Assembly (NCBI GenBank): GCA_027319095.1
Contig: DAHVNW010000007.1
Span: 1-54,008, forward strand
Origin: a bacterium
GTDB taxonomy: Bacteria; SZUA-79; Acidulodesulfobacterales; Acidulodesulfobacteraceae
Length of the DNA stretch: 54,008 bases
Direction: 5' to 3'
Part shown: one piece after another, positions 1 through 54,008 of the stretch
Numbering within the stretch: the first letter of the stretch is position 1
Layout: each line of letters starts with the position of its first letter
Position numbers and translations under genes: made by a program
The notes under the pieces: generated by a model
The model's database searches: none
Told to the model about the DNA's origin: nothing
The model's input: the letters and a program-made list of their open reading frames with translations, nothing else

Positions 1-504
1 CTAATTGCATCCGTCGATAAAATTATAGATATTAATTTAGATATTATCATTAGTTCTTATATAAGCGAAGGAAAGTTTTATATTGCAGCCACAAAATTCG
101 AAACAAAAATAATTAAATTCAGTTCAAAATTTTCTTATATACTGGACCTTGCTTTAGTAATATCGCTTATAATTGCAACCATAATGGTGTTTCTTCTCTT
201 TGTATTCGAAATATACCGTTTTGCATTCGGAGGAGGCGCATTTGAATCCACCGTCATAGATATTTTAGGCGCTATGCTTATAGTATGGGCGATCAGGGAA
301 TTATTGGAAGAAGAAGTTAAAAAGCTTCAGGGACACAAGTTTGCGTTAAGCGCATTTATCGGTCTTGCGATGGCGGCGCTGTTAAGAAAAATCTTGATTT
401 TTTCCCTTGCGCCAAGAAAATCTACCGAAGTCGCAATTCTCGGCTTTCTTGTATTAGTGCTTGGAATAGTATATTGGCTTATGAATAAAAGCGCCAAACC
501 TTAA
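1..504 (+). CDS. PsiE-like integral membrane protein, 3' part (5' end outside window)
   Basis: The reading frame is open from the first base, so the gene probably starts upstream; the first ATG in frame is only at 184. About 167 residues are visible. They hold a soluble stretch and then roughly four hydrophobic segments, with a conserved-looking AIRELLEEE patch between segments two and three. That layout fits the phosphate-starvation-inducible PsiE-like family of small inner-membrane proteins, whose biochemical role is unknown. The frame ends in a basic tail (MNKSAKP). No terminator-like hairpin is obvious before the tRNA that follows. The family call rests on the membrane pattern and the ELLEEE patch, so it is moderate. 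The truncation is a window effect and not a sign of decay. Confidence 0.6.
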   Translation, partial: LIASVDKIIDINLDIIISSYISEGKFYIAATKFETKIIKFSSKFSYILDLALVISLIIATIMVFLLFVFEIYRFAFGGGAFESTVIDILGAMLIVWAIRELLEEEVKKLQGHKFALSAFIGLAMAALLRKILIFSLAPRKSTEVAILGFLVLVLGIVYWLMNKSAKP

Positions 505-659
505 ACTTTTCTTGTTTAATCTTTTTCTTGCTTAGCTTTTGCCTCGCTCCATTCTTTGCCCTATTTTTAGCAAAATAACTTTTTCGATAGAATTTTTTGA
601 TTTTTTTTAAAAATTATATTGCTTGCATAATTTATAAATGATAAAATAAATATCGTTTC

Positions 660-735
660 CGGGATGTGGCGCAGCTGGTAGCGCACCTGCTTTGGGAGCA
701 GGGGGTCGCACGTTCAAATCGTGTCATCCCGACCA
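660..735 (+). tRNA. tRNA-Pro (anticodon TGG)
   Basis: A complete 76-nt cloverleaf is visible. The 7-bp acceptor stem is CGGGATG/CATCCCG, the anticodon arm is CCTGC-TTTGGGA-GCAGG with TGG in the loop, the T-arm loop reads GTTCAAATC, and CCA is encoded. A 3' partial copy lies about 2.4 kb downstream at 3096-3150. Confidence 0.97.
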
Positions 736-738
736 TTC

Positions 739-758
739 AAAACCGCAGTAAATAAGCA
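739..758 (+). repeat. tRNA trailer repeat, copy 1 (after tRNA-Pro)
   Basis: Twenty bases containing AACCGCAGTAAATAAGC begin exactly 3 nt after the CCA of tRNA-Pro. The same 20 bases begin 3 nt after the CCA of tRNA-Lys (31575-31594, minus strand). A 17/20 version begins 3 nt after the CCA of the tRNA-Pro fragment (3154-3173). Confidence 0.8.
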
Positions 759-798
759 TTTCATATAAAGAATTCCTCTATCGATTGAAACGGCAAAT

Positions 799-1920
799 AT
801 GGATACGATAGAAAAATTAAAAATCCTTTCGGAAGATTCAAGATACGATATGGCATGCGCCTGCGGTTCGAGCGATGAAGGCCGCAGAAAAAGAGGGCTG
901 GACGGAAAATGGCTTTATCCCGTTGCCCTCCCTAACGGCGGATATTCCGTCCTTTTAAAAACGCTTCTCTCTAATTCGTGCTCAAACGACTGCAAATACT
1001 GCCCTATCCGTTCCGATGCCGATGTGCTTAGATGTACACTTAAGCCGGAAGAAACGGCGAACATATTTATGGATTATGTTAAAAAGAAAAAAGTATTCGG
1101 CCTTTTTTTGAGTTCTGGAATAATTAATAATCCGGATTATACGATGGACAGAGTTAATGCCGTTTCTCGTTTGTTAAGGCATAAACACGGCTATAAGGGG
1201 TATATACATCTGAAAGTCATTCCCGGGGCATCGGATGCGGCTATCGAGGACTCCGTTTCCCTAGCAAGCGCCGTATCATTGAATATTGAAACGCCCGGCA
1301 AAGAAAGATTCGATTTGCTTTCTAGTAAAAAGAATTATATAAGCGATATAATCCGTCCCATAAAGCTTATTAGCCGATTAACGTCCAAAGGCAGCCGGTT
1401 TTCAAAGGTAAAACCCGCGACGCAGTTTATCGTGGGCGCTTCAAACGAAACCGATTCAGAAATAGTAAAATATATGTTCGGCCTGTATAAAAAGCTTAAT
1501 TTTCACAGGGTTTATTTTTCGGCATATCAAAAAGGCCTCGGTCATCATACCATTCCTGGGGAGCAAATAACCGGTTCTACGCCGGAACGAGTCTTCATGC
1601 GCGAACACCGTCTTTATCAGGTGGATTATCTTATAAGGAAATACGGATTTTCCATAGGCGACATTATCCTTGATAAATCGGGTAATTTAGAACTGGATAA
1701 AGACCCGAAAGAGGTGTGGGCAGACCGCCATCCCGAATTTTACCCGGTGAGGATTAACAGGGCGGATAAAGAATCGCTGCTCATGGTTCCAGGACTCGGA
1801 CATATTACGGCGGGCATGATACTTAAAACGCGGCTTTATGGAAAGATAGCGCGGTTTGAAGATCTAGGCATAAAAGGCGAAAGGCTCGAAAAGGTAAAAA
1901 AGTATGCTATTATAGAATAA
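799..1920 (+). CDS. Radical SAM protein, putative DNA modification/repair type (TIGR03916-like)
   Basis: This 373-residue protein carries the radical SAM cluster motif CSNDCKYC (Cys 61, 65, 68), which binds a 4Fe-4S centre and SAM. The N-terminal pattern (MACACGSSDEGRR) and the C-terminal helix-hairpin-helix (near VPGLGHITAGMIL) match the family annotated as putative DNA modification/repair radical SAM protein. The HhH suggests DNA binding; the reaction is not known. In many genomes this family sits beside a uracil-DNA-glycosylase-related protein with a DUF4130 region, but no such partner is present here. The next gene starts 11 bp downstream, so the two are probably co-transcribed. The ATG has only a weak purine-rich SD. 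The family call is firm; the biological role is not. Confidence 0.88.
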   Translation: MDTIEKLKILSEDSRYDMACACGSSDEGRRKRGLDGKWLYPVALPNGGYSVLLKTLLSNSCSNDCKYCPIRSDADVLRCTLKPEETANIFMDYVKKKKVFGLFLSSGIINNPDYTMDRVNAVSRLLRHKHGYKGYIHLKVIPGASDAAIEDSVSLASAVSLNIETPGKERFDLLSSKKNYISDIIRPIKLISRLTSKGSRFSKVKPATQFIVGASNETDSEIVKYMFGLYKKLNFHRVYFSAYQKGLGHHTIPGEQITGSTPERVFMREHRLYQVDYLIRKYGFSIGDIILDKSGNLELDKDPKEVWADRHPEFYPVRINRADKESLLMVPGLGHITAGMILKTRLYGKIARFEDLGIKGERLEKVKKYAIIE

Positions 1921-1931
1921 AATAATCCATT

Positions 1932-2870
1932 ATGATACGACGAATAATCTTTTTCTATTGCTGTATAATTTTTCAGATAATCGTATGCGTTAATCCGGCT
2001 TTTTCCAAGGAAAGTTACGGGATAAATCATAAAACCGCGATGCTTCTTGAAAAAGCCGATAAGGAACGAAAGCATATATTGTCCGCGAAAAATAGGCCGT
2101 ATTCATTTTATAAGGGGGAAATTCTTACATATCAAGTTACCTACATGAATACGATAGACGCCGGCAAAGCTATATTATCCGCATCTTCCGGTTATTACAA
2201 AGACAAAAAAGTTATAGTTTTGGGGGCTCAAGCCTACAGCGCAAAATGGTTTAGCTTTCTTTATCGCGTGCATGATGCAACCACAAGTTTTTTTTCGCCC
2301 AAAAGGTGTTATCCTTATTTTTTAATAATGAAAAGGCACGAAGGTTCGCATAACGATTTTATGGAAGAAAGATTAAACGGTTCTTACGAACATTTGATTA
2401 AAACTGATGCGTACAAAACTGCATGGAAAAGGCTAAAAAGCGGGGAGTTTCTGAAAATGATAGGTTCTAACAGAAAATACAATAAGCCGGCTCTGTATAA
2501 AGATAAAATTAGTGCCACATGGAAAGCGTTTCTTTCTTTCGACGATACGCAGGATGCTTTAAGCGCGTTGTATTACCTTAGGCTTATTAACCTTAAGGAA
2601 GGCAAAAACTATTATATACCGGTATACGAAAATCGCAAAAGATACATAGTCCTTATAAAAGCCGAAAGTTATTACAATATAGATACGCCTGCCGGAAAAT
2701 TTAATACTATAAAAGTAAAAGCCTTTCTTAACTTTAACGGAATCTTTTCTCACAAGGGAAGCCTGGAGATATATTTTTCGACTGGCGCGAACCATACTCC
2801 AGTATATCTTACTACAAATGTCCGCATCGGTTTTATGACGGCAATATTAACCAGAAAAAAAGTTTTTTAA
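1932..2870 (+). CDS. DUF3108 domain-containing exported protein
   Basis: This 312-residue protein has a clear signal peptide: two arginines, a hydrophobic core, then a likely cleavage after NPAFS near residue 25. The mature part matches the DUF3108 pattern in three places: an early segment on GEILTYQVTYMNTIDAG, a YRVHDATTSFF segment, and a DALSALYYLR segment followed by beta-rich sequence ending in YLTTNVRIGFM. DUF3108 proteins are periplasmic or outer-membrane-associated with no assigned reaction. It follows the radical SAM gene by 11 bp. Its 3' end overlaps a small reverse-strand insertion-sequence remnant (2833-2943). It may simply be a passenger in the 2.4-kb segment bounded by tRNA-Pro and its 3' fragment. 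Confidence 0.75.
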   Translation: MIRRIIFFYCCIIFQIIVCVNPAFSKESYGINHKTAMLLEKADKERKHILSAKNRPYSFYKGEILTYQVTYMNTIDAGKAILSASSGYYKDKKVIVLGAQAYSAKWFSFLYRVHDATTSFFSPKRCYPYFLIMKRHEGSHNDFMEERLNGSYEHLIKTDAYKTAWKRLKSGEFLKMIGSNRKYNKPALYKDKISATWKAFLSFDDTQDALSALYYLRLINLKEGKNYYIPVYENRKRYIVLIKAESYYNIDTPAGKFNTIKVKAFLNFNGIFSHKGSLEIYFSTGANHTPVYLTTNVRIGFMTAILTRKKVF

Positions 2871-2943
2871 CAGCCGCCTCAGCATTATCCATAGAATTAT
2901 GCATGATTTTGACGTTCACCGTGATAATATCCTTATGTCCCAT
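2833..2943 (-). pseudogene. 36-codon remnant, possibly the start of an insertion-sequence transposase
   Basis: A reverse-strand ORF begins with ATG at 2943, preceded by a strong GGAGG 9 nt away, and encodes MGHKDIITVNVK followed by a short tail before stopping inside the DUF3108 gene. The beginning resembles the first residues of some ISNCY/IS481-like helix-turn-helix transposases, and IS-end-like repeats lie just upstream (2997-3037). The body of a transposase is absent, so it is a scar at most. The family assignment is a weak inference; a chance ORF with a good SD is the alternative. Confidence 0.35.
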
Positions 2944-2996
2944 GTAATATTACCTCCATTAATCGATAAATAAAGTTAATATTATAGTTCTTAATA

Positions 2997-3037
2997 GGAC
3001 ATTTTAACTTTGCTAATACAGGACATTATCATTTTGC
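2997..3037. repeat. Two direct GGACATT repeats, possible IS terminus
   Basis: GGACATTTTAACTTTGC (2997-3013) and GGACATTATCATTTTGC (3021-3037) match at 14 of 17 positions with a 24-bp period. Paired motifs like these, set just ahead of a transposase start, are typical of transposase-binding sites at an insertion-sequence end. No second end was found in the window. Confidence 0.4.
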
Positions 3038-3095
3038 CGTACAGTTTTTTGATTTAAATTGTCTAATTCAATCGATAGCTTATAAAAGCTAATAG

Positions 3096-3173
3096 CCTGT
3101 TTGGGAGCAATGGGGGAGGGTCGCAAGTTCGAATCGTGTCATCCAGACCATTCAAAACCTCAATAAATAAGCC
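3096..3173 (+). pseudogene. tRNA-Pro 3' fragment plus trailer
   Basis: From the anticodon loop (TTTGGGAGCA) through the variable region, a canonical T arm (GTTCGAATC) and the acceptor 3' strand to CCA (3148-3150), this copies the tRNA-Pro at 660-735. A few substitutions and small insertions are present. The similarity continues past CCA into the trailer (TTCAAAACC). The D arm and 5' acceptor strand are missing, so it cannot fold as a tRNA. A 3' tRNA copy in direct orientation is the usual mark of site-specific integration at a tRNA gene; segmental duplication is the alternative. Confidence 0.85.
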
Positions 3174-3213
3174 TTTATAAAAAAAATAAAATTTACGGAT
3201 TAAACACAGAATC

Positions 3214-3382
3214 GCCGGTAGAAATCCCTAAAAGGGTTTTTAAAGTCATATGAACACTGGATTAGCTTCGCTGTACTTCGTTTCCAGCTTTCGCGGTAAT
3301 GACACCCGTTGGGTGAAAAAATAAAAACCTGCAAAGTCGTTCCTGCGAAAGCTGGAATACAGAAAAATAAATTTCTACCGGC
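3214..3382. repeat. 169-bp inverted-repeat element (MITE-like)
   Basis: The ends form a perfect 12-bp inverted repeat, GCCGGTAGAAAT (3214-3225) and its complement (3371-3382). Inside, CTGTA...TTTCCAGCTTTCGCGG (from 3271) is mirrored by CCTGCGAAAGCTGGAA...TACAG (to 3361), and a small ACCC-GTT-GGGT hairpin lies near the middle. There is no ORF. It looks like a non-autonomous element or a REP-type palindrome that would fold as one long hairpin. Confidence 0.75.
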
Positions 3383-3502
3383 AATTTATGGTTTTAAGGA
3401 CACCTTTTTATTAAAATCTGTTATAATTTATTAGAAGAACGGGATATAATCTTAAAATCCGGCCAAAATATTTATTAAACGCCGAATCAGGGTTGAACCG
3501 GG

Positions 3503-5677
3503 GTGGATATAAGAATGGTGTACTTTAATCTGCGCGTCAGACCGCAAAGCAAGGCGGCGCACTATATAACTATTACGGTAGTCGCTATAGCGACAGCCAT
3601 AGTAATAGCCATAGCTTTCTTTGTATATTTTAACGCCGTTAAGGTCGAGGGTAAATTCGCCGGGATTGAAAAAAACAAACGCGTCGAGCGGCTTTTGGAT
3701 GATACGCTGGTAGATTTCTTAGATGCCGAAACGGGACAGCGTGGGTTTTTGCTGACTGGAAATTCCATGTACCTCGCCCCTTACTTAAGCGGAAGAGCCC
3801 GGATAAAAAATAACCTTAAACGGCTGGACGGAATGCTTTCGAAAAAAGATTATAAATATTTTAAAAAAATAAAATTTTTGGCGTCCAAAAAACTAAACGA
3901 GCTTAAAACTACTATCGCCTTGAGAAAGCAGAATCGGTTAAATTCGGCTTTGATTATAGTAAAAACGAATAAAGGCATAGATTATATGAAGGAATTAAGG
4001 ATATATATATCTGACCTTAAATCGCTTTACGAACAAAGAATAGAAGCCGAAAACGGCTGGATATTTAAAAAATCCGAATATATTAAAATAATGCTGCCCC
4101 TCGTAATATTCGGATATCTTTTTATTTTGTTAGTCGTCTATATCATGCTGTATATATCTTCGAAAAAAAATATAAAATACGAAGACGATTTAAGGCAGGC
4201 GGCTGCCGATTTAGAATCGTCTTATCAAAACGAAAAAACTGCTAAACTATTTTATATTTTAATATCTAAAATTAATAATCTAATGCCTAAGTCTTCGAAT
4301 TACGAAGAGTTTTTTATGGACGCAGTGGACTTATTTGCTAAAAATATGGAAACGTTCGGCGTTTGCTTCTTCAAAGAAGACAGCCCATACGCTAAGGTTG
4401 TAGCAAGCGCAGGCGTGAAAGGAATAAAGCAATATACCGAAGGCTTAAAAGTATCCTCCAATAAAAATATACCGGAAGGGCTCGGCGTTTACGGAGAAGC
4501 CGTGAGAAGCGGAGAGGTCATCTATTCTAACGATTTCGCCTCGGATAGAATATCCGCTCCCTGGAGGCAAAAGTTAACTGAGTTTAATTTCAATTCGGTG
4601 GCGACAATCCCTATAAAAATGAACAACGAGCCTTTCGGAGCTTTTGTTATATATATTATCGAAAAGAATTATTTCGACGAAGAAAAAATAAAATTTTTAA
4701 AAGAAATTTCTTCCATATTGTCTTATGCTATAGATTATATAGACAACAGAAACAAGCTTATCGACGAAAGAGACGCATTAAACAGGGTCATACAAAACAT
4801 TCCTTCCGGCATAGCTATTTTTAACGAGGAAAAATTTTTATATACAAACCAGGAGCTTCTTGATTTATTCAAACTTACCGAAGAAGAATTTTTAAATTTA
4901 AGCGTAAAGGACTTTTTTAATATAAAAGAAGGGCAGATATATAATTCAAATCCTCCGGTTTTTAAAATGCATGCTAAAAACGAAATGTTCCAGCGGTTTA
5001 TTTACAAGCTTAACCGCGCCGATTTTGATTTTAACCGCGCCGAAACCATCGACGATAGAAAAACTATTTACATAGATTTATTCAGGACGACGATACCCTA
5101 TAAAGGAAATAGCGTCGGACTCGCTATATTTTCCGACATCACCGACAATGTGTTAAGGGAGCAAAATATACTTATAAAAAAAGATGAATATAAAGAATTA
5201 TCCGAAGTAGACGTCCTTACCGGCGCCGGAAACCGCCGTTATTTCGATTCTAAACTTGCCAAAACTCTTGGCATCGCAAACAGGTACGACAGGCCTTTAT
5301 CGCTTATAATGTTCGATATAGATAAATTTAAAGACATAAACGACACTTCGGGCCATACGACGGGGGATTTTATTTTAAAAGAATTATCGGGCTTAATTAA
5401 GCAGAATTTAAGAATGACGGATTTTTTCGCCCGCTTCGGCGGGGAAGAATTTATGATTATAGCTATCGATACGCCTGTCGAAACTGCAGTGGAGCTTGCG
5501 GAAAGATTAAGGGCAAAAATATCGGAGCAGAATTTTAATATCGGCCGGCAGGTAACGTGCAGTTTTGGCGTAACCGGAATAATAAACGGCGATACTAATC
5601 AAAGTATTGTTTCAAGAGTGGACGAAGCACTATACGATGCCAAAAAAAACGGGAGAAATAAGGTATGTTCAGCTTAA
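3503..5677 (+). CDS. Membrane diguanylate cyclase, CHASE3-GAF-PAS-GGDEF
   Basis: This 724-residue protein should make c-di-GMP from two GTP. A first membrane helix (about 18-41) precedes a periplasmic CHASE3 sensor with the diagnostic LDAETGQRGFLLTG stretch. A second helix (about 196-215) is followed by a GAF domain (about 245-420), a PAS-like domain (about 425-560) and a C-terminal GGDEF domain. The active-site motif is GGEEF (near 645), which is catalytically competent. RMTD lies five residues before it and forms a canonical RxxD inhibitory site, so product inhibition is expected. The start is GTG at 3503 with AGGG upstream; an in-frame ATG 12 bp later is an alternative. It runs tail-to-tail, with a 29-bp gap, into an HD-GYP gene. 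Confidence 0.93.
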   Translation: MDIRMVYFNLRVRPQSKAAHYITITVVAIATAIVIAIAFFVYFNAVKVEGKFAGIEKNKRVERLLDDTLVDFLDAETGQRGFLLTGNSMYLAPYLSGRARIKNNLKRLDGMLSKKDYKYFKKIKFLASKKLNELKTTIALRKQNRLNSALIIVKTNKGIDYMKELRIYISDLKSLYEQRIEAENGWIFKKSEYIKIMLPLVIFGYLFILLVVYIMLYISSKKNIKYEDDLRQAAADLESSYQNEKTAKLFYILISKINNLMPKSSNYEEFFMDAVDLFAKNMETFGVCFFKEDSPYAKVVASAGVKGIKQYTEGLKVSSNKNIPEGLGVYGEAVRSGEVIYSNDFASDRISAPWRQKLTEFNFNSVATIPIKMNNEPFGAFVIYIIEKNYFDEEKIKFLKEISSILSYAIDYIDNRNKLIDERDALNRVIQNIPSGIAIFNEEKFLYTNQELLDLFKLTEEEFLNLSVKDFFNIKEGQIYNSNPPVFKMHAKNEMFQRFIYKLNRADFDFNRAETIDDRKTIYIDLFRTTIPYKGNSVGLAIFSDITDNVLREQNILIKKDEYKELSEVDVLTGAGNRRYFDSKLAKTLGIANRYDRPLSLIMFDIDKFKDINDTSGHTTGDFILKELSGLIKQNLRMTDFFARFGGEEFMIIAIDTPVETAVELAERLRAKISEQNFNIGRQVTCSFGVTGIINGDTNQSIVSRVDEALYDAKKNGRNKVCSA

Positions 5678-5706
5678 TTAAGAAATAAATATCCCGTTTT
5701 TGGATT

Positions 5707-6882
5707 TTATGCCGCTTCGCTGTCTATCTTTTTCCTGATATCTAATATTTCGTCGAGATTTTTAAGGAAAGCGCCGAAACAGTCCGGGTCGAAAGCCCTG
5801 CCCGGAGCCATTTCTTCTTTCATAATCCTGACCGTTTCTTCCAGCATAAACGCCGGCTTATAAATTCTTTTGTTGATTAACGCATCGAAGACGTCGGCTA
5901 TTTTGGCAATCCTTCCAGTTATTGGAATTTTTTCTCCGGATAATCCGTTTGGATACCCGCCGCCGTCAAAATTTTCATGGTGTGATAAGGCTATTATGGC
6001 GCCTTCTCTCAAGACTTCCGAATCGGAATCTTTTAAAATATTATAACCTATAGTAGTATGCGATTTCATAATTTCAAATTCGTCTTTATTTAAAGGTCCG
6101 GGTTTTAAGAGAATGGCATCCGGTATTCCAACTTTTCCTATATCGTGCATTGGCGCGGCATTTAATATATTTTCCTGAAAAATTTTATCCATTCCGAGTC
6201 CTTTTGCTATAATCTTTGAATAATGCGCCATTCTCGATATGTGCCTGCCCGTATCTTCGTCCCTGTATTCCGCAAGAACGATAAGCCTGTCCAAAGAATC
6301 ATGCTCCGTCTTGTCAACATCGTCGATTGATTTTTGGTAATACGCTTCTATCGCAAGCGTAATATCTATCGAAAGCAGTTTCTGTACAGAATTTAATATG
6401 TTTATAGATTCGTCGGAACTTATCCCATTTTTTTTGCAGCATATCATGACCGCCGAAGTGATAAGCGTATTATAATATCCGTAACTGCCGATATAAATCG
6501 ACGGCGATATTTTGTTGACATAATGCGCAAAACCCACCGTAACCCTGTTTGCAAAATATTTTTCGTCGTACTTTAAACCGAAAAGCTGGCTGATATAGCT
6601 ATATTGAGTGAGTTTTAAAGAATCTAACAGACCTGGTTTGGAGAGAATAATTTTACGCACATCTTCTATGGTCATTAAATAATCGTAAAAAGAAGAAACC
6701 GTTTCCTGCGCTATGTCGCCTATGCAGTCTTTGATTTTAGCGATGCTGTTTATGTCCGATTGAGTAAAGTTAGTCAATTTAAGCATAAAGTTTATGTTTT
6801 TTTGCGAAAAAAGCTCGTAAATACCGGAAGTTCCTTTTTCGGTCATTTTATTTGCTTCTAATATGTCGTTTAATCTGCCCAT
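5707..6882 (-). CDS. Globin-coupled sensor HD-GYP phosphodiesterase
   Basis: This soluble 391-residue protein has two parts. Residues about 20-180 match a protoglobin or globin-coupled sensor domain; FAHYVNKISPSIYIGSY supplies the expected proximal His (H120), so haem and O2 or another gas ligand are likely inputs. Residues about 190-375 form an HD-GYP domain with MHDIGK (H246, D247), HHENFDGGGYP (GYP at 309-311) and downstream IADVFDAL, all consistent with an active c-di-GMP hydrolase. No response-regulator receiver is present. It converges on the diguanylate cyclase gene, so the pair has opposite predicted activities and different sensory inputs. It is transcribed alone, since the next leftward gene upstream has its own stop and a 55-bp gap. 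Confidence 0.9.
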   Translation of the reverse strand: MGRLNDILEANKMTEKGTSGIYELFSQKNINFMLKLTNFTQSDINSIAKIKDCIGDIAQETVSSFYDYLMTIEDVRKIILSKPGLLDSLKLTQYSYISQLFGLKYDEKYFANRVTVGFAHYVNKISPSIYIGSYGYYNTLITSAVMICCKKNGISSDESINILNSVQKLLSIDITLAIEAYYQKSIDDVDKTEHDSLDRLIVLAEYRDEDTGRHISRMAHYSKIIAKGLGMDKIFQENILNAAPMHDIGKVGIPDAILLKPGPLNKDEFEIMKSHTTIGYNILKDSDSEVLREGAIIALSHHENFDGGGYPNGLSGEKIPITGRIAKIADVFDALINKRIYKPAFMLEETVRIMKEEMAPGRAFDPDCFGAFLKNLDEILDIRKKIDSEAA

Positions 6883-6937
6883 AATATTGTATAATTATTT
6901 AAATTATTTATAGATCTTAGTTTTAATTTAATTAAAT

Positions 6938-9130
6938 TTAAAAATATCCTAGGTCCCTCAGCCGTTCCATTAAGGCTTCTTTTTCTTTCGACCTTCCGGA
7001 GCGTTCCCCCTCCCCTTTTTCCGTTTTTTCCGTGCATGGTTTGCAGTCCAAACTTCTATATCCCTCGTTATATAAACCGCAGTATGGAATATTTTCCGAT
7101 TTAATCAAGTCCCAGACGTCTTTTTCGCTGAAGTGCAGCAGGGGATGGACCCTGAAGTGGCCGGGGTCGTTTCTCGCGGAAAAATACGTTTCGTTTGCCC
7201 TTGCCGCATCCTCGTCCCTTCTTACGCCGGTTAAAAGGGCGTTCAGCTTTAACTCGGCTATCAGTTTTTTTAACGGTTCCGTCTTTAAATTTAAACAGCA
7301 TTCCTCTTTATTTTCGGCGATTTTAATTATTCGCAGCTTTTCCGTATTTTGACGGACGATTAAATCAAAATCCCATAAAATTTTAATCTTATCGATAAAT
7401 TCCCTTATCTCTTTAAAATCGGCCGACGTATCGATATTTATAACCCTGAATGGAATTTTTCCGCCGAAGGCTTTTTTTACGAGATAAAGTAGGACCGTAG
7501 AATCCTTGCCGCCGGTGAACCCCACGCCTGCGTCTTTCCCGAACCTGTTAAACGCCTCTTTAATGATTTCCATGCTAAAACCTGCTTTGGAATCGAGAAA
7601 TTCCTTTTCCGCCTTTCCGCCAGTATAAATATTCCCGGTTACTGTTGCATTCCTTTCGAGATTGCCGAGGTATTTTTCATAATTTAAAGCCTCTTTAAAA
7701 TTCATGTCGAAATTAACGGGTTTTTTTTCTAAAGGGTCGCCGCTTAAATCGTAGTAATAATTTTTTATGTTATTGCGTTCTTCCGACGAGATAAACTCGT
7801 TATAAAGTCCGAGCCTCGTCGTTTCTTTGGCTTTTAGCCTGCTAAGCTTTGAATTTAAGCCTTCTTCGTCCGCAAACCTCAAAAGAAGGCTGCGGTACAG
7901 CCATTTGACGTACTCCTCGTCGCCGGTTTTTTTACCGGCTAAATAATCTTCCTTTATGCCGTTTAAATCTATATGCTTAAAAATATACTTTTTATTATTC
8001 GTTCTGACGGCCCTCTGATTAAGAAGATATTCGAAATTATCCGTTAAATTTTCAGCTTTCGGACGGTTAGAACTATCCCCTGACAATTCTATGGATTTAT
8101 CGCCGTATTGTTTTATATAAAAAAGTTCCGAGTAACAAAACTCCCTGTTTTCCGACAAGTCGATGCCGTCTAATTCAGCGCGTGGGAAACCTATTTTCAG
8201 AGCGTTCAAAATAGTGGGAAATATATCCGCAATCGAAGCCAGCCCTTCGTATTTATTTTTTTTTAAGCCCGGCGAATTGAATATCAAAGGAATGCGGATG
8301 ACTTCGTCGAACAGGGCGCCGGCGTGGTTAAAAATGTCCTGGTTTTCCAAAGACACCCTTCCCTCGCCGTGGTCGGAGAGGACGGCATATATCGAATCCT
8401 TATCGAAAAAACCGATTTCTTTAAGATTATCGTATAAATATTTAAACCGTCCCCCGTCGAATTTATTTACCCCTTTTATATAAGGAACTAAAAAAACTGA
8501 CCCGGTTGGCGATACGGCTTTTTTAAGCGCGTTAAACGCCTTGTGGGGTTCCGTTTCGGTCAGCGCGATATTATGGGATAAAGCCGTATTTTTTAAAAAC
8601 TCGTAGTAATCGCCGTTATAATTTTCCGACGGCGGGCATTCGCAGTAAAGATAAGGTTCGTGGACGTCGAACAGATGCATAAAGCAGAACACGTCGCTGT
8701 CCTTAGAGTCCGAAAGCATTTCGAGCAAGCCTTTATCGTCCCGCACAAACCTGCGGGAAAACCCCCGCGTCAGCCCAAACGGTTCGAAAAGTTCCGGAAA
8801 ATCGCCGCTGAATATCGTTTTAAAGCCGTTTTTTCTTAAAATTTCGGCAAGCGTAATGCAGTTATCAGAGAGTTTTTTGTAAAAAAAGGGGCGCAAGCCG
8901 TGGTTAGGCGGATAAAGCCCGGTGAATAGGGAGGCGTGCGCCGCCGTCGTATAGGTATTCGTGCTGAAGCAGTTGGTAAAAACGGAAGAGTTATAAGCTA
9001 TTTCATCAATAGCCGGGGTGTTGACCATGGAGCTGACGCCAGACCGCTCGAGCATGGGCCTGTCGGGATTGTAAGAGACGCAGTCGTATCTTAAGGCGTC
9101 CACGGTGATAATGAGAATTTTTTTACCCAT
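6938..9130 (-). CDS. Fusion: sulfatase-like (alkaline phosphatase superfamily) + PAPS-reductase-family domain
   Basis: This 730-residue protein joins two enzymes. Residues 1-480 look like a sulfatase or phosphodiesterase of the alkaline phosphatase fold: an N-terminal ITVDALRYD, a nucleophile region TNTYTTAAHASLFTG (51-71), LSDHGEG (252-257) and a sulfatase-like end, YYYDLSGDPLEKKPV. The nucleophile region has Thr and no Cys, so a formylglycine sulfatase is not indicated. Residues 515-700 belong to the PAPS reductase/CysH fold: GGKDS (540-544) for nucleotide binding, ECC at 610-612, GVRRDEDAARA, VHPLLHFSEKDVW and CKPC at 696-699. The CC...CxxC set could hold a 4Fe-4S cluster as in APS reductases, but the catalytic ECGLH tail is missing. 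It is the last gene of the leftward operon, 22 bp after the glycosyltransferase gene. Confidence 0.85.
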   Translation of the reverse strand: MGKKILIITVDALRYDCVSYNPDRPMLERSGVSSMVNTPAIDEIAYNSSVFTNCFSTNTYTTAAHASLFTGLYPPNHGLRPFFYKKLSDNCITLAEILRKNGFKTIFSGDFPELFEPFGLTRGFSRRFVRDDKGLLEMLSDSKDSDVFCFMHLFDVHEPYLYCECPPSENYNGDYYEFLKNTALSHNIALTETEPHKAFNALKKAVSPTGSVFLVPYIKGVNKFDGGRFKYLYDNLKEIGFFDKDSIYAVLSDHGEGRVSLENQDIFNHAGALFDEVIRIPLIFNSPGLKKNKYEGLASIADIFPTILNALKIGFPRAELDGIDLSENREFCYSELFYIKQYGDKSIELSGDSSNRPKAENLTDNFEYLLNQRAVRTNNKKYIFKHIDLNGIKEDYLAGKKTGDEEYVKWLYRSLLLRFADEEGLNSKLSRLKAKETTRLGLYNEFISSEERNNIKNYYYDLSGDPLEKKPVNFDMNFKEALNYEKYLGNLERNATVTGNIYTGGKAEKEFLDSKAGFSMEIIKEAFNRFGKDAGVGFTGGKDSTVLLYLVKKAFGGKIPFRVINIDTSADFKEIREFIDKIKILWDFDLIVRQNTEKLRIIKIAENKEECCLNLKTEPLKKLIAELKLNALLTGVRRDEDAARANETYFSARNDPGHFRVHPLLHFSEKDVWDLIKSENIPYCGLYNEGYRSLDCKPCTEKTEKGEGERSGRSKEKEALMERLRDLGYF

Positions 9131-9152
9131 AAAATAAGTTTATTTTATATAG

Positions 9153-12100
9153 TTACATTATTTTTTTATCGACCCAGAGGGCGTTAATCATTCCTTGAAA
9201 CCTTAAGCCCAATTTCGAATAGCGGTGAGACAGCCGCCAGGCTTGGGCATTTTCTGCCTTTTTAACCGCCTCCGGCGAACCCGGTTTAATTTCTCCGATA
9301 ATGCGTTCAATCCCTTCCGCTATCGAAGCGGAATCTGCGCCGGGCAAATACCAGACAGTTTCTGCGATGTCGTCGAAAATAGGAAGCGGGCTGACTGCCA
9401 CGTTACAGCCGGAAGCAATGCCGTAGCGCACGGCAGCGCTTGTAGATTCGCCGGTTCTTTGATAGGGGAACACGGCTAAATCGCACTGCGAAAGATATTT
9501 AAGGCTGATTTCGTCGGGTAAGAAATCCGTGATTAACTCGACTTTATCTTCCAAACCGAGTCTTTTTATTTTTTTAGCGGCTTCTTTTATTAAATTCGAC
9601 GATTCAGGGATAGGATATTCGGCATTAATCATTTTAAGGTTAAGGGTAATATTTTTAACTTTTTTCAGTAAAATCGAAAAAGCGCCTATAAGTTCCATCA
9701 AACCCTTGTGGGGCAGGAAATAACCGTATGAAGCAATAGTAAAGGCGTTGCCGCGATGTTTTGTATGTCCCTTATTGACATTATCGACGTAATTTATAAT
9801 TCCGTGGGGGAACAGCGCGACATTTTCTACCACGCCCAGCGCTTTTAAATTGTTAAGGTCGTTTATCGAATGGACGACGACGCGGCCGCAAGTTTTTAGC
9901 GCTCCGGCTAAAATCGAGAGTTTTTTGTCCGGAGCGTGAACGGGGTCGGTAGTAGAGTGAAGCGTTATAACCGTGATAATTTTCTTGTCCGCTAATTTTT
10001 TAATAAATTCGGAGAAAACGGGTAAATCGAAAAAACCGTAGTTGAATTGAATTACTAATATGTCTATTTTTTTTGAAATAACGGCGCTGAAGAGAGCTTC
10101 GAGCGTCTTATCTTCGTAATTCCAGCATCTTAAGACGTTTTCGGAGTCCGCCGCAATAGTTTGTTCCGTCAATGGGGCAAATATCGTTAAATCGGGAAAA
10201 TCGCCGCCTGTAAGATGGTTAGAATAGGAGGCTATGCCGCATTTGACGTTCCATGACGTAACCCATCCCGTCGACGGGCGGGGAGGCTGTAGAGCCGTCG
10301 ACCACTTGCGCGCAGACGATATCAGCCTTCCGGTTACGTCGCTCCATTTAAAATTGTCTAAAAGGACGTTTCGCCCCTTTCTCGATTTTTCTGTTCTTTC
10401 GAGTTCGGGCAGGCTGTAAATATATTTAAGAATTTCTGCAAGACCGTTTATATCGGGTTCTGCCCATACCGAATCGAACAGGTTAAAATGCGTCCTTGCT
10501 TTCTTAAAAGAATAGTCGATAAGCCAGGCGGTATCTTCGCCGCAAAAATCGAGCTGTCCGCCCCAACCCGTGGTAATGACGGCTAAGCCGGAAAGCATGG
10601 CCTCGGCAAGGGGCAAGCCGAACCCTTCCGCGCGGCTTGGCGCGACAAGGGCGTGGCATTGCGCATAAAGCGCTTTCAGCTGTTCGTCTTTCAAATCTTT
10701 TTCGATAACTATTATATCGGGGCATCCGGCATGGGACTTTCTCGTTTCGTCCAATAAACGGTCCAGGTCGTTATGCGGATTCGGAAATGTTTTTATTATT
10801 AGCGAAACGTCGTCTTTTTCGGTAAAGGCGAGGCAAAAGCTCTTTAGCAATACGTCTATCCCCTTTCTGGGGAAGCATGACGATACATGTAAAAATCTAA
10901 AATTTTTGGCAGGCGTTTTAAAGGAGTTATCGGGAATAATCCGCTCCCAGTGGTCGATTCCGCATCCCGAAACGCCGGCGGGAACGATAAGCCCGTTGTC
11001 CGTCAAAATTTTTTTTACATGCGACGAAAGTGCGGTTATGCCGCCAAGATGTTCGTTAAAATTTTCAATCCATTCATGAGGGAAGCCGGTTTCTTCCCAT
11101 GCGTAGTGGTGCAATAAATTAAGCCTCGAGCGCATATCGCCAACCCTCGGAGGGTAAAGGTTCCTGCTTTGAACCATCGCGTCTTCCGGCTTTGCCGTAA
11201 AACTTTTTTTATACATTAAATCTATGTCCGGATTTAATTTTAAAAATTCCGCGTTAGGGGGATAATCGCCTGGACCTTCGGTCGAATGCAGTATGACTTC
11301 ATGCCCGAGCTTAGAAAGAGAGCGGGCTGTTTCCCTGTTAATAAGCGCTAAGCTGTAAGATGAGTCGAACGGGCCTTCGACGCGCCACGTAATTTTTTGG
11401 GGAAGGGCAGACGAACCGGTTACGGAATAGCTTGTCCTGTTATTATTGTATATACTCGAAGATATTTTAATTAAATCGGAATTTGTTAAGGTTTTTTTAT
11501 CCGGCACGGCGCTGGCGACGGCGTCTATTAAAAGGGTGCGGCGTCCGGCGCGTCCGGCGCGTATTCGGGCCCAGTCCTCCCGCCCCGCCCGCCCGTGCAT
11601 AGCGGATTTTTGTTCGTCCGCAATCTCGAACGCTTTGATTGCTTTTTCTGCGCAGGCATCCCAGGAAAACTTTTTTGCCCGCTTAAGCGAATATTTTCTT
11701 AATTCGCCTAAAAATTCCGGGTTAGATAAAACGCCGTTAATCTTTTCTTCTATAGAACTTGTAATATTTGGGTCGAACATTGCGTCGTCCCTGCCGATTA
11801 CTTCCGGCAGGCTTGCAGCGTTCGAGGCTATAACGGCCGCCCCGCAGCTCATAGCTTCCAAAGGCGGGAAGCCGAAGCCCTCGTGTAAGGAAGGAAATAC
11901 GAATAACGCGCAAAGATTATAAAGCCTTATCAGGTCGTCGTCCGAAACATAACCGGTCATTATAACGTCTTTTCCAGTTAAATTTAAACTTCTTGCGTAA
12001 GCTAAAACCGTATGTTTGTTCCTATCGTCTATTTTACCCGCCAAAACTAACTGATAGCCCTTCTTAAAATCGTATTTTTTAGATGCAAACGCTTTAATAA

Positions 12101-12848
12101 GCCTGTGGCAATTTTTATGCCTGTCGAAAGCTCCGGCATACATAACGAACGGCTTACTTATGGAAAAGCCGCTTAAGAATTTGCCTTTGTCGAATTTGTC
12201 CGCATTCGCTAAGCCGTCGTCAACGGGCATGTGCTTAAAACGGCTGCCGCACCCCGCATAAATCGTGCAGAAACGTTCCCCGTCGATTTCTAAGGATTCC
12301 ACCGCCTCTTTTTTAGTATAATCGGATATCGAAAGCAATATATCCGCCTTTTTTAGATGTTCTATCTTTCGCATGTAATAATCTTTATAAACCTTGTCTT
12401 TAAAAAAAATGTCCTTGTTCATAAGCGGTATCAAATCGTAAATAATTACGGCGTTAACCGCCTTTGCGGGCATCAGTTTAACGGAAGTCGCAATATCGTC
12501 TAAAAAACCTTCGAACAGGCTGGTCGTTAAAATAACGTCCGGCTCGAGGGAGTTTAAAAAGTCTTCCCTGATAATTTCGGAGATGCGGGTTTTCCAGCCG
12601 TCGGCGGGATTGTTTTCCCTTATCCTGAAGGGGATGTCGAATACGAGGATACGGCTTTCCGGCAAAAGATTGCCGAATTGCGCTTTTATTGAGTTTACGG
12701 CATCTTTTGAGGTATTATTTAAAACTATAAAGACCTCATGCCCGTTTTTTTGCCCGGCAATAGCGAGCGCAAGCGACAAAGCGTATCTGCCTATGCCCCT
12801 AAACCTGCTTTCTCCCTGGACAGGCTGTAAATCTATTAATATGCGCAT
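9153..12848 (-). CDS. Three-module GT-B glycosyltransferase
   Basis: This 1231-residue protein contains three glycosyltransferase modules in a row. Module 1 (1-415) opens with MRILIDLQPVQG and has a GT4-type donor site, EGFGFPPLE (323-331). A basic Gly/Arg linker follows (about 418-436). Module 2 (480-850) has EGFGLPLAE (741-749). Module 3 (860-1231) is more divergent, with TGESTSAAVRYG near 1132. Each module could transfer one sugar, so the protein may build a short oligosaccharide or act processively. Donors and acceptor are unknown; a GDP-mannose 4,6-dehydratase in the same locus suggests GDP-linked deoxyhexoses. No signal peptide or membrane segment is seen, so it works in the cytoplasm or at the inner membrane. 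It lies between the FkbM methyltransferase and the sulfatase-like fusion, all leftward. Confidence 0.9.
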   Translation of the reverse strand: MRILIDLQPVQGESRFRGIGRYALSLALAIAGQKNGHEVFIVLNNTSKDAVNSIKAQFGNLLPESRILVFDIPFRIRENNPADGWKTRISEIIREDFLNSLEPDVILTTSLFEGFLDDIATSVKLMPAKAVNAVIIYDLIPLMNKDIFFKDKVYKDYYMRKIEHLKKADILLSISDYTKKEAVESLEIDGERFCTIYAGCGSRFKHMPVDDGLANADKFDKGKFLSGFSISKPFVMYAGAFDRHKNCHRLIKAFASKKYDFKKGYQLVLAGKIDDRNKHTVLAYARSLNLTGKDVIMTGYVSDDDLIRLYNLCALFVFPSLHEGFGFPPLEAMSCGAAVIASNAASLPEVIGRDDAMFDPNITSSIEEKINGVLSNPEFLGELRKYSLKRAKKFSWDACAEKAIKAFEIADEQKSAMHGRAGREDWARIRAGRAGRRTLLIDAVASAVPDKKTLTNSDLIKISSSIYNNNRTSYSVTGSSALPQKITWRVEGPFDSSYSLALINRETARSLSKLGHEVILHSTEGPGDYPPNAEFLKLNPDIDLMYKKSFTAKPEDAMVQSRNLYPPRVGDMRSRLNLLHHYAWEETGFPHEWIENFNEHLGGITALSSHVKKILTDNGLIVPAGVSGCGIDHWERIIPDNSFKTPAKNFRFLHVSSCFPRKGIDVLLKSFCLAFTEKDDVSLIIKTFPNPHNDLDRLLDETRKSHAGCPDIIVIEKDLKDEQLKALYAQCHALVAPSRAEGFGLPLAEAMLSGLAVITTGWGGQLDFCGEDTAWLIDYSFKKARTHFNLFDSVWAEPDINGLAEILKYIYSLPELERTEKSRKGRNVLLDNFKWSDVTGRLISSARKWSTALQPPRPSTGWVTSWNVKCGIASYSNHLTGGDFPDLTIFAPLTEQTIAADSENVLRCWNYEDKTLEALFSAVISKKIDILVIQFNYGFFDLPVFSEFIKKLADKKIITVITLHSTTDPVHAPDKKLSILAGALKTCGRVVVHSINDLNNLKALGVVENVALFPHGIINYVDNVNKGHTKHRGNAFTIASYGYFLPHKGLMELIGAFSILLKKVKNITLNLKMINAEYPIPESSNLIKEAAKKIKRLGLEDKVELITDFLPDEISLKYLSQCDLAVFPYQRTGESTSAAVRYGIASGCNVAVSPLPIFDDIAETVWYLPGADSASIAEGIERIIGEIKPGSPEAVKKAENAQAWRLSHRYSKLGLRFQGMINALWVDKKIM

Positions 12849-12895
12849 TTATTATTTATATTTATTATTGTTTATTATTGCCTTATCATTTTCTT

Positions 12896-14125
12896 TTAAT
12901 CGCGGCGTTTCGACTCTTTAGATTCTATCGTACGTTTTAAATCGGCGTAAATGCTCCTTGTTCCCGCGGGCAGGTCGTCTATATCGGCCGGAGGAATGCA
13001 TCCCGAATCCGCGGAATAATAATTTGCATTACGGTAATTTTGCCGCAGTTCGCCGTTATTTGCCCCGCGGCTTAATTTTAATCTTATAATCCGCAGCAAT
13101 TTAGCGATAAAACGCAGAGGCTCCGTGATTTGCCATGACCTGCTATGGGAAAACCCGTTTATATCCACCCGAAGCGATTCAATCTCGGCCCGAAGCGATT
13201 CGGCCTCCGCCATAAGTTCGCCGTTGCGGTTTTCTTTCTCGGCAAGGTTTCGGTTCAGGACGGAAATCTCCGCCATAAGTTCGCCGTTGCGGTTTTCTTT
13301 CTCGGCAAGGTTTCGGTTCAGGACGGAAATCTCCGCCTCCGTTTTTTCTTTTTCCGATTTTTCTTTTGCTAATTTTGAATTGACAACCGAACAAAGCGGA
13401 TTGGAAGCGGTGCCGCTCAGCACAAAGTCGTCGAATACGTTCGGCCCGCAATCGAAAAATTTTTTAAGTTCAGTATATTTTTTATAAATATAGTAGCGGT
13501 TTAGCCCGTCAAAAAAAACAAAAGAATAGCCGCGCGATAAAAGCTCGTTTTCCCATAATTCGAAGTTTTCCGTTTTTTCGTTTGGAACGGTACTTTCTAC
13601 TACTACTATCCACGGTCTGGCGGCAGATTTCCCCCATCCTTTTAAAATCCTGGATTCGAATCCTTCCGCGTCGATTTTTAACCAGTTGATATCCATGCCG
13701 CCCGTCTTGTTAAAAATATCTTCGAGCGTCAGGCAGGGGAGCGTCGTTTCGATAATTCCGAGTCCGCTTTTCCTGTGCCTGTCGGCAATTGCCGGGTCGG
13801 CGGTGTTGAGTCCGGGATTTTCCAAGTTATAAAACGCGGTTAAGCCGGATTTATCTGACAATACGACCTCCAATACAAGGTCGCCGGGACGCTCACGCCT
13901 GAGCAAATCCGCGTAATATCCCGTAGGTTCGACATTAACCCCGCGCCAGCCGCGGTCGTAAAAAGACTTGCTGACCGAATCGATTTCGGGATGAAACGCT
14001 CCGACATCGATATAAAACCCCTTATCCACGTCTTTAAGGGCGCGCCACAGCATGACGTCTTCGAAGTTTTGGGCGTAAGAGACAAATCTTTCGTTTTCTT
14101 TAATCGCGCTTATAGGATGCGGCAT
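12896..14125 (-). CDS. FkbM family methyltransferase with C-terminal coiled coil
   Basis: Residues about 10-230 form an FkbM-type SAM-dependent O-methyltransferase: SYAQNFEDVMLWRAL, the SAM loop YIDVGAFHP, NVEPTG, and WLKIDAEGFE. Members of this family methylate sugars in surface glycans or small molecules. Residues about 250-330 form a Lys/Glu-rich coiled coil that includes a perfect 21-residue tandem duplication (DNA 13211-13337). The C-terminal 80 residues are basic and then polar. The gene begins the leftward glycan operon downstream of the promoter at 14221-14250. The coiled coil may tether the enzyme to a partner such as the triple glycosyltransferase; that is inference. Confidence 0.9.
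   Translation of the reverse strand: MPHPISAIKENERFVSYAQNFEDVMLWRALKDVDKGFYIDVGAFHPEIDSVSKSFYDRGWRGVNVEPTGYYADLLRRERPGDLVLEVVLSDKSGLTAFYNLENPGLNTADPAIADRHRKSGLGIIETTLPCLTLEDIFNKTGGMDINWLKIDAEGFESRILKGWGKSAARPWIVVVESTVPNEKTENFELWENELLSRGYSFVFFDGLNRYYIYKKYTELKKFFDCGPNVFDDFVLSGTASNPLCSVVNSKLAKEKSEKEKTEAEISVLNRNLAEKENRNGELMAEISVLNRNLAEKENRNGELMAEAESLRAEIESLRVDINGFSHSRSWQITEPLRFIAKLLRIIRLKLSRGANNGELRQNYRNANYYSADSGCIPPADIDDLPAGTRSIYADLKRTIESKESKRRD
13211..13337 (-). repeat. 63-bp tandem repeat in the FkbM coiled coil (two copies)
   Basis: Two identical 63-bp units, starting at 13211 and 13274, encode EISVLNRNLAEKENRNGELM plus one residue twice; a partial third unit runs to 13337. The period is a whole number of codons (21), so copy-number change keeps the frame. 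Perfect identity at DNA level indicates recent duplication or active slippage. Confidence 0.92.
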
Positions 14126-14220
14126 TTGAAAAGCTTTGGCGTGTTAACGTTAAATATATAAATAAGTTAATAATATAACCCTAATAATCCTGACGATGCT
14201 CGGCAGCCGTTTTGTTTGAT

Positions 14221-14250
14221 AGTATAACCTTTTTAAACGGGTTTTGTCAA
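14221..14250 (-). promoter_or_regulatory. Sigma-70 type promoter for the leftward glycan operon
   Basis: On the minus strand, TTGACA (14245-14250) and TATACT (14221-14226) are separated by 18 bp. It lies about 95 bp upstream of the FkbM gene and back-to-back with the rightward promoter at 14306-14334. Confidence 0.7.
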
Positions 14251-14305
14251 ATCGGTCTATTTGCCTGTCGCGCAACAGTTCTGCGCAATATTTTGCACAA
14301 AGTTC

Positions 14306-14334
14306 TTGACAGCGCGGGTGCTTTATTTTATAAT
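14306..14334 (+). promoter_or_regulatory. Consensus sigma-70 promoter for the type I secretion operon
   Basis: TTGACA (14306-14311) and TATAAT (14329-14334) are both perfect consensus hexamers with an ideal 17-bp spacer. Transcription should start near 14341, about 85 bp before the preferred start of the TolC-like gene. Confidence 0.8.
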
Positions 14335-14412
14335 TAATCGAAATTTTTTGAATTTGCAACGTATAGGGGACCGATTTGCGTTATAGGCGTTATAAGGAAC
14401 AGATTTATTTTT

Positions 14413-14446
14413 GTAAGGGGACAGACTTGAAGTCTGCCCCCTTTAC
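14413..14446 (+). repeat. REP-like hairpin over the TolC start
   Basis: GTAAGGGGACAGACTT is mirrored by AAGTCTGCCCCCTTTAC with one base offset, giving a stem of about 16 bp with almost no loop. It includes the AGGGG that serves as SD and the TTG at 14427. The GGGGACAGA string is of the kind seen in REP palindromes; related GGGGTCNNATTTAT motifs occur at 29575 and 53971. Confidence 0.6.
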
Positions 14447-15830
14447 GCTTTTTTTTATAGCGGCAGTTTTCGCGTCTTTGACGGTTTCGGTTTTTATTCA
14501 AATAAAGCCGGTTTTTTCGCTTAACCTTATAGGCGCATATAAACACGCTCTTAAATACGACCACGGATATAAGGCTGCCTTTTATGCCAAAAAGGCTTCC
14601 GGCATCTACGGAGCTGAAGGTCTTTCCCTTTTTCTTCCCCAGATAAGCGCTTCGGTCGGCGTATCTAGATACGACTTCCTAAGCCCGCCTCCTCTTTATT
14701 TCAGTTTTACTTCGAGGACGGAGGGTATAAGCCTGACGCAGCCCATAATAGACTTTAAAAGATATTTCGAATACGCGCAATACGGCGCAAAGCAGGCGAT
14801 GGGCAGCGACGAGTTTTCCGCCGCCAGGCAAGATTTTATAACAAGGGTTGCGGAGATTTATCTCGACGTTCTTGCGGCAGAAAATTACCTTAAATATCTT
14901 AAAGTCCAAAAAAAAGCCGTACATGAGCAATATAAGCAGGCAAAAGAGCTTTTTAAGGCGGGAAGCGGCACGAAGACGGATGTTTACGAAGCCCTTGCAA
15001 GATATTACTCCGTCGAGTCCGATATTGTCGAGGCAAAGAACAGCCTTAAGAACGCCAGCGCAAAGTTTAAGGGCGTCGTTGGATTAAGCGCAAAGGGGAT
15101 AGACGCATTTAAAAAGGGGGCGGATTTTTTGATACCTGTCAGGGAAAAACTCGGTTACTGGATTGGACTGGCGGAAAAAAATAATCCCGACCTGAAATAC
15201 TACGAAAATAATTCGATTTACCGCGGCGAGGCGGTTAAAAAAGACTGGTCGATGAATTTACCGACTCTTGCCTTTACGGCGGGATACTCCACCACCAACA
15301 CGCAGGAGGTCGTCCAAACGCCGGCCCTTCGTTACTATACCGTAGGCTTTCAGTTAAGCGTTCCCATATTCGACGGAGGCTATTCCGTGGAAAAGTCGAT
15401 AAAATCGGAAAATATTTCTGAAGAGACTAATCAGGAACTAGAAAGAGAGAGGGGCAAGATAATAAGGAAATTAACCGCTTCTTATCTGAGGCTTAAGGGT
15501 TATACCGCCCGTATCAACATGCTAAAGTTAGCCGTTAAATCGGCGGGCATCGTCCTTAAAGCCGACCGGCTCGGGTTTGCCTCCGGCACAAATACTATGT
15601 CCGACGTCCTAAGCGCAATGCAGAAACTCTATGACATGAAGACGAAACTTCTTAAAGCGCAATATGAGTACCTGATGGTTTTCCTTGCCTTAAAGTCTGG
15701 CGCGGGTGTTTTATCCGCCTCCGATTTATACAGGATAAACAAACTGCTAGAAAACAAAAACAAAAATTATAAATTTAAGCTGCAAGCAGGCAACTTAAAC
15801 TACGATAACTATAACTATAAAAAAAATTAA
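14427..15830 (+). CDS. TolC family outer-membrane channel of a type I secretion system
   Basis: The encoded protein is a TolC/OEP-type trimeric channel subunit that carries type I substrates across the periplasm and outer membrane. I prefer TTG at 14427: AGGGG lies 7 nt before it and the product then begins with a clean signal peptide ending near KPVFS. The frame is open upstream to a TTG at 14376, which would add 17 polar residues and spoil the signal. The mature part has the long-helix pattern of the family, with EIYLDVLAAENYLKYLK and a second-half counterpart, and FQLSVPIFDGG near residue 320. A basic, Asn/Tyr-rich tail ends the protein. It is the first of three export genes; the ABC exporter starts 21 bp downstream. 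Confidence 0.88.
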   Translation: MKSAPFTLFFIAAVFASLTVSVFIQIKPVFSLNLIGAYKHALKYDHGYKAAFYAKKASGIYGAEGLSLFLPQISASVGVSRYDFLSPPPLYFSFTSRTEGISLTQPIIDFKRYFEYAQYGAKQAMGSDEFSAARQDFITRVAEIYLDVLAAENYLKYLKVQKKAVHEQYKQAKELFKAGSGTKTDVYEALARYYSVESDIVEAKNSLKNASAKFKGVVGLSAKGIDAFKKGADFLIPVREKLGYWIGLAEKNNPDLKYYENNSIYRGEAVKKDWSMNLPTLAFTAGYSTTNTQEVVQTPALRYYTVGFQLSVPIFDGGYSVEKSIKSENISEETNQELERERGKIIRKLTASYLRLKGYTARINMLKLAVKSAGIVLKADRLGFASGTNTMSDVLSAMQKLYDMKTKLLKAQYEYLMVFLALKSGAGVLSASDLYRINKLLENKNKNYKFKLQAGNLNYDNYNYKKN

Positions 15831-15851
15831 TACCGTAAACCGACTAAAATT

Positions 15852-17642
15852 ATGAATCCGTTCAGACGCTCAAACAAGGTTGCAGCCGGCGGGAGAACCG
15901 AACTTTCGTCGTTACTATACTCTTTTAAAAGGGACTTTTACATAGTGGGGGTATTCAGCTTTATCATCAACCTGATACTTCTTGTTCCAGCGATTTACAT
16001 GCTCCTTGTCTATGACAACGTACTTGCCAGCAGGAACAATATTACGCTAATAGTAATCACCGCGATAATGATATTTATGTACGTACTGATGGGTTTTTTC
16101 GAATGGGTCAGGTCCCAACTTCTAATCCGCATCGGCAACAATATGGACAGGCGCATGAACAGCAGGCTTTTTCAGGTAGCTTTCGAAAAATGCCTTAAAA
16201 CTGGAAGCACCGATGCCTCTTCGGTTTTTAGCGATTTTACCAATTTAAGGCAGTTTATAACCGGCACGGGCACCATCGCTTTCTTCGACGTTCCATGGGT
16301 TCCCATATACGTTCTTGTAATAGGCATAATTTACTGGGTTTTGGGGGTGTTCGCCGCCTTTGCCGCACTTGTTCTTTTTTTGATGGCTTTTTTAAACGAG
16401 TTCGTAAGCAAAAAAAGGATTACCGCTTCAAATAACGCGTATCACGCCGCCGCCTCCTTCGCAAGCCTCAATTTTAGGAACGCGGACGTAATAGAATCCA
16501 TGGGGATGCTAGAAAACGTAAAAAAGCACTGGCATCCTAAATACCAGAATTTTTTAGGGCTTCAGGCAAGCGCCAGCGAAAAAGCTTCCGCGATAAGCGG
16601 CATGACCAAGTTTTTCAGATACCTATTTCAGTCCCTGATACTCGGTTTGGGGGCATATTACGTAATAAACGGGAACATTATAACGGGCGGCGCCATGGTC
16701 GCCGCTTCCATCCTTGTGGGGAGGGCGCTTTCTCCCGTCGACCTTGCCATCGGCGGATGGAAGGGCTTCGTGTCTTCGAGGGATGCCTACAACAGGCTGA
16801 ACCAGCTTTTTACGGCCTTCCCCGAAAGGCAAAGCGGCATGCCTTTGCCCCCGCCTGAAGGCAATATTGCGGCGGTTAATCTTGCAGCCGTCCCCCCGAA
16901 CACAAACCTTCAGGTTTTAAAGGGGATAAGTTTTGAAGCGCAAAAAGGAGACATGGTTGCCATAATCGGTCCGTCCGCTTCGGGAAAATCTACGCTTTCG
17001 AGGATGCTTACCGGCGTATGGACGCCGGCGGCCGGCAGCGTTAAGCTGGACGGCGCAGAGATTTCCTCGTGGGATAAAAACGCCCTCGGCGGCTACATCG
17101 GATATTTGCCGCAGGACATCGAACTTTTAAACGGCACCGTAGCCGAAAATATTTCACGTTTCGGCGATATCGATTCGGAAAAGGTAATAGAAGCCGCAAA
17201 AACCGTTGACATACACGAGATGATTTTAAGCCTCCCAAACGGCTACGATACATATATCGGGGAGGGCGGACTAGTCTTGTCCGGCGGACAGAAACAAAGG
17301 CTCGCGCTTGCGAGGGCAATATACGGGAACCCGAAGTTAGTCGTTCTCGACGAACCTGACTCCAACCTCGACGACATCGGCGGACAAGCGCTTCTCAATA
17401 CGCTTAAAAAACTTAAGGAGAATCAGGCGACCGTTTTTGTGATAAGCCACAGGACGCATATACTTTCGGTAGTCGATAAAATAATGCTTTTAGCCTTCGG
17501 CGTTATTAAAATATTCGGACCGGGCAAAGAAGTCCTGGCTGCGCTTTTGGCGGCCCAGGTTAAAGCCGACGGCATGGCGGCGGTCCAGACCGCCCAACCC
17601 AGGGAAGAAGCGGCGGACTTTAAAAACTTAAGTTCCGAATAA
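15852..17642 (+). CDS. Type I secretion ABC permease/ATPase (PrtD/RsaD-like)
   Basis: This 596-residue half-transporter powers export of the substrate straight from the cytoplasm. The first 330 residues hold about five or six membrane helices, starting with FYIVGVFSFIINLILLVPAIYML. The ATPase domain has Walker A GPSASGKST (about 373-381), the signature LSGGQKQR (about 475-482), Walker B VVLDEP and a switch His in VISHRTH. There is no C39 peptidase domain or long N-terminal appendix, so substrate is expected to carry an uncleaved C-terminal signal, as with PrtD and RsaD. It sits between tolC and the membrane-fusion gene. The Ala-rich tail after about 560 is ordinary variation. Confidence 0.93.
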   Translation: MNPFRRSNKVAAGGRTELSSLLYSFKRDFYIVGVFSFIINLILLVPAIYMLLVYDNVLASRNNITLIVITAIMIFMYVLMGFFEWVRSQLLIRIGNNMDRRMNSRLFQVAFEKCLKTGSTDASSVFSDFTNLRQFITGTGTIAFFDVPWVPIYVLVIGIIYWVLGVFAAFAALVLFLMAFLNEFVSKKRITASNNAYHAAASFASLNFRNADVIESMGMLENVKKHWHPKYQNFLGLQASASEKASAISGMTKFFRYLFQSLILGLGAYYVINGNIITGGAMVAASILVGRALSPVDLAIGGWKGFVSSRDAYNRLNQLFTAFPERQSGMPLPPPEGNIAAVNLAAVPPNTNLQVLKGISFEAQKGDMVAIIGPSASGKSTLSRMLTGVWTPAAGSVKLDGAEISSWDKNALGGYIGYLPQDIELLNGTVAENISRFGDIDSEKVIEAAKTVDIHEMILSLPNGYDTYIGEGGLVLSGGQKQRLALARAIYGNPKLVVLDEPDSNLDDIGGQALLNTLKKLKENQATVFVISHRTHILSVVDKIMLLAFGVIKIFGPGKEVLAALLAAQVKADGMAAVQTAQPREEAADFKNLSSE

Positions 17643-17734
17643 AAAAGCTTTAGTTTTGTTCCGCGGTTATTATTTATTATTATAATAGTTGCAATAATCG
17701 GTTAATTAAATTAACGTAGAATATTTAAAAACTT

Positions 17735-19126
17735 ATGAAACTCATAGAAATTATTAAAGGCGGCAAGAATAAAGGCGGCAGAAAAAATGGCGAACAGAAC
17801 TTGCTTTCCTACGCGTCCGAAAACGCGGAACTCGTCGTCCATTACGACACTAAAAAAATTATGCTTATAGGCTTTTCGGTTCTTTTAGCCGGTTTTTTAG
17901 GGTTTATTCTATGGGCGGCTTTAGCCCCAATGGTTAACGGCATTGCCGTTCCAGGAGTAGTAAGCGTATCTTCACACGAATACATCATCCAGAGCCGTTA
18001 CGGAGGCACTTTAAAAACGCTATTCGTAAACGACGGCGACACCGTTAAGCAAAAGCAGCCGCTTATGCTTTTAGACGATTCGTCGGAAAAGGCTGACCTT
18101 GCCGCCGCAAAAAGCGAGTACGTTTCCTATCTTGCCCTCGAGGGCAGGCTTTTAGCCGAAGATAGTTTTGCCGTAAGGATTAAATTTCCCAAGGGCATAT
18201 ACCGTTTTAAAAACAGCCCTCAGGCGCAATCAGCGATGCTTACCCAGAGCCGCCTCTTCTCTTCTTACATGGAGAACTATAAAGCCGAAAAAAATATATA
18301 TAAGTCGGACATAAACGGATATAACTCTTATCTTTCGAATATGAAGCTCTTAAAAAAGGCTACCAAAAAACAGATAACGCTTCTGCGGAGCCGGATTGTC
18401 CCGCTCGAAAGGCTTGCAAAAAAGGGGTATTATCCCAGGAACAGGGTTGTGGACCTAAAAAGCGAACTCGAAGGACTGCAAGGGAAATTAAACGAACAGA
18501 GGGCGGAAGCAGCCAGGGCGTTTAGCGAGAAAGCGAATTACGAGCTTAAGCTGGGGGATTTAAAAAATAACTTCCTGCAGCGTGTAAATATGCGCCTTAG
18601 CGAAGTCCAAAAAAAGATTTTTGCCTTAAAACAGCAGTATATTGCCTATCTAAGCAAGTATATGCATACGACAGTAAGTTCCCCCGTTAACGGCATAATC
18701 GTAAAAGTTTTTACAAAAACGCCCGGCTCCGCCGTATTGCCCGGAGAACCCATGATAGATATTATGCCACTCAATCAAAATTTAATAATAAAGGCGAATA
18801 TTCCGGCGATGGATATTGCCCATGTCCGCAAGGGTCTTTCCGCTAATTTAAGGTTTCCCGCGTTCAATATGGAAAATACGCCAGTAATAGACGGCAGGGT
18901 TGTTTATATTTCCGCGGCAAGCCTTATCGACAGGGCAAATAACAAGGACTATTATTTTGCCAGGATAAAAATAAACACAAAGGGGCTTAAAAGCCTTGCG
19001 GAAAGAAATCTCGAATTAAAAGCGGGCATGCCGGCTATGGTTACCGTCAAAACCGGTAAAATGACCCTTCTGGAAATAATTTTAAAGCCGCTTGCCAGGG
19101 ATATTTCTAACGCGTTCGTCAGGTAA
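17735..19126 (+). CDS. Type I secretion membrane-fusion protein (HlyD/PrtE/RsaE-like)
   Basis: This 463-residue periplasmic adaptor bridges the ABC exporter and TolC. A short cytoplasmic tail rich in Lys and Gly precedes one membrane helix (about 42-66, IMLIGFSVLLAGFLGFILW). A lipoyl half-motif (GGTLKTLFVNDGDTVKQKQPL), a long alpha-helical hairpin (about 160-300), the second lipoyl half (VSSPVNGIIVKVFT) and a beta-barrel with a C-terminal KAGMPAMVTVKTG follow. This matches the HlyD family MFP of type I systems. It comes 92 bp after the ABC gene. No terminator is evident before the strong promoter of the downstream substrate gene, so some read-through into it is possible. Confidence 0.93.
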   Translation: MKLIEIIKGGKNKGGRKNGEQNLLSYASENAELVVHYDTKKIMLIGFSVLLAGFLGFILWAALAPMVNGIAVPGVVSVSSHEYIIQSRYGGTLKTLFVNDGDTVKQKQPLMLLDDSSEKADLAAAKSEYVSYLALEGRLLAEDSFAVRIKFPKGIYRFKNSPQAQSAMLTQSRLFSSYMENYKAEKNIYKSDINGYNSYLSNMKLLKKATKKQITLLRSRIVPLERLAKKGYYPRNRVVDLKSELEGLQGKLNEQRAEAARAFSEKANYELKLGDLKNNFLQRVNMRLSEVQKKIFALKQQYIAYLSKYMHTTVSSPVNGIIVKVFTKTPGSAVLPGEPMIDIMPLNQNLIIKANIPAMDIAHVRKGLSANLRFPAFNMENTPVIDGRVVYISAASLIDRANNKDYYFARIKINTKGLKSLAERNLELKAGMPAMVTVKTGKMTLLEIILKPLARDISNAFVR

Positions 19127-19181
19127 GCTTATAATTAAAAATAAATTATAATTTTTTTTTAAAAATATTTTAAAATAATGC

Positions 19182-19209
19182 TTGACATCGATTAGAAATT
19201 TGATATAAT
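19182..19209 (+). promoter_or_regulatory. Strong promoter and ~158-nt leader of the S-layer-like gene
   Basis: TTGACA (19182-19187) and TATAAT (19204-19209) are perfect hexamers 16 bp apart. Transcription from about 19216 would give a leader of about 158 nt ending in an excellent SD, AAGGAGGA (19358-19365), 8 nt before the ATG. Long, stable leaders are common for S-layer genes. The leader can form an AUUGC...GCAAU outer stem around a GGCU-AUAA-AGCU hairpin. Confidence 0.85.
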
Positions 19210-19373
19210 CAAGGTAGAAACGGGAAAGCATTGCGGCAAACGGCTATAAAGCTACAGTCTTAACGGGCAATATTTTTTGGCGGTCGATGATAATAAATAA
19301 TTATTAATCATAATTAATAATTAAATTGAGTTTATTTTTAATAATCTAAATTTTATTAAGGAGGATTTATCTT

Positions 19374-22300
19374 ATGAGCAGCACATTTACCCAATCACAA
19401 TTGTTAGAGCTTACTACGATGGGAGAAACGGGTCATGCTATTTCTGTAGGCGGCTTGAATTTATACAGTCCCCAGGGTGCGGCAGGCATTACCGCATTGG
19501 ACGGACTGTGGAACAATTCGTCTTCCCTTTACGGAGAAATGACCGAAAACCAGCAGGCAGCTTTTGTTTTCGATAATCTGCTTGGCAAAGTCGTAAGCCC
19601 GAACTCCGCCGCTGTTGCATGGCTCGAGAGCAGCACAGGCAATAACCCGAATCAGTTTGTCCCTTATTTAGCCAATTACGTGGAAACGAGCGGAACGACA
19701 GCAGGGCAGGACGCGCTGCAGAACAGGCTCAATGCCGCCACGTATTTTACCGATAATTACAGCACGCTGATTACGACTAACAGTCTTGCGACTTTTCAAA
19801 GCACCGGCACACATTATTTATCGTCTTCTACGCTGGAACAGGCCACAAACCCTAATCTTACCGACTCGATATTAACTTCGCAGGTGCTTGGAAGCGCAGC
19901 CAGTACCTCCGTTCCCCTTAATTATATCATAGACAGCCAGACTTACACGGCAGGGAATTACGGGCCTACGACCCCCTTAAGTTCAACCACTAACATTACG
20001 TTTACTGTTTACGACAATAATAATTCACCTATAAAAAACCATGTATCTCCCACGACATTGACTCATACCTGGCTGGCCTCGTCGGATACCTTAAATACGA
20101 ATGGCGGAACGGGAACGCTGGAAATTTACGCTAATCCTAACATCGCTCCCGCTGTCAATTATGCGGCTGTTATGCCTTCCCCTTCTCATATGCAGGGCGT
20201 TACGACGCTGGAGATACACAGCCCTAATTTCTTTAGTTCCAGTCCGCTTCCGTCTTTCCCGAACTCGCCGGTTAATTTTGCGGGCGATACCAACTTCACG
20301 ACCATCATTTTAGATAAACTTGCGGTAAATCCGAATGATTTTGGAGCTGGTTACTTAGGAGTTAATCCAAATCAAGACATTATTTTAAATTCCCCGACAG
20401 GCAGTCCCAGCGGTAATGCAATGTGGTTTTTTATGGTGTTCGCGCCGAAAGTCGCTTCGGTTACTTTTACAAATACTTATAACTTTAATATACCCGTTAC
20501 GGATAATAGCCAAATGTATAATCCAATGGGATTTCTGCCGACGGGAACTTCTCCAACCTCGTTTACGTTAAATCAAACTTTCAATAATATAACGTTAAAT
20601 ACAAATACACTTACAGGCGATACCACTTCACCTAACGGTAAAATTACTTCATTTAATAATTTTTACAATAATGTTCAATCCAGTGGTAATCTTCCAACTG
20701 GCGCTGTAAATAATGGAGTAACATCTCCTGGTGGAGTAAAAACATCGCCGACACGCCAAGGCGATATTTTATTTAACGGGTTTTTGGGAAGGACTGCCGA
20801 CCCGAATATGACTACTTTGACTATAAACCACAATGTTAATAATGTTTTGATTGAACAGAATTATAACTCGGTTAACGACTTTCTTTATCTTGGCGCGGGA
20901 ACCCCGACTGCATTAGCAGATAAAGCTTTAACGACGGTAACCGAAAACCTTAATTTTACCAACATAGCGATGAAAGCCAAAACTGACGTGGGATACAATT
21001 TTTTCATATCTGACCATTCTGGGTTTGCTTATAATTCTCCTATAACAGGTGCTACCGTTGGAAGCGATTTCGGTTTTTACAATTATCTTAATTCTCCTCA
21101 AAACATAACCCCTAATAATCTTAATCATATACCGGTTTTGACCCCCACTCCTTACGGCCCAAACTTGAAGACGATGGATATTAACGTAAAACTTAGTAAC
21201 GTTAACGGCTTATCCATATTCGACGATTATTCTAAAAGTACCAATGTTACCTTAACGACTTCGCCGACTTCCACCGGTGCTGCAACCGTTAACGCTCTCG
21301 ATTATGTTTATCTGGGCGACGGTTCCACCATAAATATTACCGGTTCGGACAGCCTGTCGATTAGTCATATAATGGATAATTCAACCAATTCTACGGGTAT
21401 AGGTCTTACCGTTAACGCGAATAGCTTTACGGGGCCGGATTTAACCATAAATGTCCCGCACTTGCAAGGCGGAGAGTTTATCTTTAACGGACTTGGAACG
21501 TCGTCTCCAGCAACTACGGCAGCTGAGACGCTTAATGTTAACACTCCTCTTAATGCTATTACACCCGGCATTTTGGACAAGACCTTTGTTAGCCCTATCT
21601 TAACCCAAAATGCCACATACAGCATAACGGGCGACCTTAATGCGAAGAACGCGATAAACCTTAATTATGCCGTTGGCGCAAATGGCGGCAGCCTTACGCA
21701 ATACTTCTTAGATAGCGTAAAAGGCGGTTTCCCGACGGTAAATTTCGACCACTCTACCGGTAACGTTTTTGCTCTGGATTTATCGAAATTACCGGCTACT
21801 ATGGACACGTTTAACTTTGGAGGCAGCGCCAATCCTATTACCTTAACTGGTGCTTTAACATTTAATAATGCCGGAACCGGAGATACGTTTAACCTTACTG
21901 GAAGCGCAGCAAAAGCAACTTCCGTTACCGGTATGAGCATATCCGAGAATTCCCATGTCAGTGCGTTAACCGTTAGTCTCGATAATGCCAATATCGGCAC
22001 TTTATCGATAAGCGGCGCAAGCCCAATTAATGCAACGATTCAATCAAACGGCGTTTCTGGCGTGACAAATTATATTTCTACGTTAACCATCAACGACGGT
22101 TCGACCGTTACAATATCCGGAACAGGGAATTTCGGCAGCCCGGCGCATACGGTTACGGTATCTTCAGCGGCCGCTGGGGCGGGGCTTACGATTAACGCCG
22201 CAGGTCTTAGCGGGAATTTGGATACGATAATAGCCAGCGCAAGCCCTGTAGGTACAAAATTTGATACTATAAGCGGCGGAACTGGCTCGAACACTATCGT

Positions 22301-22712
22301 TGACCATCTTCTTTCGGCTAGTCCTACAGGAATTCCGACAACTGCGCAGTTGGTTATCGCCAACTTTGGGACAAACGATACGATAGGATTTTCTGCGCCG
22401 GCAGCCGGTATGACGTCAACCCTGGTCCAAAATGTATTAGATACTCCTCCATCTACAATTCCTGTAACGTTAGCAGTAGCTATAACAAATGCCGTTAACG
22501 CCGCAGATGCTGTAGTAGGGGCGGTGGCAACTACCGATAACGCTCAATGGTTTAATTACGGGGGCAATACTTATGTAGCAAACGCATATTATAATGGTGC
22601 TGCACTTGTAAATCAGGTTGTCGAACTTACCGGTACCGTCAATCTTGGCGCAACGGGCACAAACCCCTTAAACTATGCGTTTAACGCTTCCACGCAATTG
22701 GCTCACGCATAA
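19374..22712 (+). CDS. RsaA-like S-layer/surface protein, type I secretion substrate
   Basis: This 1112-residue protein has no signal peptide and follows a complete type I secretion set, so it is the likely substrate. Residues 1-130 are helical and resemble the N-terminal anchoring region of T1SS surface proteins. The rest is a long Thr/Asn/Ser/Gly beta-strand repeat region. The last 100 residues (TNDTIGFSAPAAG, then WFNYGGNTYVANA and VVELTGTVNLG) align by eye with the C-terminal secretion region of Caulobacter RsaA. Only one degenerate RTX-like motif (SGGTGSNTI) is visible, so calcium binding should be weaker than in RsaA. By my count there is no Cys, only 3 Arg and about 18 Lys. Strong promoter, SD and terminator fit a very abundant protein. 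A non-lattice adhesin is the alternative. Confidence 0.8.
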   Translation: MSSTFTQSQLLELTTMGETGHAISVGGLNLYSPQGAAGITALDGLWNNSSSLYGEMTENQQAAFVFDNLLGKVVSPNSAAVAWLESSTGNNPNQFVPYLANYVETSGTTAGQDALQNRLNAATYFTDNYSTLITTNSLATFQSTGTHYLSSSTLEQATNPNLTDSILTSQVLGSAASTSVPLNYIIDSQTYTAGNYGPTTPLSSTTNITFTVYDNNNSPIKNHVSPTTLTHTWLASSDTLNTNGGTGTLEIYANPNIAPAVNYAAVMPSPSHMQGVTTLEIHSPNFFSSSPLPSFPNSPVNFAGDTNFTTIILDKLAVNPNDFGAGYLGVNPNQDIILNSPTGSPSGNAMWFFMVFAPKVASVTFTNTYNFNIPVTDNSQMYNPMGFLPTGTSPTSFTLNQTFNNITLNTNTLTGDTTSPNGKITSFNNFYNNVQSSGNLPTGAVNNGVTSPGGVKTSPTRQGDILFNGFLGRTADPNMTTLTINHNVNNVLIEQNYNSVNDFLYLGAGTPTALADKALTTVTENLNFTNIAMKAKTDVGYNFFISDHSGFAYNSPITGATVGSDFGFYNYLNSPQNITPNNLNHIPVLTPTPYGPNLKTMDINVKLSNVNGLSIFDDYSKSTNVTLTTSPTSTGAATVNALDYVYLGDGSTINITGSDSLSISHIMDNSTNSTGIGLTVNANSFTGPDLTINVPHLQGGEFIFNGLGTSSPATTAAETLNVNTPLNAITPGILDKTFVSPILTQNATYSITGDLNAKNAINLNYAVGANGGSLTQYFLDSVKGGFPTVNFDHSTGNVFALDLSKLPATMDTFNFGGSANPITLTGALTFNNAGTGDTFNLTGSAAKATSVTGMSISENSHVSALTVSLDNANIGTLSISGASPINATIQSNGVSGVTNYISTLTINDGSTVTISGTGNFGSPAHTVTVSSAAAGAGLTINAAGLSGNLDTIIASASPVGTKFDTISGGTGSNTIVDHLLSASPTGIPTTAQLVIANFGTNDTIGFSAPAAGMTSTLVQNVLDTPPSTIPVTLAVAITNAVNAADAVVGAVATTDNAQWFNYGGNTYVANAYYNGAALVNQVVELTGTVNLGATGTNPLNYAFNASTQLAHA

Positions 22713-22742
22713 AACTCAAATACAACCTTAACACGAATTAAA

Positions 22743-22775
22743 AATAAGCCGGCATTAGCCGGCTTATTTTTTTTT
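22743..22775 (+). terminator. Rho-independent terminator after the S-layer-like gene
   Basis: A perfect 11-bp stem, AATAAGCCGGC (22743-22753) and its complement (22758-22768), has a 4-nt loop and runs into about ten T residues. It is the strongest terminator in the window, 31 bp past the stop. Confidence 0.95.
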
Positions 22776-22987
22776 AACAAGGTAATTAAAAGGGATAGAT
22801 TTATTTATTCTCTTAATTTTCCATAAAAATTATGTCTGCGGCATCCCCTGGTATTATTCGGTATTATTGTTTTTATTTGAAAAATCGTTATATATACAGT
22901 ATAATTAAGTATATAAAGGACATTTAAAGGCGGCACATTTATTTAATTATGCGAATAAACAAATCTGCCACCCCCGTTTACCTCCAT

Positions 22988-24001
<1,014 letters not shown>

Positions 24002-24006
24002 TTATA

Positions 24007-24035
24007 TCTATATCATAACCAGCCTCTTTTTTCAA
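24007..24035 (-). promoter_or_regulatory. Probable promoter for the GDP-mannose dehydratase gene
   Basis: On the minus strand, TTGAAA (24030-24035) and TATAGA (24007-24012) are 17 bp apart, about 40 bp upstream of the gmd ATG. Confidence 0.5.
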
Positions 24036-24054
24036 TAATAATTTGCGGCCGATG

Positions 24055-24095
24055 TAACGTTATTGTAATAAAAATTTAACGTTATTGTAATAAAA
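24055..24095 (+). promoter_or_regulatory. Direct repeat pair upstream of the pilin-like gene
   Basis: TAACGTTATTGTAATAAAA occurs twice (24055-24073 and 24077-24095), identical, with a 22-bp period, about two helical turns. It lies between the divergent gmd and pilin-like genes and could be an operator acting on either one. Confidence 0.6.
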
Positions 24096-24138
24096 TCTTC
24101 ATAATACTGAAATATTAAAATAATATAATAATATTTAT

Positions 24139-24151
24139 CGTTCGGCGAACG
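24139..24151. promoter_or_regulatory. Short palindrome before the pilin-like gene
   Basis: CGTTCG-G-CGAACG is a perfect 6-bp inverted repeat, 32 bp before the ATG at 24184. It may be an operator or an mRNA hairpin just ahead of the strong SD (AAAGGAGGA). Confidence 0.4.
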
Positions 24152-24183
24152 TTAAAATACATTATCGAAAGGAGGATATTATT

Positions 24184-25107
24184 ATGTCTAAGACTATGGT
24201 AAAAATCTGCGGAGCAGGCCGAAGTTTAAGGTTTAATACGGACAAAGGCGGTTTTGGGTTATTAGAGGTAATAGCGGCCCTTGTTATTATATCGGTTATG
24301 ACCGCCGCCGCAATGCCTTCTTTAGAGGGCTATTTCAAGCTCGGAGAGGCAAAGTCGGCAATAAATGCCGCCAACGGAATTATAAATGCGGAAATACAGT
24401 ATCAACAGGCGTCATATTCCAATTACGCGGAACGGGGAAATGCGACCGGCGGGAGCGGCGGCTATTTCGGGACGCTGCTTGAAATGATTTACGGAATGAA
24501 TATTTTGCCCGCTGGTAATCGGCAGAGTTTTTTGCCGGAAGGCATATCGTTATCCATGGCAAATTACGGCGGGAACGGTAATTGCTTAGAAAAGCAAATA
24601 GGCGGGGATGCCGCCTACGAGTGTCTTGCCGACGACGGCAACGGGCAGTTCGAACTTGTTATTTACGGGCTTAATAGACCGGGGCTGTCCGAATATGTTC
24701 CAATGTTCGAAAGCGGTATAAAGGGTGGGTTATCCGGTTATTCCAACGGAGCGTTAACCGTCGAGGTAAATGTTCCCTTCGGTTTCAGTGCCTATCCAGT
24801 CATTAATAACAGGAGCGGAGCCGTGAACGTCGGAAGCAAAGGCGCAGCTGGCAGCGGCGGTAACGGCGGCACTGGCGGTGGCGGAGGTTCCTCCGGGCAG
24901 GCTATCGAACAGGCTATCGTGAACAATACGACGATAGAACTTCAGAATGCTGCAGCTGCCTTGGCTTATGCCCGGAACACGGGAGAAAGCGCCGCGCAAG
25001 TTCAGGAGGCTCAGAACGCATATAATACACTGAACGGCGATTACCAATCCGAGGAAAGCTCCTACGGCTTGGCGCCGACTGTATCCGGCGTTGTACCCGG
25101 CGAATAA
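24184..25107 (+). CDS. Orphan type IV pilin-like protein with Gly-rich linker
   Basis: This 307-residue protein has a 23-residue leader and a prepilin cleavage site, GG|FGLLEV, with Glu at +5, then the hydrophobic helix VIAALVIISVMTAAAMP. It should therefore be processed by a prepilin peptidase and assembled by, or tethered to, a type II/type IV pilus machine. After a globular region with a possible disulfide (Cys 138 and 149 areas), a Gly/Ser stretch (about 219-240) links to an Ala/Gln-rich helix and a Pro/Gly end. No pilus assembly genes are in the window, which is unusual. A strong SD, AAAGGAGGA, sits before ATG, and repeats upstream look regulatory. Without homologues I cannot say whether it is a pilin, a pseudopilin or a secreted surface protein using the pilin signal. 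Confidence 0.75.
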   Translation: MSKTMVKICGAGRSLRFNTDKGGFGLLEVIAALVIISVMTAAAMPSLEGYFKLGEAKSAINAANGIINAEIQYQQASYSNYAERGNATGGSGGYFGTLLEMIYGMNILPAGNRQSFLPEGISLSMANYGGNGNCLEKQIGGDAAYECLADDGNGQFELVIYGLNRPGLSEYVPMFESGIKGGLSGYSNGALTVEVNVPFGFSAYPVINNRSGAVNVGSKGAAGSGGNGGTGGGGGSSGQAIEQAIVNNTTIELQNAAAALAYARNTGESAAQVQEAQNAYNTLNGDYQSEESSYGLAPTVSGVVPGE

Positions 25108-25206
25108 TAAATAAGCGGTAAATAATGTCCAATAAGGCACGGACGGGCAGCCTGCCGGAGCGGAAGTTATGGGTTATTAGGGGCGGACGGGGCGGACGCG
25201 GACAGA

Positions 25207-27054
25207 CTAAAGCGTATCGCCCCCCTTTTCCATATTTGCGGTTTTTTCCTTTATTTTTTCGTAATTGGACTTTTCGTCCGCCGAAAGAACGAGCGTTTCA
25301 GTATTTTGCGCGGTTTCCTTAGTTCCAGCAAGGTCGGTTCTGCGCCTTTTATCCCTTTTTTTGGCAAGCTTTATGCCGGCGTCGTTAAATATATGAACCG
25401 CATGGCTAAAGGCCGGCAGGACAAACTTTGATATGGAAGGATGTCTTTGCGCCTCCTTGCCGGTCAAAAGCACGCCGAGTCCGAAATCTATATTAAGCGT
25501 AAAAGAAGGATACTTTTGGGCGATTTCCTCGAAAAATTTCCATACCGTAATATTTTCTATCCTCGGCAAAATTAAATGGATTAAAACTACCGCATTTTCC
25601 GAAAGGTATGGTTCCAAATTTTCAAAATTGCTTTTTATCGTCTCGTAAGAGCCGAATCCGTTAAAATGCAGGAGGTCTATTTTTTTAATATCGGGATAAA
25701 CGGCGCTTACCGTTTCCATCGTAATATTAATTCCGTTAGAGGCGTCTGGCGGCATTATAACCGATGAAAACCCTTCGTACTTTTTATTGTATTTCGCGAC
25801 TTCGCCGTAAACGTCCTGGGCGCTTAAAACCGGCATATTGACTTTATTGCCGGCGCCTGCGTCATTAGCGGCAGCCGCAGTAGGAGCAGGGGGGCGGTAT
25901 GTTTCTATGCCGAGGCACTTTGCGCGCCCGTCCAGACCGCAGTATTTTAACGCCTGGCAAAATGCAAAATAAGCGTCTCCCTTTTGCACCCCGACCTCCA
26001 CTATCGATCCGGGCTTCAAATTTTCGACGAGCCAGAACGCAAAAGGAATATGGGCGTGCCACGAATATACGTCAGTAAGCCTTTCGGGTTCCATATAAAG
26101 CACCGAGTTTTTAAACATCAGGGGCAGCACATCTATCGGGGTTATTGCATCGCTGATTTTCCTGACCGTTTTGCCTGGAAGAGAAATGCTCTTTTTCCCG
26201 TTTACGATTTTTGCGTTGTTTTCTACTTCGAGAACTTTTGCGTTGACTTCGTCGAATGTTTTAACGGCTGATGCAATACCCCCTTCGCTGCTTTCGTTTT
26301 CGAAGGATTGCAATGCCCCGAATATTTTAGATGCAAACTCCGCGAGGGTTTCGTTGGAAATGTCTTCGAAATCCGTTACGGTATAATCCCTGTAAATGGG
26401 ATTAACCAGCAAACCCGCGTGAACGTCGTTCGTAAGCTGAATGTTTATATTCAGCGACTTTTTCATCTTGTTTACAGAACTTCTCCAGTCGGATAGAATC
26501 GAATCGAAGCCGATAAACGTCCTTAAGGATTTCCTCGATGCGATTTCTGCTTCGAGGTTATATTTAATCCAGCTGAATACATTGGCGTTAATATCCTGCC
26601 TGTTGTAATCGTGCATGGAGTACGCCACTTCCAGCGGATGCCTGTACATAAAACAAACTTTGATATCGAAACCGAGCTCTTCCTGAAGGTCGTAATAGAG
26701 CGGAAGAAGCCTCATGAGCATGGGTTCCTTTAGATACCAGAGTTCTTTTGTAAGATAAGATATTTTCAGGAGATTTCTAAGCTTGTTTTTAACTTCGGCG
26801 ATTTCGCCCGACGTATGCCAGTTTTCGGGAGGGCCCATTAAATTGGTCCTCGAAGGGTCTAGTTTGTCCCATACCCTGCCTATTGCGCCGTGAATATTTA
26901 TTATGTCTTCGCTTTCATAGAAACCCTTTGGATTGAATATATTGGGCTTAACGAGGTCGGAACCCCCGTAAACGCCCAATTTGTCAAGCACACCCGCCAA
27001 AACCGAACTTCCGCTTCTTGCGACGTTTAAAATAAAAATGCCGGTTGATTTCAT
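25207..27054 (-). CDS. Fusion: PAPS-dependent sulfotransferase + class I methyltransferase
   Basis: Residues 1-260 form a sulfotransferase. The 5'-phosphosulfate-binding loop is NVARSGSSVLAGVL (10-23) and the 3'-phosphate-binding element is RHPLEVAYS (138-146). It should transfer sulfate from PAPS to a hydroxyl, probably on a glycan. Residues about 310-540 form a class I SAM methyltransferase like those fused to glycosyltransferases: YMEPERLTDVYSWHAHIPF, the SAM loop GSIVEVGVQKGDAYF (349-363), and IDLLHFNGFGSYE. A basic tail ends the protein. There is no membrane segment. GGAGG lies just before the ATG. It is leftward, 100 bp from the convergent pilin-like gene. Together with the sulfatase-like/PAPS-reductase-like gene it brackets the surface-protein locus. 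The acceptor is unknown. Confidence 0.85.
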   Translation of the reverse strand: MKSTGIFILNVARSGSSVLAGVLDKLGVYGGSDLVKPNIFNPKGFYESEDIINIHGAIGRVWDKLDPSRTNLMGPPENWHTSGEIAEVKNKLRNLLKISYLTKELWYLKEPMLMRLLPLYYDLQEELGFDIKVCFMYRHPLEVAYSMHDYNRQDINANVFSWIKYNLEAEIASRKSLRTFIGFDSILSDWRSSVNKMKKSLNINIQLTNDVHAGLLVNPIYRDYTVTDFEDISNETLAEFASKIFGALQSFENESSEGGIASAVKTFDEVNAKVLEVENNAKIVNGKKSISLPGKTVRKISDAITPIDVLPLMFKNSVLYMEPERLTDVYSWHAHIPFAFWLVENLKPGSIVEVGVQKGDAYFAFCQALKYCGLDGRAKCLGIETYRPPAPTAAAANDAGAGNKVNMPVLSAQDVYGEVAKYNKKYEGFSSVIMPPDASNGINITMETVSAVYPDIKKIDLLHFNGFGSYETIKSNFENLEPYLSENAVVLIHLILPRIENITVWKFFEEIAQKYPSFTLNIDFGLGVLLTGKEAQRHPSISKFVLPAFSHAVHIFNDAGIKLAKKRDKRRRTDLAGTKETAQNTETLVLSADEKSNYEKIKEKTANMEKGGDTL

Positions 27055-27549
27055 CTAACCTCCGTGTTTCAAAATAATGTTATATGTTATATGATATTGT
27101 TATTGTTTTTTTTGCCCAAAAGGCTTCCTTGAAAATGGACAGCCGGTAACCATTCTAAACCGTAGTTAATTATATATATTAATAATATTTAAGTCAATCC
27201 CCTTAATTTTGCCGATAATTTTAAAACTGCCGTATGCTTTCATATGCAGCGGGCGGTCTAAAAATATATAAAGGCATATTGAGCCGCCGAAAATATCGGG
27301 ATGGAACCGGGGCGTAAGGTTCATAGTATATGGTGTATAGTATATAGTGTAGAAATTGATTAGAATAGCTGTATTTAATCGTATTTTTGAGCGGCGGCAG
27401 CGCGGTAGTCGAACATGCGGCCGCCGACCGCCCGATTATTAAAAATCTGAGTATTATTAACATCGAGAAATTCGGCAATTTTCAAAATCAAAACTGCAAT
27501 GCGGTTTTCCAAAGGCAGCCGTATATTTATTAACTTATACTACAACGAT
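27055..27549. other. Gene-free stretch, 495 bp
   Basis: No convincing gene is present; an 85-codon reverse frame at 27221-27478 has no family features. Two things stand out. A 14-bp tandem repeat, ATAGTATATGGTGT then ATAGTATATAGTGT, lies at 27323-27350. A degenerate copy of the tRNA trailer, CCATTCTAAACCGTAG, begins at 27150 with the same CCA-plus-3 spacing as at the real tRNAs. The stretch holds the upstream region of the sulfotransferase gene, with only weak promoter-like hexamers. Confidence 0.5.
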
Positions 27550-29145
27550 TTAACGGGACAATGAATAAACTATTTCTTCAACTTTTTTAAAATCTACCTT
27601 CCCGTTAAAAAGCCTCGGCAGTTCTCCGACGACTATAAATTCTTTCGGTATGCATAAGTTAGGCAAATGCTCTTTTGCTTTTTTATAAACCGTAGTTTCG
27701 TCAACCGTAGCAGACATTGCGGTAACAAGTTTCACCCCTTTTATTCCGTTTTCTATTCCTATGACGCAAAATTCCACGCTCTCTGAAATACATTTTTCCA
27801 AGGCATTTTCCACGGATTCCAGCGAAACCATTTCTGAGGCTATTTTAACAAACCTTTTAAGGCGGCCCGTATGCCATAAAAATCCGTCTTCATCGATATA
27901 GCCGATATCCCCCGTATCGTAAAAACCGTCAAGCATGCACTTTTGAGTGGATGCAGGGTCGCCGAAGTATCCTTTCATTATCGTATCTCCGCTAACCAAG
28001 ATCTTTCCGGTTTCACGGGTCTTGAGAACCGAGCCTGTTTCATGATGGACTATTTTTACTCTTATTCCCGGAACCGGTTTGCCGACGCTTCCGTATTTGT
28101 AATTTTTATCCGTATTTACCGATATTACGGGGGAAGTTTCGGTTGCCCCGTACCCCTCATATATTTTCTTGCCATGCTTAACGGCAAATCCCGAATGTAT
28201 ATATTCATGGCACTTATCGCCCCCGCTTACTATATACTTAAGGCTCTGGAAATCTCCCGCTTCCGATTTTTTTAAATATCCGGCTAAAAGATAAGGCGTT
28301 ACGGCCATTATGGACGGCGAATTTTCTTTGATTATGGAAACGACGGTTTTAAAATCCATGGGATTCGCATAAATTATGGAACTCATGCCTATACAGAAAG
28401 GGAGGCAGATATTTACCGTAAAACCGAATATATGAAAACCCGGAAGTATCGAAAGCATCACATCATTTTCGGAGAGATTAAATAAATGTTTTAAATCGTT
28501 TATGTTGGATATTATATTTTTATGGGATAGCTTGACCGCTTTTGGTTTTTTCTCGCTGCCGGTAGTAAATAGTATCACCGCATCTTTATCTTCGTCATTA
28601 TTATCGTTATTATCAAGATTACTGCTGCTGCTGCCGTTCATATTGCCGTTAAAATATTTAGCTTCGCTTTTGCCGGCTTTCCCTCCATTGCATGTTTTTA
28701 TTATAAGAGCGGAAGGAAACATCGATATTAAAAAAGATATTAATTTTTCGCGAGGCTTAATTTCTTTAATTATGTCTTCGATAAAAACCATATTTTTTAC
28801 TTCAGGGCATTTTATCTTTTCGAGGAGCGTTTTTGATGTAATTATTATATTGAATTTACATGTTTCCCTCGCGGCGGATATATTTTCCTCGGCTTTCATC
28901 GAATAGTTGATTATGACGGGTATCTTCCCGCACATAAGAACGGACAAGAAAACTATGCTGAATATGAATGAATTGGGAAGCATGAGGCCGATTAATTCAT
29001 CGTTATATTTTTTAAAGCGGCCTTTTAATATGAGCGAAACCAATAAAGTCTTTTTATAGGTAAACGACTTGTTAAGATTTTTATCTTTATATGCCGTCTT
29101 GCCGGCGTGCCGCTTTGCATTTTTAATGAAATAGTAATGAAGCAT
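27550..29145 (-). CDS. AMP-dependent acyl ligase, Aas C-domain-like
   Basis: This 531-residue adenylate-forming enzyme activates a carboxylic acid with ATP. The phosphate-binding loop is FTTGSEKKPKAVKLSH, YEGYGATETSP is motif A5, and YDTGDIGYIDEDGFLWHTGR is A7-A8. The sequence GRLKRFVKIASEMVSLESVE and the early GKIPVIINY are typical of the acyl-ACP/2-acylglycerophosphoethanolamine ligase (Aas) branch. No HX4D acyltransferase domain is fused, so it is the ligase part only. A Ser/Asn/Asp stretch before the ATP loop (about 170-187) looks like an unstructured insertion. It may reload fatty acids onto ACP or CoA for lipid repair, or supply an acyl group for surface modification. It is leftward with 480 bp ahead of it. 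Confidence 0.85.
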   Translation of the reverse strand: MLHYYFIKNAKRHAGKTAYKDKNLNKSFTYKKTLLVSLILKGRFKKYNDELIGLMLPNSFIFSIVFLSVLMCGKIPVIINYSMKAEENISAARETCKFNIIITSKTLLEKIKCPEVKNMVFIEDIIKEIKPREKLISFLISMFPSALIIKTCNGGKAGKSEAKYFNGNMNGSSSSNLDNNDNNDEDKDAVILFTTGSEKKPKAVKLSHKNIISNINDLKHLFNLSENDVMLSILPGFHIFGFTVNICLPFCIGMSSIIYANPMDFKTVVSIIKENSPSIMAVTPYLLAGYLKKSEAGDFQSLKYIVSGGDKCHEYIHSGFAVKHGKKIYEGYGATETSPVISVNTDKNYKYGSVGKPVPGIRVKIVHHETGSVLKTRETGKILVSGDTIMKGYFGDPASTQKCMLDGFYDTGDIGYIDEDGFLWHTGRLKRFVKIASEMVSLESVENALEKCISESVEFCVIGIENGIKGVKLVTAMSATVDETTVYKKAKEHLPNLCIPKEFIVVGELPRLFNGKVDFKKVEEIVYSLSR

Positions 29146-29627
29146 AGAATTATAGGGAACCCCGGTATTTCTTTTAAGTTTTTCTTTTATATTTAAACAA
29201 TTATCTGATTAAAAGTCAAATTGCGGTATGGCATACGGGGATATGCTCCGGGACTTCATAGTTTCTATTGGCTGGATTATATCTTAAGCAGCATTAAAAT
29301 CCTTTTAAGCGGTAAGATAAAGGCGTTCATTTGAGGCTGTTAATGGTTTTTTGTATTAGCCGCAAATCAGAGGCTTATAAATAAGGGCTTTACTGCGCCA
29401 TCGCTAAAAAAGGCGTTAAAAAGGCGCCATGTCTAATAGTAAAGGGCTTGCTTAATCCAGAGTTCAGTTTAAAAAATAAAAAAAATTTACACAAAAAACT
29501 TGACGGTATCAAAAATTAGGCATTAGTCGTTTGTCCGGCAACTTAATAACTTAACTAAAAAGGGGGGCAGGGGTCAAATTTATTTGCATATTGGGGCCAA
29601 ATCTCTCGACAAACAACGCTTTAGCGT
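29146..29627. other. Gene-free stretch, 482 bp
   Basis: No coding frame with family signal was seen. CTGATTAAAAGTCA at 29205-29218 copies 14 bases of the tRNA-Lys anticodon arm (31632-31645) in the same orientation. GGGGTCAAATTTAT at 29575 followed by GGGGCCAAAT resembles half of a REP palindrome. A short TTGACGG-containing segment near 29500 may be promoter-like, but no -10 is convincing. Confidence 0.5.
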
Positions 29628-30341
29628 CTAACTTTCTTTAAAACCCATTTTAACGGCTCTTTCCCTATAATAATGGGCGAGCCAGGATAAAAGAACATTG
29701 TAATCCCGGGAGTCGTAAAACTTTATCATGGCCTTGTTGAAATCCAGCTTGTCTTCGGCTTTAATGTTTAAAACCGGATATCCGTTTTGCATTAAAATCC
29801 CGTTCGCCATAAGGCGGGAGGTTCTTTTATTGCCGTCCCAGAAGAACTGGTTTAAGCTTCCGAATCCGAAAAAGACCAGCGCGCGCGTAATTGGATTTTC
29901 TAAGGTTTTTATGTCGTTAAGCCCTTTCTCGAAGATTCTGGAAAGCCTGGCGGCTTCCGGCGGAACATAGTCCGTTCCGCCTATAGTTACCCTGCCTGTC
30001 CGAAAGCTGCCGGGGGCGAGCGACTCGCCCTCAGCCACGAGCAGGTTGAAATCGGAAAAAGTTTTCCGGTTCAATTCGAAGTTGTTTTCCTTTACTAAGG
30101 ATAGCAGCAGCTCGAGGGATTTTTCCTGGCTCAATACCTGCCGCTCGTCTTCTATTTTATGCCCGCCTACCGTAACGCCTTCCAAAAGGGTTTTGACTTC
30201 CGGAAACGTCATGGGGTTGCCTTCAAGGTTTACCACGTTATAGACGTAGGAAACCTTGTCCTTTTTCGCAAGGAAATATGAAAGCTCCCTGTCGGGGCTC
30301 AGTTTGAAATCCGAATATTCCGGGTTTATATTTATATTCAT
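29628..30341 (-). CDS. Fic/DOC family protein with degenerate catalytic motif
   Basis: This 237-residue protein has the Fic fold. The core motif reads QFFWDGNKR (165-173) where active AMPylators have HPFxDGNGR, so the catalytic His is Gln and the Pro is Phe. The anion-binding DGNKR part is intact. An early helix with TLLEG (51-55) sits where an inhibitory (S/T)xxxE(G/N) motif is often found, but its spacing is not canonical. Such proteins may be inactive, may use another chemistry, or may be decayed toxins. A short frameshifted antitoxin-like gene and a PD-(D/E)XK protein lie directly upstream on the same strand, and tRNA-Lys follows, as expected for a small accessory cassette. Confidence 0.85.
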   Translation of the reverse strand: MNININPEYSDFKLSPDRELSYFLAKKDKVSYVYNVVNLEGNPMTFPEVKTLLEGVTVGGHKIEDERQVLSQEKSLELLLSLVKENNFELNRKTFSDFNLLVAEGESLAPGSFRTGRVTIGGTDYVPPEAARLSRIFEKGLNDIKTLENPITRALVFFGFGSLNQFFWDGNKRTSRLMANGILMQNGYPVLNIKAEDKLDFNKAMIKFYDSRDYNVLLSWLAHYYRERAVKMGFKES

Positions 30342-30491
30342 AAGTTTAATTATATGCGACTGCCCCGTGACTGTTTTTAGTTTATATTTGTATTCATAAG
30401 CTATTATACTTTTTTTAACCCTAAAAAGTTAAAAAAACCTCACAATCGGCATTCCAAAGTCAACCGTTTCCGATTACGTAAATTTAATACT

Positions 30492-30676
30492 TTATTTATA
30501 TATTGAGGGCGTATTGGACGTAATCTCTCCATCGGAAAGTTCGTAATACAGTTTGCCGTTTTTATGATATACGTTAGGAATGCCCTTTTTAAGTTTTCTT
30601 TTTGTGCATTTCTAACCGCATTATTACCTGCCCTTATTATGTCGTTTCTTAATTTTGTAAATTCGTCATCGTTCAT
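30492..30676 (-). pseudogene. Frameshifted small antitoxin-like gene
   Basis: The frame begins MNDDEFTKLRNDII and continues to NAQKENLK in one frame. After a run of five A (30586-30590 on the plus strand as T) the sensible continuation is in the -1 frame: KKGIPNVYHKNGKLYYELSD, followed by GEITSNTPSIYK and a stop at 30492. The joined product, about 60 residues, matches a common family of small bacterial proteins of the form NAxxENxKKGIPNVYxxNGxLYYELxDG that accompany toxin genes. In the unshifted frame the protein ends in unrelated residues. One A lost from a six-A run explains it; a sequencing error or programmed slippage are alternatives. It lies 98 bp upstream of the Fic gene. Confidence 0.7.
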
Positions 30677-30753
30677 ATTGAATCCTCAAATTTTTTATAT
30701 AAAAAATCATTTAAAACCGTTATGTCAATTCAAAATAAATCCGTTAATTTTTT

Positions 30754-31332
30754 CTATTTCCTAAAATTCAAAAAGTCCATATACTCCCATTCTCTATATG
30801 CCATGGCAAGTATATCGTTTTTGGTAAGAAGGGATACGAAATGATTATCCATGGAAAGAGAAGCCATTACGGGGATAAGCTTCTTGTCGGAATATTCCGG
30901 GAAGAAAGAGGGAAACCTTTTTAGCTTTTCTAAATAATCCGTTACGTAATTATCCCTCATAGTAGATTTAACTTCTACAAGAAAGACGTAAGAAGAGGCG
31001 GTCGCTATTATGTCGAACTCTTCCCTGTCCCAAGCTTTGGATTTTCTGTTAATCCGCATCCATATATCTATGTCGTCTATGGGTATATCGTAATATTTTG
31101 ATATAAGGGGTCTTACGGCGGGATATATCAGGTCTTCTACGATAGTCCCCTGCTTGTTGGATATCTCTCCGAGGCGTTTATTTACGGCTTTGTTTTCCTG
31201 ACGGTTTTCTTCTTTATATTTTTCGAAACTTACCTGCATTTGGTTTTTGAAATCTAACATCTCTTCGGACAGGCGTATCATGGCTTCTTCGAGTTTGTCC
31301 TGCCTGTGTTCTAATAATGCGTTGGAACTCAT
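30754..31332 (-). CDS. DUF3782-like PD-(D/E)XK fold protein
   Basis: This 192-residue protein starts with a coiled coil (about 5-60, rich in Glu, Lys and Gln). Then comes GTIVEDLIYPAVRPLI, and the nuclease-like core EEFDIIATASSYVFLVEVKS, in which Asp and EVK are spaced as in the PD-(D/E)XK superfamily. That is the layout of DUF3782 and related proteins, whose role is unknown and which are often abundant paralogues. SD AAGGAG stands about 7 nt before the ATG. It is leftward, upstream of the antitoxin-like gene and Fic, and may be independent of them. Nuclease activity is an inference from the fold signature only. Confidence 0.7.
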   Translation of the reverse strand: MSSNALLEHRQDKLEEAMIRLSEEMLDFKNQMQVSFEKYKEENRQENKAVNKRLGEISNKQGTIVEDLIYPAVRPLISKYYDIPIDDIDIWMRINRKSKAWDREEFDIIATASSYVFLVEVKSTMRDNYVTDYLEKLKRFPSFFPEYSDKKLIPVMASLSMDNHFVSLLTKNDILAMAYREWEYMDFLNFRK

Positions 31333-31574
31333 TTTACTGCTCCTTAAAATCTTCGTTTTTAAAACGCATTTTATTATTTAGTTTATTTGTTATTTTGGTT
31401 GCCTGTTGTTTTATTTATTCTATCTTTTTTAATGACAATATTCAAATTATAAAATTATAATTATAAATTAAGGGATCTAATGTAGTTTTTCGCCGTTCCG
31501 TAACCTTTATAATACATATACCTTAACATTATCTCTTTTCAAGGATATGCCCGTCAAGGGGAATGTTGCTGAAG

Positions 31575-31594
31575 TGCTTATTTACTGCGGTTTT
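31575..31594 (-). repeat. tRNA trailer repeat, copy 2 (after tRNA-Lys)
   Basis: On the minus strand this is identical in all 20 bases to the trailer of tRNA-Pro at 739-758, and starts 3 nt after the encoded CCA in the same way. Confidence 0.8.
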
Positions 31595-31597
31595 AAG

Positions 31598-31673
31598 TGG
31601 TGAGCCGCGCGGGAGTCGAACCCACGACCACCTGATTAAAAGTCAGGTGCTCTACCTGCTGAGCTAGCGGCTC
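31598..31673 (-). tRNA. tRNA-Lys (anticodon TTT)
   Basis: A full 76-nt cloverleaf reads on the minus strand: acceptor GAGCCGC/GCGGCTC, anticodon stem CCTGA/TCAGG around CTTTTAA, T arm with GTTCGACTC, and encoded CCA. It lies between a 47-aa membrane protein gene and the accessory patch. Confidence 0.97.
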
Positions 31674-31719
31674 TGAATTAATTTCCGGAGATGATGCTTT
31701 TAACCGTTTCTTATCTTAT

Positions 31720-31863
31720 TTATAGAGGCAGGATTTTAGTGACGTCTGGAAAGCTGTAATTAAGACCGGTTGCCGCAAAAATGCCGAGTCCGACGATAGC
31801 TATAACGCTGATTGCCATTACGAGCCACATCATTTTCGTAAAAAGTTTGTTATTGTCTTCCAT
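31720..31863 (-). CDS. Small single-pass membrane protein, 47 aa
   Basis: The frame encodes a 47-residue protein: a polar N-terminus (MEDNNKLFTK), one strong hydrophobic helix (MMWLVMAISVIAIVGLGIF, about 11-30), and a short polar C-terminus ending SFPDVTKILPL. A run of seven G before the ATG could act as SD. It is too well formed to be chance: clean start, a single membrane helix, balanced flanks. It might be a small accessory subunit of a membrane complex, such as those of terminal oxidases, but no partner gene is nearby and I do not recognise the family. It lies 47 bp upstream of tRNA-Lys on the same strand, so tRNA and gene may share a transcript. Confidence 0.6.
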   Translation of the reverse strand: MEDNNKLFTKMMWLVMAISVIAIVGLGIFAATGLNYSFPDVTKILPL

Positions 31864-32073
31864 AGTTAACCCCCCCCGATTATAGAAAAAATAAATATTT
31901 AATTTAATTTTTAAAACCTTAATATTCTAATAAAAAATTACCGAAAATGCAAGAAATAATTTTTCCTCCAAAAATAAATTTTTGACGGAAAGTCAAGGAA
32001 AGTACGTTATAATATTGCCAGGCATGCAAAACGCAAAAATAAAAGGAAATTTTACAATAGAAAAATGCCGGAA

Positions 32074-32166
32074 AACGCTTCTTCCGATTTAATAATGCCG
32101 GGAAGAAGCGTTAAGATGAAAATCGGCATAAACTAAAAGCTTATATAAAAGCTTATAGTTTATGCC
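32074..32166. repeat. Two strong hairpins downstream of the rubredoxin-like gene
   Basis: Within the gene-free stretch 31864-32186 are two inverted repeats. One has an 18-bp stem with a single mismatch (32125-32142 and 32149-32166, arms beginning GGCATAAACTA, 6-nt loop). The other has a perfect 12-bp stem (AACGCTTCTTCC, 32074-32085 and 32101-32112) with a 15-nt loop. On the minus strand the second is followed shortly by TTTTT, so they may end the rubredoxin-like transcript. Confidence 0.7.
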
Positions 32167-32186
32167 GGCTAAATTTAACGGGTAAA

Positions 32187-32519
32187 TCATCCCCATTTCT
32201 GTTTGCTTGTATGGACGGCAATTTCGGCTTTCGACATTTGCCTTACTTCCAATGCGGCTTTTTTGGCCTTTTGGAAAACGTTGAGGCATCCGGGGTCGAG
32301 ATTGTCTTCGATTCCGGCTTCGGCAACCTCTAGAACTTTCGATAGAAGATGAGTTAAATTCATATGCAACTGGTTTGTTTTCCTTGAACGGTCTATAAGC
32401 TGCTCAATGTCGGCCGCTATTTTTTCGAATTTTTCTTTTGGCGCGCCGCACCTTGGGCAAAAATCCGGAGCTTGGTCCCCGTCGTGAACATAGCCGCAAA
32501 CAGAACATTTCCATTTCAT
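32187..32519 (-). CDS. Rubredoxin-like iron-binding protein with helical tail
   Basis: This 110-residue protein starts with a rubredoxin-like domain of the short rubrerythrin type: WKCSVCGYVHDGDQAPDFCPRCGAP, giving two CxxC pairs for one Fe(SCys)4 site. The remaining 75 residues are helical (LTHLLSKVLEVAEAG and later) with no di-iron ferritin ligands evident. It may be an electron carrier in peroxide or superoxide defence, with the helical part as a partner-binding domain. SD AAGGAGG stands well placed before the ATG. It is leftward and monocistronic, followed by two strong hairpins. Confidence 0.85.
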   Translation of the reverse strand: MKWKCSVCGYVHDGDQAPDFCPRCGAPKEKFEKIAADIEQLIDRSRKTNQLHMNLTHLLSKVLEVAEAGIEDNLDPGCLNVFQKAKKAALEVRQMSKAEIAVHTSKQKWG

Positions 32520-32733
32520 ACTAAACCTCCTTAATAAAATAAATTAATTTCGCTTATGGATAAATATTTTAAATGCTTTAAAGCATAAAAGTAATAATAT
32601 ATTAAAATAATATCATAAAAAAAATAAAATGCAAGAAATATTTTTAATTTATTATTATTTAATAATTGTTATTATATGATTTAAACTATTTTTTTTTTAA
32701 GTATCTAATCCAATTTAATTTATTCTGATTTAA

Positions 32734-32763
32734 TTGACAATATAAGCTATAAAATTATATAAT
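32734..32763 (+). promoter_or_regulatory. Promoter for the thiE-thiC group
   Basis: TTGACA (32734-32739) and TATAAT (32758-32763) are 18 bp apart, giving a start near 32770 and a leader of about 45 nt. No TPP riboswitch (CUGAGA core) is seen there or before thiC. The rest of the AT-rich 32520-32815 gap shows no gene. Confidence 0.65.
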
Positions 32764-32815
32764 GTTCCAATATAAAACGTTGTTTCATTGTTTTTAAAAA
32801 TTAAGATAAAAATAG

Positions 32816-33433
32816 ATGGAGATAGATTTTAATATTTACTTGATAGGCGATAAAATTTTTTTTAAAAACGAAGACGAATATTTTAACGCTCTCGACGAAT
32901 CTTTTTACGGCGGAATAACGGCTTTTCAATTAAGGCAAAAAGATATTTGCATAAATAAATTCATTAAGCTGGGGCAAAAGGTTAAGTTAATATTAAAAAA
33001 GTATCCCGGGGTAAAATTTTTCGTAAACGACAGGGCAGACGCCGCTTCGGCGCTCGGAGCATACGGCGTTCATCTAAACATTAACAGCGTTCCGGTAAAA
33101 GCGGTTAAGGAAAAGTTTAAAAATCTTAAAATTTTTTATTCTTCCCATTCCCCCGAAGAAGCGGCTGAAGCCGAGAGAAACGGAGCCGATTTTATTACGT
33201 TCAGCCCTGTTTATAAAACAAAAAACCAAAATTTTCAACACGGCGCAGGCGTTTTAAAAAAAGTAATAAATTCCGTTAAAATACCCGTTTTTGCCTTAGG
33301 GGGCATAAACGAAACTAATATAGCGGAGGTCAAAGAAGCCGGAGGCCGGCATATCGCCATACAATCCGGAATACTTAAACAAAAGGACATAGCCGGAGCC
33401 GTCAAAACATTACTTCGCGGTTTATCCGGCTAA
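32816..33433 (+). CDS. thiE: Thiamine phosphate synthase (ThiE/TenI family)
   Basis: This 205-residue TIM-barrel protein should join HMP pyrophosphate and the thiazole phosphate to give thiamine phosphate. The family signature is present: YLIGDKIFF at the start, GGITAFQLRQKD, FFVNDRADAASALGAYGVHL, SSHSPEEAAEAERNGADFITFSPVY and FALGGINE. The usual GQxD after VHL is replaced by NINSVP, so it could be a TenI-type paralogue; the rest favours ThiE. It is 130 bp upstream of thiC and the two are probably one transcript. Confidence 0.82.
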   Translation: MEIDFNIYLIGDKIFFKNEDEYFNALDESFYGGITAFQLRQKDICINKFIKLGQKVKLILKKYPGVKFFVNDRADAASALGAYGVHLNINSVPVKAVKEKFKNLKIFYSSHSPEEAAEAERNGADFITFSPVYKTKNQNFQHGAGVLKKVINSVKIPVFALGGINETNIAEVKEAGGRHIAIQSGILKQKDIAGAVKTLLRGLSG

Positions 33434-33564
33434 AAATCCGGCGAAAAGTTAAAAAAATAAACCGGCGAAAAATAATCGTTATAAATTATTAAATAATAAA
33501 CAATGAATAATAAGCAATAAATATATAAAATATAAAAATCGATAACCTGAACAGGGGCAAAATT

Positions 33565-34878
33565 ATGGAATATATTAATCAAATAGAAGCCGCAAGGCGC
33601 GGCATTATTACCCGCGAAATGAAATTATGCGCCGAAGCCGAAGGCGTTTCTGCGGAAAAAATATGCGGCGACATAATGAAAGGCTGGACGGTAATTACCA
33701 AAAACCGCTTAAGAGACATAAAACCGCTTGCTATAGGAAAAGATTTAAAGACGAAAGTAAATGCAAATATCGGCTCTTCCGGAGACAGCCACAACATCGA
33801 AGAAGAACTGGAAAAACTTTTTACTGCGGTTAAAAGCGGGGCGGATGCCGCTATGGATCTTTCTACCGGAGGAAATATAATAGAATTTAGGCGCGATATC
33901 CTAAGAAATTCGACCGTTCCCATCGGGACGGTTCCGCTTTACGAAGCTTTTTTGCCCGCAGTGGAAAGCGGCGGCGCAAGCGGCGCAAATATTAACGATA
34001 CAAATTTTATAGATAAATTCGAACCCGAATATCTATTCGAAGTCATAGAAAGGCAATGCGAAGAAGGGGTAGATTTTATTACCGTCCATTGCGGCTTAAC
34101 GTTAAGCGCTATAAAAACAATGAACGCGCAGGCCAGAGTTATGGGTATAGTCTCAAGGGGCGGTTCTTTGATTGCTTCCTGGATGATAAGGAAAAACAGG
34201 GAAAACCCATTATATGAAAACTATGGCAGGCTCCTTAAAATAGCGAAGAAAAACGACGTAGTATTAAGCCTCGGCGACGGTTTAAGGCCGGGATGCCTTA
34301 ACGACGCTACGGACAGGGCGCAGATTGCCGAACTCATAACCCTTGGCGAATTGCAAAAAAGGGCCCTTCAAGAAGGCGTGCAGGTAATGATAGAAGGTCC
34401 TGGCCACGTTCCGCTGCACCAGGTGGAAGCAAATATAAAACTGGAAAAAAGCTTATGCAACGGAGCTCCTTTTTATGTGCTTGGTCCATTAGTTACCGAT
34501 ATAGCGCCTGGTTACGACCACATAACGAGCGCTATAGGCGGCGCAATCGCTGCCGGAGCCGGAGCCGATTTTCTATGTTACGTTACGCCCGCCGAACATT
34601 TAAGGCTTCCGTCCGTATCGGACGTAAAAGATGGCGTTATAGCTTCTAAAATTGCAGCGCATTCCGGCGATATAGCAAAAGGCATAAAAGGCGCGGCGGA
34701 TTTGGATTTGGAAATGAGCAAAAACAGGCGTGCAATGAATTGGGAAGGGCAGTACGGATGCGCTTTGGACCCGGAAAAAGCCAAAGAAATGAGGATGTCC
34801 CTTCCGCTTAAAGACGATAAGGTCTGTTCTATGTGTTCGTCTTACTGTTCTATTAAATTAAATGCGTCTTTTAAATAA
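33565..34878 (+). CDS. thiC: Phosphomethylpyrimidine synthase
   Basis: This 437-residue radical SAM enzyme rearranges aminoimidazole ribotide into HMP phosphate for thiamine. DLSTGGNI, GTVPLYEAF, DFITVHCGLT, SRGGSLIASWM, EGPGHVPLHQVEANI and GPLVTDIAPGYDHI are all family signatures. The cluster is at the very C-terminus, CSMCSSYC, of the C-x2-C-x3-C type found in the short ThiC of anaerobes. Length fits that short group, with no N-terminal extension. It lies between thiE and an AAA ATPase gene; thiD is at 45047. No riboswitch is visible in its 130-bp upstream gap. Confidence 0.96.
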   Translation: MEYINQIEAARRGIITREMKLCAEAEGVSAEKICGDIMKGWTVITKNRLRDIKPLAIGKDLKTKVNANIGSSGDSHNIEEELEKLFTAVKSGADAAMDLSTGGNIIEFRRDILRNSTVPIGTVPLYEAFLPAVESGGASGANINDTNFIDKFEPEYLFEVIERQCEEGVDFITVHCGLTLSAIKTMNAQARVMGIVSRGGSLIASWMIRKNRENPLYENYGRLLKIAKKNDVVLSLGDGLRPGCLNDATDRAQIAELITLGELQKRALQEGVQVMIEGPGHVPLHQVEANIKLEKSLCNGAPFYVLGPLVTDIAPGYDHITSAIGGAIAAGAGADFLCYVTPAEHLRLPSVSDVKDGVIASKIAAHSGDIAKGIKGAADLDLEMSKNRRAMNWEGQYGCALDPEKAKEMRMSLPLKDDKVCSMCSSYCSIKLNASFK

Positions 34879-34932
34879 TTTATTTATAATTCTCTTTTTG
34901 TCCGGCATATTTATATATTTACATATCGACAT

Positions 34933-35892
34933 ATGGAAGAACTGACAAAAGAAGTAAAAAATATAAATCGGATTATTTCCGAAATTTACGACAAATTTAA
35001 AAATTACGGCAGGACAGGCGAAGGCGAATACCGCCCCATAAATTACGATGCCGCGCATATCGAAAAATCCGGTTCGTTTAAGTTTTTTAAAGTAAACGGC
35101 AAATATATTTTAAAACCGGTTGGCGGCGAATATTCCGGTCCGGGAAATAAAGAACCGGGCGCAAACCATGCCGGCGGCGGCGACCGTTCGTTGTCGCTTT
35201 CCGATTTTATCGGAATAGACCATGTAATAAAAGAAGTTTTTCAAAACACTATTAAATTTGCTTCGGGAAAACCTGCCAACAACTTACTCTTATGGGGAGA
35301 CAGGGGAACGGGAAAATCCTCCCTCATAAGGGCAGTCGCAAAATCTTTCGGCGAACCGCCGTATTTAAATAAAATTAAATTTATAGAAGTGGTGGAAGAT
35401 ACCGCGGAACTTATTTACGAATTAATCACGGTCATTAAAACCAAGCCTTACCGCTTTGTATTAGTTTTCGACGATATTGCTTTCGACGCTGATTCTTTGT
35501 TTTATAAGAAATTAAAATCCGTACTCGACGGAGGATTAGACGAGCTTCCCGAAAATATTATAATTTATGCGACGTCTAATAAGCGGCATCTTACGCCCGA
35601 AAAATTTTCCAACGATAAGTTTAATTCGACGGACTTTATACATCCCGAAGAGGAAGCCGAAGAAAGTCTTTCTTTAAGCGACAGGTTCGGCTTGACTTTC
35701 GGATTATACGGCTTTAATCAGGAAACCTATCTTAAAATAGTCGATTTATATTTAAAAAAATACGGCATTAAAACGTCTTCCGCCTCGATGGACGACTTAA
35801 GGAAGAATGCTTTAAGCTATGCGGTTATCAAAGGTTCGAGGTCCGGCAGGACGGCAAAACAGTTCGTTATAAATTTAATTAAAAACGATTAA
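34933..35892 (+). CDS. DUF815 family AAA+ ATPase
   Basis: This 319-residue protein has Walker A GDRGTGKS (about 122-129), Walker B FVLVFDDI (about 174-181) and a sensor-1-like YATSNKRHL, all typical of the DUF815 P-loop family (PF05673). FIGIDHVIKEVFQNT just before the core is a further family pattern, as is SDRFGLTFGLYGFNQETYL near the end. The N-terminal ~90 residues hold a short coiled coil and are variable. The family's role is unknown. It is rightward, 54 bp after thiC, and 20 bp before the sugar kinase gene, so the run thiE-thiC-DUF815-ROK may be one transcript. Confidence 0.85.
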   Translation: MEELTKEVKNINRIISEIYDKFKNYGRTGEGEYRPINYDAAHIEKSGSFKFFKVNGKYILKPVGGEYSGPGNKEPGANHAGGGDRSLSLSDFIGIDHVIKEVFQNTIKFASGKPANNLLLWGDRGTGKSSLIRAVAKSFGEPPYLNKIKFIEVVEDTAELIYELITVIKTKPYRFVLVFDDIAFDADSLFYKKLKSVLDGGLDELPENIIIYATSNKRHLTPEKFSNDKFNSTDFIHPEEEAEESLSLSDRFGLTFGLYGFNQETYLKIVDLYLKKYGIKTSSASMDDLRKNALSYAVIKGSRSGRTAKQFVINLIKND

Positions 35893-35912
35893 TAATAAAA
35901 AAGGATTAAAAC

Positions 35913-36887
35913 ATGGAAAGAGAAACTATAGGAATAGATATAGGAGGCACTAATTTACGATGCGGAGTAGTCGGAGAAGACGGGACGGTAAAGGAAGAAA
36001 TATTTATTTCGATGGATAGGGCCATGGAAAACGCAGATAAAACCGATAAACAGGCAGATTTTATAATTCGGAATATAAAAGAATTTTTGGAAGCAAATAA
36101 AAAATATGCCGTAAAATCGCTTGGCGTTGGCATAGCCGGGCAGATTGAAAGCGGCACCGGAAAAGTTCTTTTTTCGCCGAATTTAAATTGGCGGAACGTC
36201 CCGTTAAAGCTGATTTTAGAAAAAGAAACAGGGTTAAACGTTCACGTGACTAATGATTTGACGGCAATTACCTACGGGGAATGGAAGTTCGGTTCCGGAA
36301 AAGGAGAAGACAACCTTATATGTATTTTTGTGGGAACGGGAATAGGTTCCGGTATAATAATTAACGGTTCTTTATATGCCGGCTGTTCCAACGCCGCCGG
36401 AGAAATAGGCCATATAACGGCCGTTTCTGGCGGAAGAAAATGCGCCTGCGGCAATTTCGGATGTTTAGAAGCATATGCCGGCGGGTCGGGCATTGCAAAG
36501 ATAGCGCAGGAGAATGCCGTCGCCGATAGAACCGCTTATAAAAATATTATAGACGATGCCGGCGGCAAAGTCGAATCGATAACCGCCGAAACGCTGTCCG
36601 TTTCTTATAAAAAAGGAGATGAAAACGCCGCCGCTATAGTTAAGGAAACGGGATATTATTTGTCGGACGGCTTAAAAAGTGCGGTAAACCTCTTAAATCC
36701 CTGCGCGATAATACTCGGCGGGGGAGTTATAGACGGAATTCCCGCTTTGTTTGACATATGTAAAGAAGAAACCGAAAAAAGAGCGCTTAAAGCGGCGGCG
36801 TCCAAACTTAGGATATTAAAGTCGGGACTTGGGAAAAATGCCGGCATTATCGGCTCGGCGCAGATTGCCCGCCAAAATTTCAATTAA
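35913..36887 (+). CDS. ROK family sugar kinase, glucokinase-like
   Basis: This 324-residue protein phosphorylates a hexose with ATP. The phosphate loop is GIDIGGTNLRCGVV, the catalytic region is ITNDLTAITYGE-like with the Asp in VTNDLTA, and the ROK signature is GHITAVSGGRKCACGNFGCLEAYAGG-type with the CxCGxxGCxE zinc motif near 180-187. It lacks a DNA-binding domain, so it is an enzyme and not a ROK repressor. Glucokinase is the default reading; N-acetyl-hexosamine kinase cannot be excluded. It runs rightward, 20 bp after the ATPase gene, and converges on dnaB. Confidence 0.88.
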   Translation: MERETIGIDIGGTNLRCGVVGEDGTVKEEIFISMDRAMENADKTDKQADFIIRNIKEFLEANKKYAVKSLGVGIAGQIESGTGKVLFSPNLNWRNVPLKLILEKETGLNVHVTNDLTAITYGEWKFGSGKGEDNLICIFVGTGIGSGIIINGSLYAGCSNAAGEIGHITAVSGGRKCACGNFGCLEAYAGGSGIAKIAQENAVADRTAYKNIIDDAGGKVESITAETLSVSYKKGDENAAAIVKETGYYLSDGLKSAVNLLNPCAIILGGGVIDGIPALFDICKEETEKRALKAAASKLRILKSGLGKNAGIIGSAQIARQNFN

Positions 36888-36907
36888 AAATTTAATTTAG
36901 GTTTATA

Positions 36908-38287
36908 TTACAAATAGGCTTCCCCGTCTTCATAGGCAAGATTTTCGAAAGAAGTGTATTTGTCTATATAAGAAAGTTTAACTATTCCGGTGGGCCCATT
37001 TCTCTGCTTTCCGATTATTAACTCGGCTATGCCTTTGTTTTCGGTATCTTTTTTATAAACTTCCTCCCTGTAAACAAACATAATCAAGTCGGCATCCTGC
37101 TCGATAGCGCCGGATTCCCGCAAGTCGGCAAGCTGGGGTTTTCTGTCCAGCCTCGATTCCACCATTCTGTTTAACTGTGAAAGGGCGATTATCGGAATAT
37201 CGAGCTCTTTTGCAAGACCTTTCAGCGAGCGGGAAATATCCGCTATTGCCTGTTCCCTCGATTCTATATTTGCCGAAGATTTCATAAGCTGAAGATAATC
37301 TATTATTACTATTTCTATTTTTTTCTCTCTTTTAAGCCTCCTTGTTTTAGCCCTCAGCTCGGTAACGGTTATGCCTGCGCTGTCGTCTATGTATATCGGA
37401 ATATCTTCGAGGATTTCAAGCGCCTTATGTATGTTTTGTATGTCGGGATTATAAATTTTTCCTCTCCTAAGAAACGAAGAGTCTATTTTTGCGGTCATGG
37501 CAAGAAGACGTGTGGCAAGCTGTTCCTTGGACATTTCTAAAGAAAAGAACGCAACCGGTTTTTTTTTTACGGCGACGTTTTTCGCGATGCATAAAGAAAG
37601 CGCAGTTTTTCCCATAGAAGGCCGTCCCGCGACTATAATGAGGTCCGAAGGCTGAAAGCCGTTCGTATATTCGTCTAGATATTTAAATCCGCTATGGATG
37701 CCGGTTATAATTTCGTCTTCGCGTTTTTTCGACGTAAGTTTTTTAAAATAGTCGACTATTAAAGGATATACCTCGACATAGTTTTTTGGAGAATCTTTTT
37801 CCGTCGCATCGAAAATAGTTTTTTCGGTAAAATCGATTATGTTTTCGATTTCGTCATTTTGCTCGTAACATTTCTGCCTTATTTTATTTGAGGCGTTTAT
37901 AAGATTCCTCAACGTCGATTTTTCTTTTACTATTTTCGAATACTGTTCGGCGTTGAAAAGTCCCTCGGGCATTTCAAACAGCGAGGTCAGGTAAGAATTA
38001 TAGTCAAAATCGGAATCCTTTTCCAGGCTGTTTAAAATAGTAATTATATCGACAGGCTCGTTTTTTTCGCTTAATTTCGAGATTACCCTAAAAATTTTAG
38101 CATTGGCGCTGTCATAAAAATCTTCAGGAACGATAATTCCCAGAACCGAATTTACCCGGGAATTATCTATTAGGATAGAGGCGAGCAAGGCTTTTTCCGC
38201 ATCGATGGAATTAGGCGGAACTATGCTTATAAAATCGTCGTTTGAAAAAGAGTGAAGTTGTCTGCCCTTGGGCGTTTTGGAGCGCAT
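36908..38287 (-). CDS. dnaB: Replicative DNA helicase DnaB
   Basis: This 459-residue protein is the hexameric fork helicase. An N-terminal domain with IPPNSIDAEKALLASILID is followed by the RecA-like core: Walker A GRPSMGKTAL (about 219-228), Walker B VIIDYLQLM, and LSQLNRMVESR and DLRESGAIEQDADLI. No intein is present, and length is normal. It follows rplI by 14 bp in the same direction, closing the classic rpsF-rpsR-DUF2232-rplI-dnaB order. Confidence 0.97.
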   Translation of the reverse strand: MRSKTPKGRQLHSFSNDDFISIVPPNSIDAEKALLASILIDNSRVNSVLGIIVPEDFYDSANAKIFRVISKLSEKNEPVDIITILNSLEKDSDFDYNSYLTSLFEMPEGLFNAEQYSKIVKEKSTLRNLINASNKIRQKCYEQNDEIENIIDFTEKTIFDATEKDSPKNYVEVYPLIVDYFKKLTSKKREDEIITGIHSGFKYLDEYTNGFQPSDLIIVAGRPSMGKTALSLCIAKNVAVKKKPVAFFSLEMSKEQLATRLLAMTAKIDSSFLRRGKIYNPDIQNIHKALEILEDIPIYIDDSAGITVTELRAKTRRLKREKKIEIVIIDYLQLMKSSANIESREQAIADISRSLKGLAKELDIPIIALSQLNRMVESRLDRKPQLADLRESGAIEQDADLIMFVYREEVYKKDTENKGIAELIIGKQRNGPTGIVKLSYIDKYTSFENLAYEDGEAYL

Positions 38288-38301
38288 AATATAAAATAAA
38301 A

Positions 38302-38748
38302 TTAAGCTTCCGGGACGGCATTGACTTTAATATCCGCCGATATATCTTTGGAAAGCTTAATTTTAACGGTTTGAATTCCAAGTTCTTTTATAGGGTTGTC
38401 CAGCTGTATTGTCTTCCTGTCTATCTTAAAGCCTAAATCTTTAAGTTTATTTTCGATGTCCATAGAAGTAATGCTTCCGAATATTTTTTCGTTTTCTCCA
38501 ACTTTGACGGGTATCGTAACTTCCGATTTTTCAAGATTATTTTTTATTTCGGAAAGTCCGGCGTTTATTTTAGCCTTTCTTCTTTCGATAATCTTCTTTT
38601 CGTGTTCGACCATTTTGACGTTTGAATTTGTAGCAGGTATCGCAAGGTTTTTCGGCATCAAAAAATTTCTTCCGTAGCCGGCTGCAACATTGACCGTTTC
38701 GCCCATAGAGCCTAAATTTTGAACATCTTCCTTAAGAATTACCTTCAT
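38302..38748 (-). CDS. rplI: 50S ribosomal protein L9
   Basis: This 148-residue protein has the L9 start MKVILKEDVQNLGSMGETVNV and the AAGYGRNFLMPKNLAIPAT signature that binds 23S rRNA, followed by the long connecting helix and the C-terminal domain. Length is normal. It lies 6 bp downstream of the DUF2232 gene and 14 bp upstream of dnaB. Confidence 0.97.
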   Translation of the reverse strand: MKVILKEDVQNLGSMGETVNVAAGYGRNFLMPKNLAIPATNSNVKMVEHEKKIIERRKAKINAGLSEIKNNLEKSEVTIPVKVGENEKIFGSITSMDIENKLKDLGFKIDRKTIQLDNPIKELGIQTVKIKLSKDISADIKVNAVPEA

Positions 38749-38754
38749 ATGAAA

Positions 38755-39771
38755 TTAACCCCCCTTTTTTATTTCTATTTTTCTAAAATTAAACCACATA
38801 TCGAATATTCCGGTCATAATTATAAATATAAGCAATGGATTTCCGAAAATAAAAATTATTCCGTAACCAAGAATCCTTAAAAATATATTTGCGTTAAATT
38901 TATTAAAAACAAAAGCAACTACCGTCAATCCCTGAACCAAATAAACCGATGACGACAATAAAATTATATTATAGCCTATAAATTTATATAAGCCAAACGA
39001 AAAAACGGAAACCGCAATTCCGGCTATAAGAAATATTAAAAAGTAATCGGACGCCCTCCATAGCAATAAATTTTCTTTTAAGCCGTAAAAGAAACGGTTA
39101 GTCTTTTTTGAAATTTTTTTTAAAAATATAAAACTTATCCATATGCTTAACCATGAAAAAATAATCAGTACGGACGGCAGAAGCAAAAAAACGAACTTCA
39201 GCATTTTAAAAATTAATTTTTGCATTTTTAAAGTAGCTAAATATTTCATTCCCATCCGGTTATAGGTATCCGCTAGCTTTTTCGTCATAATGCCAGAAAA
39301 ATAATTTATGGATGAAATTATATTTATTTTGCCGGCGAAAATATGCAAAGCGGCAATAGAAAAAAATATAACGAAAACCGCTATCACCGGATAGCAAATA
39401 GATTTTGTGAATCCGTAGCCTTTTGAAATTAAATAGGAAAAAAAATAAGGTATTGCGATAAATACTAAAAATTGGACTATAGCGACCGATATAAAAAAGC
39501 GTCCTAAAACATGATAGCCTAAGTAGCCGCTATTTATACCAGTTCCATAATATCCGGCGATAATGCCCACGGCGACGGAAAAAGACAGCGCTATAGGGAT
39601 AGCCGAAGCCGGTCCCATGATGGAAAATAAAAGTATCGAAGCAACGCCGTAATATACGTAAAAAAAAGGATTGATAAAAGCAAACGCCCCTCCGTATATT
39701 GAATTTATAGCAAATAAAAACAATGAAAAAGAGAGCAATAAACTAAGAAACGCCGTCTTTGTTTTAAACAT
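38755..39771 (-). CDS. DUF2232 (YybS-like) membrane protein
   Basis: This 338-residue protein has about eight hydrophobic segments. It opens TKTAFLSLLLSFSLFLFAINSIYGG and later shows GYHVLGRFFISVAIVQFLVFIAIPYFF, with a periplasmic/cytoplasmic loop around the SINYFSGIMTKKL region and LVQGLTVVAFVFNKF near the end. Membrane pattern and position between rpsR and rplI fit the DUF2232/YybS family, whose role is unknown. It shares one base with the rpsR stop. Confidence 0.8.
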   Translation of the reverse strand: MFKTKTAFLSLLLSFSLFLFAINSIYGGAFAFINPFFYVYYGVASILLFSIMGPASAIPIALSFSVAVGIIAGYYGTGINSGYLGYHVLGRFFISVAIVQFLVFIAIPYFFSYLISKGYGFTKSICYPVIAVFVIFFSIAALHIFAGKINIISSINYFSGIMTKKLADTYNRMGMKYLATLKMQKLIFKMLKFVFLLLPSVLIIFSWLSIWISFIFLKKISKKTNRFFYGLKENLLLWRASDYFLIFLIAGIAVSVFSFGLYKFIGYNIILLSSSVYLVQGLTVVAFVFNKFNANIFLRILGYGIIFIFGNPLLIFIIMTGIFDMWFNFRKIEIKKGG

Positions 39772-40061
39772 TAAATATTAACGGACGTATAAGGCATTAT
39801 AGAAACTATTCTTGAAATTTTTATGGCTTTAGCGACCCTTCTTTGGTGATATGCGCAATTTCCGGTAATCCTTCTCGGCATAATTTTGCCTCTTTCGGAT
39901 ACGAAATTCCTCATAAGCCTCGAATCTTTATAGTCTATTCTTAAGGTTTCGTCCGCGCAAAACCTGCACACCTTTTTTCTCGAATAGGTTCTGCGAACAA
40001 AGGACGTCCCGCCAGGCTTGGCGGTTTTTTTATGCCGGTAATTATGCTGGTAATTATTCAT
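39771..40061 (-). CDS. rpsR: 30S ribosomal protein S18
   Basis: This 96-residue protein has the S18 core: [29 protein letters not shown] and [23 protein letters not shown]. The CxxC with a later Cys and His gives a zinc-ribbon form of S18. The N-terminal extension rich in His, Lys and Asn is variable. It overlaps the end of rpsF by 8 bp. Confidence 0.97.
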
Positions 40062-40428
40062 TGGCTGCCCCCTCCTTGGTTTCTTTTTTAATTTCTAAGT
40101 CCCGGTTAAATACTAAAGTTTGAAATCTTATGCACTCGTCCGCTATTCTTAAGTTTCTCTCGAATTCCCTTATAAACGAACCGTAAGCTAAAAAATTAAC
40201 CGATACGAACTTTCCCTTATTAAGTTTTTTAATATCGTAGGAAAGCTTTCTCGACCCCCAGTCTTCGAAGCTTATAAGTTCGGCCCCGTTTTTAGACATG
40301 ATGTCTTTAATTTTGCTTTGAAATTGATTTAATTTAGGCTCGTCTATATCCGGATTAAGTATGATTAACGTCTCATACTTTTTTGGAAATTGGTGCTCTA
40401 TTTTACTTAAAAAATTTTTTTTGGCCAA
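40054..40428 (-). CDS. rpsF: 30S ribosomal protein S6
   Basis: This 124-residue protein has the S6 pattern: [43 protein letters not shown], and [14 protein letters not shown]-like helix sequence. The start is TTG at 40428, confirmed by AAGGAGG 8 nt upstream; no ATG fits. Likely promoter is at 40489-40517. It is the first gene of the ribosomal/dnaB operon. Confidence 0.96.
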
Positions 40429-40488
40429 TCGTACGGTCCTCCTTAGCGAAATTGTATTTATATGCTTACGTTTATAATTTAAATTAAC

Positions 40489-40517
40489 ATTATAATATTT
40501 GAAAAATAAATTTGCAA
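40489..40517 (-). promoter_or_regulatory. Probable promoter of the rpsF-dnaB operon
   Basis: On the minus strand, TTGCAA (40512-40517) and TATAAT (40489-40494) are 17 bp apart, about 60 bp before rpsF. Confidence 0.55.
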
Positions 40518-40548
40518 TAAAAATTAATTTAATAATTTATTAAAATTA

Positions 40549-41982
40549 TTAAAAATTATTTTTATTGTCCCAAAGCAGGGAGTTAATATATGTTTCCGGA
40601 GTTGAAATAGAGCGCATTGATTTTTTAAGTTTAAACATGTGATTTAAGGGCATCTTTCCGGACAGTATATATTTTAGGACGAACAAAATGTCGTTTGCCC
40701 TTAAGTTAAGGCTTTTATAGGAAGTTTTGTAAAGGTTGGAAAACTCTCTAAAAAAATCTTTATTAGATAAAAAAGTTTCTAAAACCGGATGAAATAAATC
40801 GTAATAAGAATAATTTTTAACGGTCAATTTGTCTTTCAGTTCGTTGTATAATTTGGTGCCGGGAAGAGGGGTTAAAATGGAAAAAACCGGAACGCTGATT
40901 TTAAGCCTTTTAACAAAGTCGATAAGTTTTTTAAAATCTAATTTCGTAAAATCGGGAGAAATTATAAAAGAAGCGGTAACCGCGACGTTATGTTTTTTAG
41001 CTATATAATAAGCTTTTTCGTTGTTTATGGACGAATTGCTTTTATTGATGCTCCCCAGCTTGTCGTCGTCTATGCTTTCGAATCCTATAAAAATATTGGA
41101 AAGCCCGAGTTCTTTCCATTGCGAAATCAATTCAGGATGTTTAACTATCGTGTCGCTTCTCGCCTGAATAGTATAGAGCTTGTAAATTTTTTCCTTTTTT
41201 AAAAGCTCTCCGATTTTTTTTGCCCTCTTTACGTCGCTAAAAAAATTATCGTCTGTAACTAGAACATAGTCTTCCTTTATTTCTTTCAGTTCGGCAGCGA
41301 CCCTTTCGGGCGATTTCGACCTGTATGACCCCCCGTAAAAATTCCAGACGCTGCAAAAATCGCACTTAAACGGGCATCCTCTGGCGGTTTCCAGACATGC
41401 GAGGGAAGTCCTGATGCCGAGATAATATTTTTTTCTATATTCGTCCGTAAGCCGTCTTGCGAAAAAAGGCAGGTCGTTTATATTTTTAAGCAAACTTCTC
41501 GGAGTATTTTTTATCTGGTTTCCGTTTTCGTTATATATGATGCCTTTTACGTTAGACAGGCCGGAATTGGAGGAAAATGCTCCAATCAATTCCCTTGCGG
41601 TTATTTCTCCCTCGCCGACGATTATCGCGTCTATTTCTTTAACGTTAAAGTCGAAAGGATAGACCGAAACATGGTGTCCTCCGACAAAAACGTACCGTAT
41701 GCCGAAATCGTTCTTTACTATTTTTGCAAGTTCGATAGTCCTGTAAACATCGGGAGTAAAAGAGCAGGAAAAGCCGACGGCGTCCGGTTTAAAATCGTTT
41801 ATGCGCTGTTCTAAGTATTTGTCCGGGTTGGAATCTATCGCCCTCAAATCGGCTATTTCTACTGAATGGTCGTCTCTAAGCAGGCTTCCGGCAATAGCCT
41901 CGAGTCCCGTAGGTTCTATCAGGGATACGTTATTTAAGCCCATCGTAGTCGTATTATTGGGCTGAACAAGCAATATTTTCAT
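40549..41982 (-). CDS. B12-binding radical SAM protein, HpnR-like candidate
   Basis: This 477-residue protein has an N-terminal cobalamin-binding domain (MKILLVQPNNTTTMGL, then YVFVGGHHVSVYP) and a radical SAM domain with CPFKCDFC (about 206-213). The stretch around it, ETARGCPFKCDFCSVWNFYGGSYRSKSPE-like in its key positions, and later IFIGFESIDDDKL and ILTPLPGTKLYNEL resemble the hopanoid C-3 methylase HpnR and close relatives. If so, it would methylate hopanoid lipids at C-3. No other hopanoid gene is in the window, so this is only a candidate. It is leftward, 13 bp after the DivIVA-like gene. Confidence 0.75.
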   Translation of the reverse strand: MKILLVQPNNTTTMGLNNVSLIEPTGLEAIAGSLLRDDHSVEIADLRAIDSNPDKYLEQRINDFKPDAVGFSCSFTPDVYRTIELAKIVKNDFGIRYVFVGGHHVSVYPFDFNVKEIDAIIVGEGEITARELIGAFSSNSGLSNVKGIIYNENGNQIKNTPRSLLKNINDLPFFARRLTDEYRKKYYLGIRTSLACLETARGCPFKCDFCSVWNFYGGSYRSKSPERVAAELKEIKEDYVLVTDDNFFSDVKRAKKIGELLKKEKIYKLYTIQARSDTIVKHPELISQWKELGLSNIFIGFESIDDDKLGSINKSNSSINNEKAYYIAKKHNVAVTASFIISPDFTKLDFKKLIDFVKRLKISVPVFSILTPLPGTKLYNELKDKLTVKNYSYYDLFHPVLETFLSNKDFFREFSNLYKTSYKSLNLRANDILFVLKYILSGKMPLNHMFKLKKSMRSISTPETYINSLLWDNKNNF

Positions 41983-41995
41983 TCTTATTTGTTTT

Positions 41996-42724
41996 TTAGA
42001 AGGTAAATTTATTTATATCGCCGAGCAAATCTTCCATATCTTTTTCGCCGGGTCCGCCGTCTGCGGGATCTCCGTCGATTTGATTAATTTCCTGAGAGCG
42101 TTCCTCTTTTTTTAAGAAATCGGCTAAATCGCCTCCACCCGCCGGTTGATTTTCTTTTTTTTCTCCGCTGCCGGCATTTCCATAATTTTTGCCGGAATCA
42201 TTATTGCCGCTGCCGTAATTATCGGCGGCCGGTCTATTTATTTTAATTTGTTCAAAATACGAAGGCATTTCGATTTTTTTGTCCGCCTCCCTGTTTACAA
42301 GTTCGATATTTGTCCGAAGGAGGTTTTTTATGGAATTTATTATAATAATTCTTTCGTTTAATAAATCGTCTATATTGTTAGCAATATCTAAATATTTTTC
42401 GTTTGCGCTTTTAAGAATGTCTTTGGATTCCGCGCCGGCGGCTTTTTTTATTGCCTCCGCTTCTATTAAAGCGGTTTTCTTTATATCGTTGGAAACGGAT
42501 TGCACCATAAGGATAGCTTCGCTGATGGATTTATCTTTTTCTTTATAGTCCGTTATCTCCTGATTTTTTTTAACCAGTTCTTCTTTGAGCGAATAATATT
42601 CTCCGTAAAGTTTTTCTAAATCTTTGGCGACTATTTCGAGAAAATTATCTACTTCGGTTACGTCGTATCCTTTAATCTTTTTCGAAAACTTTTGAGACCT
42701 TATTTCTAAAGGAGAGAGTTCCAT
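41996..42724 (-). CDS. DivIVA domain protein
   Basis: This 242-residue protein starts with the DivIVA N-terminal domain: SPLEIRSQKFSKKIKGYDVTEVDNFLE, followed by a long coiled coil (about 35-150). The C-terminal 90 residues are acidic, with Gly, Asn and Asp. DivIVA proteins bind curved membranes and organise cell poles, septa or division sites. In Gram-negative anaerobes of this kind its partners are unknown. It lies upstream of the radical SAM gene on the same strand. Confidence 0.9.
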   Translation of the reverse strand: MELSPLEIRSQKFSKKIKGYDVTEVDNFLEIVAKDLEKLYGEYYSLKEELVKKNQEITDYKEKDKSISEAILMVQSVSNDIKKTALIEAEAIKKAAGAESKDILKSANEKYLDIANNIDDLLNERIIIINSIKNLLRTNIELVNREADKKIEMPSYFEQIKINRPAADNYGSGNNDSGKNYGNAGSGEKKENQPAGGGDLADFLKKEERSQEINQIDGDPADGGPGEKDMEDLLGDINKFTF

Positions 42725-42822
42725 AATTTATTGCACTGGTTTTTTTTATCCTTGTTAATTTAATTTATTGAATAGCTGTTATATTATACCATAATATAAT
42801 ATAAACATTAACCTCTTAATAT

Positions 42823-43146
42823 TTATCGGTAACTATAAAATAAAAAATACGGTAAAATATAATTATACTCTATAAATTTTAATAAGGCAATAATAATCCA
42901 AATAATTACTATGACTATTAAAGGGGATAAATCGAAAGCGATCGCGCCGCCAAGCGGCAGTACCAGCCTTACTTTATTTAAAACAGGTTCGGTAATATCG
43001 TTTATAAAACGAACTATTGGATTATAAGGATCGGGATTTACCCATGACAAAAGGGCTTTTATAATAATTATCCACATATACGCCGTAAGAATGATGTATA
43101 AAATATCGAAAATATATGCAATAAAGTTAGAAAATAATGTATCCAT
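42823..43146 (-). CDS. YggT family membrane protein
   Basis: The frame is open to 43227, but I choose ATG at 43146, since MDTLFSNFIAYIFDILYIIL begins like other YggT proteins; no SD helps the choice. The protein of about 107 residues has two hydrophobic segments that flank WVNPDPYNPIVRFINDITEPVL, the YggT signature. YggT proteins are found near division and pole genes and have been linked to osmotic response; mechanism is unknown. It lies 99 bp upstream of the DivIVA gene, an arrangement common in many bacteria. Confidence 0.85.
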   Translation of the reverse strand: MDTLFSNFIAYIFDILYIILTAYMWIIIIKALLSWVNPDPYNPIVRFINDITEPVLNKVRLVLPLGGAIAFDLSPLIVIVIIWIIIALLKFIEYNYILPYFLFYSYR

Positions 43147-43229
43147 ATTTATTTTTTTTTGTGTTTTTATATATAATATAACATAATCTATATATTGCAT
43201 GCAATCATTGAAATAAAAACTAAACATCC

Positions 43230-45008
43230 ATGACTAACGGCGAAATTGCGGGGATTTTTGAACATATAGCCGAAGTTCTCGAAATAAAAGGAGAGAATCC
43301 TTTCAAGATAAGGGCTTATCTAAATGCCGCAACGGCTATAAGCCGTTCCGGAGAAAATATATCCGGTATCGTTTCCGGCGGCGGACGGCTGCACATTCCC
43401 GGCATAGGCAAAGACCTTTATTTAAAAATAAAAGAGCTTGCAGATACTGGACGGCTTGCGTACTACGACGAACTTGTTAAATCGGTGCCCGAAGGACTGC
43501 TTGAATTAATGAAGCTGCGCGGGCTTGGACCTAAGAGGGCAAACCTTTTATACGCAAATTTTAATATAAAAGGGATCGGCGAACTGGAAGACGCGATTAA
43601 CTTAGGAAAACTTAGCGAAATTTCGGGCCTGGGCGCTAAATCCGTGGAAAATTTAAAGAAATCTATTATGGAATATAAGGCTTTTAAGCAGAGATTTTTA
43701 TATGCGGATGCGTTAGACCTGGCGTCTTTATTTACTGCATATCTGCAAAATTCTCCGCAAAAGTTGATCGGCGGAATTAGCATAGCCGGTTCATTAAGGA
43801 GAAAAATGGAAACCGTCGGAGATATAGACATTGTAGTTTCCATTATTGCGGGAAAAGAGGAGCAGTTTGTTAAAAGGTTTCTAAGCTACCATGAAATTTC
43901 AACGACCGAATCTGCGGGGGATACCAAAATCGGCGTTGTCCTGAAAAGCGGGATACGCGTCGATTTGAGGATTGCCGGAGCTTCTGATTTCGTTTATGCC
44001 CTGCACCACTTTACCGGTTCTAAACTGCACAACGAAGAACTGAGGTCGAGAGAGAAAAAACGTGGATACAAGATTAACGAATACGGCATATTTACCGGAG
44101 ACGACGATACACCCGACGGCAATAAGAGAAAAAAAATAAAAGTTGCCGGCGAAAAAGAATTTTACGGCGTCTTCGGAATGCAGTATATCCCGCCTGAATT
44201 AAGGGAAGGGACCGGAGAAATAGAGGCTGCGTTGGACGGCGCAATACCAGACCTTATCGGGGAAAAAGATTTACGCGGGGTTTTTCATATTCATACGACA
44301 TATACTGACGGAGAAGAAAGCCTCGAAAATATGGCAGAGGCTTGCATAAAACAAGGATACGAATATGCCGGAATATCCGACCATTCGGTTTCGGCGCATT
44401 ACGCAAAAGGGCTTTCTGCTTCGGAACTCGAATCTCAAATTGAGTATATCGACAGGCTTAATAAAAAATACGAGGGCAAGATTAAAATATTTAAAGGAAT
44501 AGAATCAGATATTCTTCCCGACGGCAGTCTCGATTACGATGAAAAAATATTGGAGAAACTCGATTTTGTTATTGCGTCGGTACATTCCAGGTTCAACATG
44601 TCCGAGGATGCCATGACGGAAAGAATTATAAGAGCCGTTAAAAATCCTTACACGACTTTTATAGGGCATCTTACCGGAAGGCTTCTTTTGGAAAGAAAAG
44701 AATATGCCGTAAACGTGTCCAGGATTTTGAATTTTGCTTCAAAATATAAAACTGTTATAGAACTAAACGCCAATCCCAAAAGACTCGATATAGATTGGAG
44801 GCATATAAAAGAAGCTATTTCTAAAAACGTTTTGCTTTCCATAAATCCGGATGCGCATAATTCGTCTTCATTATATTTCGTTAACTACGGCGTCAACGCA
44901 GCAAGGAAAGGATGGGCGACAAAAGCGGATATTTTAAATACCAGGAAGGCTTCCGAAGTATCGGATATTTTATCCGGCATAAGAGATTATAAAAAAAAAT
45001 TGAGTTAA
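43230..45008 (+). CDS. polX: DNA polymerase X family with PHP domain
   Basis: This 592-residue repair polymerase is complete. An 8-kDa-like and helix-hairpin-helix region (1-100; LHIPGIGKDL, LRGLGPKRA) precedes the nucleotidyltransferase domain with GSLRRKMETVGDIDIVV (about 187-203), where the two Asp bind metal. The C-terminal PHP domain (about 350-580) has HIHTTYTDG (near 353), GISDHS and INPDAHN, typical of 3'-5' exonuclease and AP-endonuclease function. It starts at ATG 43230, divergent from the YggT gene, and ends 38 bp before thiD. Confidence 0.95.
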   Translation: MTNGEIAGIFEHIAEVLEIKGENPFKIRAYLNAATAISRSGENISGIVSGGGRLHIPGIGKDLYLKIKELADTGRLAYYDELVKSVPEGLLELMKLRGLGPKRANLLYANFNIKGIGELEDAINLGKLSEISGLGAKSVENLKKSIMEYKAFKQRFLYADALDLASLFTAYLQNSPQKLIGGISIAGSLRRKMETVGDIDIVVSIIAGKEEQFVKRFLSYHEISTTESAGDTKIGVVLKSGIRVDLRIAGASDFVYALHHFTGSKLHNEELRSREKKRGYKINEYGIFTGDDDTPDGNKRKKIKVAGEKEFYGVFGMQYIPPELREGTGEIEAALDGAIPDLIGEKDLRGVFHIHTTYTDGEESLENMAEACIKQGYEYAGISDHSVSAHYAKGLSASELESQIEYIDRLNKKYEGKIKIFKGIESDILPDGSLDYDEKILEKLDFVIASVHSRFNMSEDAMTERIIRAVKNPYTTFIGHLTGRLLLERKEYAVNVSRILNFASKYKTVIELNANPKRLDIDWRHIKEAISKNVLLSINPDAHNSSSLYFVNYGVNAARKGWATKADILNTRKASEVSDILSGIRDYKKKLS

Positions 45009-45046
45009 ACAAAAAATATAAACTGCAGTATTTATAGCTGAATATT

Positions 45047-45868
45047 ATGACGCTAAAAGCATTATCGGTTGCGGGGTTCGACGGTTCCGGCGGAGCGGGA
45101 ATAACTTCGGACGTTAAAATATTTTCCAAATTAAAACTTTTCGGATTATCGGCAATTACAGTGATGACGGCTCAAAATCCGGATAAGATTTATAAGGCGG
45201 AACCGGTTTCCAACGATTTTTTGACCGCCCAGCTTAAAAGCGCGTTCGGTTATTTTTCGGTGGACGTCGTAAAAATAGGCTTAGTGTTTAACGAAGACCA
45301 GAGTTCGATACTGGCGGGGTTTCTTAAGAAGTATAAGCCGAAAACGGTAGTGTTAGACCCCGTTTATATTTCTACCTCCGGAAAACTTTTGACGGCTCAG
45401 TCCGGCTCCGGCTATCCCGGCTCATTACTTCCGCTATTTAAATATGCGACGGCTGTTACCCCGAATATTAAAGAGGCGGAACTTATCTCAGGCATTATGA
45501 TTAACGGCCAGAATAAAATGAAAATAGCCGCAAAAATAATCAGGGAGCGAATTCCCGGAATAAAAAACATTATAATTAAAGGTTCCCATATTTTTGAAAA
45601 GTCAGACGGGGGGGTAATAAAAAACGTCGTTCTCGATTCGAAAAATAAATTTTTTGTCCACGAAAGCAAAATTTTAAAGACCGGCAAACAAATCCACGGA
45701 ACCGGCTGCGCCTTTTCCGCATGCATAGCTTCTTATCTTGGTTTGGGAATGCCGATAGAAAGCGCCGTTTTGGAATCGGAAAAGTTTGTTTCGGGAATTA
45801 TTCGGGGTACAAAAAAAATACCTGATAACTCTCCGGACAAAAATATATATATAGTCGGAAATATTTAA
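45047..45868 (+). CDS. thiD: Hydroxymethylpyrimidine phosphate kinase
   Basis: This 273-residue ribokinase-fold enzyme phosphorylates HMP and HMP phosphate for thiamine synthesis. SVAGFDGSGGAGITSDVKIFSKL, VMTAQNP, VVLDPVYISTSG and the catalytic loop IHGTGCAFSACIASYL are family signatures. It works with thiC and thiE of the same window but is not linked to them. It shares 4 bp with the end of the convergent disulfide-reductase-like gene. Confidence 0.93.
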   Translation: MTLKALSVAGFDGSGGAGITSDVKIFSKLKLFGLSAITVMTAQNPDKIYKAEPVSNDFLTAQLKSAFGYFSVDVVKIGLVFNEDQSSILAGFLKKYKPKTVVLDPVYISTSGKLLTAQSGSGYPGSLLPLFKYATAVTPNIKEAELISGIMINGQNKMKIAAKIIRERIPGIKNIIIKGSHIFEKSDGGVIKNVVLDSKNKFFVHESKILKTGKQIHGTGCAFSACIASYLGLGMPIESAVLESEKFVSGIIRGTKKIPDNSPDKNIYIVGNI

Positions 45869-46530
45869 AGAGAATCTTTCAAAATTTTATTTAAGAGCGG
45901 AAAAGGCCTGTATCCGATAATTTTTTTATAAAGAATAAGACCCTTGTATATAAATAAAGTCGGAGTTCCCGAAACTTTAGCATTCATTCCGGAAGCCGTG
46001 TTGCTTTTTATGAGCCTTTTAGGCATTCCGCTTTTTACGCAAGCCTCTTCTTTAATGAGATTTAGCCCTTTTACGTGCGTTTTAAGAAAATAATACAAGT
46101 CTCCTATCGCGCTCCAATAGTCTTGGTATTTATAAAGAAGGCTCCTGACGCGTAAATATTTCCCCTGGAGAGCGGAGCAGTCCGCATATTCGGCCGCTTT
46201 AAAAGCATATTTATGAATCATCGTAAGAGGAAAATCCCTAAACTCTATGAAAATTTTTCCGGTTTTGACGTAGTCGCGGATTATATAGGGAAGGTCTTTT
46301 TCTTCGAATTTCCTGCACCAGTAGCACTGAAAGTCGGTATATACGATAATGGTAACCGGCGCATCCGGATTGCCGGTTCTCCTCTCCTGGTTTACTTTCC
46401 GTACGAAACCGTTATAAGAAACGGCATAGATTTTGGGAGCCGCCCAAAAAGCAAGAAAGGCGCTAAAAGCAAAGACGCCCGCAATTATAGTTATAATCGG
46501 CCTTTTATCTTTTATTATATTATTTGCCAT
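45865..46530 (-). CDS. Membrane-anchored DsbA-like thioredoxin-fold protein
   Basis: This 221-residue protein has one N-terminal membrane helix (about 12-32, IITIIAGVFAFSAFLAFW), so its catalytic domain is in the periplasm. The thioredoxin fold shows PVTIIVYTDFQCYWC with CYWC (69-72) as active site, a long helical insert, and a cis-Pro in SGTPTLFIY. That is the DsbA/Thioredoxin_4 type. It likely oxidises or isomerises disulfides in exported proteins. It lies between thiD and the rubredoxins. Confidence 0.87.
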   Translation of the reverse strand: MANNIIKDKRPIITIIAGVFAFSAFLAFWAAPKIYAVSYNGFVRKVNQERRTGNPDAPVTIIVYTDFQCYWCRKFEEKDLPYIIRDYVKTGKIFIEFRDFPLTMIHKYAFKAAEYADCSALQGKYLRVRSLLYKYQDYWSAIGDLYYFLKTHVKGLNLIKEEACVKSGMPKRLIKSNTASGMNAKVSGTPTLFIYKGLILYKKIIGYRPFPLLNKILKDSL

Positions 46531-46604
46531 ATTTATTATATATTATCACATAGAATTGTAATGTCAATCGCATAATTTTTAATGTTAATAATTTTTTTAA
46601 TTCG

Positions 46605-46793
46605 TTACCCCTCATAATGGTTGAAATGAGTCTTATCCGCACCGCAGACGGGACATACCCAATCGTCGGGAAGCTCTCCGAACTGTGTTCCGGGAACGAT
46701 TCCGCCTATGGAATCCCCGACTTCGGGGTCGTAGATATAGCCGCAAACGTCGCATTGATATTTAGGCAAAGCAAGTTCTTCGGATGGTGGCAT
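46605..46793 (-). CDS. Rubredoxin
   Basis: This 62-residue protein is a classic rubredoxin: [20 protein letters not shown] and [13 protein letters not shown] give the two CxxCG pairs of the Fe(SCys)4 site. It carries electrons in the cytoplasm, typically to oxygen- or superoxide-reducing enzymes. Its ATG overlaps the stop of the preceding rubredoxin gene by one base, so the two are translationally coupled. A GGAGG lies before the ATG. Confidence 0.95.
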
Positions 46794-47023
46794 TAAAATC
46801 CTCCTTTTTTTACAGAATCGTTAATTTTTTTAAAATGTGTTTTGTCCACTTTGCAAATCGGACACAACCAATCGTCCGGTATATTTTCGAAAGGAGTTCC
46901 GGCAGGAATTCCGCCTTCGGGGTCGCCTTTTTCCGGGTCGTAAATATATGGACACGCTTCGCATAAATACTTGCCTTTGGTATATGTATCCAATGTATAT
47001 GCATTTGAATTTACGTCAATCAT
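46793..47023 (-). CDS. Rubredoxin with variant first knuckle and N-terminal extension
   Basis: This 76-residue protein has an extra N-terminus of about 18 residues, then [20 protein letters not shown] and [13 protein letters not shown]. Both CxxC pairs are kept, so iron binding is expected. The Gly that normally follows the first pair is Pro, and the second is Lys, which may change redox potential. It overlaps the next rubredoxin by one base, so the pair are likely made together and perhaps serve different partners. SD AAGGAG is rather far from this ATG (about 15 nt). Confidence 0.9.
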
Positions 47024-47175
47024 AATTTATATTTGTCGCTCCTTAATATATTATAATGTTTTTGTCGTATCTTTATTTTATTATAGCAAATTTGTTATTT
47101 TTTTAAAATCGTTTAATTGATATAATAAACGGGGTCGGTTTCTAATAAAAAAATAAGCGCATCTTATATTATACA

Positions 47176-49359
47176 ATGGACATATTTAAAGAAAGCCTAG
47201 TTTTATTTATCCGGCATATTATCGAAAAAAATAAAAAAATCGAGTTGTCTGCCGAAGAATCCCAAAAACTCGTTAAACGCCCGCCGGACGATTCGTTCGG
47301 CGATTATTCGGTCGCGTCATACTATATGACAAAATACGGATTTAAAGGAAAACCGGAACAAATCGCCGAAGAAATCTACGGCATTATGCTGCCTGATTTC
47401 AATTCGATAAACGGCCTTTTCGATAAAATAGAAACAAAGGGGGCATATGTCAATTTCTTTGTCAATAAAGAAAAATTTATTGCGGCCGTCGTTAAAGACG
47501 TTATAAGTTTCGGAAACGATTACGGCAGGGGAAAACAAGAAAAACCACTTAAGGTTTTAATAGATTTTTCTTCGCCCAATATAGCAAAGCCCTTCGGCGT
47601 AGGACATTTAAGGTCAACCGTTATAGGAATGAGTTTGTCTAAAATTTACGAATTTTGCGGCCATAACGTCGTAAAGATAAATTATCTCGGAGATTTCGGA
47701 ACGCAGTTCGGCAAGCTCGTAGCTGCTTTTTGCCGCTATAGCGGCATAGATTTTTCGGGATTCGAAAAAGACCCGATAAAATTTTTATACGGCCTTTACG
47801 TTAAAATACACAAAGAAGCCGAAGAAAACAAAAGCATAGAGGAAGATGCGAGAAATAATTTTAAGGAATTAGAAGAGGCTTTGACATCGGAATATGCCGG
47901 GGGCATGGAATACAAACTCTCGTCAATCGAAAATAGAATTAATAAGGCGGAAGATAATTCTGCAGGATTGCCGTTAAGGTTGCCGCCGCTGCATAAATCC
48001 GCAACGGCATCCGCGTCAGCGCATCCTTTCGCATTTGATTTTGAAACTGGCGCAGGCGATATCTGCGCCTTTCAAGCCGATATCGCGCAAGGAAACAAAT
48101 TTCGGTTTTGCAATTCCGGCAGCGAAGGAAAAGTTTTGCTTTGGAAAATTTTCAGAACAATCAGCAAAAAAGAATTCGAAAGAATTTATAATATGATGGG
48201 CATAGAATTCGACAGCTATGAAGGCGAAGCCGAAAGCGCCGTATTTTCAAAGGAAATAGTTAAAATTCTGCTTGAAAGCGGTATTGCGGAAATCAGCGAA
48301 GGCGCCGTAGTAATCAAAATCAAGGGAGCAAAACTCCCCGCTTTAATCGCCAAAAGCGATGGAACGTCCCTTTATCTGTCTAGAGATATTGCGACCGCAA
48401 TTTTTAGAATGGCAAAATATAATTTTGACAAGGCCATATATGTTGTAGGTTCTGAGCAATCCCTGCATTTTACCCAGCTATCAGGTATTTTTGAAATATT
48501 GAAAGATAATTCTTTTAAAATAAAAAAAAGCCCTAAGTTTAAAACATACGCTTCCTTGGTCGCCGGAAAGCTCGTTCACGTAAAATTCGGCAGAATAATC
48601 GGCATGTCCACGAGAAGAGGCAATTTAGTTTTTTTGGAGGATTATATAGAAGAGGCTCGTCTTAAGGCCGAAGAAAAGCTTGGGGAAAGACCGGAAGAAA
48701 CTGCCGGGGACGGCAAAGCTCCCACAGGCGAAATGCGCGAAAAGGATGAAGCTGAAATAGAGGAAGAGGCGGAAAATCTTACGGACGGAGCGGCACAGTC
48801 GGCCGAAGCCGGACTAAAGCAGAAAGCATGGAAAGACGATACGTCTTTAAAAGTGGGCATTGGAGCGGTTATATTTAACGATTTAAAGACGAGGCGGGTT
48901 ACCGACGTTAATTTTAACTGGGATAACGTCTTGTCTTTCGATGGACAGACCGGTCCGTATCTTCAATATACCGTTTCCAGGATAAACAGCCTTATGCTTA
49001 AATTGATTTCAAAAATTGAAAATTTGAATCTTGAAAACCTCAAAAATAAATTTGATTGCGAAACCGGTATTTTGTTAGATAAAAAAGACGCCGATTTTGA
49101 CGATATTTTTTTAATAATTAAGCAAATCTCGCGTTTCAAAGAAGCCGCAGGCGAAGCCGCGGAGCAGAACGAACCTTCGGCAATAAGCTCTTATGCACTT
49201 GAATTAGCATCTCTTTTTAATAGATATTATCAAAATTACAGGCTGATAGGAAACGATTATAACTATATAAAGCCTCGTTTTTTAATGATCTCGGCGGTAA
49301 GAGCCGTTTTGACGCGGGCTTTAAACTTATTATGCGTTCCCGTCCTCGAAAAGATGTAG
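47176..49359 (+). CDS. argS: Arginine--tRNA ligase, eukaryote-like type
   Basis: This 727-residue class I synthetase charges tRNA-Arg. The region SPNIAKPFGVGHLRSTVIG (133-151) has the catalytic HIGH motif as GVGH (141-144), so the first His is Gly. NYLGDFGTQFG and GMSTRRGNLVFLEDYIEEA replace the KMSKS region; this form and the KDPIKFLYGLYVKI stretch resemble the yeast-type enzyme more than the E. coli one. Two inserts enlarge it: a low-complexity piece (about 258-310) and an acidic Glu-rich piece (about 495-555). The N-terminal tRNA-binding domain (FGDYSVASYY) and C-terminal DALR domain are present. The gene stands alone. Confidence 0.92.
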   Translation: MDIFKESLVLFIRHIIEKNKKIELSAEESQKLVKRPPDDSFGDYSVASYYMTKYGFKGKPEQIAEEIYGIMLPDFNSINGLFDKIETKGAYVNFFVNKEKFIAAVVKDVISFGNDYGRGKQEKPLKVLIDFSSPNIAKPFGVGHLRSTVIGMSLSKIYEFCGHNVVKINYLGDFGTQFGKLVAAFCRYSGIDFSGFEKDPIKFLYGLYVKIHKEAEENKSIEEDARNNFKELEEALTSEYAGGMEYKLSSIENRINKAEDNSAGLPLRLPPLHKSATASASAHPFAFDFETGAGDICAFQADIAQGNKFRFCNSGSEGKVLLWKIFRTISKKEFERIYNMMGIEFDSYEGEAESAVFSKEIVKILLESGIAEISEGAVVIKIKGAKLPALIAKSDGTSLYLSRDIATAIFRMAKYNFDKAIYVVGSEQSLHFTQLSGIFEILKDNSFKIKKSPKFKTYASLVAGKLVHVKFGRIIGMSTRRGNLVFLEDYIEEARLKAEEKLGERPEETAGDGKAPTGEMREKDEAEIEEEAENLTDGAAQSAEAGLKQKAWKDDTSLKVGIGAVIFNDLKTRRVTDVNFNWDNVLSFDGQTGPYLQYTVSRINSLMLKLISKIENLNLENLKNKFDCETGILLDKKDADFDDIFLIIKQISRFKEAAGEAAEQNEPSAISSYALELASLFNRYYQNYRLIGNDYNYIKPRFLMISAVRAVLTRALNLLCVPVLEKM

Positions 49360-49451
49360 CAGCCGCATGGACGAATTAACGGCCGGTATTAATTTACCGT
49401 ATGTCTTAATCGAATTAATTTATCGGCATCAGCTAAAGAAGGGGCATTAAA

Positions 49452-50429
49452 TTGGCTTTAGATATAAATAACTTAACCATAGAATTATGCGCCGAAAAGT
49501 CTCATTGCATTAATGTCGTCGATTCCCTGTCTTTGTCGGTAAACGAAGGAGAAACGGTTTCGATAGTAGGAGAGTCGGGCAGCGGCAAGTCTTTTTTGGG
49601 TTTGTCCATTTTAAGGCTTAATCCGCCGGATATTTCAAAAATTGTTTCGGGCGGGATTAGAATTAAATGCAAATCTCAAAACGAAGAAATAGACATGGTT
49701 AAATTAAATGCCGGCGAGCTTGCCGGAGTCAGGGGAAGACTGGTATCGATGATATTTCAGGATCCGAATACCTGCTTAAATCCGGTAATGAAGATTGGAG
49801 ACCAGATAACCGAAGCCATACTTGCCCATAAAAAAGTTTCTAAAAAAGAAGCCGAAAGCATTGCCGTTTTATATTTAAATTCCCTGAATATTGACGGAAA
49901 GTCAAGGTTTAGGGCATATCCTTATGAATTGTCCGGCGGAATGAGGCAGAGGGTTATGATTGCGATGGCTATGGTTTTAAATCCCTGTTTCTTAATAGCC
50001 GACGAGCCTACTACCGCTTTGGACGTTACTACTTCGCTTCAAGTTTTAAGGCTGATAGAAAACATAAAAGAAAAATCAGGCATAGGCGTTATTTTTATAA
50101 CTCACGACTTGACCGTCGCAAAAAGCATATCGGATAGGACGTATGTATTTTATGCAGGGCAGGTAATGGAATCCGGGAATACGGAGGATTTAATAAATAA
50201 TCCGGTCCACCCCTACACAATTTCTTTAATTAAAAGCGTTCCTTCATTATCCAAAGAATACGTTCCTAAGCAAAGGCTTTTTAACATACCCGGTTTTCTT
50301 ACCGGAGACGATTTCAATAAGGGGAAATGCAGATTTTACTCCAGATGCTTTAAAAGGAACGATGAATGTTTAAGGGATATTCCGCTTAAAGTTATTGACG
50401 GCAAAAGAGAGGTCAGGTGCGTTAAATGA
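49452..50429 (+). CDS. Oligopeptide/dipeptide ABC transporter ATPase (OppD/DppD)
   Basis: This 325-residue ATPase has Walker A GESGSGKS (about 40-47), signature LSGGMRQR (about 162-169), Walker B FLIADEPTT, and the HPYTISLIKSVPSL plus a C-terminal Cys-rich CRFYSRCFKRNDEC that holds an iron-sulfur site in Opp/Dpp family proteins. The start is TTG with AAGAAGGGG upstream. It overlaps the next ATPase by 4 bp (ATGA). No permease or binding-protein genes are present nearby. Confidence 0.93.
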   Translation: MALDINNLTIELCAEKSHCINVVDSLSLSVNEGETVSIVGESGSGKSFLGLSILRLNPPDISKIVSGGIRIKCKSQNEEIDMVKLNAGELAGVRGRLVSMIFQDPNTCLNPVMKIGDQITEAILAHKKVSKKEAESIAVLYLNSLNIDGKSRFRAYPYELSGGMRQRVMIAMAMVLNPCFLIADEPTTALDVTTSLQVLRLIENIKEKSGIGVIFITHDLTVAKSISDRTYVFYAGQVMESGNTEDLINNPVHPYTISLIKSVPSLSKEYVPKQRLFNIPGFLTGDDFNKGKCRFYSRCFKRNDECLRDIPLKVIDGKREVRCVK

Positions 50430-51238
50430 ACGAAAACGTAATTTTATCGGTTTCGGGGCTCTCTAAACATTACAAATATTACAAGAATATTTTCGATATT
50501 AAGAAAAACGTGATTAAAGCCGTCGACGGCGTGTCTTTCGACGTATTTAAAAACGAAATATTTGCGGTGGTCGGAGAAACCGGATGCGGCAAATCCACTT
50601 TGTCGAAACTAATTTCGGGACTCGTAAAAAAAACTTCCGGAGAAATTTATTTTAAAGGAGAGCCTCTGGATTATCGCAACAAAAAAAGAGGTTTTAGAAA
50701 AAAAATACAGATACTTTTTCAGGACCCTTATTCTTCGCTTAATCCAAAAAAAAAGATATATAAAATTATTTCTTATCCCGCCGTTAAAAGCGGCATTATC
50801 AGGAACAGAAAGCTGGACAGGATAGATTTTGCCGCCTCAGGTTTGAAAAAAGTCGGACTGCCTGAAAGCATAGCCTTAAACTACCCGCATATGCTTTCGG
50901 GCGGGCAGAGGCAAAGGGTGGGTATAGCAAGATGTTTGTCCGTCCGCCCGGAACTTCTTATTCTCGACGAACCGGTATCGGCCCTAGACGTTTCTATTTC
51001 GGCGCAGATTTTAAATTTACTGGCCGACTTGCAAGAGCAAACCGGAATGACCTATATATTTATAACGCATGATTTGAAATTAGTCCGGCATCTTGCCGAC
51101 AGGGTATGCGTTATGTACGGAGGAAAAATAGTCGAAATAGCCTCCCCGGAAGATTTCTTTACCGCGCCGGTTCACGAATATTCCAAAACTCTTTTGGAAT
51201 CGATGAAACAGGCGTCGTTTACTCGTCGGAGTCTTTAA
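50426..51238 (+). CDS. Oligopeptide/dipeptide ABC transporter ATPase (OppF/DppF)
   Basis: This 270-residue partner ATPase has Walker A GETGCGKS (about 50-57), signature LSGGQRQR (about 157-164), Walker B LLILDEPVSALD, and VHEYSKTLLES near the end. It ends earlier than most OppF and lacks the C-terminal Cys-rich tail. It is coupled to OppD by a 4-bp overlap. Its last 20 bp overlap the convergent zinc-finger gene. Confidence 0.92.
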   Translation: MNENVILSVSGLSKHYKYYKNIFDIKKNVIKAVDGVSFDVFKNEIFAVVGETGCGKSTLSKLISGLVKKTSGEIYFKGEPLDYRNKKRGFRKKIQILFQDPYSSLNPKKKIYKIISYPAVKSGIIRNRKLDRIDFAASGLKKVGLPESIALNYPHMLSGGQRQRVGIARCLSVRPELLILDEPVSALDVSISAQILNLLADLQEQTGMTYIFITHDLKLVRHLADRVCVMYGGKIVEIASPEDFFTAPVHEYSKTLLESMKQASFTRRSL

Positions 51239-51698
51239 ATATTTCATCGTTATCCATAAGGGAAAGCGTGCTTAGATGGTCTATATATTCTTCGTTCATC
51301 TGTTTCTTTTCTTCCTCTTCCATTTTAGACTGACAATTTATGCATAAGTTGGAATAAGGAATTATTTTGAGCCTCTTTTTAGAAATAGGTTCGCCGCATT
51401 CATCGCATATTCCATATGTGCTTTCTTTTATTTTTAAAAGTGCGTTATCTATTTCCCTGACCTTTTTTCTTTCCCTATCGCCCAGCATATACATAAGTTC
51501 GCGGTCTCTTTCGCTCGAAGCTATGTCGTAGTTGTCTCCGCGGTATTCGGTGGAATCCTTGGAAGAACCTTCCTTTATACCGGCGTCTATTTCTTTAAAA
51601 ATATCTTTTTTCATTTTAATCAATATTTTTTCGGCTTCTTCGAGTTCTTTAGGAGAAAACGTATGTTCGTCGGCATTTTCTTTATTTTTATTTTCCAT
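51219..51698 (-). CDS. DksA/TraR-type zinc-finger protein
   Basis: This 159-residue protein has a coiled-coil-forming acidic N-terminus and a C-terminal C4 zinc finger, CDECGEPISKKRLKIIPYSN then LCINC, spaced C-x2-C-x17-C-x2-C as in DksA/TraR. Proteins of this kind enter the RNA polymerase secondary channel and tune stringent-response transcription. It lacks an obvious Asp pair at a coiled-coil tip, so full DksA function is uncertain. It overlaps the opp ATPase gene by 20 bp at the 3' end. Confidence 0.85.
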   Translation of the reverse strand: MENKNKENADEHTFSPKELEEAEKILIKMKKDIFKEIDAGIKEGSSKDSTEYRGDNYDIASSERDRELMYMLGDRERKKVREIDNALLKIKESTYGICDECGEPISKKRLKIIPYSNLCINCQSKMEEEEKKQMNEEYIDHLSTLSLMDNDEIFKDSDE

Positions 51699-51898
51699 AA
51701 ATAAACCTCTGTTTTTTTGTTTTTGCGATTAAATTTATCTTTTTAAAAATTGTTGAATAGTATATATTTAATTATATTTAAAAGCAAGACGAAAAAGTTT
51801 ATTTTGCTTAAAACGGAATCCGAACACGCCGCAATTATAAGAAATTGTAAGAAATAAAAAAATAAAGAAATGAAAGAAATACAAGGGAGGATAATTGA

Positions 51899-53308
51899 AT
51901 GAATCGTATCGATAACGCGGATAATGAGCCGAAAACGAACCGGATAGAAGCGGCGGAAAGAGTATTCGAATATGGATATCGTGACAAAGAAAAGAAAGAA
52001 AAAGGAGCAAGGAGCCCTTTTCAAGTTGACAGGGACAGAATAATACATTCGAGCGCTTTCAGGAGAATGAGGAATAAGACCCAGGTTTTCGGCGTGTTTA
52101 CTCTCGATTATTACAGGACGAGGCTTACGCATTCGCTTGAAGTATCGCAGATAGCAAGAGCTATAGCATCTATTTTAAATAAAAAATACTATTTGAACAT
52201 AGACATAGACCTAATCGAAGCCGTTTCGCTTGCGCACGACATAGGGCATCCGCCTTTCGGACATCTCGGAGAGCTTATTATCAACGAAGAGCTTAAAAAA
52301 GCGACCGGCGGCGAATGCGGTTTTGAGGCAAATGCGCAAAATATAAGAATACTTAATTTCTTGGAAAAAAAATTCTACGATTCGAAAAACAATAAAATAT
52401 ACGGAATAAATCCTACCCTTAAAACCATAGATGGAATTTTAAAATATAAGATGCCTTATTCCTTATCCGATAAAAAAAAGCATTTTATATACGACGGCGA
52501 TATTTTTATCCTCGAAAGGCTTCATGGAAAAGACTTCATCCAATATTTAAAGAATTTTTCAAGGTTATTAAACGACGCAAAAAACAAGGAAGCCAGGGAA
52601 AATTTTTTCGAGGCGTCGAGATGCATCGAATGTCAAATATTAAACGCCGCCGACGATATCGCTTACGCCACCCACGACATAGAAGACGGGATAGAATCTA
52701 AACTTATCGATTTAGGCGGACATTTTAAGGTCAACAAATATATAAAAAACGAAAAAATAGCCGTTCAGGTAGATAATTTCTTTGAAAACCTAAGGAATAT
52801 TTTTAATCGCGGAGAATCTTCGATGTATCGCATAAAAGTAAAAACGGATTTAAAAGAATTTTTTTCCAATTATATCTCAAAATTTATTTTAAATATAGAT
52901 TTGGAAAATAGAAAAAATATCGCTGTAAGAATGAAATCCAAATTTAATTTAGAAATTCCGATAGATTTGGGCGACGATTCCTATAAATATGCCGTCGTAT
53001 GGAAAAAGGGCGTTAACCTCGAAATTAGCGCGCTTAAACAGATTTCCTACACGCTCGTTATGGAAAACAGGGAAATACTTTTCAACAGGTATAAGGCGGA
53101 ACATATGGTTAGGAGTCTGTTTGAGGTTTTTTCAGATATTAAAAACATAAAGCTTTACCCCGACGATTTTAACGAACTTTACGAGTCCGGGTTTTACGGC
53201 GGTTTCGGGCAATACGGGTTTCAAGTAATGTGCGCCGACTATATAAGCGGAATGACCGACATGTATGCGATGAAATTATATTCGTCTTTGTTCGATGCGG
53301 GAACTTAA
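51899..53308 (+). CDS. dgt: dGTPase-like HD-domain triphosphohydrolase
   Basis: This 469-residue protein has the dGTPase pattern: HSSAFRRMRNKTQVFG, TRLTHSLEVSQIARAI, SLAHDIGHPPFGHLGE (HD pair) and NAADDIAYATHDIEDG. These enzymes hydrolyse dGTP (and often other dNTPs) to the nucleoside and tripolyphosphate, limiting dNTP pools and sometimes phage replication. SD GGGAGGA stands before the ATG. Its last four bases overlap the convergent gmhA. Confidence 0.9.
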   Translation: MNRIDNADNEPKTNRIEAAERVFEYGYRDKEKKEKGARSPFQVDRDRIIHSSAFRRMRNKTQVFGVFTLDYYRTRLTHSLEVSQIARAIASILNKKYYLNIDIDLIEAVSLAHDIGHPPFGHLGELIINEELKKATGGECGFEANAQNIRILNFLEKKFYDSKNNKIYGINPTLKTIDGILKYKMPYSLSDKKKHFIYDGDIFILERLHGKDFIQYLKNFSRLLNDAKNKEARENFFEASRCIECQILNAADDIAYATHDIEDGIESKLIDLGGHFKVNKYIKNEKIAVQVDNFFENLRNIFNRGESSMYRIKVKTDLKEFFSNYISKFILNIDLENRKNIAVRMKSKFNLEIPIDLGDDSYKYAVVWKKGVNLEISALKQISYTLVMENREILFNRYKAEHMVRSLFEVFSDIKNIKLYPDDFNELYESGFYGGFGQYGFQVMCADYISGMTDMYAMKLYSSLFDAGT

Positions 53309-53889
53309 GCGGAAATTAAGCCGTTTTCCACGATCTCGCATATAATATGGGCTATAAATATATGGTTTTCCTGAATGCGCGGAGTGTCTTTCGACGGAAT
53401 TTTAATCAATAGGTCGCACATTCCGCTTTCTCCCATTTTGCCGCCTCCTTCGCCGGTAAATCCTATGATTTTCATTCCTATATTTTTGGCGGTATTTATG
53501 GCGGAGATAATATTTCCGGAATTTCCTGACGTCGATATTCCCCAGAATACGTCGTCCTTTCTCGCATTTGCTTCGAGCTGGCGCGAAAAAACCGCCGTAA
53601 AGTCGTAATCGTTTGCTATTGCCGTAAGGTTAGACGTATTTACGGTAAGGCTTTCGGCGGCAAGCGCCTTCCGTTCCTTGTAAAACCGGGAAACAAGCTC
53701 TGCGGCTATATGTTGGGCATCCGCCGCAGAACCGCCGTTTCCGGCGATAAAAACTTTTCCGCCGTTATCGTATGACGATATAATAGTTTTAGATATTTCT
53801 TCTATGGTTTTTAAAATTTCTGCGTTTTCCGAAGAAAGCGACAAGAGGGTTTTCGCTTCGTCGAATCTTTTTATTATCAAGTTTTGCAT
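53305..53889 (-). CDS. gmhA: Sedoheptulose-7-phosphate isomerase
   Basis: This 194-residue SIS-domain enzyme makes D-glycero-D-manno-heptose 7-phosphate, the first step to LPS core heptose. FIAGNGGSAADAQHIAAELVSRF, FWGISTSGNSGNIISA, GFTGEGGGKM and the catalytic TPRIQENHIFIAHIICE are family signatures. It supports an outer membrane with LPS. No other heptose genes are near. Confidence 0.95.
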   Translation of the reverse strand: MQNLIIKRFDEAKTLLSLSSENAEILKTIEEISKTIISSYDNGGKVFIAGNGGSAADAQHIAAELVSRFYKERKALAAESLTVNTSNLTAIANDYDFTAVFSRQLEANARKDDVFWGISTSGNSGNIISAINTAKNIGMKIIGFTGEGGGKMGESGMCDLLIKIPSKDTPRIQENHIFIAHIICEIVENGLISA

Positions 53890-53972
53890 AATGTTTTATT
53901 CTCCTTCCTCCTTGCATAGGCAAAGTTTTAATAGGCTAATTAGCTTTTATAGGGAGGAAAACGAGGAAAAGG

Positions 53973-54008
53973 GGTCGGATTTATTTTTATTTAAAAATAA
54001 ATCCGACC
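53973..54008. repeat. Perfect REP-like palindrome at the window edge
   Basis: GGTCGGATTTATTTTT and its exact complement form a 16-bp stem with a 4-nt loop. It is preceded by GG, giving the GGGGTCNNATTTAT start typical of REP-type palindromes, as at 29575. It may continue past the window. Confidence 0.8.

Follow-up and report, generated by a model that had tools for sequence, protein, structure and literature searches.

The window analyzed in this work is a 54,008-bp stretch of contig DAHVNW010000007.1, which belongs to a 1.78-Mb draft genome (168 contigs, 97% complete). At positions 6938-9130 on the minus strand, we found a single unbroken frame of 730 codons in which Pfam matched both a sulfatase domain (PF00884) and a PAPS reductase domain (PF01507). 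A preliminary description of this DNA had read the locus as one gene with two halves and had proposed a search for this domain architecture, and both domains are indeed in the same chain. Pfam also turned up a DUF4214 segment that was missing from that description and that is present in a paralogue too. The features of the gene and of the two genes upstream are as follows.

6938-9130, minus strand: fusion gene (730 aa) with an alkaline phosphatase (AP)-superfamily, sulfatase-like domain, a DUF4214 segment, and a CysD-like PP-loop domain
8195-9118, minus strand: sulfatase domain PF00884, residues 5-312 (Pfam, E 6.6e-20)
8948-8950, minus strand: Thr61, at the nucleophile position (formylglycine Cys in sulfatases), invariant in all fusions
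8369-8374, minus strand: Asp253-His254 of SDHGEG, metal-site motif, invariant
7775-7936, minus strand: DUF4214 PF13946, residues 399-452 (Pfam, 25.5 bits vs. cut-off 23.2)
6941-7597, minus strand: CysD-like PP-loop domain, residues 512-730 (Pfam, alignment, and a 225-residue model)
Residues 538-701 of the same protein: PAPS_reduct PF01507 (Pfam, E 3.3e-38)
7499-7513, minus strand: GGKDS pyrophosphate-binding loop, residues 540-544 (motif conservation)
7295-7300, minus strand: Cys611-Cys612, first pair of predicted [4Fe-4S] ligands (alignment, conservation)
7034-7045, minus strand: Cys696-x-x-Cys699, second pair of predicted [4Fe-4S] ligands (alignment, conservation)
6992-7006, minus strand: ERSGR, residues 709-713, in which Arg710 and Arg713 line up with Arg242 and Arg245 in the Pseudomonas aeruginosa APS reductase (2goy)
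6941-6952, minus strand: LGYF C-terminus, common to CysD (RQGYF in Escherichia coli)
9153-12848, minus strand: gene for a 1231-aa protein whose single chain has three GT4 glycosyltransferase matches (Pfam), 22 bp upstream of the fusion
12896-14125, minus strand: FkbM-family methyltransferase (Pfam), first gene of the apparent operon

The FkbM gene lies 47 bp upstream of the GT4 gene, and a stretch of ~25 residues (EKENRNGELMAEISVLNRNLA) is duplicated in its protein. The other strand carries what appears by eye to be a type I secretion-like set (outer-membrane channel, ABC transporter, and membrane-fusion protein), together with a gene for a 1112-aa protein that has no Pfam match. Several other genes in the window were also recorded. 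A pilin-like gene at 24184-25107 (N-terminal GFGLLEVIAALVIISVMTAAA) recurs near fusions in five genomes (also at L052, L056, L060, and L066), and its product is a possible carrier of the glycan. The neighbor at 25207-27054 (615 aa) had been taken by eye for a sulfotransferase, but Pfam gave a methyltransferase domain only. A protoglobin joined to an HD-type (HD-GYP-like) domain is encoded at 5707-6882 and is a possible gas-sensing cyclic-di-GMP enzyme. The Fic-family-like protein encoded at 29628-30341 has the motif QFFWDGNKRTSR, with Gln replacing the usual catalytic His.

The first half of the fusion protein has the PF00884 fold with the metal-site Asp and His residues, and D11, T61, D253, H254, and H269 are invariant across all fusions. 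The profile of this domain is closest to the S1 carbohydrate sulfatases, and its sequence identity to haloarchaeal sulfatases (those examined were from a Halopiger glycan locus) is only ~22%. The Cys or Ser of CxPSR that formylglycine requires is replaced by the invariant Thr61, as the preliminary description had noticed. The protein has no evident signal peptide and, judged from this feature of the sequence, is probably cytosolic. In Halobacterium salinarum, the sulfatase-like protein Agl30 and its cytosolic counterpart Agl31 add sulfate to S-layer glycans, based on gene deletion and on expression in Haloferax (PMC11980604, 2025). The sulfate donor is not named in that study, and the mass shift it gives for Haloferax (~79.96 Da as printed) by itself fits sulfate or phosphate. 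Because sulfatase-like proteins can add sulfate, activation followed by transfer is the favored direction for the fusion. The preliminary suggestion that the two halves cooperate, with nucleotide and sulfur chemistry likely linked, stands, but the coupling of ester cleavage to sulfur transfer appears less likely than activation followed by glycan transfer. The AP half seems somewhat better described as a transferase than as a hydrolase. An AP hydrolase that removes sulfate, with a PP-loop half that re-activates or senses it, would agree with the nearest solved structures, which are sulfate-removing S1 sulfatases; however, with the formylglycine Cys absent and Agl30/Agl31 adding sulfate, we consider such sulfate editing very improbable.

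By profile and alignment, the second half is CysD-like and has the four Cys that ligate the cluster in APS reductase. The best PDB match to the PP-loop family profile is CysD (1zun_A, 1.3e-41, vs. 1.8e-25 for the APS reductase 2goy), and the C-terminal tail ERxGR...GYF is the same as that of E. coli CysD. In the alignment to 2goy, the four Cys fall on C139, C140, C228, and C231, and K616, R710, and R713 fall on K144, R242, and R245, which we take to be the residues that bind phosphosulfate in APS reductase. No fusion of the phylum has lost the residues matching K144, R242, and R245 or any of the four cluster Cys. Structure prediction was poor for the whole protein (first model, mean pLDDT 53.6) and reached a mean pLDDT of 93.5 for the PP-loop domain (225 residues). 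The domain model matches APS-bound APS reductase (2goy), PAPS reductases, and CysD, with FAD synthase also among the structural matches and TtuA a remote one. The domain misses the CysD cut-offs (136.7 bits vs. 195 for NF003587; 102.1 vs. 396.6 for TIGR02039). Its close relative L129 has the CC pair and exceeds the curated CysD cut-off (352 vs. 195 bits); a CysN that likewise exceeds its cut-off (350 vs. 336) is 2 bp away, so a CysD bearing such Cys residues does exist. None of the 30 genomes of the phylum has a CysN over the TIGR02034 cut-off.

The catalytic C-terminal Cys of APS reductase (ECGxH) is absent from the whole PP-loop family. The preliminary description was correct in reporting GGKDS and CC...CxxC (located here at residues 540-544, C611-C612, and C696xxC699) and in noting that ECGLH is missing, but its reading of this absence as a loss from CysH did not hold. 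A CysH with a lost active site is rejected by the tail, the profile scores, and L129, and for a CysD-like domain the absence of ECGLH is the normal state. Neither half is thus expected to perform its textbook reaction, since the first lacks the formylglycine Cys and the second the catalytic ECGLH, as had been proposed. Sulfur-oxyanion chemistry is probable for the second half. A [4Fe-4S] PP-loop sulfurtransferase similar to DndC/SspD or TtuA, which would sulfurate a phosphate or sugar presented by the AP half, could explain a PP-loop with a predicted cluster but no catalytic Cys, and TtuA is a remote structural match. This thiolation is improbable considering the very weak profile matches (DndC, 0.13; SspD, 0.0011), the CysD-like sequence and tail, and the fact that a dedicated cysteine desulfurase was not noticed in the loci.

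Among the 30 genomes sampled from the phylum, which by gene content appears to be the Acidulodesulfobacterales/SZUA-79 group (one family, six genera), 16 genomes belonging to two of the genera contain the fusion. Sixteen frames are full length and uncut, and the remainder stop at contig ends. Tandem copies were found at L052 and L056 (one of the L056 copies is cut). All noted motifs are kept in each of the 16 full-length, uncut fusions, which is far beyond chance, and GGKDS, CC, CxxC, and ERxGR...LGYF are present in every fusion of the phylum with one F for L as the sole variation. In this phylum, PF01507 is confined to the fusion; the only exceptions are single weak additional matches in G015 and in G003. 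In another phylum, the fusion was found in one of 395 genomes (G330; L110:9665-11824, 719 aa), with no further fusion among 16 other genomes of the same order. The G330 copy has lost GGKDS and all four cluster Cys, keeps intact AP motifs, and stands in tandem with a sulfatase-only paralogue. This decay pattern indicates that loss of PP-loop activity need not entail loss of the AP half. In the tree of PP-loop domains, the fusions form one group with support of 86/74 when the long-branched G330 is included and 97/87 when it is left out; the most economical reading is that the fusion arose once. An assembly join, which the preliminary description had named as a possible refutation, is ruled out by the independently assembled genomes of the phylum (16), G330, a phage copy, and the conserved motifs.

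Of the 395 genomes from the other phylum, 11 encode stand-alone PP-loop proteins with CC and CxxC (44-51% identical), with 14 such loci in total. An AP gene is located within 4 kb of the stand-alone cluster-type PP-loop gene at 11 of these loci (excluding a 60-residue fragment in L121) and within less than 80 bp at six, which serves as Rosetta-stone evidence for the coupling of the two activities. Several of the loci come from related genomes and the 14 represent ~7 arrangements, so these counts are not fully independent. The gaps in the six close pairs are 3, 28, 32, 41, 76, and 78 bp between matched stretches, and the frames overlap at L124. By comparison, none of the seven loci outside the cluster-type group has an AP gene (Fisher p 0.001), and none occurs in a 380-kb control taken from elsewhere in six of the same genomes. 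A CysD-like gene without the cluster Cys was also found near sulfatases and glycosyltransferases on a Halopiger plasmid. Furthermore, a 219-aa AP-like gene (identified by eye), a DUF2061 membrane gene, and a CysD-like gene overlap serially in two other viral-collection contigs (L157 and L159, 2058-3762), which we regard as another AP plus CysD-like pairing. L157 has an additional Alba-like (archaeal) neighbor.

In all paired AP genes except that of L117, the nucleophile is readable and is Thr (sulfatase type) or Ser (phosphodiesterase type), never Cys. The occurrence of PF01663 phosphodiesterase-type genes among them points to phosphate chemistry. Thr or Ser commonly serves as the nucleophile in phosphodiesterases and phosphotransferases of the AP superfamily, and the Thr AP domain could accordingly transfer or hydrolyze phospho, phosphoglycerol, or nucleotidyl groups, with the PP-loop half adenylylating the substrate as does FAD synthase, one of its structural matches. 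However, the AP profile is nearest to S1 carbohydrate sulfatases, the PP-loop profile is nearest to CysD, and the positions corresponding to the phosphosulfate ligands are kept, so this phospho-decoration is unlikely. Directly upstream of the stand-alone PP-loop gene, three loci have a gene resembling UDP-sulfoquinovose synthase (440.6 bits, cut-off 575). This arrangement, and the fit of the cluster ligands and fold to APS reductase, would agree with a sulfonate route in which the PP-loop protein, as an unusual APS reductase or sulfite-forming enzyme, supplies UDP-sulfoquinovose synthesis, and the AP protein acts on a phosphate or sulfate ester in that glycan. Such a route is quite unlikely given that the catalytic C-terminal Cys is absent family-wide, the GGKDS loop (for ATP) is kept, and no such synthase gene was found near the fusions.

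A full-length fusion of 753 aa, at most 64.6% identical to the host copies, was found in a 63.9-kb IMG/VR contig.

L156:1408-3669 and L238:11432-13693: phage fusion on the 63.9-kb contig, inside the tail module

This gene adjoins a tail-sheath gene (PHROG, 1.1e-52) upstream of baseplate genes and is possibly an auxiliary gene that alters the host surface. On the same contig, repeat-rich genes at L238:6552-7406 (minus strand) and 14920-16481 (plus strand) share an 836-bp inverted repeat with 81% identity, which looks like an invertible tail-fiber cassette. The phage copy could also mean a role in host-phage conflict. BREX type 4 combines a PAPS-reductase-like BrxP with the AP-superfamily protein PglZ, and the PP-loop half has a weak match to BrxP (2.5e-10). 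However, a defense module of this kind is scarcely credible, as the AP half belongs to PF00884, the proteins tested gave no PADLOC match to PglZ, the same glycan genes recur as neighbors, and other BREX genes were not noticed. BREX/Dnd defense is not supported, given the unmatched PglZ, this single weak BrxP match, and the DndC and SspD values given above.

Glycosyltransferases, FkbM, flippases, and sugar epimerases recur at the fusion loci, and a role in surface-glycan decoration is very likely. In five genomes, the fusion is located between recR-like and ffh-like housekeeping genes (identified by eye), outside a glycan locus. In G015, a PAPS-type sulfotransferase adjoins tandem fusions. Dedicated cysDNC genes and sulfotransferases in a capsule locus have been called a hallmark of sulfated polysaccharides (PMC11641403). 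Sat is present in 27 of the 30 genomes of the phylum, so APS is obtainable without the PP-loop domain. APS kinase was found in 13 of the 16 fusion-bearing genomes and in six of the 14 others (Fisher p 0.06, a weak difference), and PAPS is therefore usually available to the fusion-bearing strains. No APS kinase was found in the fusion-bearing G000, G015, and G018, and neither Sat nor APS kinase in G015; these are incomplete drafts, so such absences are suggestive only.

We prefer activation followed by glycan transfer because it accounts for most of these observations. The fusion would then work in the cytosol and sulfate, in two steps, a glycan of the S-layer or of another part of the cell surface, a reading to which we assign a probability of roughly 0.45. 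In the first step, the CysD-like domain would bind ATP via the GGKDS loop and form APS with sulfate held by Lys616, Arg710, and Arg713 beside the predicted [4Fe-4S] cluster. In the second step, the AP domain would take the sulfuryl group on Thr61 at the metal site and hand it on to a hydroxyl group on a sugar of the lipid-linked or nucleotide-linked glycan that the neighboring glycosyltransferases make. CysD makes APS using energy from CysN (PMC4373884). With both activities in one chain, or in coupled genes elsewhere, immediate use of APS might pull the unfavorable APS-forming step without the CysN GTPase. Direct donation from APS to the glycan is a tentative element of this scheme, for which we would give slightly less than even odds. 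A more specific proposal is a PAPS-independent, self-contained glycan sulfotransferase, in which a CysD-like Fe-S domain makes APS and the Thr AP domain of the same chain sulfates surface sugars, with separate coupled genes doing so in other phyla and a phage using the fusion on the host surface. We regard this full combination as doubtful.

If this scheme is true, APS made on the spot, not PAPS, would be a donor candidate for glycan sulfation by sulfatase-like proteins, and the pairing would provide a rule for re-annotating many "sulfatase" and "PAPS reductase" genes in surface-glycan loci. The phage copy further suggests that phages exploit glycan sulfation. The parts of this system are already known, whereas the open-licence literature searched gave no description of the fusion or of the recurrent CysD-like/AP pairing. 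Likewise, the libraries searched showed no common, characterized architecture of this type, the other refutation that the preliminary description had considered.

Compared with known systems, the fusion shares the PP-loop GKDS, the overall sequence, and the ERxGR...GYF tail with CysD. It differs in that its domain is shorter, scores under every curated CysD cut-off, has CC and CxxC, and is joined to an AP domain in a phylum with no CysN. The assimilatory APS reductase (CysH with [4Fe-4S]) has the same fold, the same four cluster Cys, and the residues aligned at K144, R242, and R245, whereas the fusion lacks the catalytic C-terminal Cys and has an ATP-type GGKDS loop. BrxP of BREX type 4 and DndC/SspD also have a PAPS-reductase-family PP-loop, which in BREX is accompanied by the AP-superfamily protein PglZ; in contrast, the fusion has no PglZ, its matches to these proteins are weak, and no BREX or Dnd gene was noticed nearby. 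The S1 carbohydrate sulfatases (e.g., BT1596) belong to the same PF00884 family and have the metal-site Asp and His motifs, whereas the fusion has Thr in place of Cys/formylglycine, is apparently cytosolic, and has a PP-loop domain attached. Agl30 and Agl31, which we set beside the fusion by description, differ in being separate proteins from an archaeon. They are likewise sulfatase-like members of the AP superfamily encoded in a glycosylation gene cluster, Agl31 is cytosolic, and Agl30 and the AP profile of the fusion both lead to BT1596 (5g2t/5G2U).
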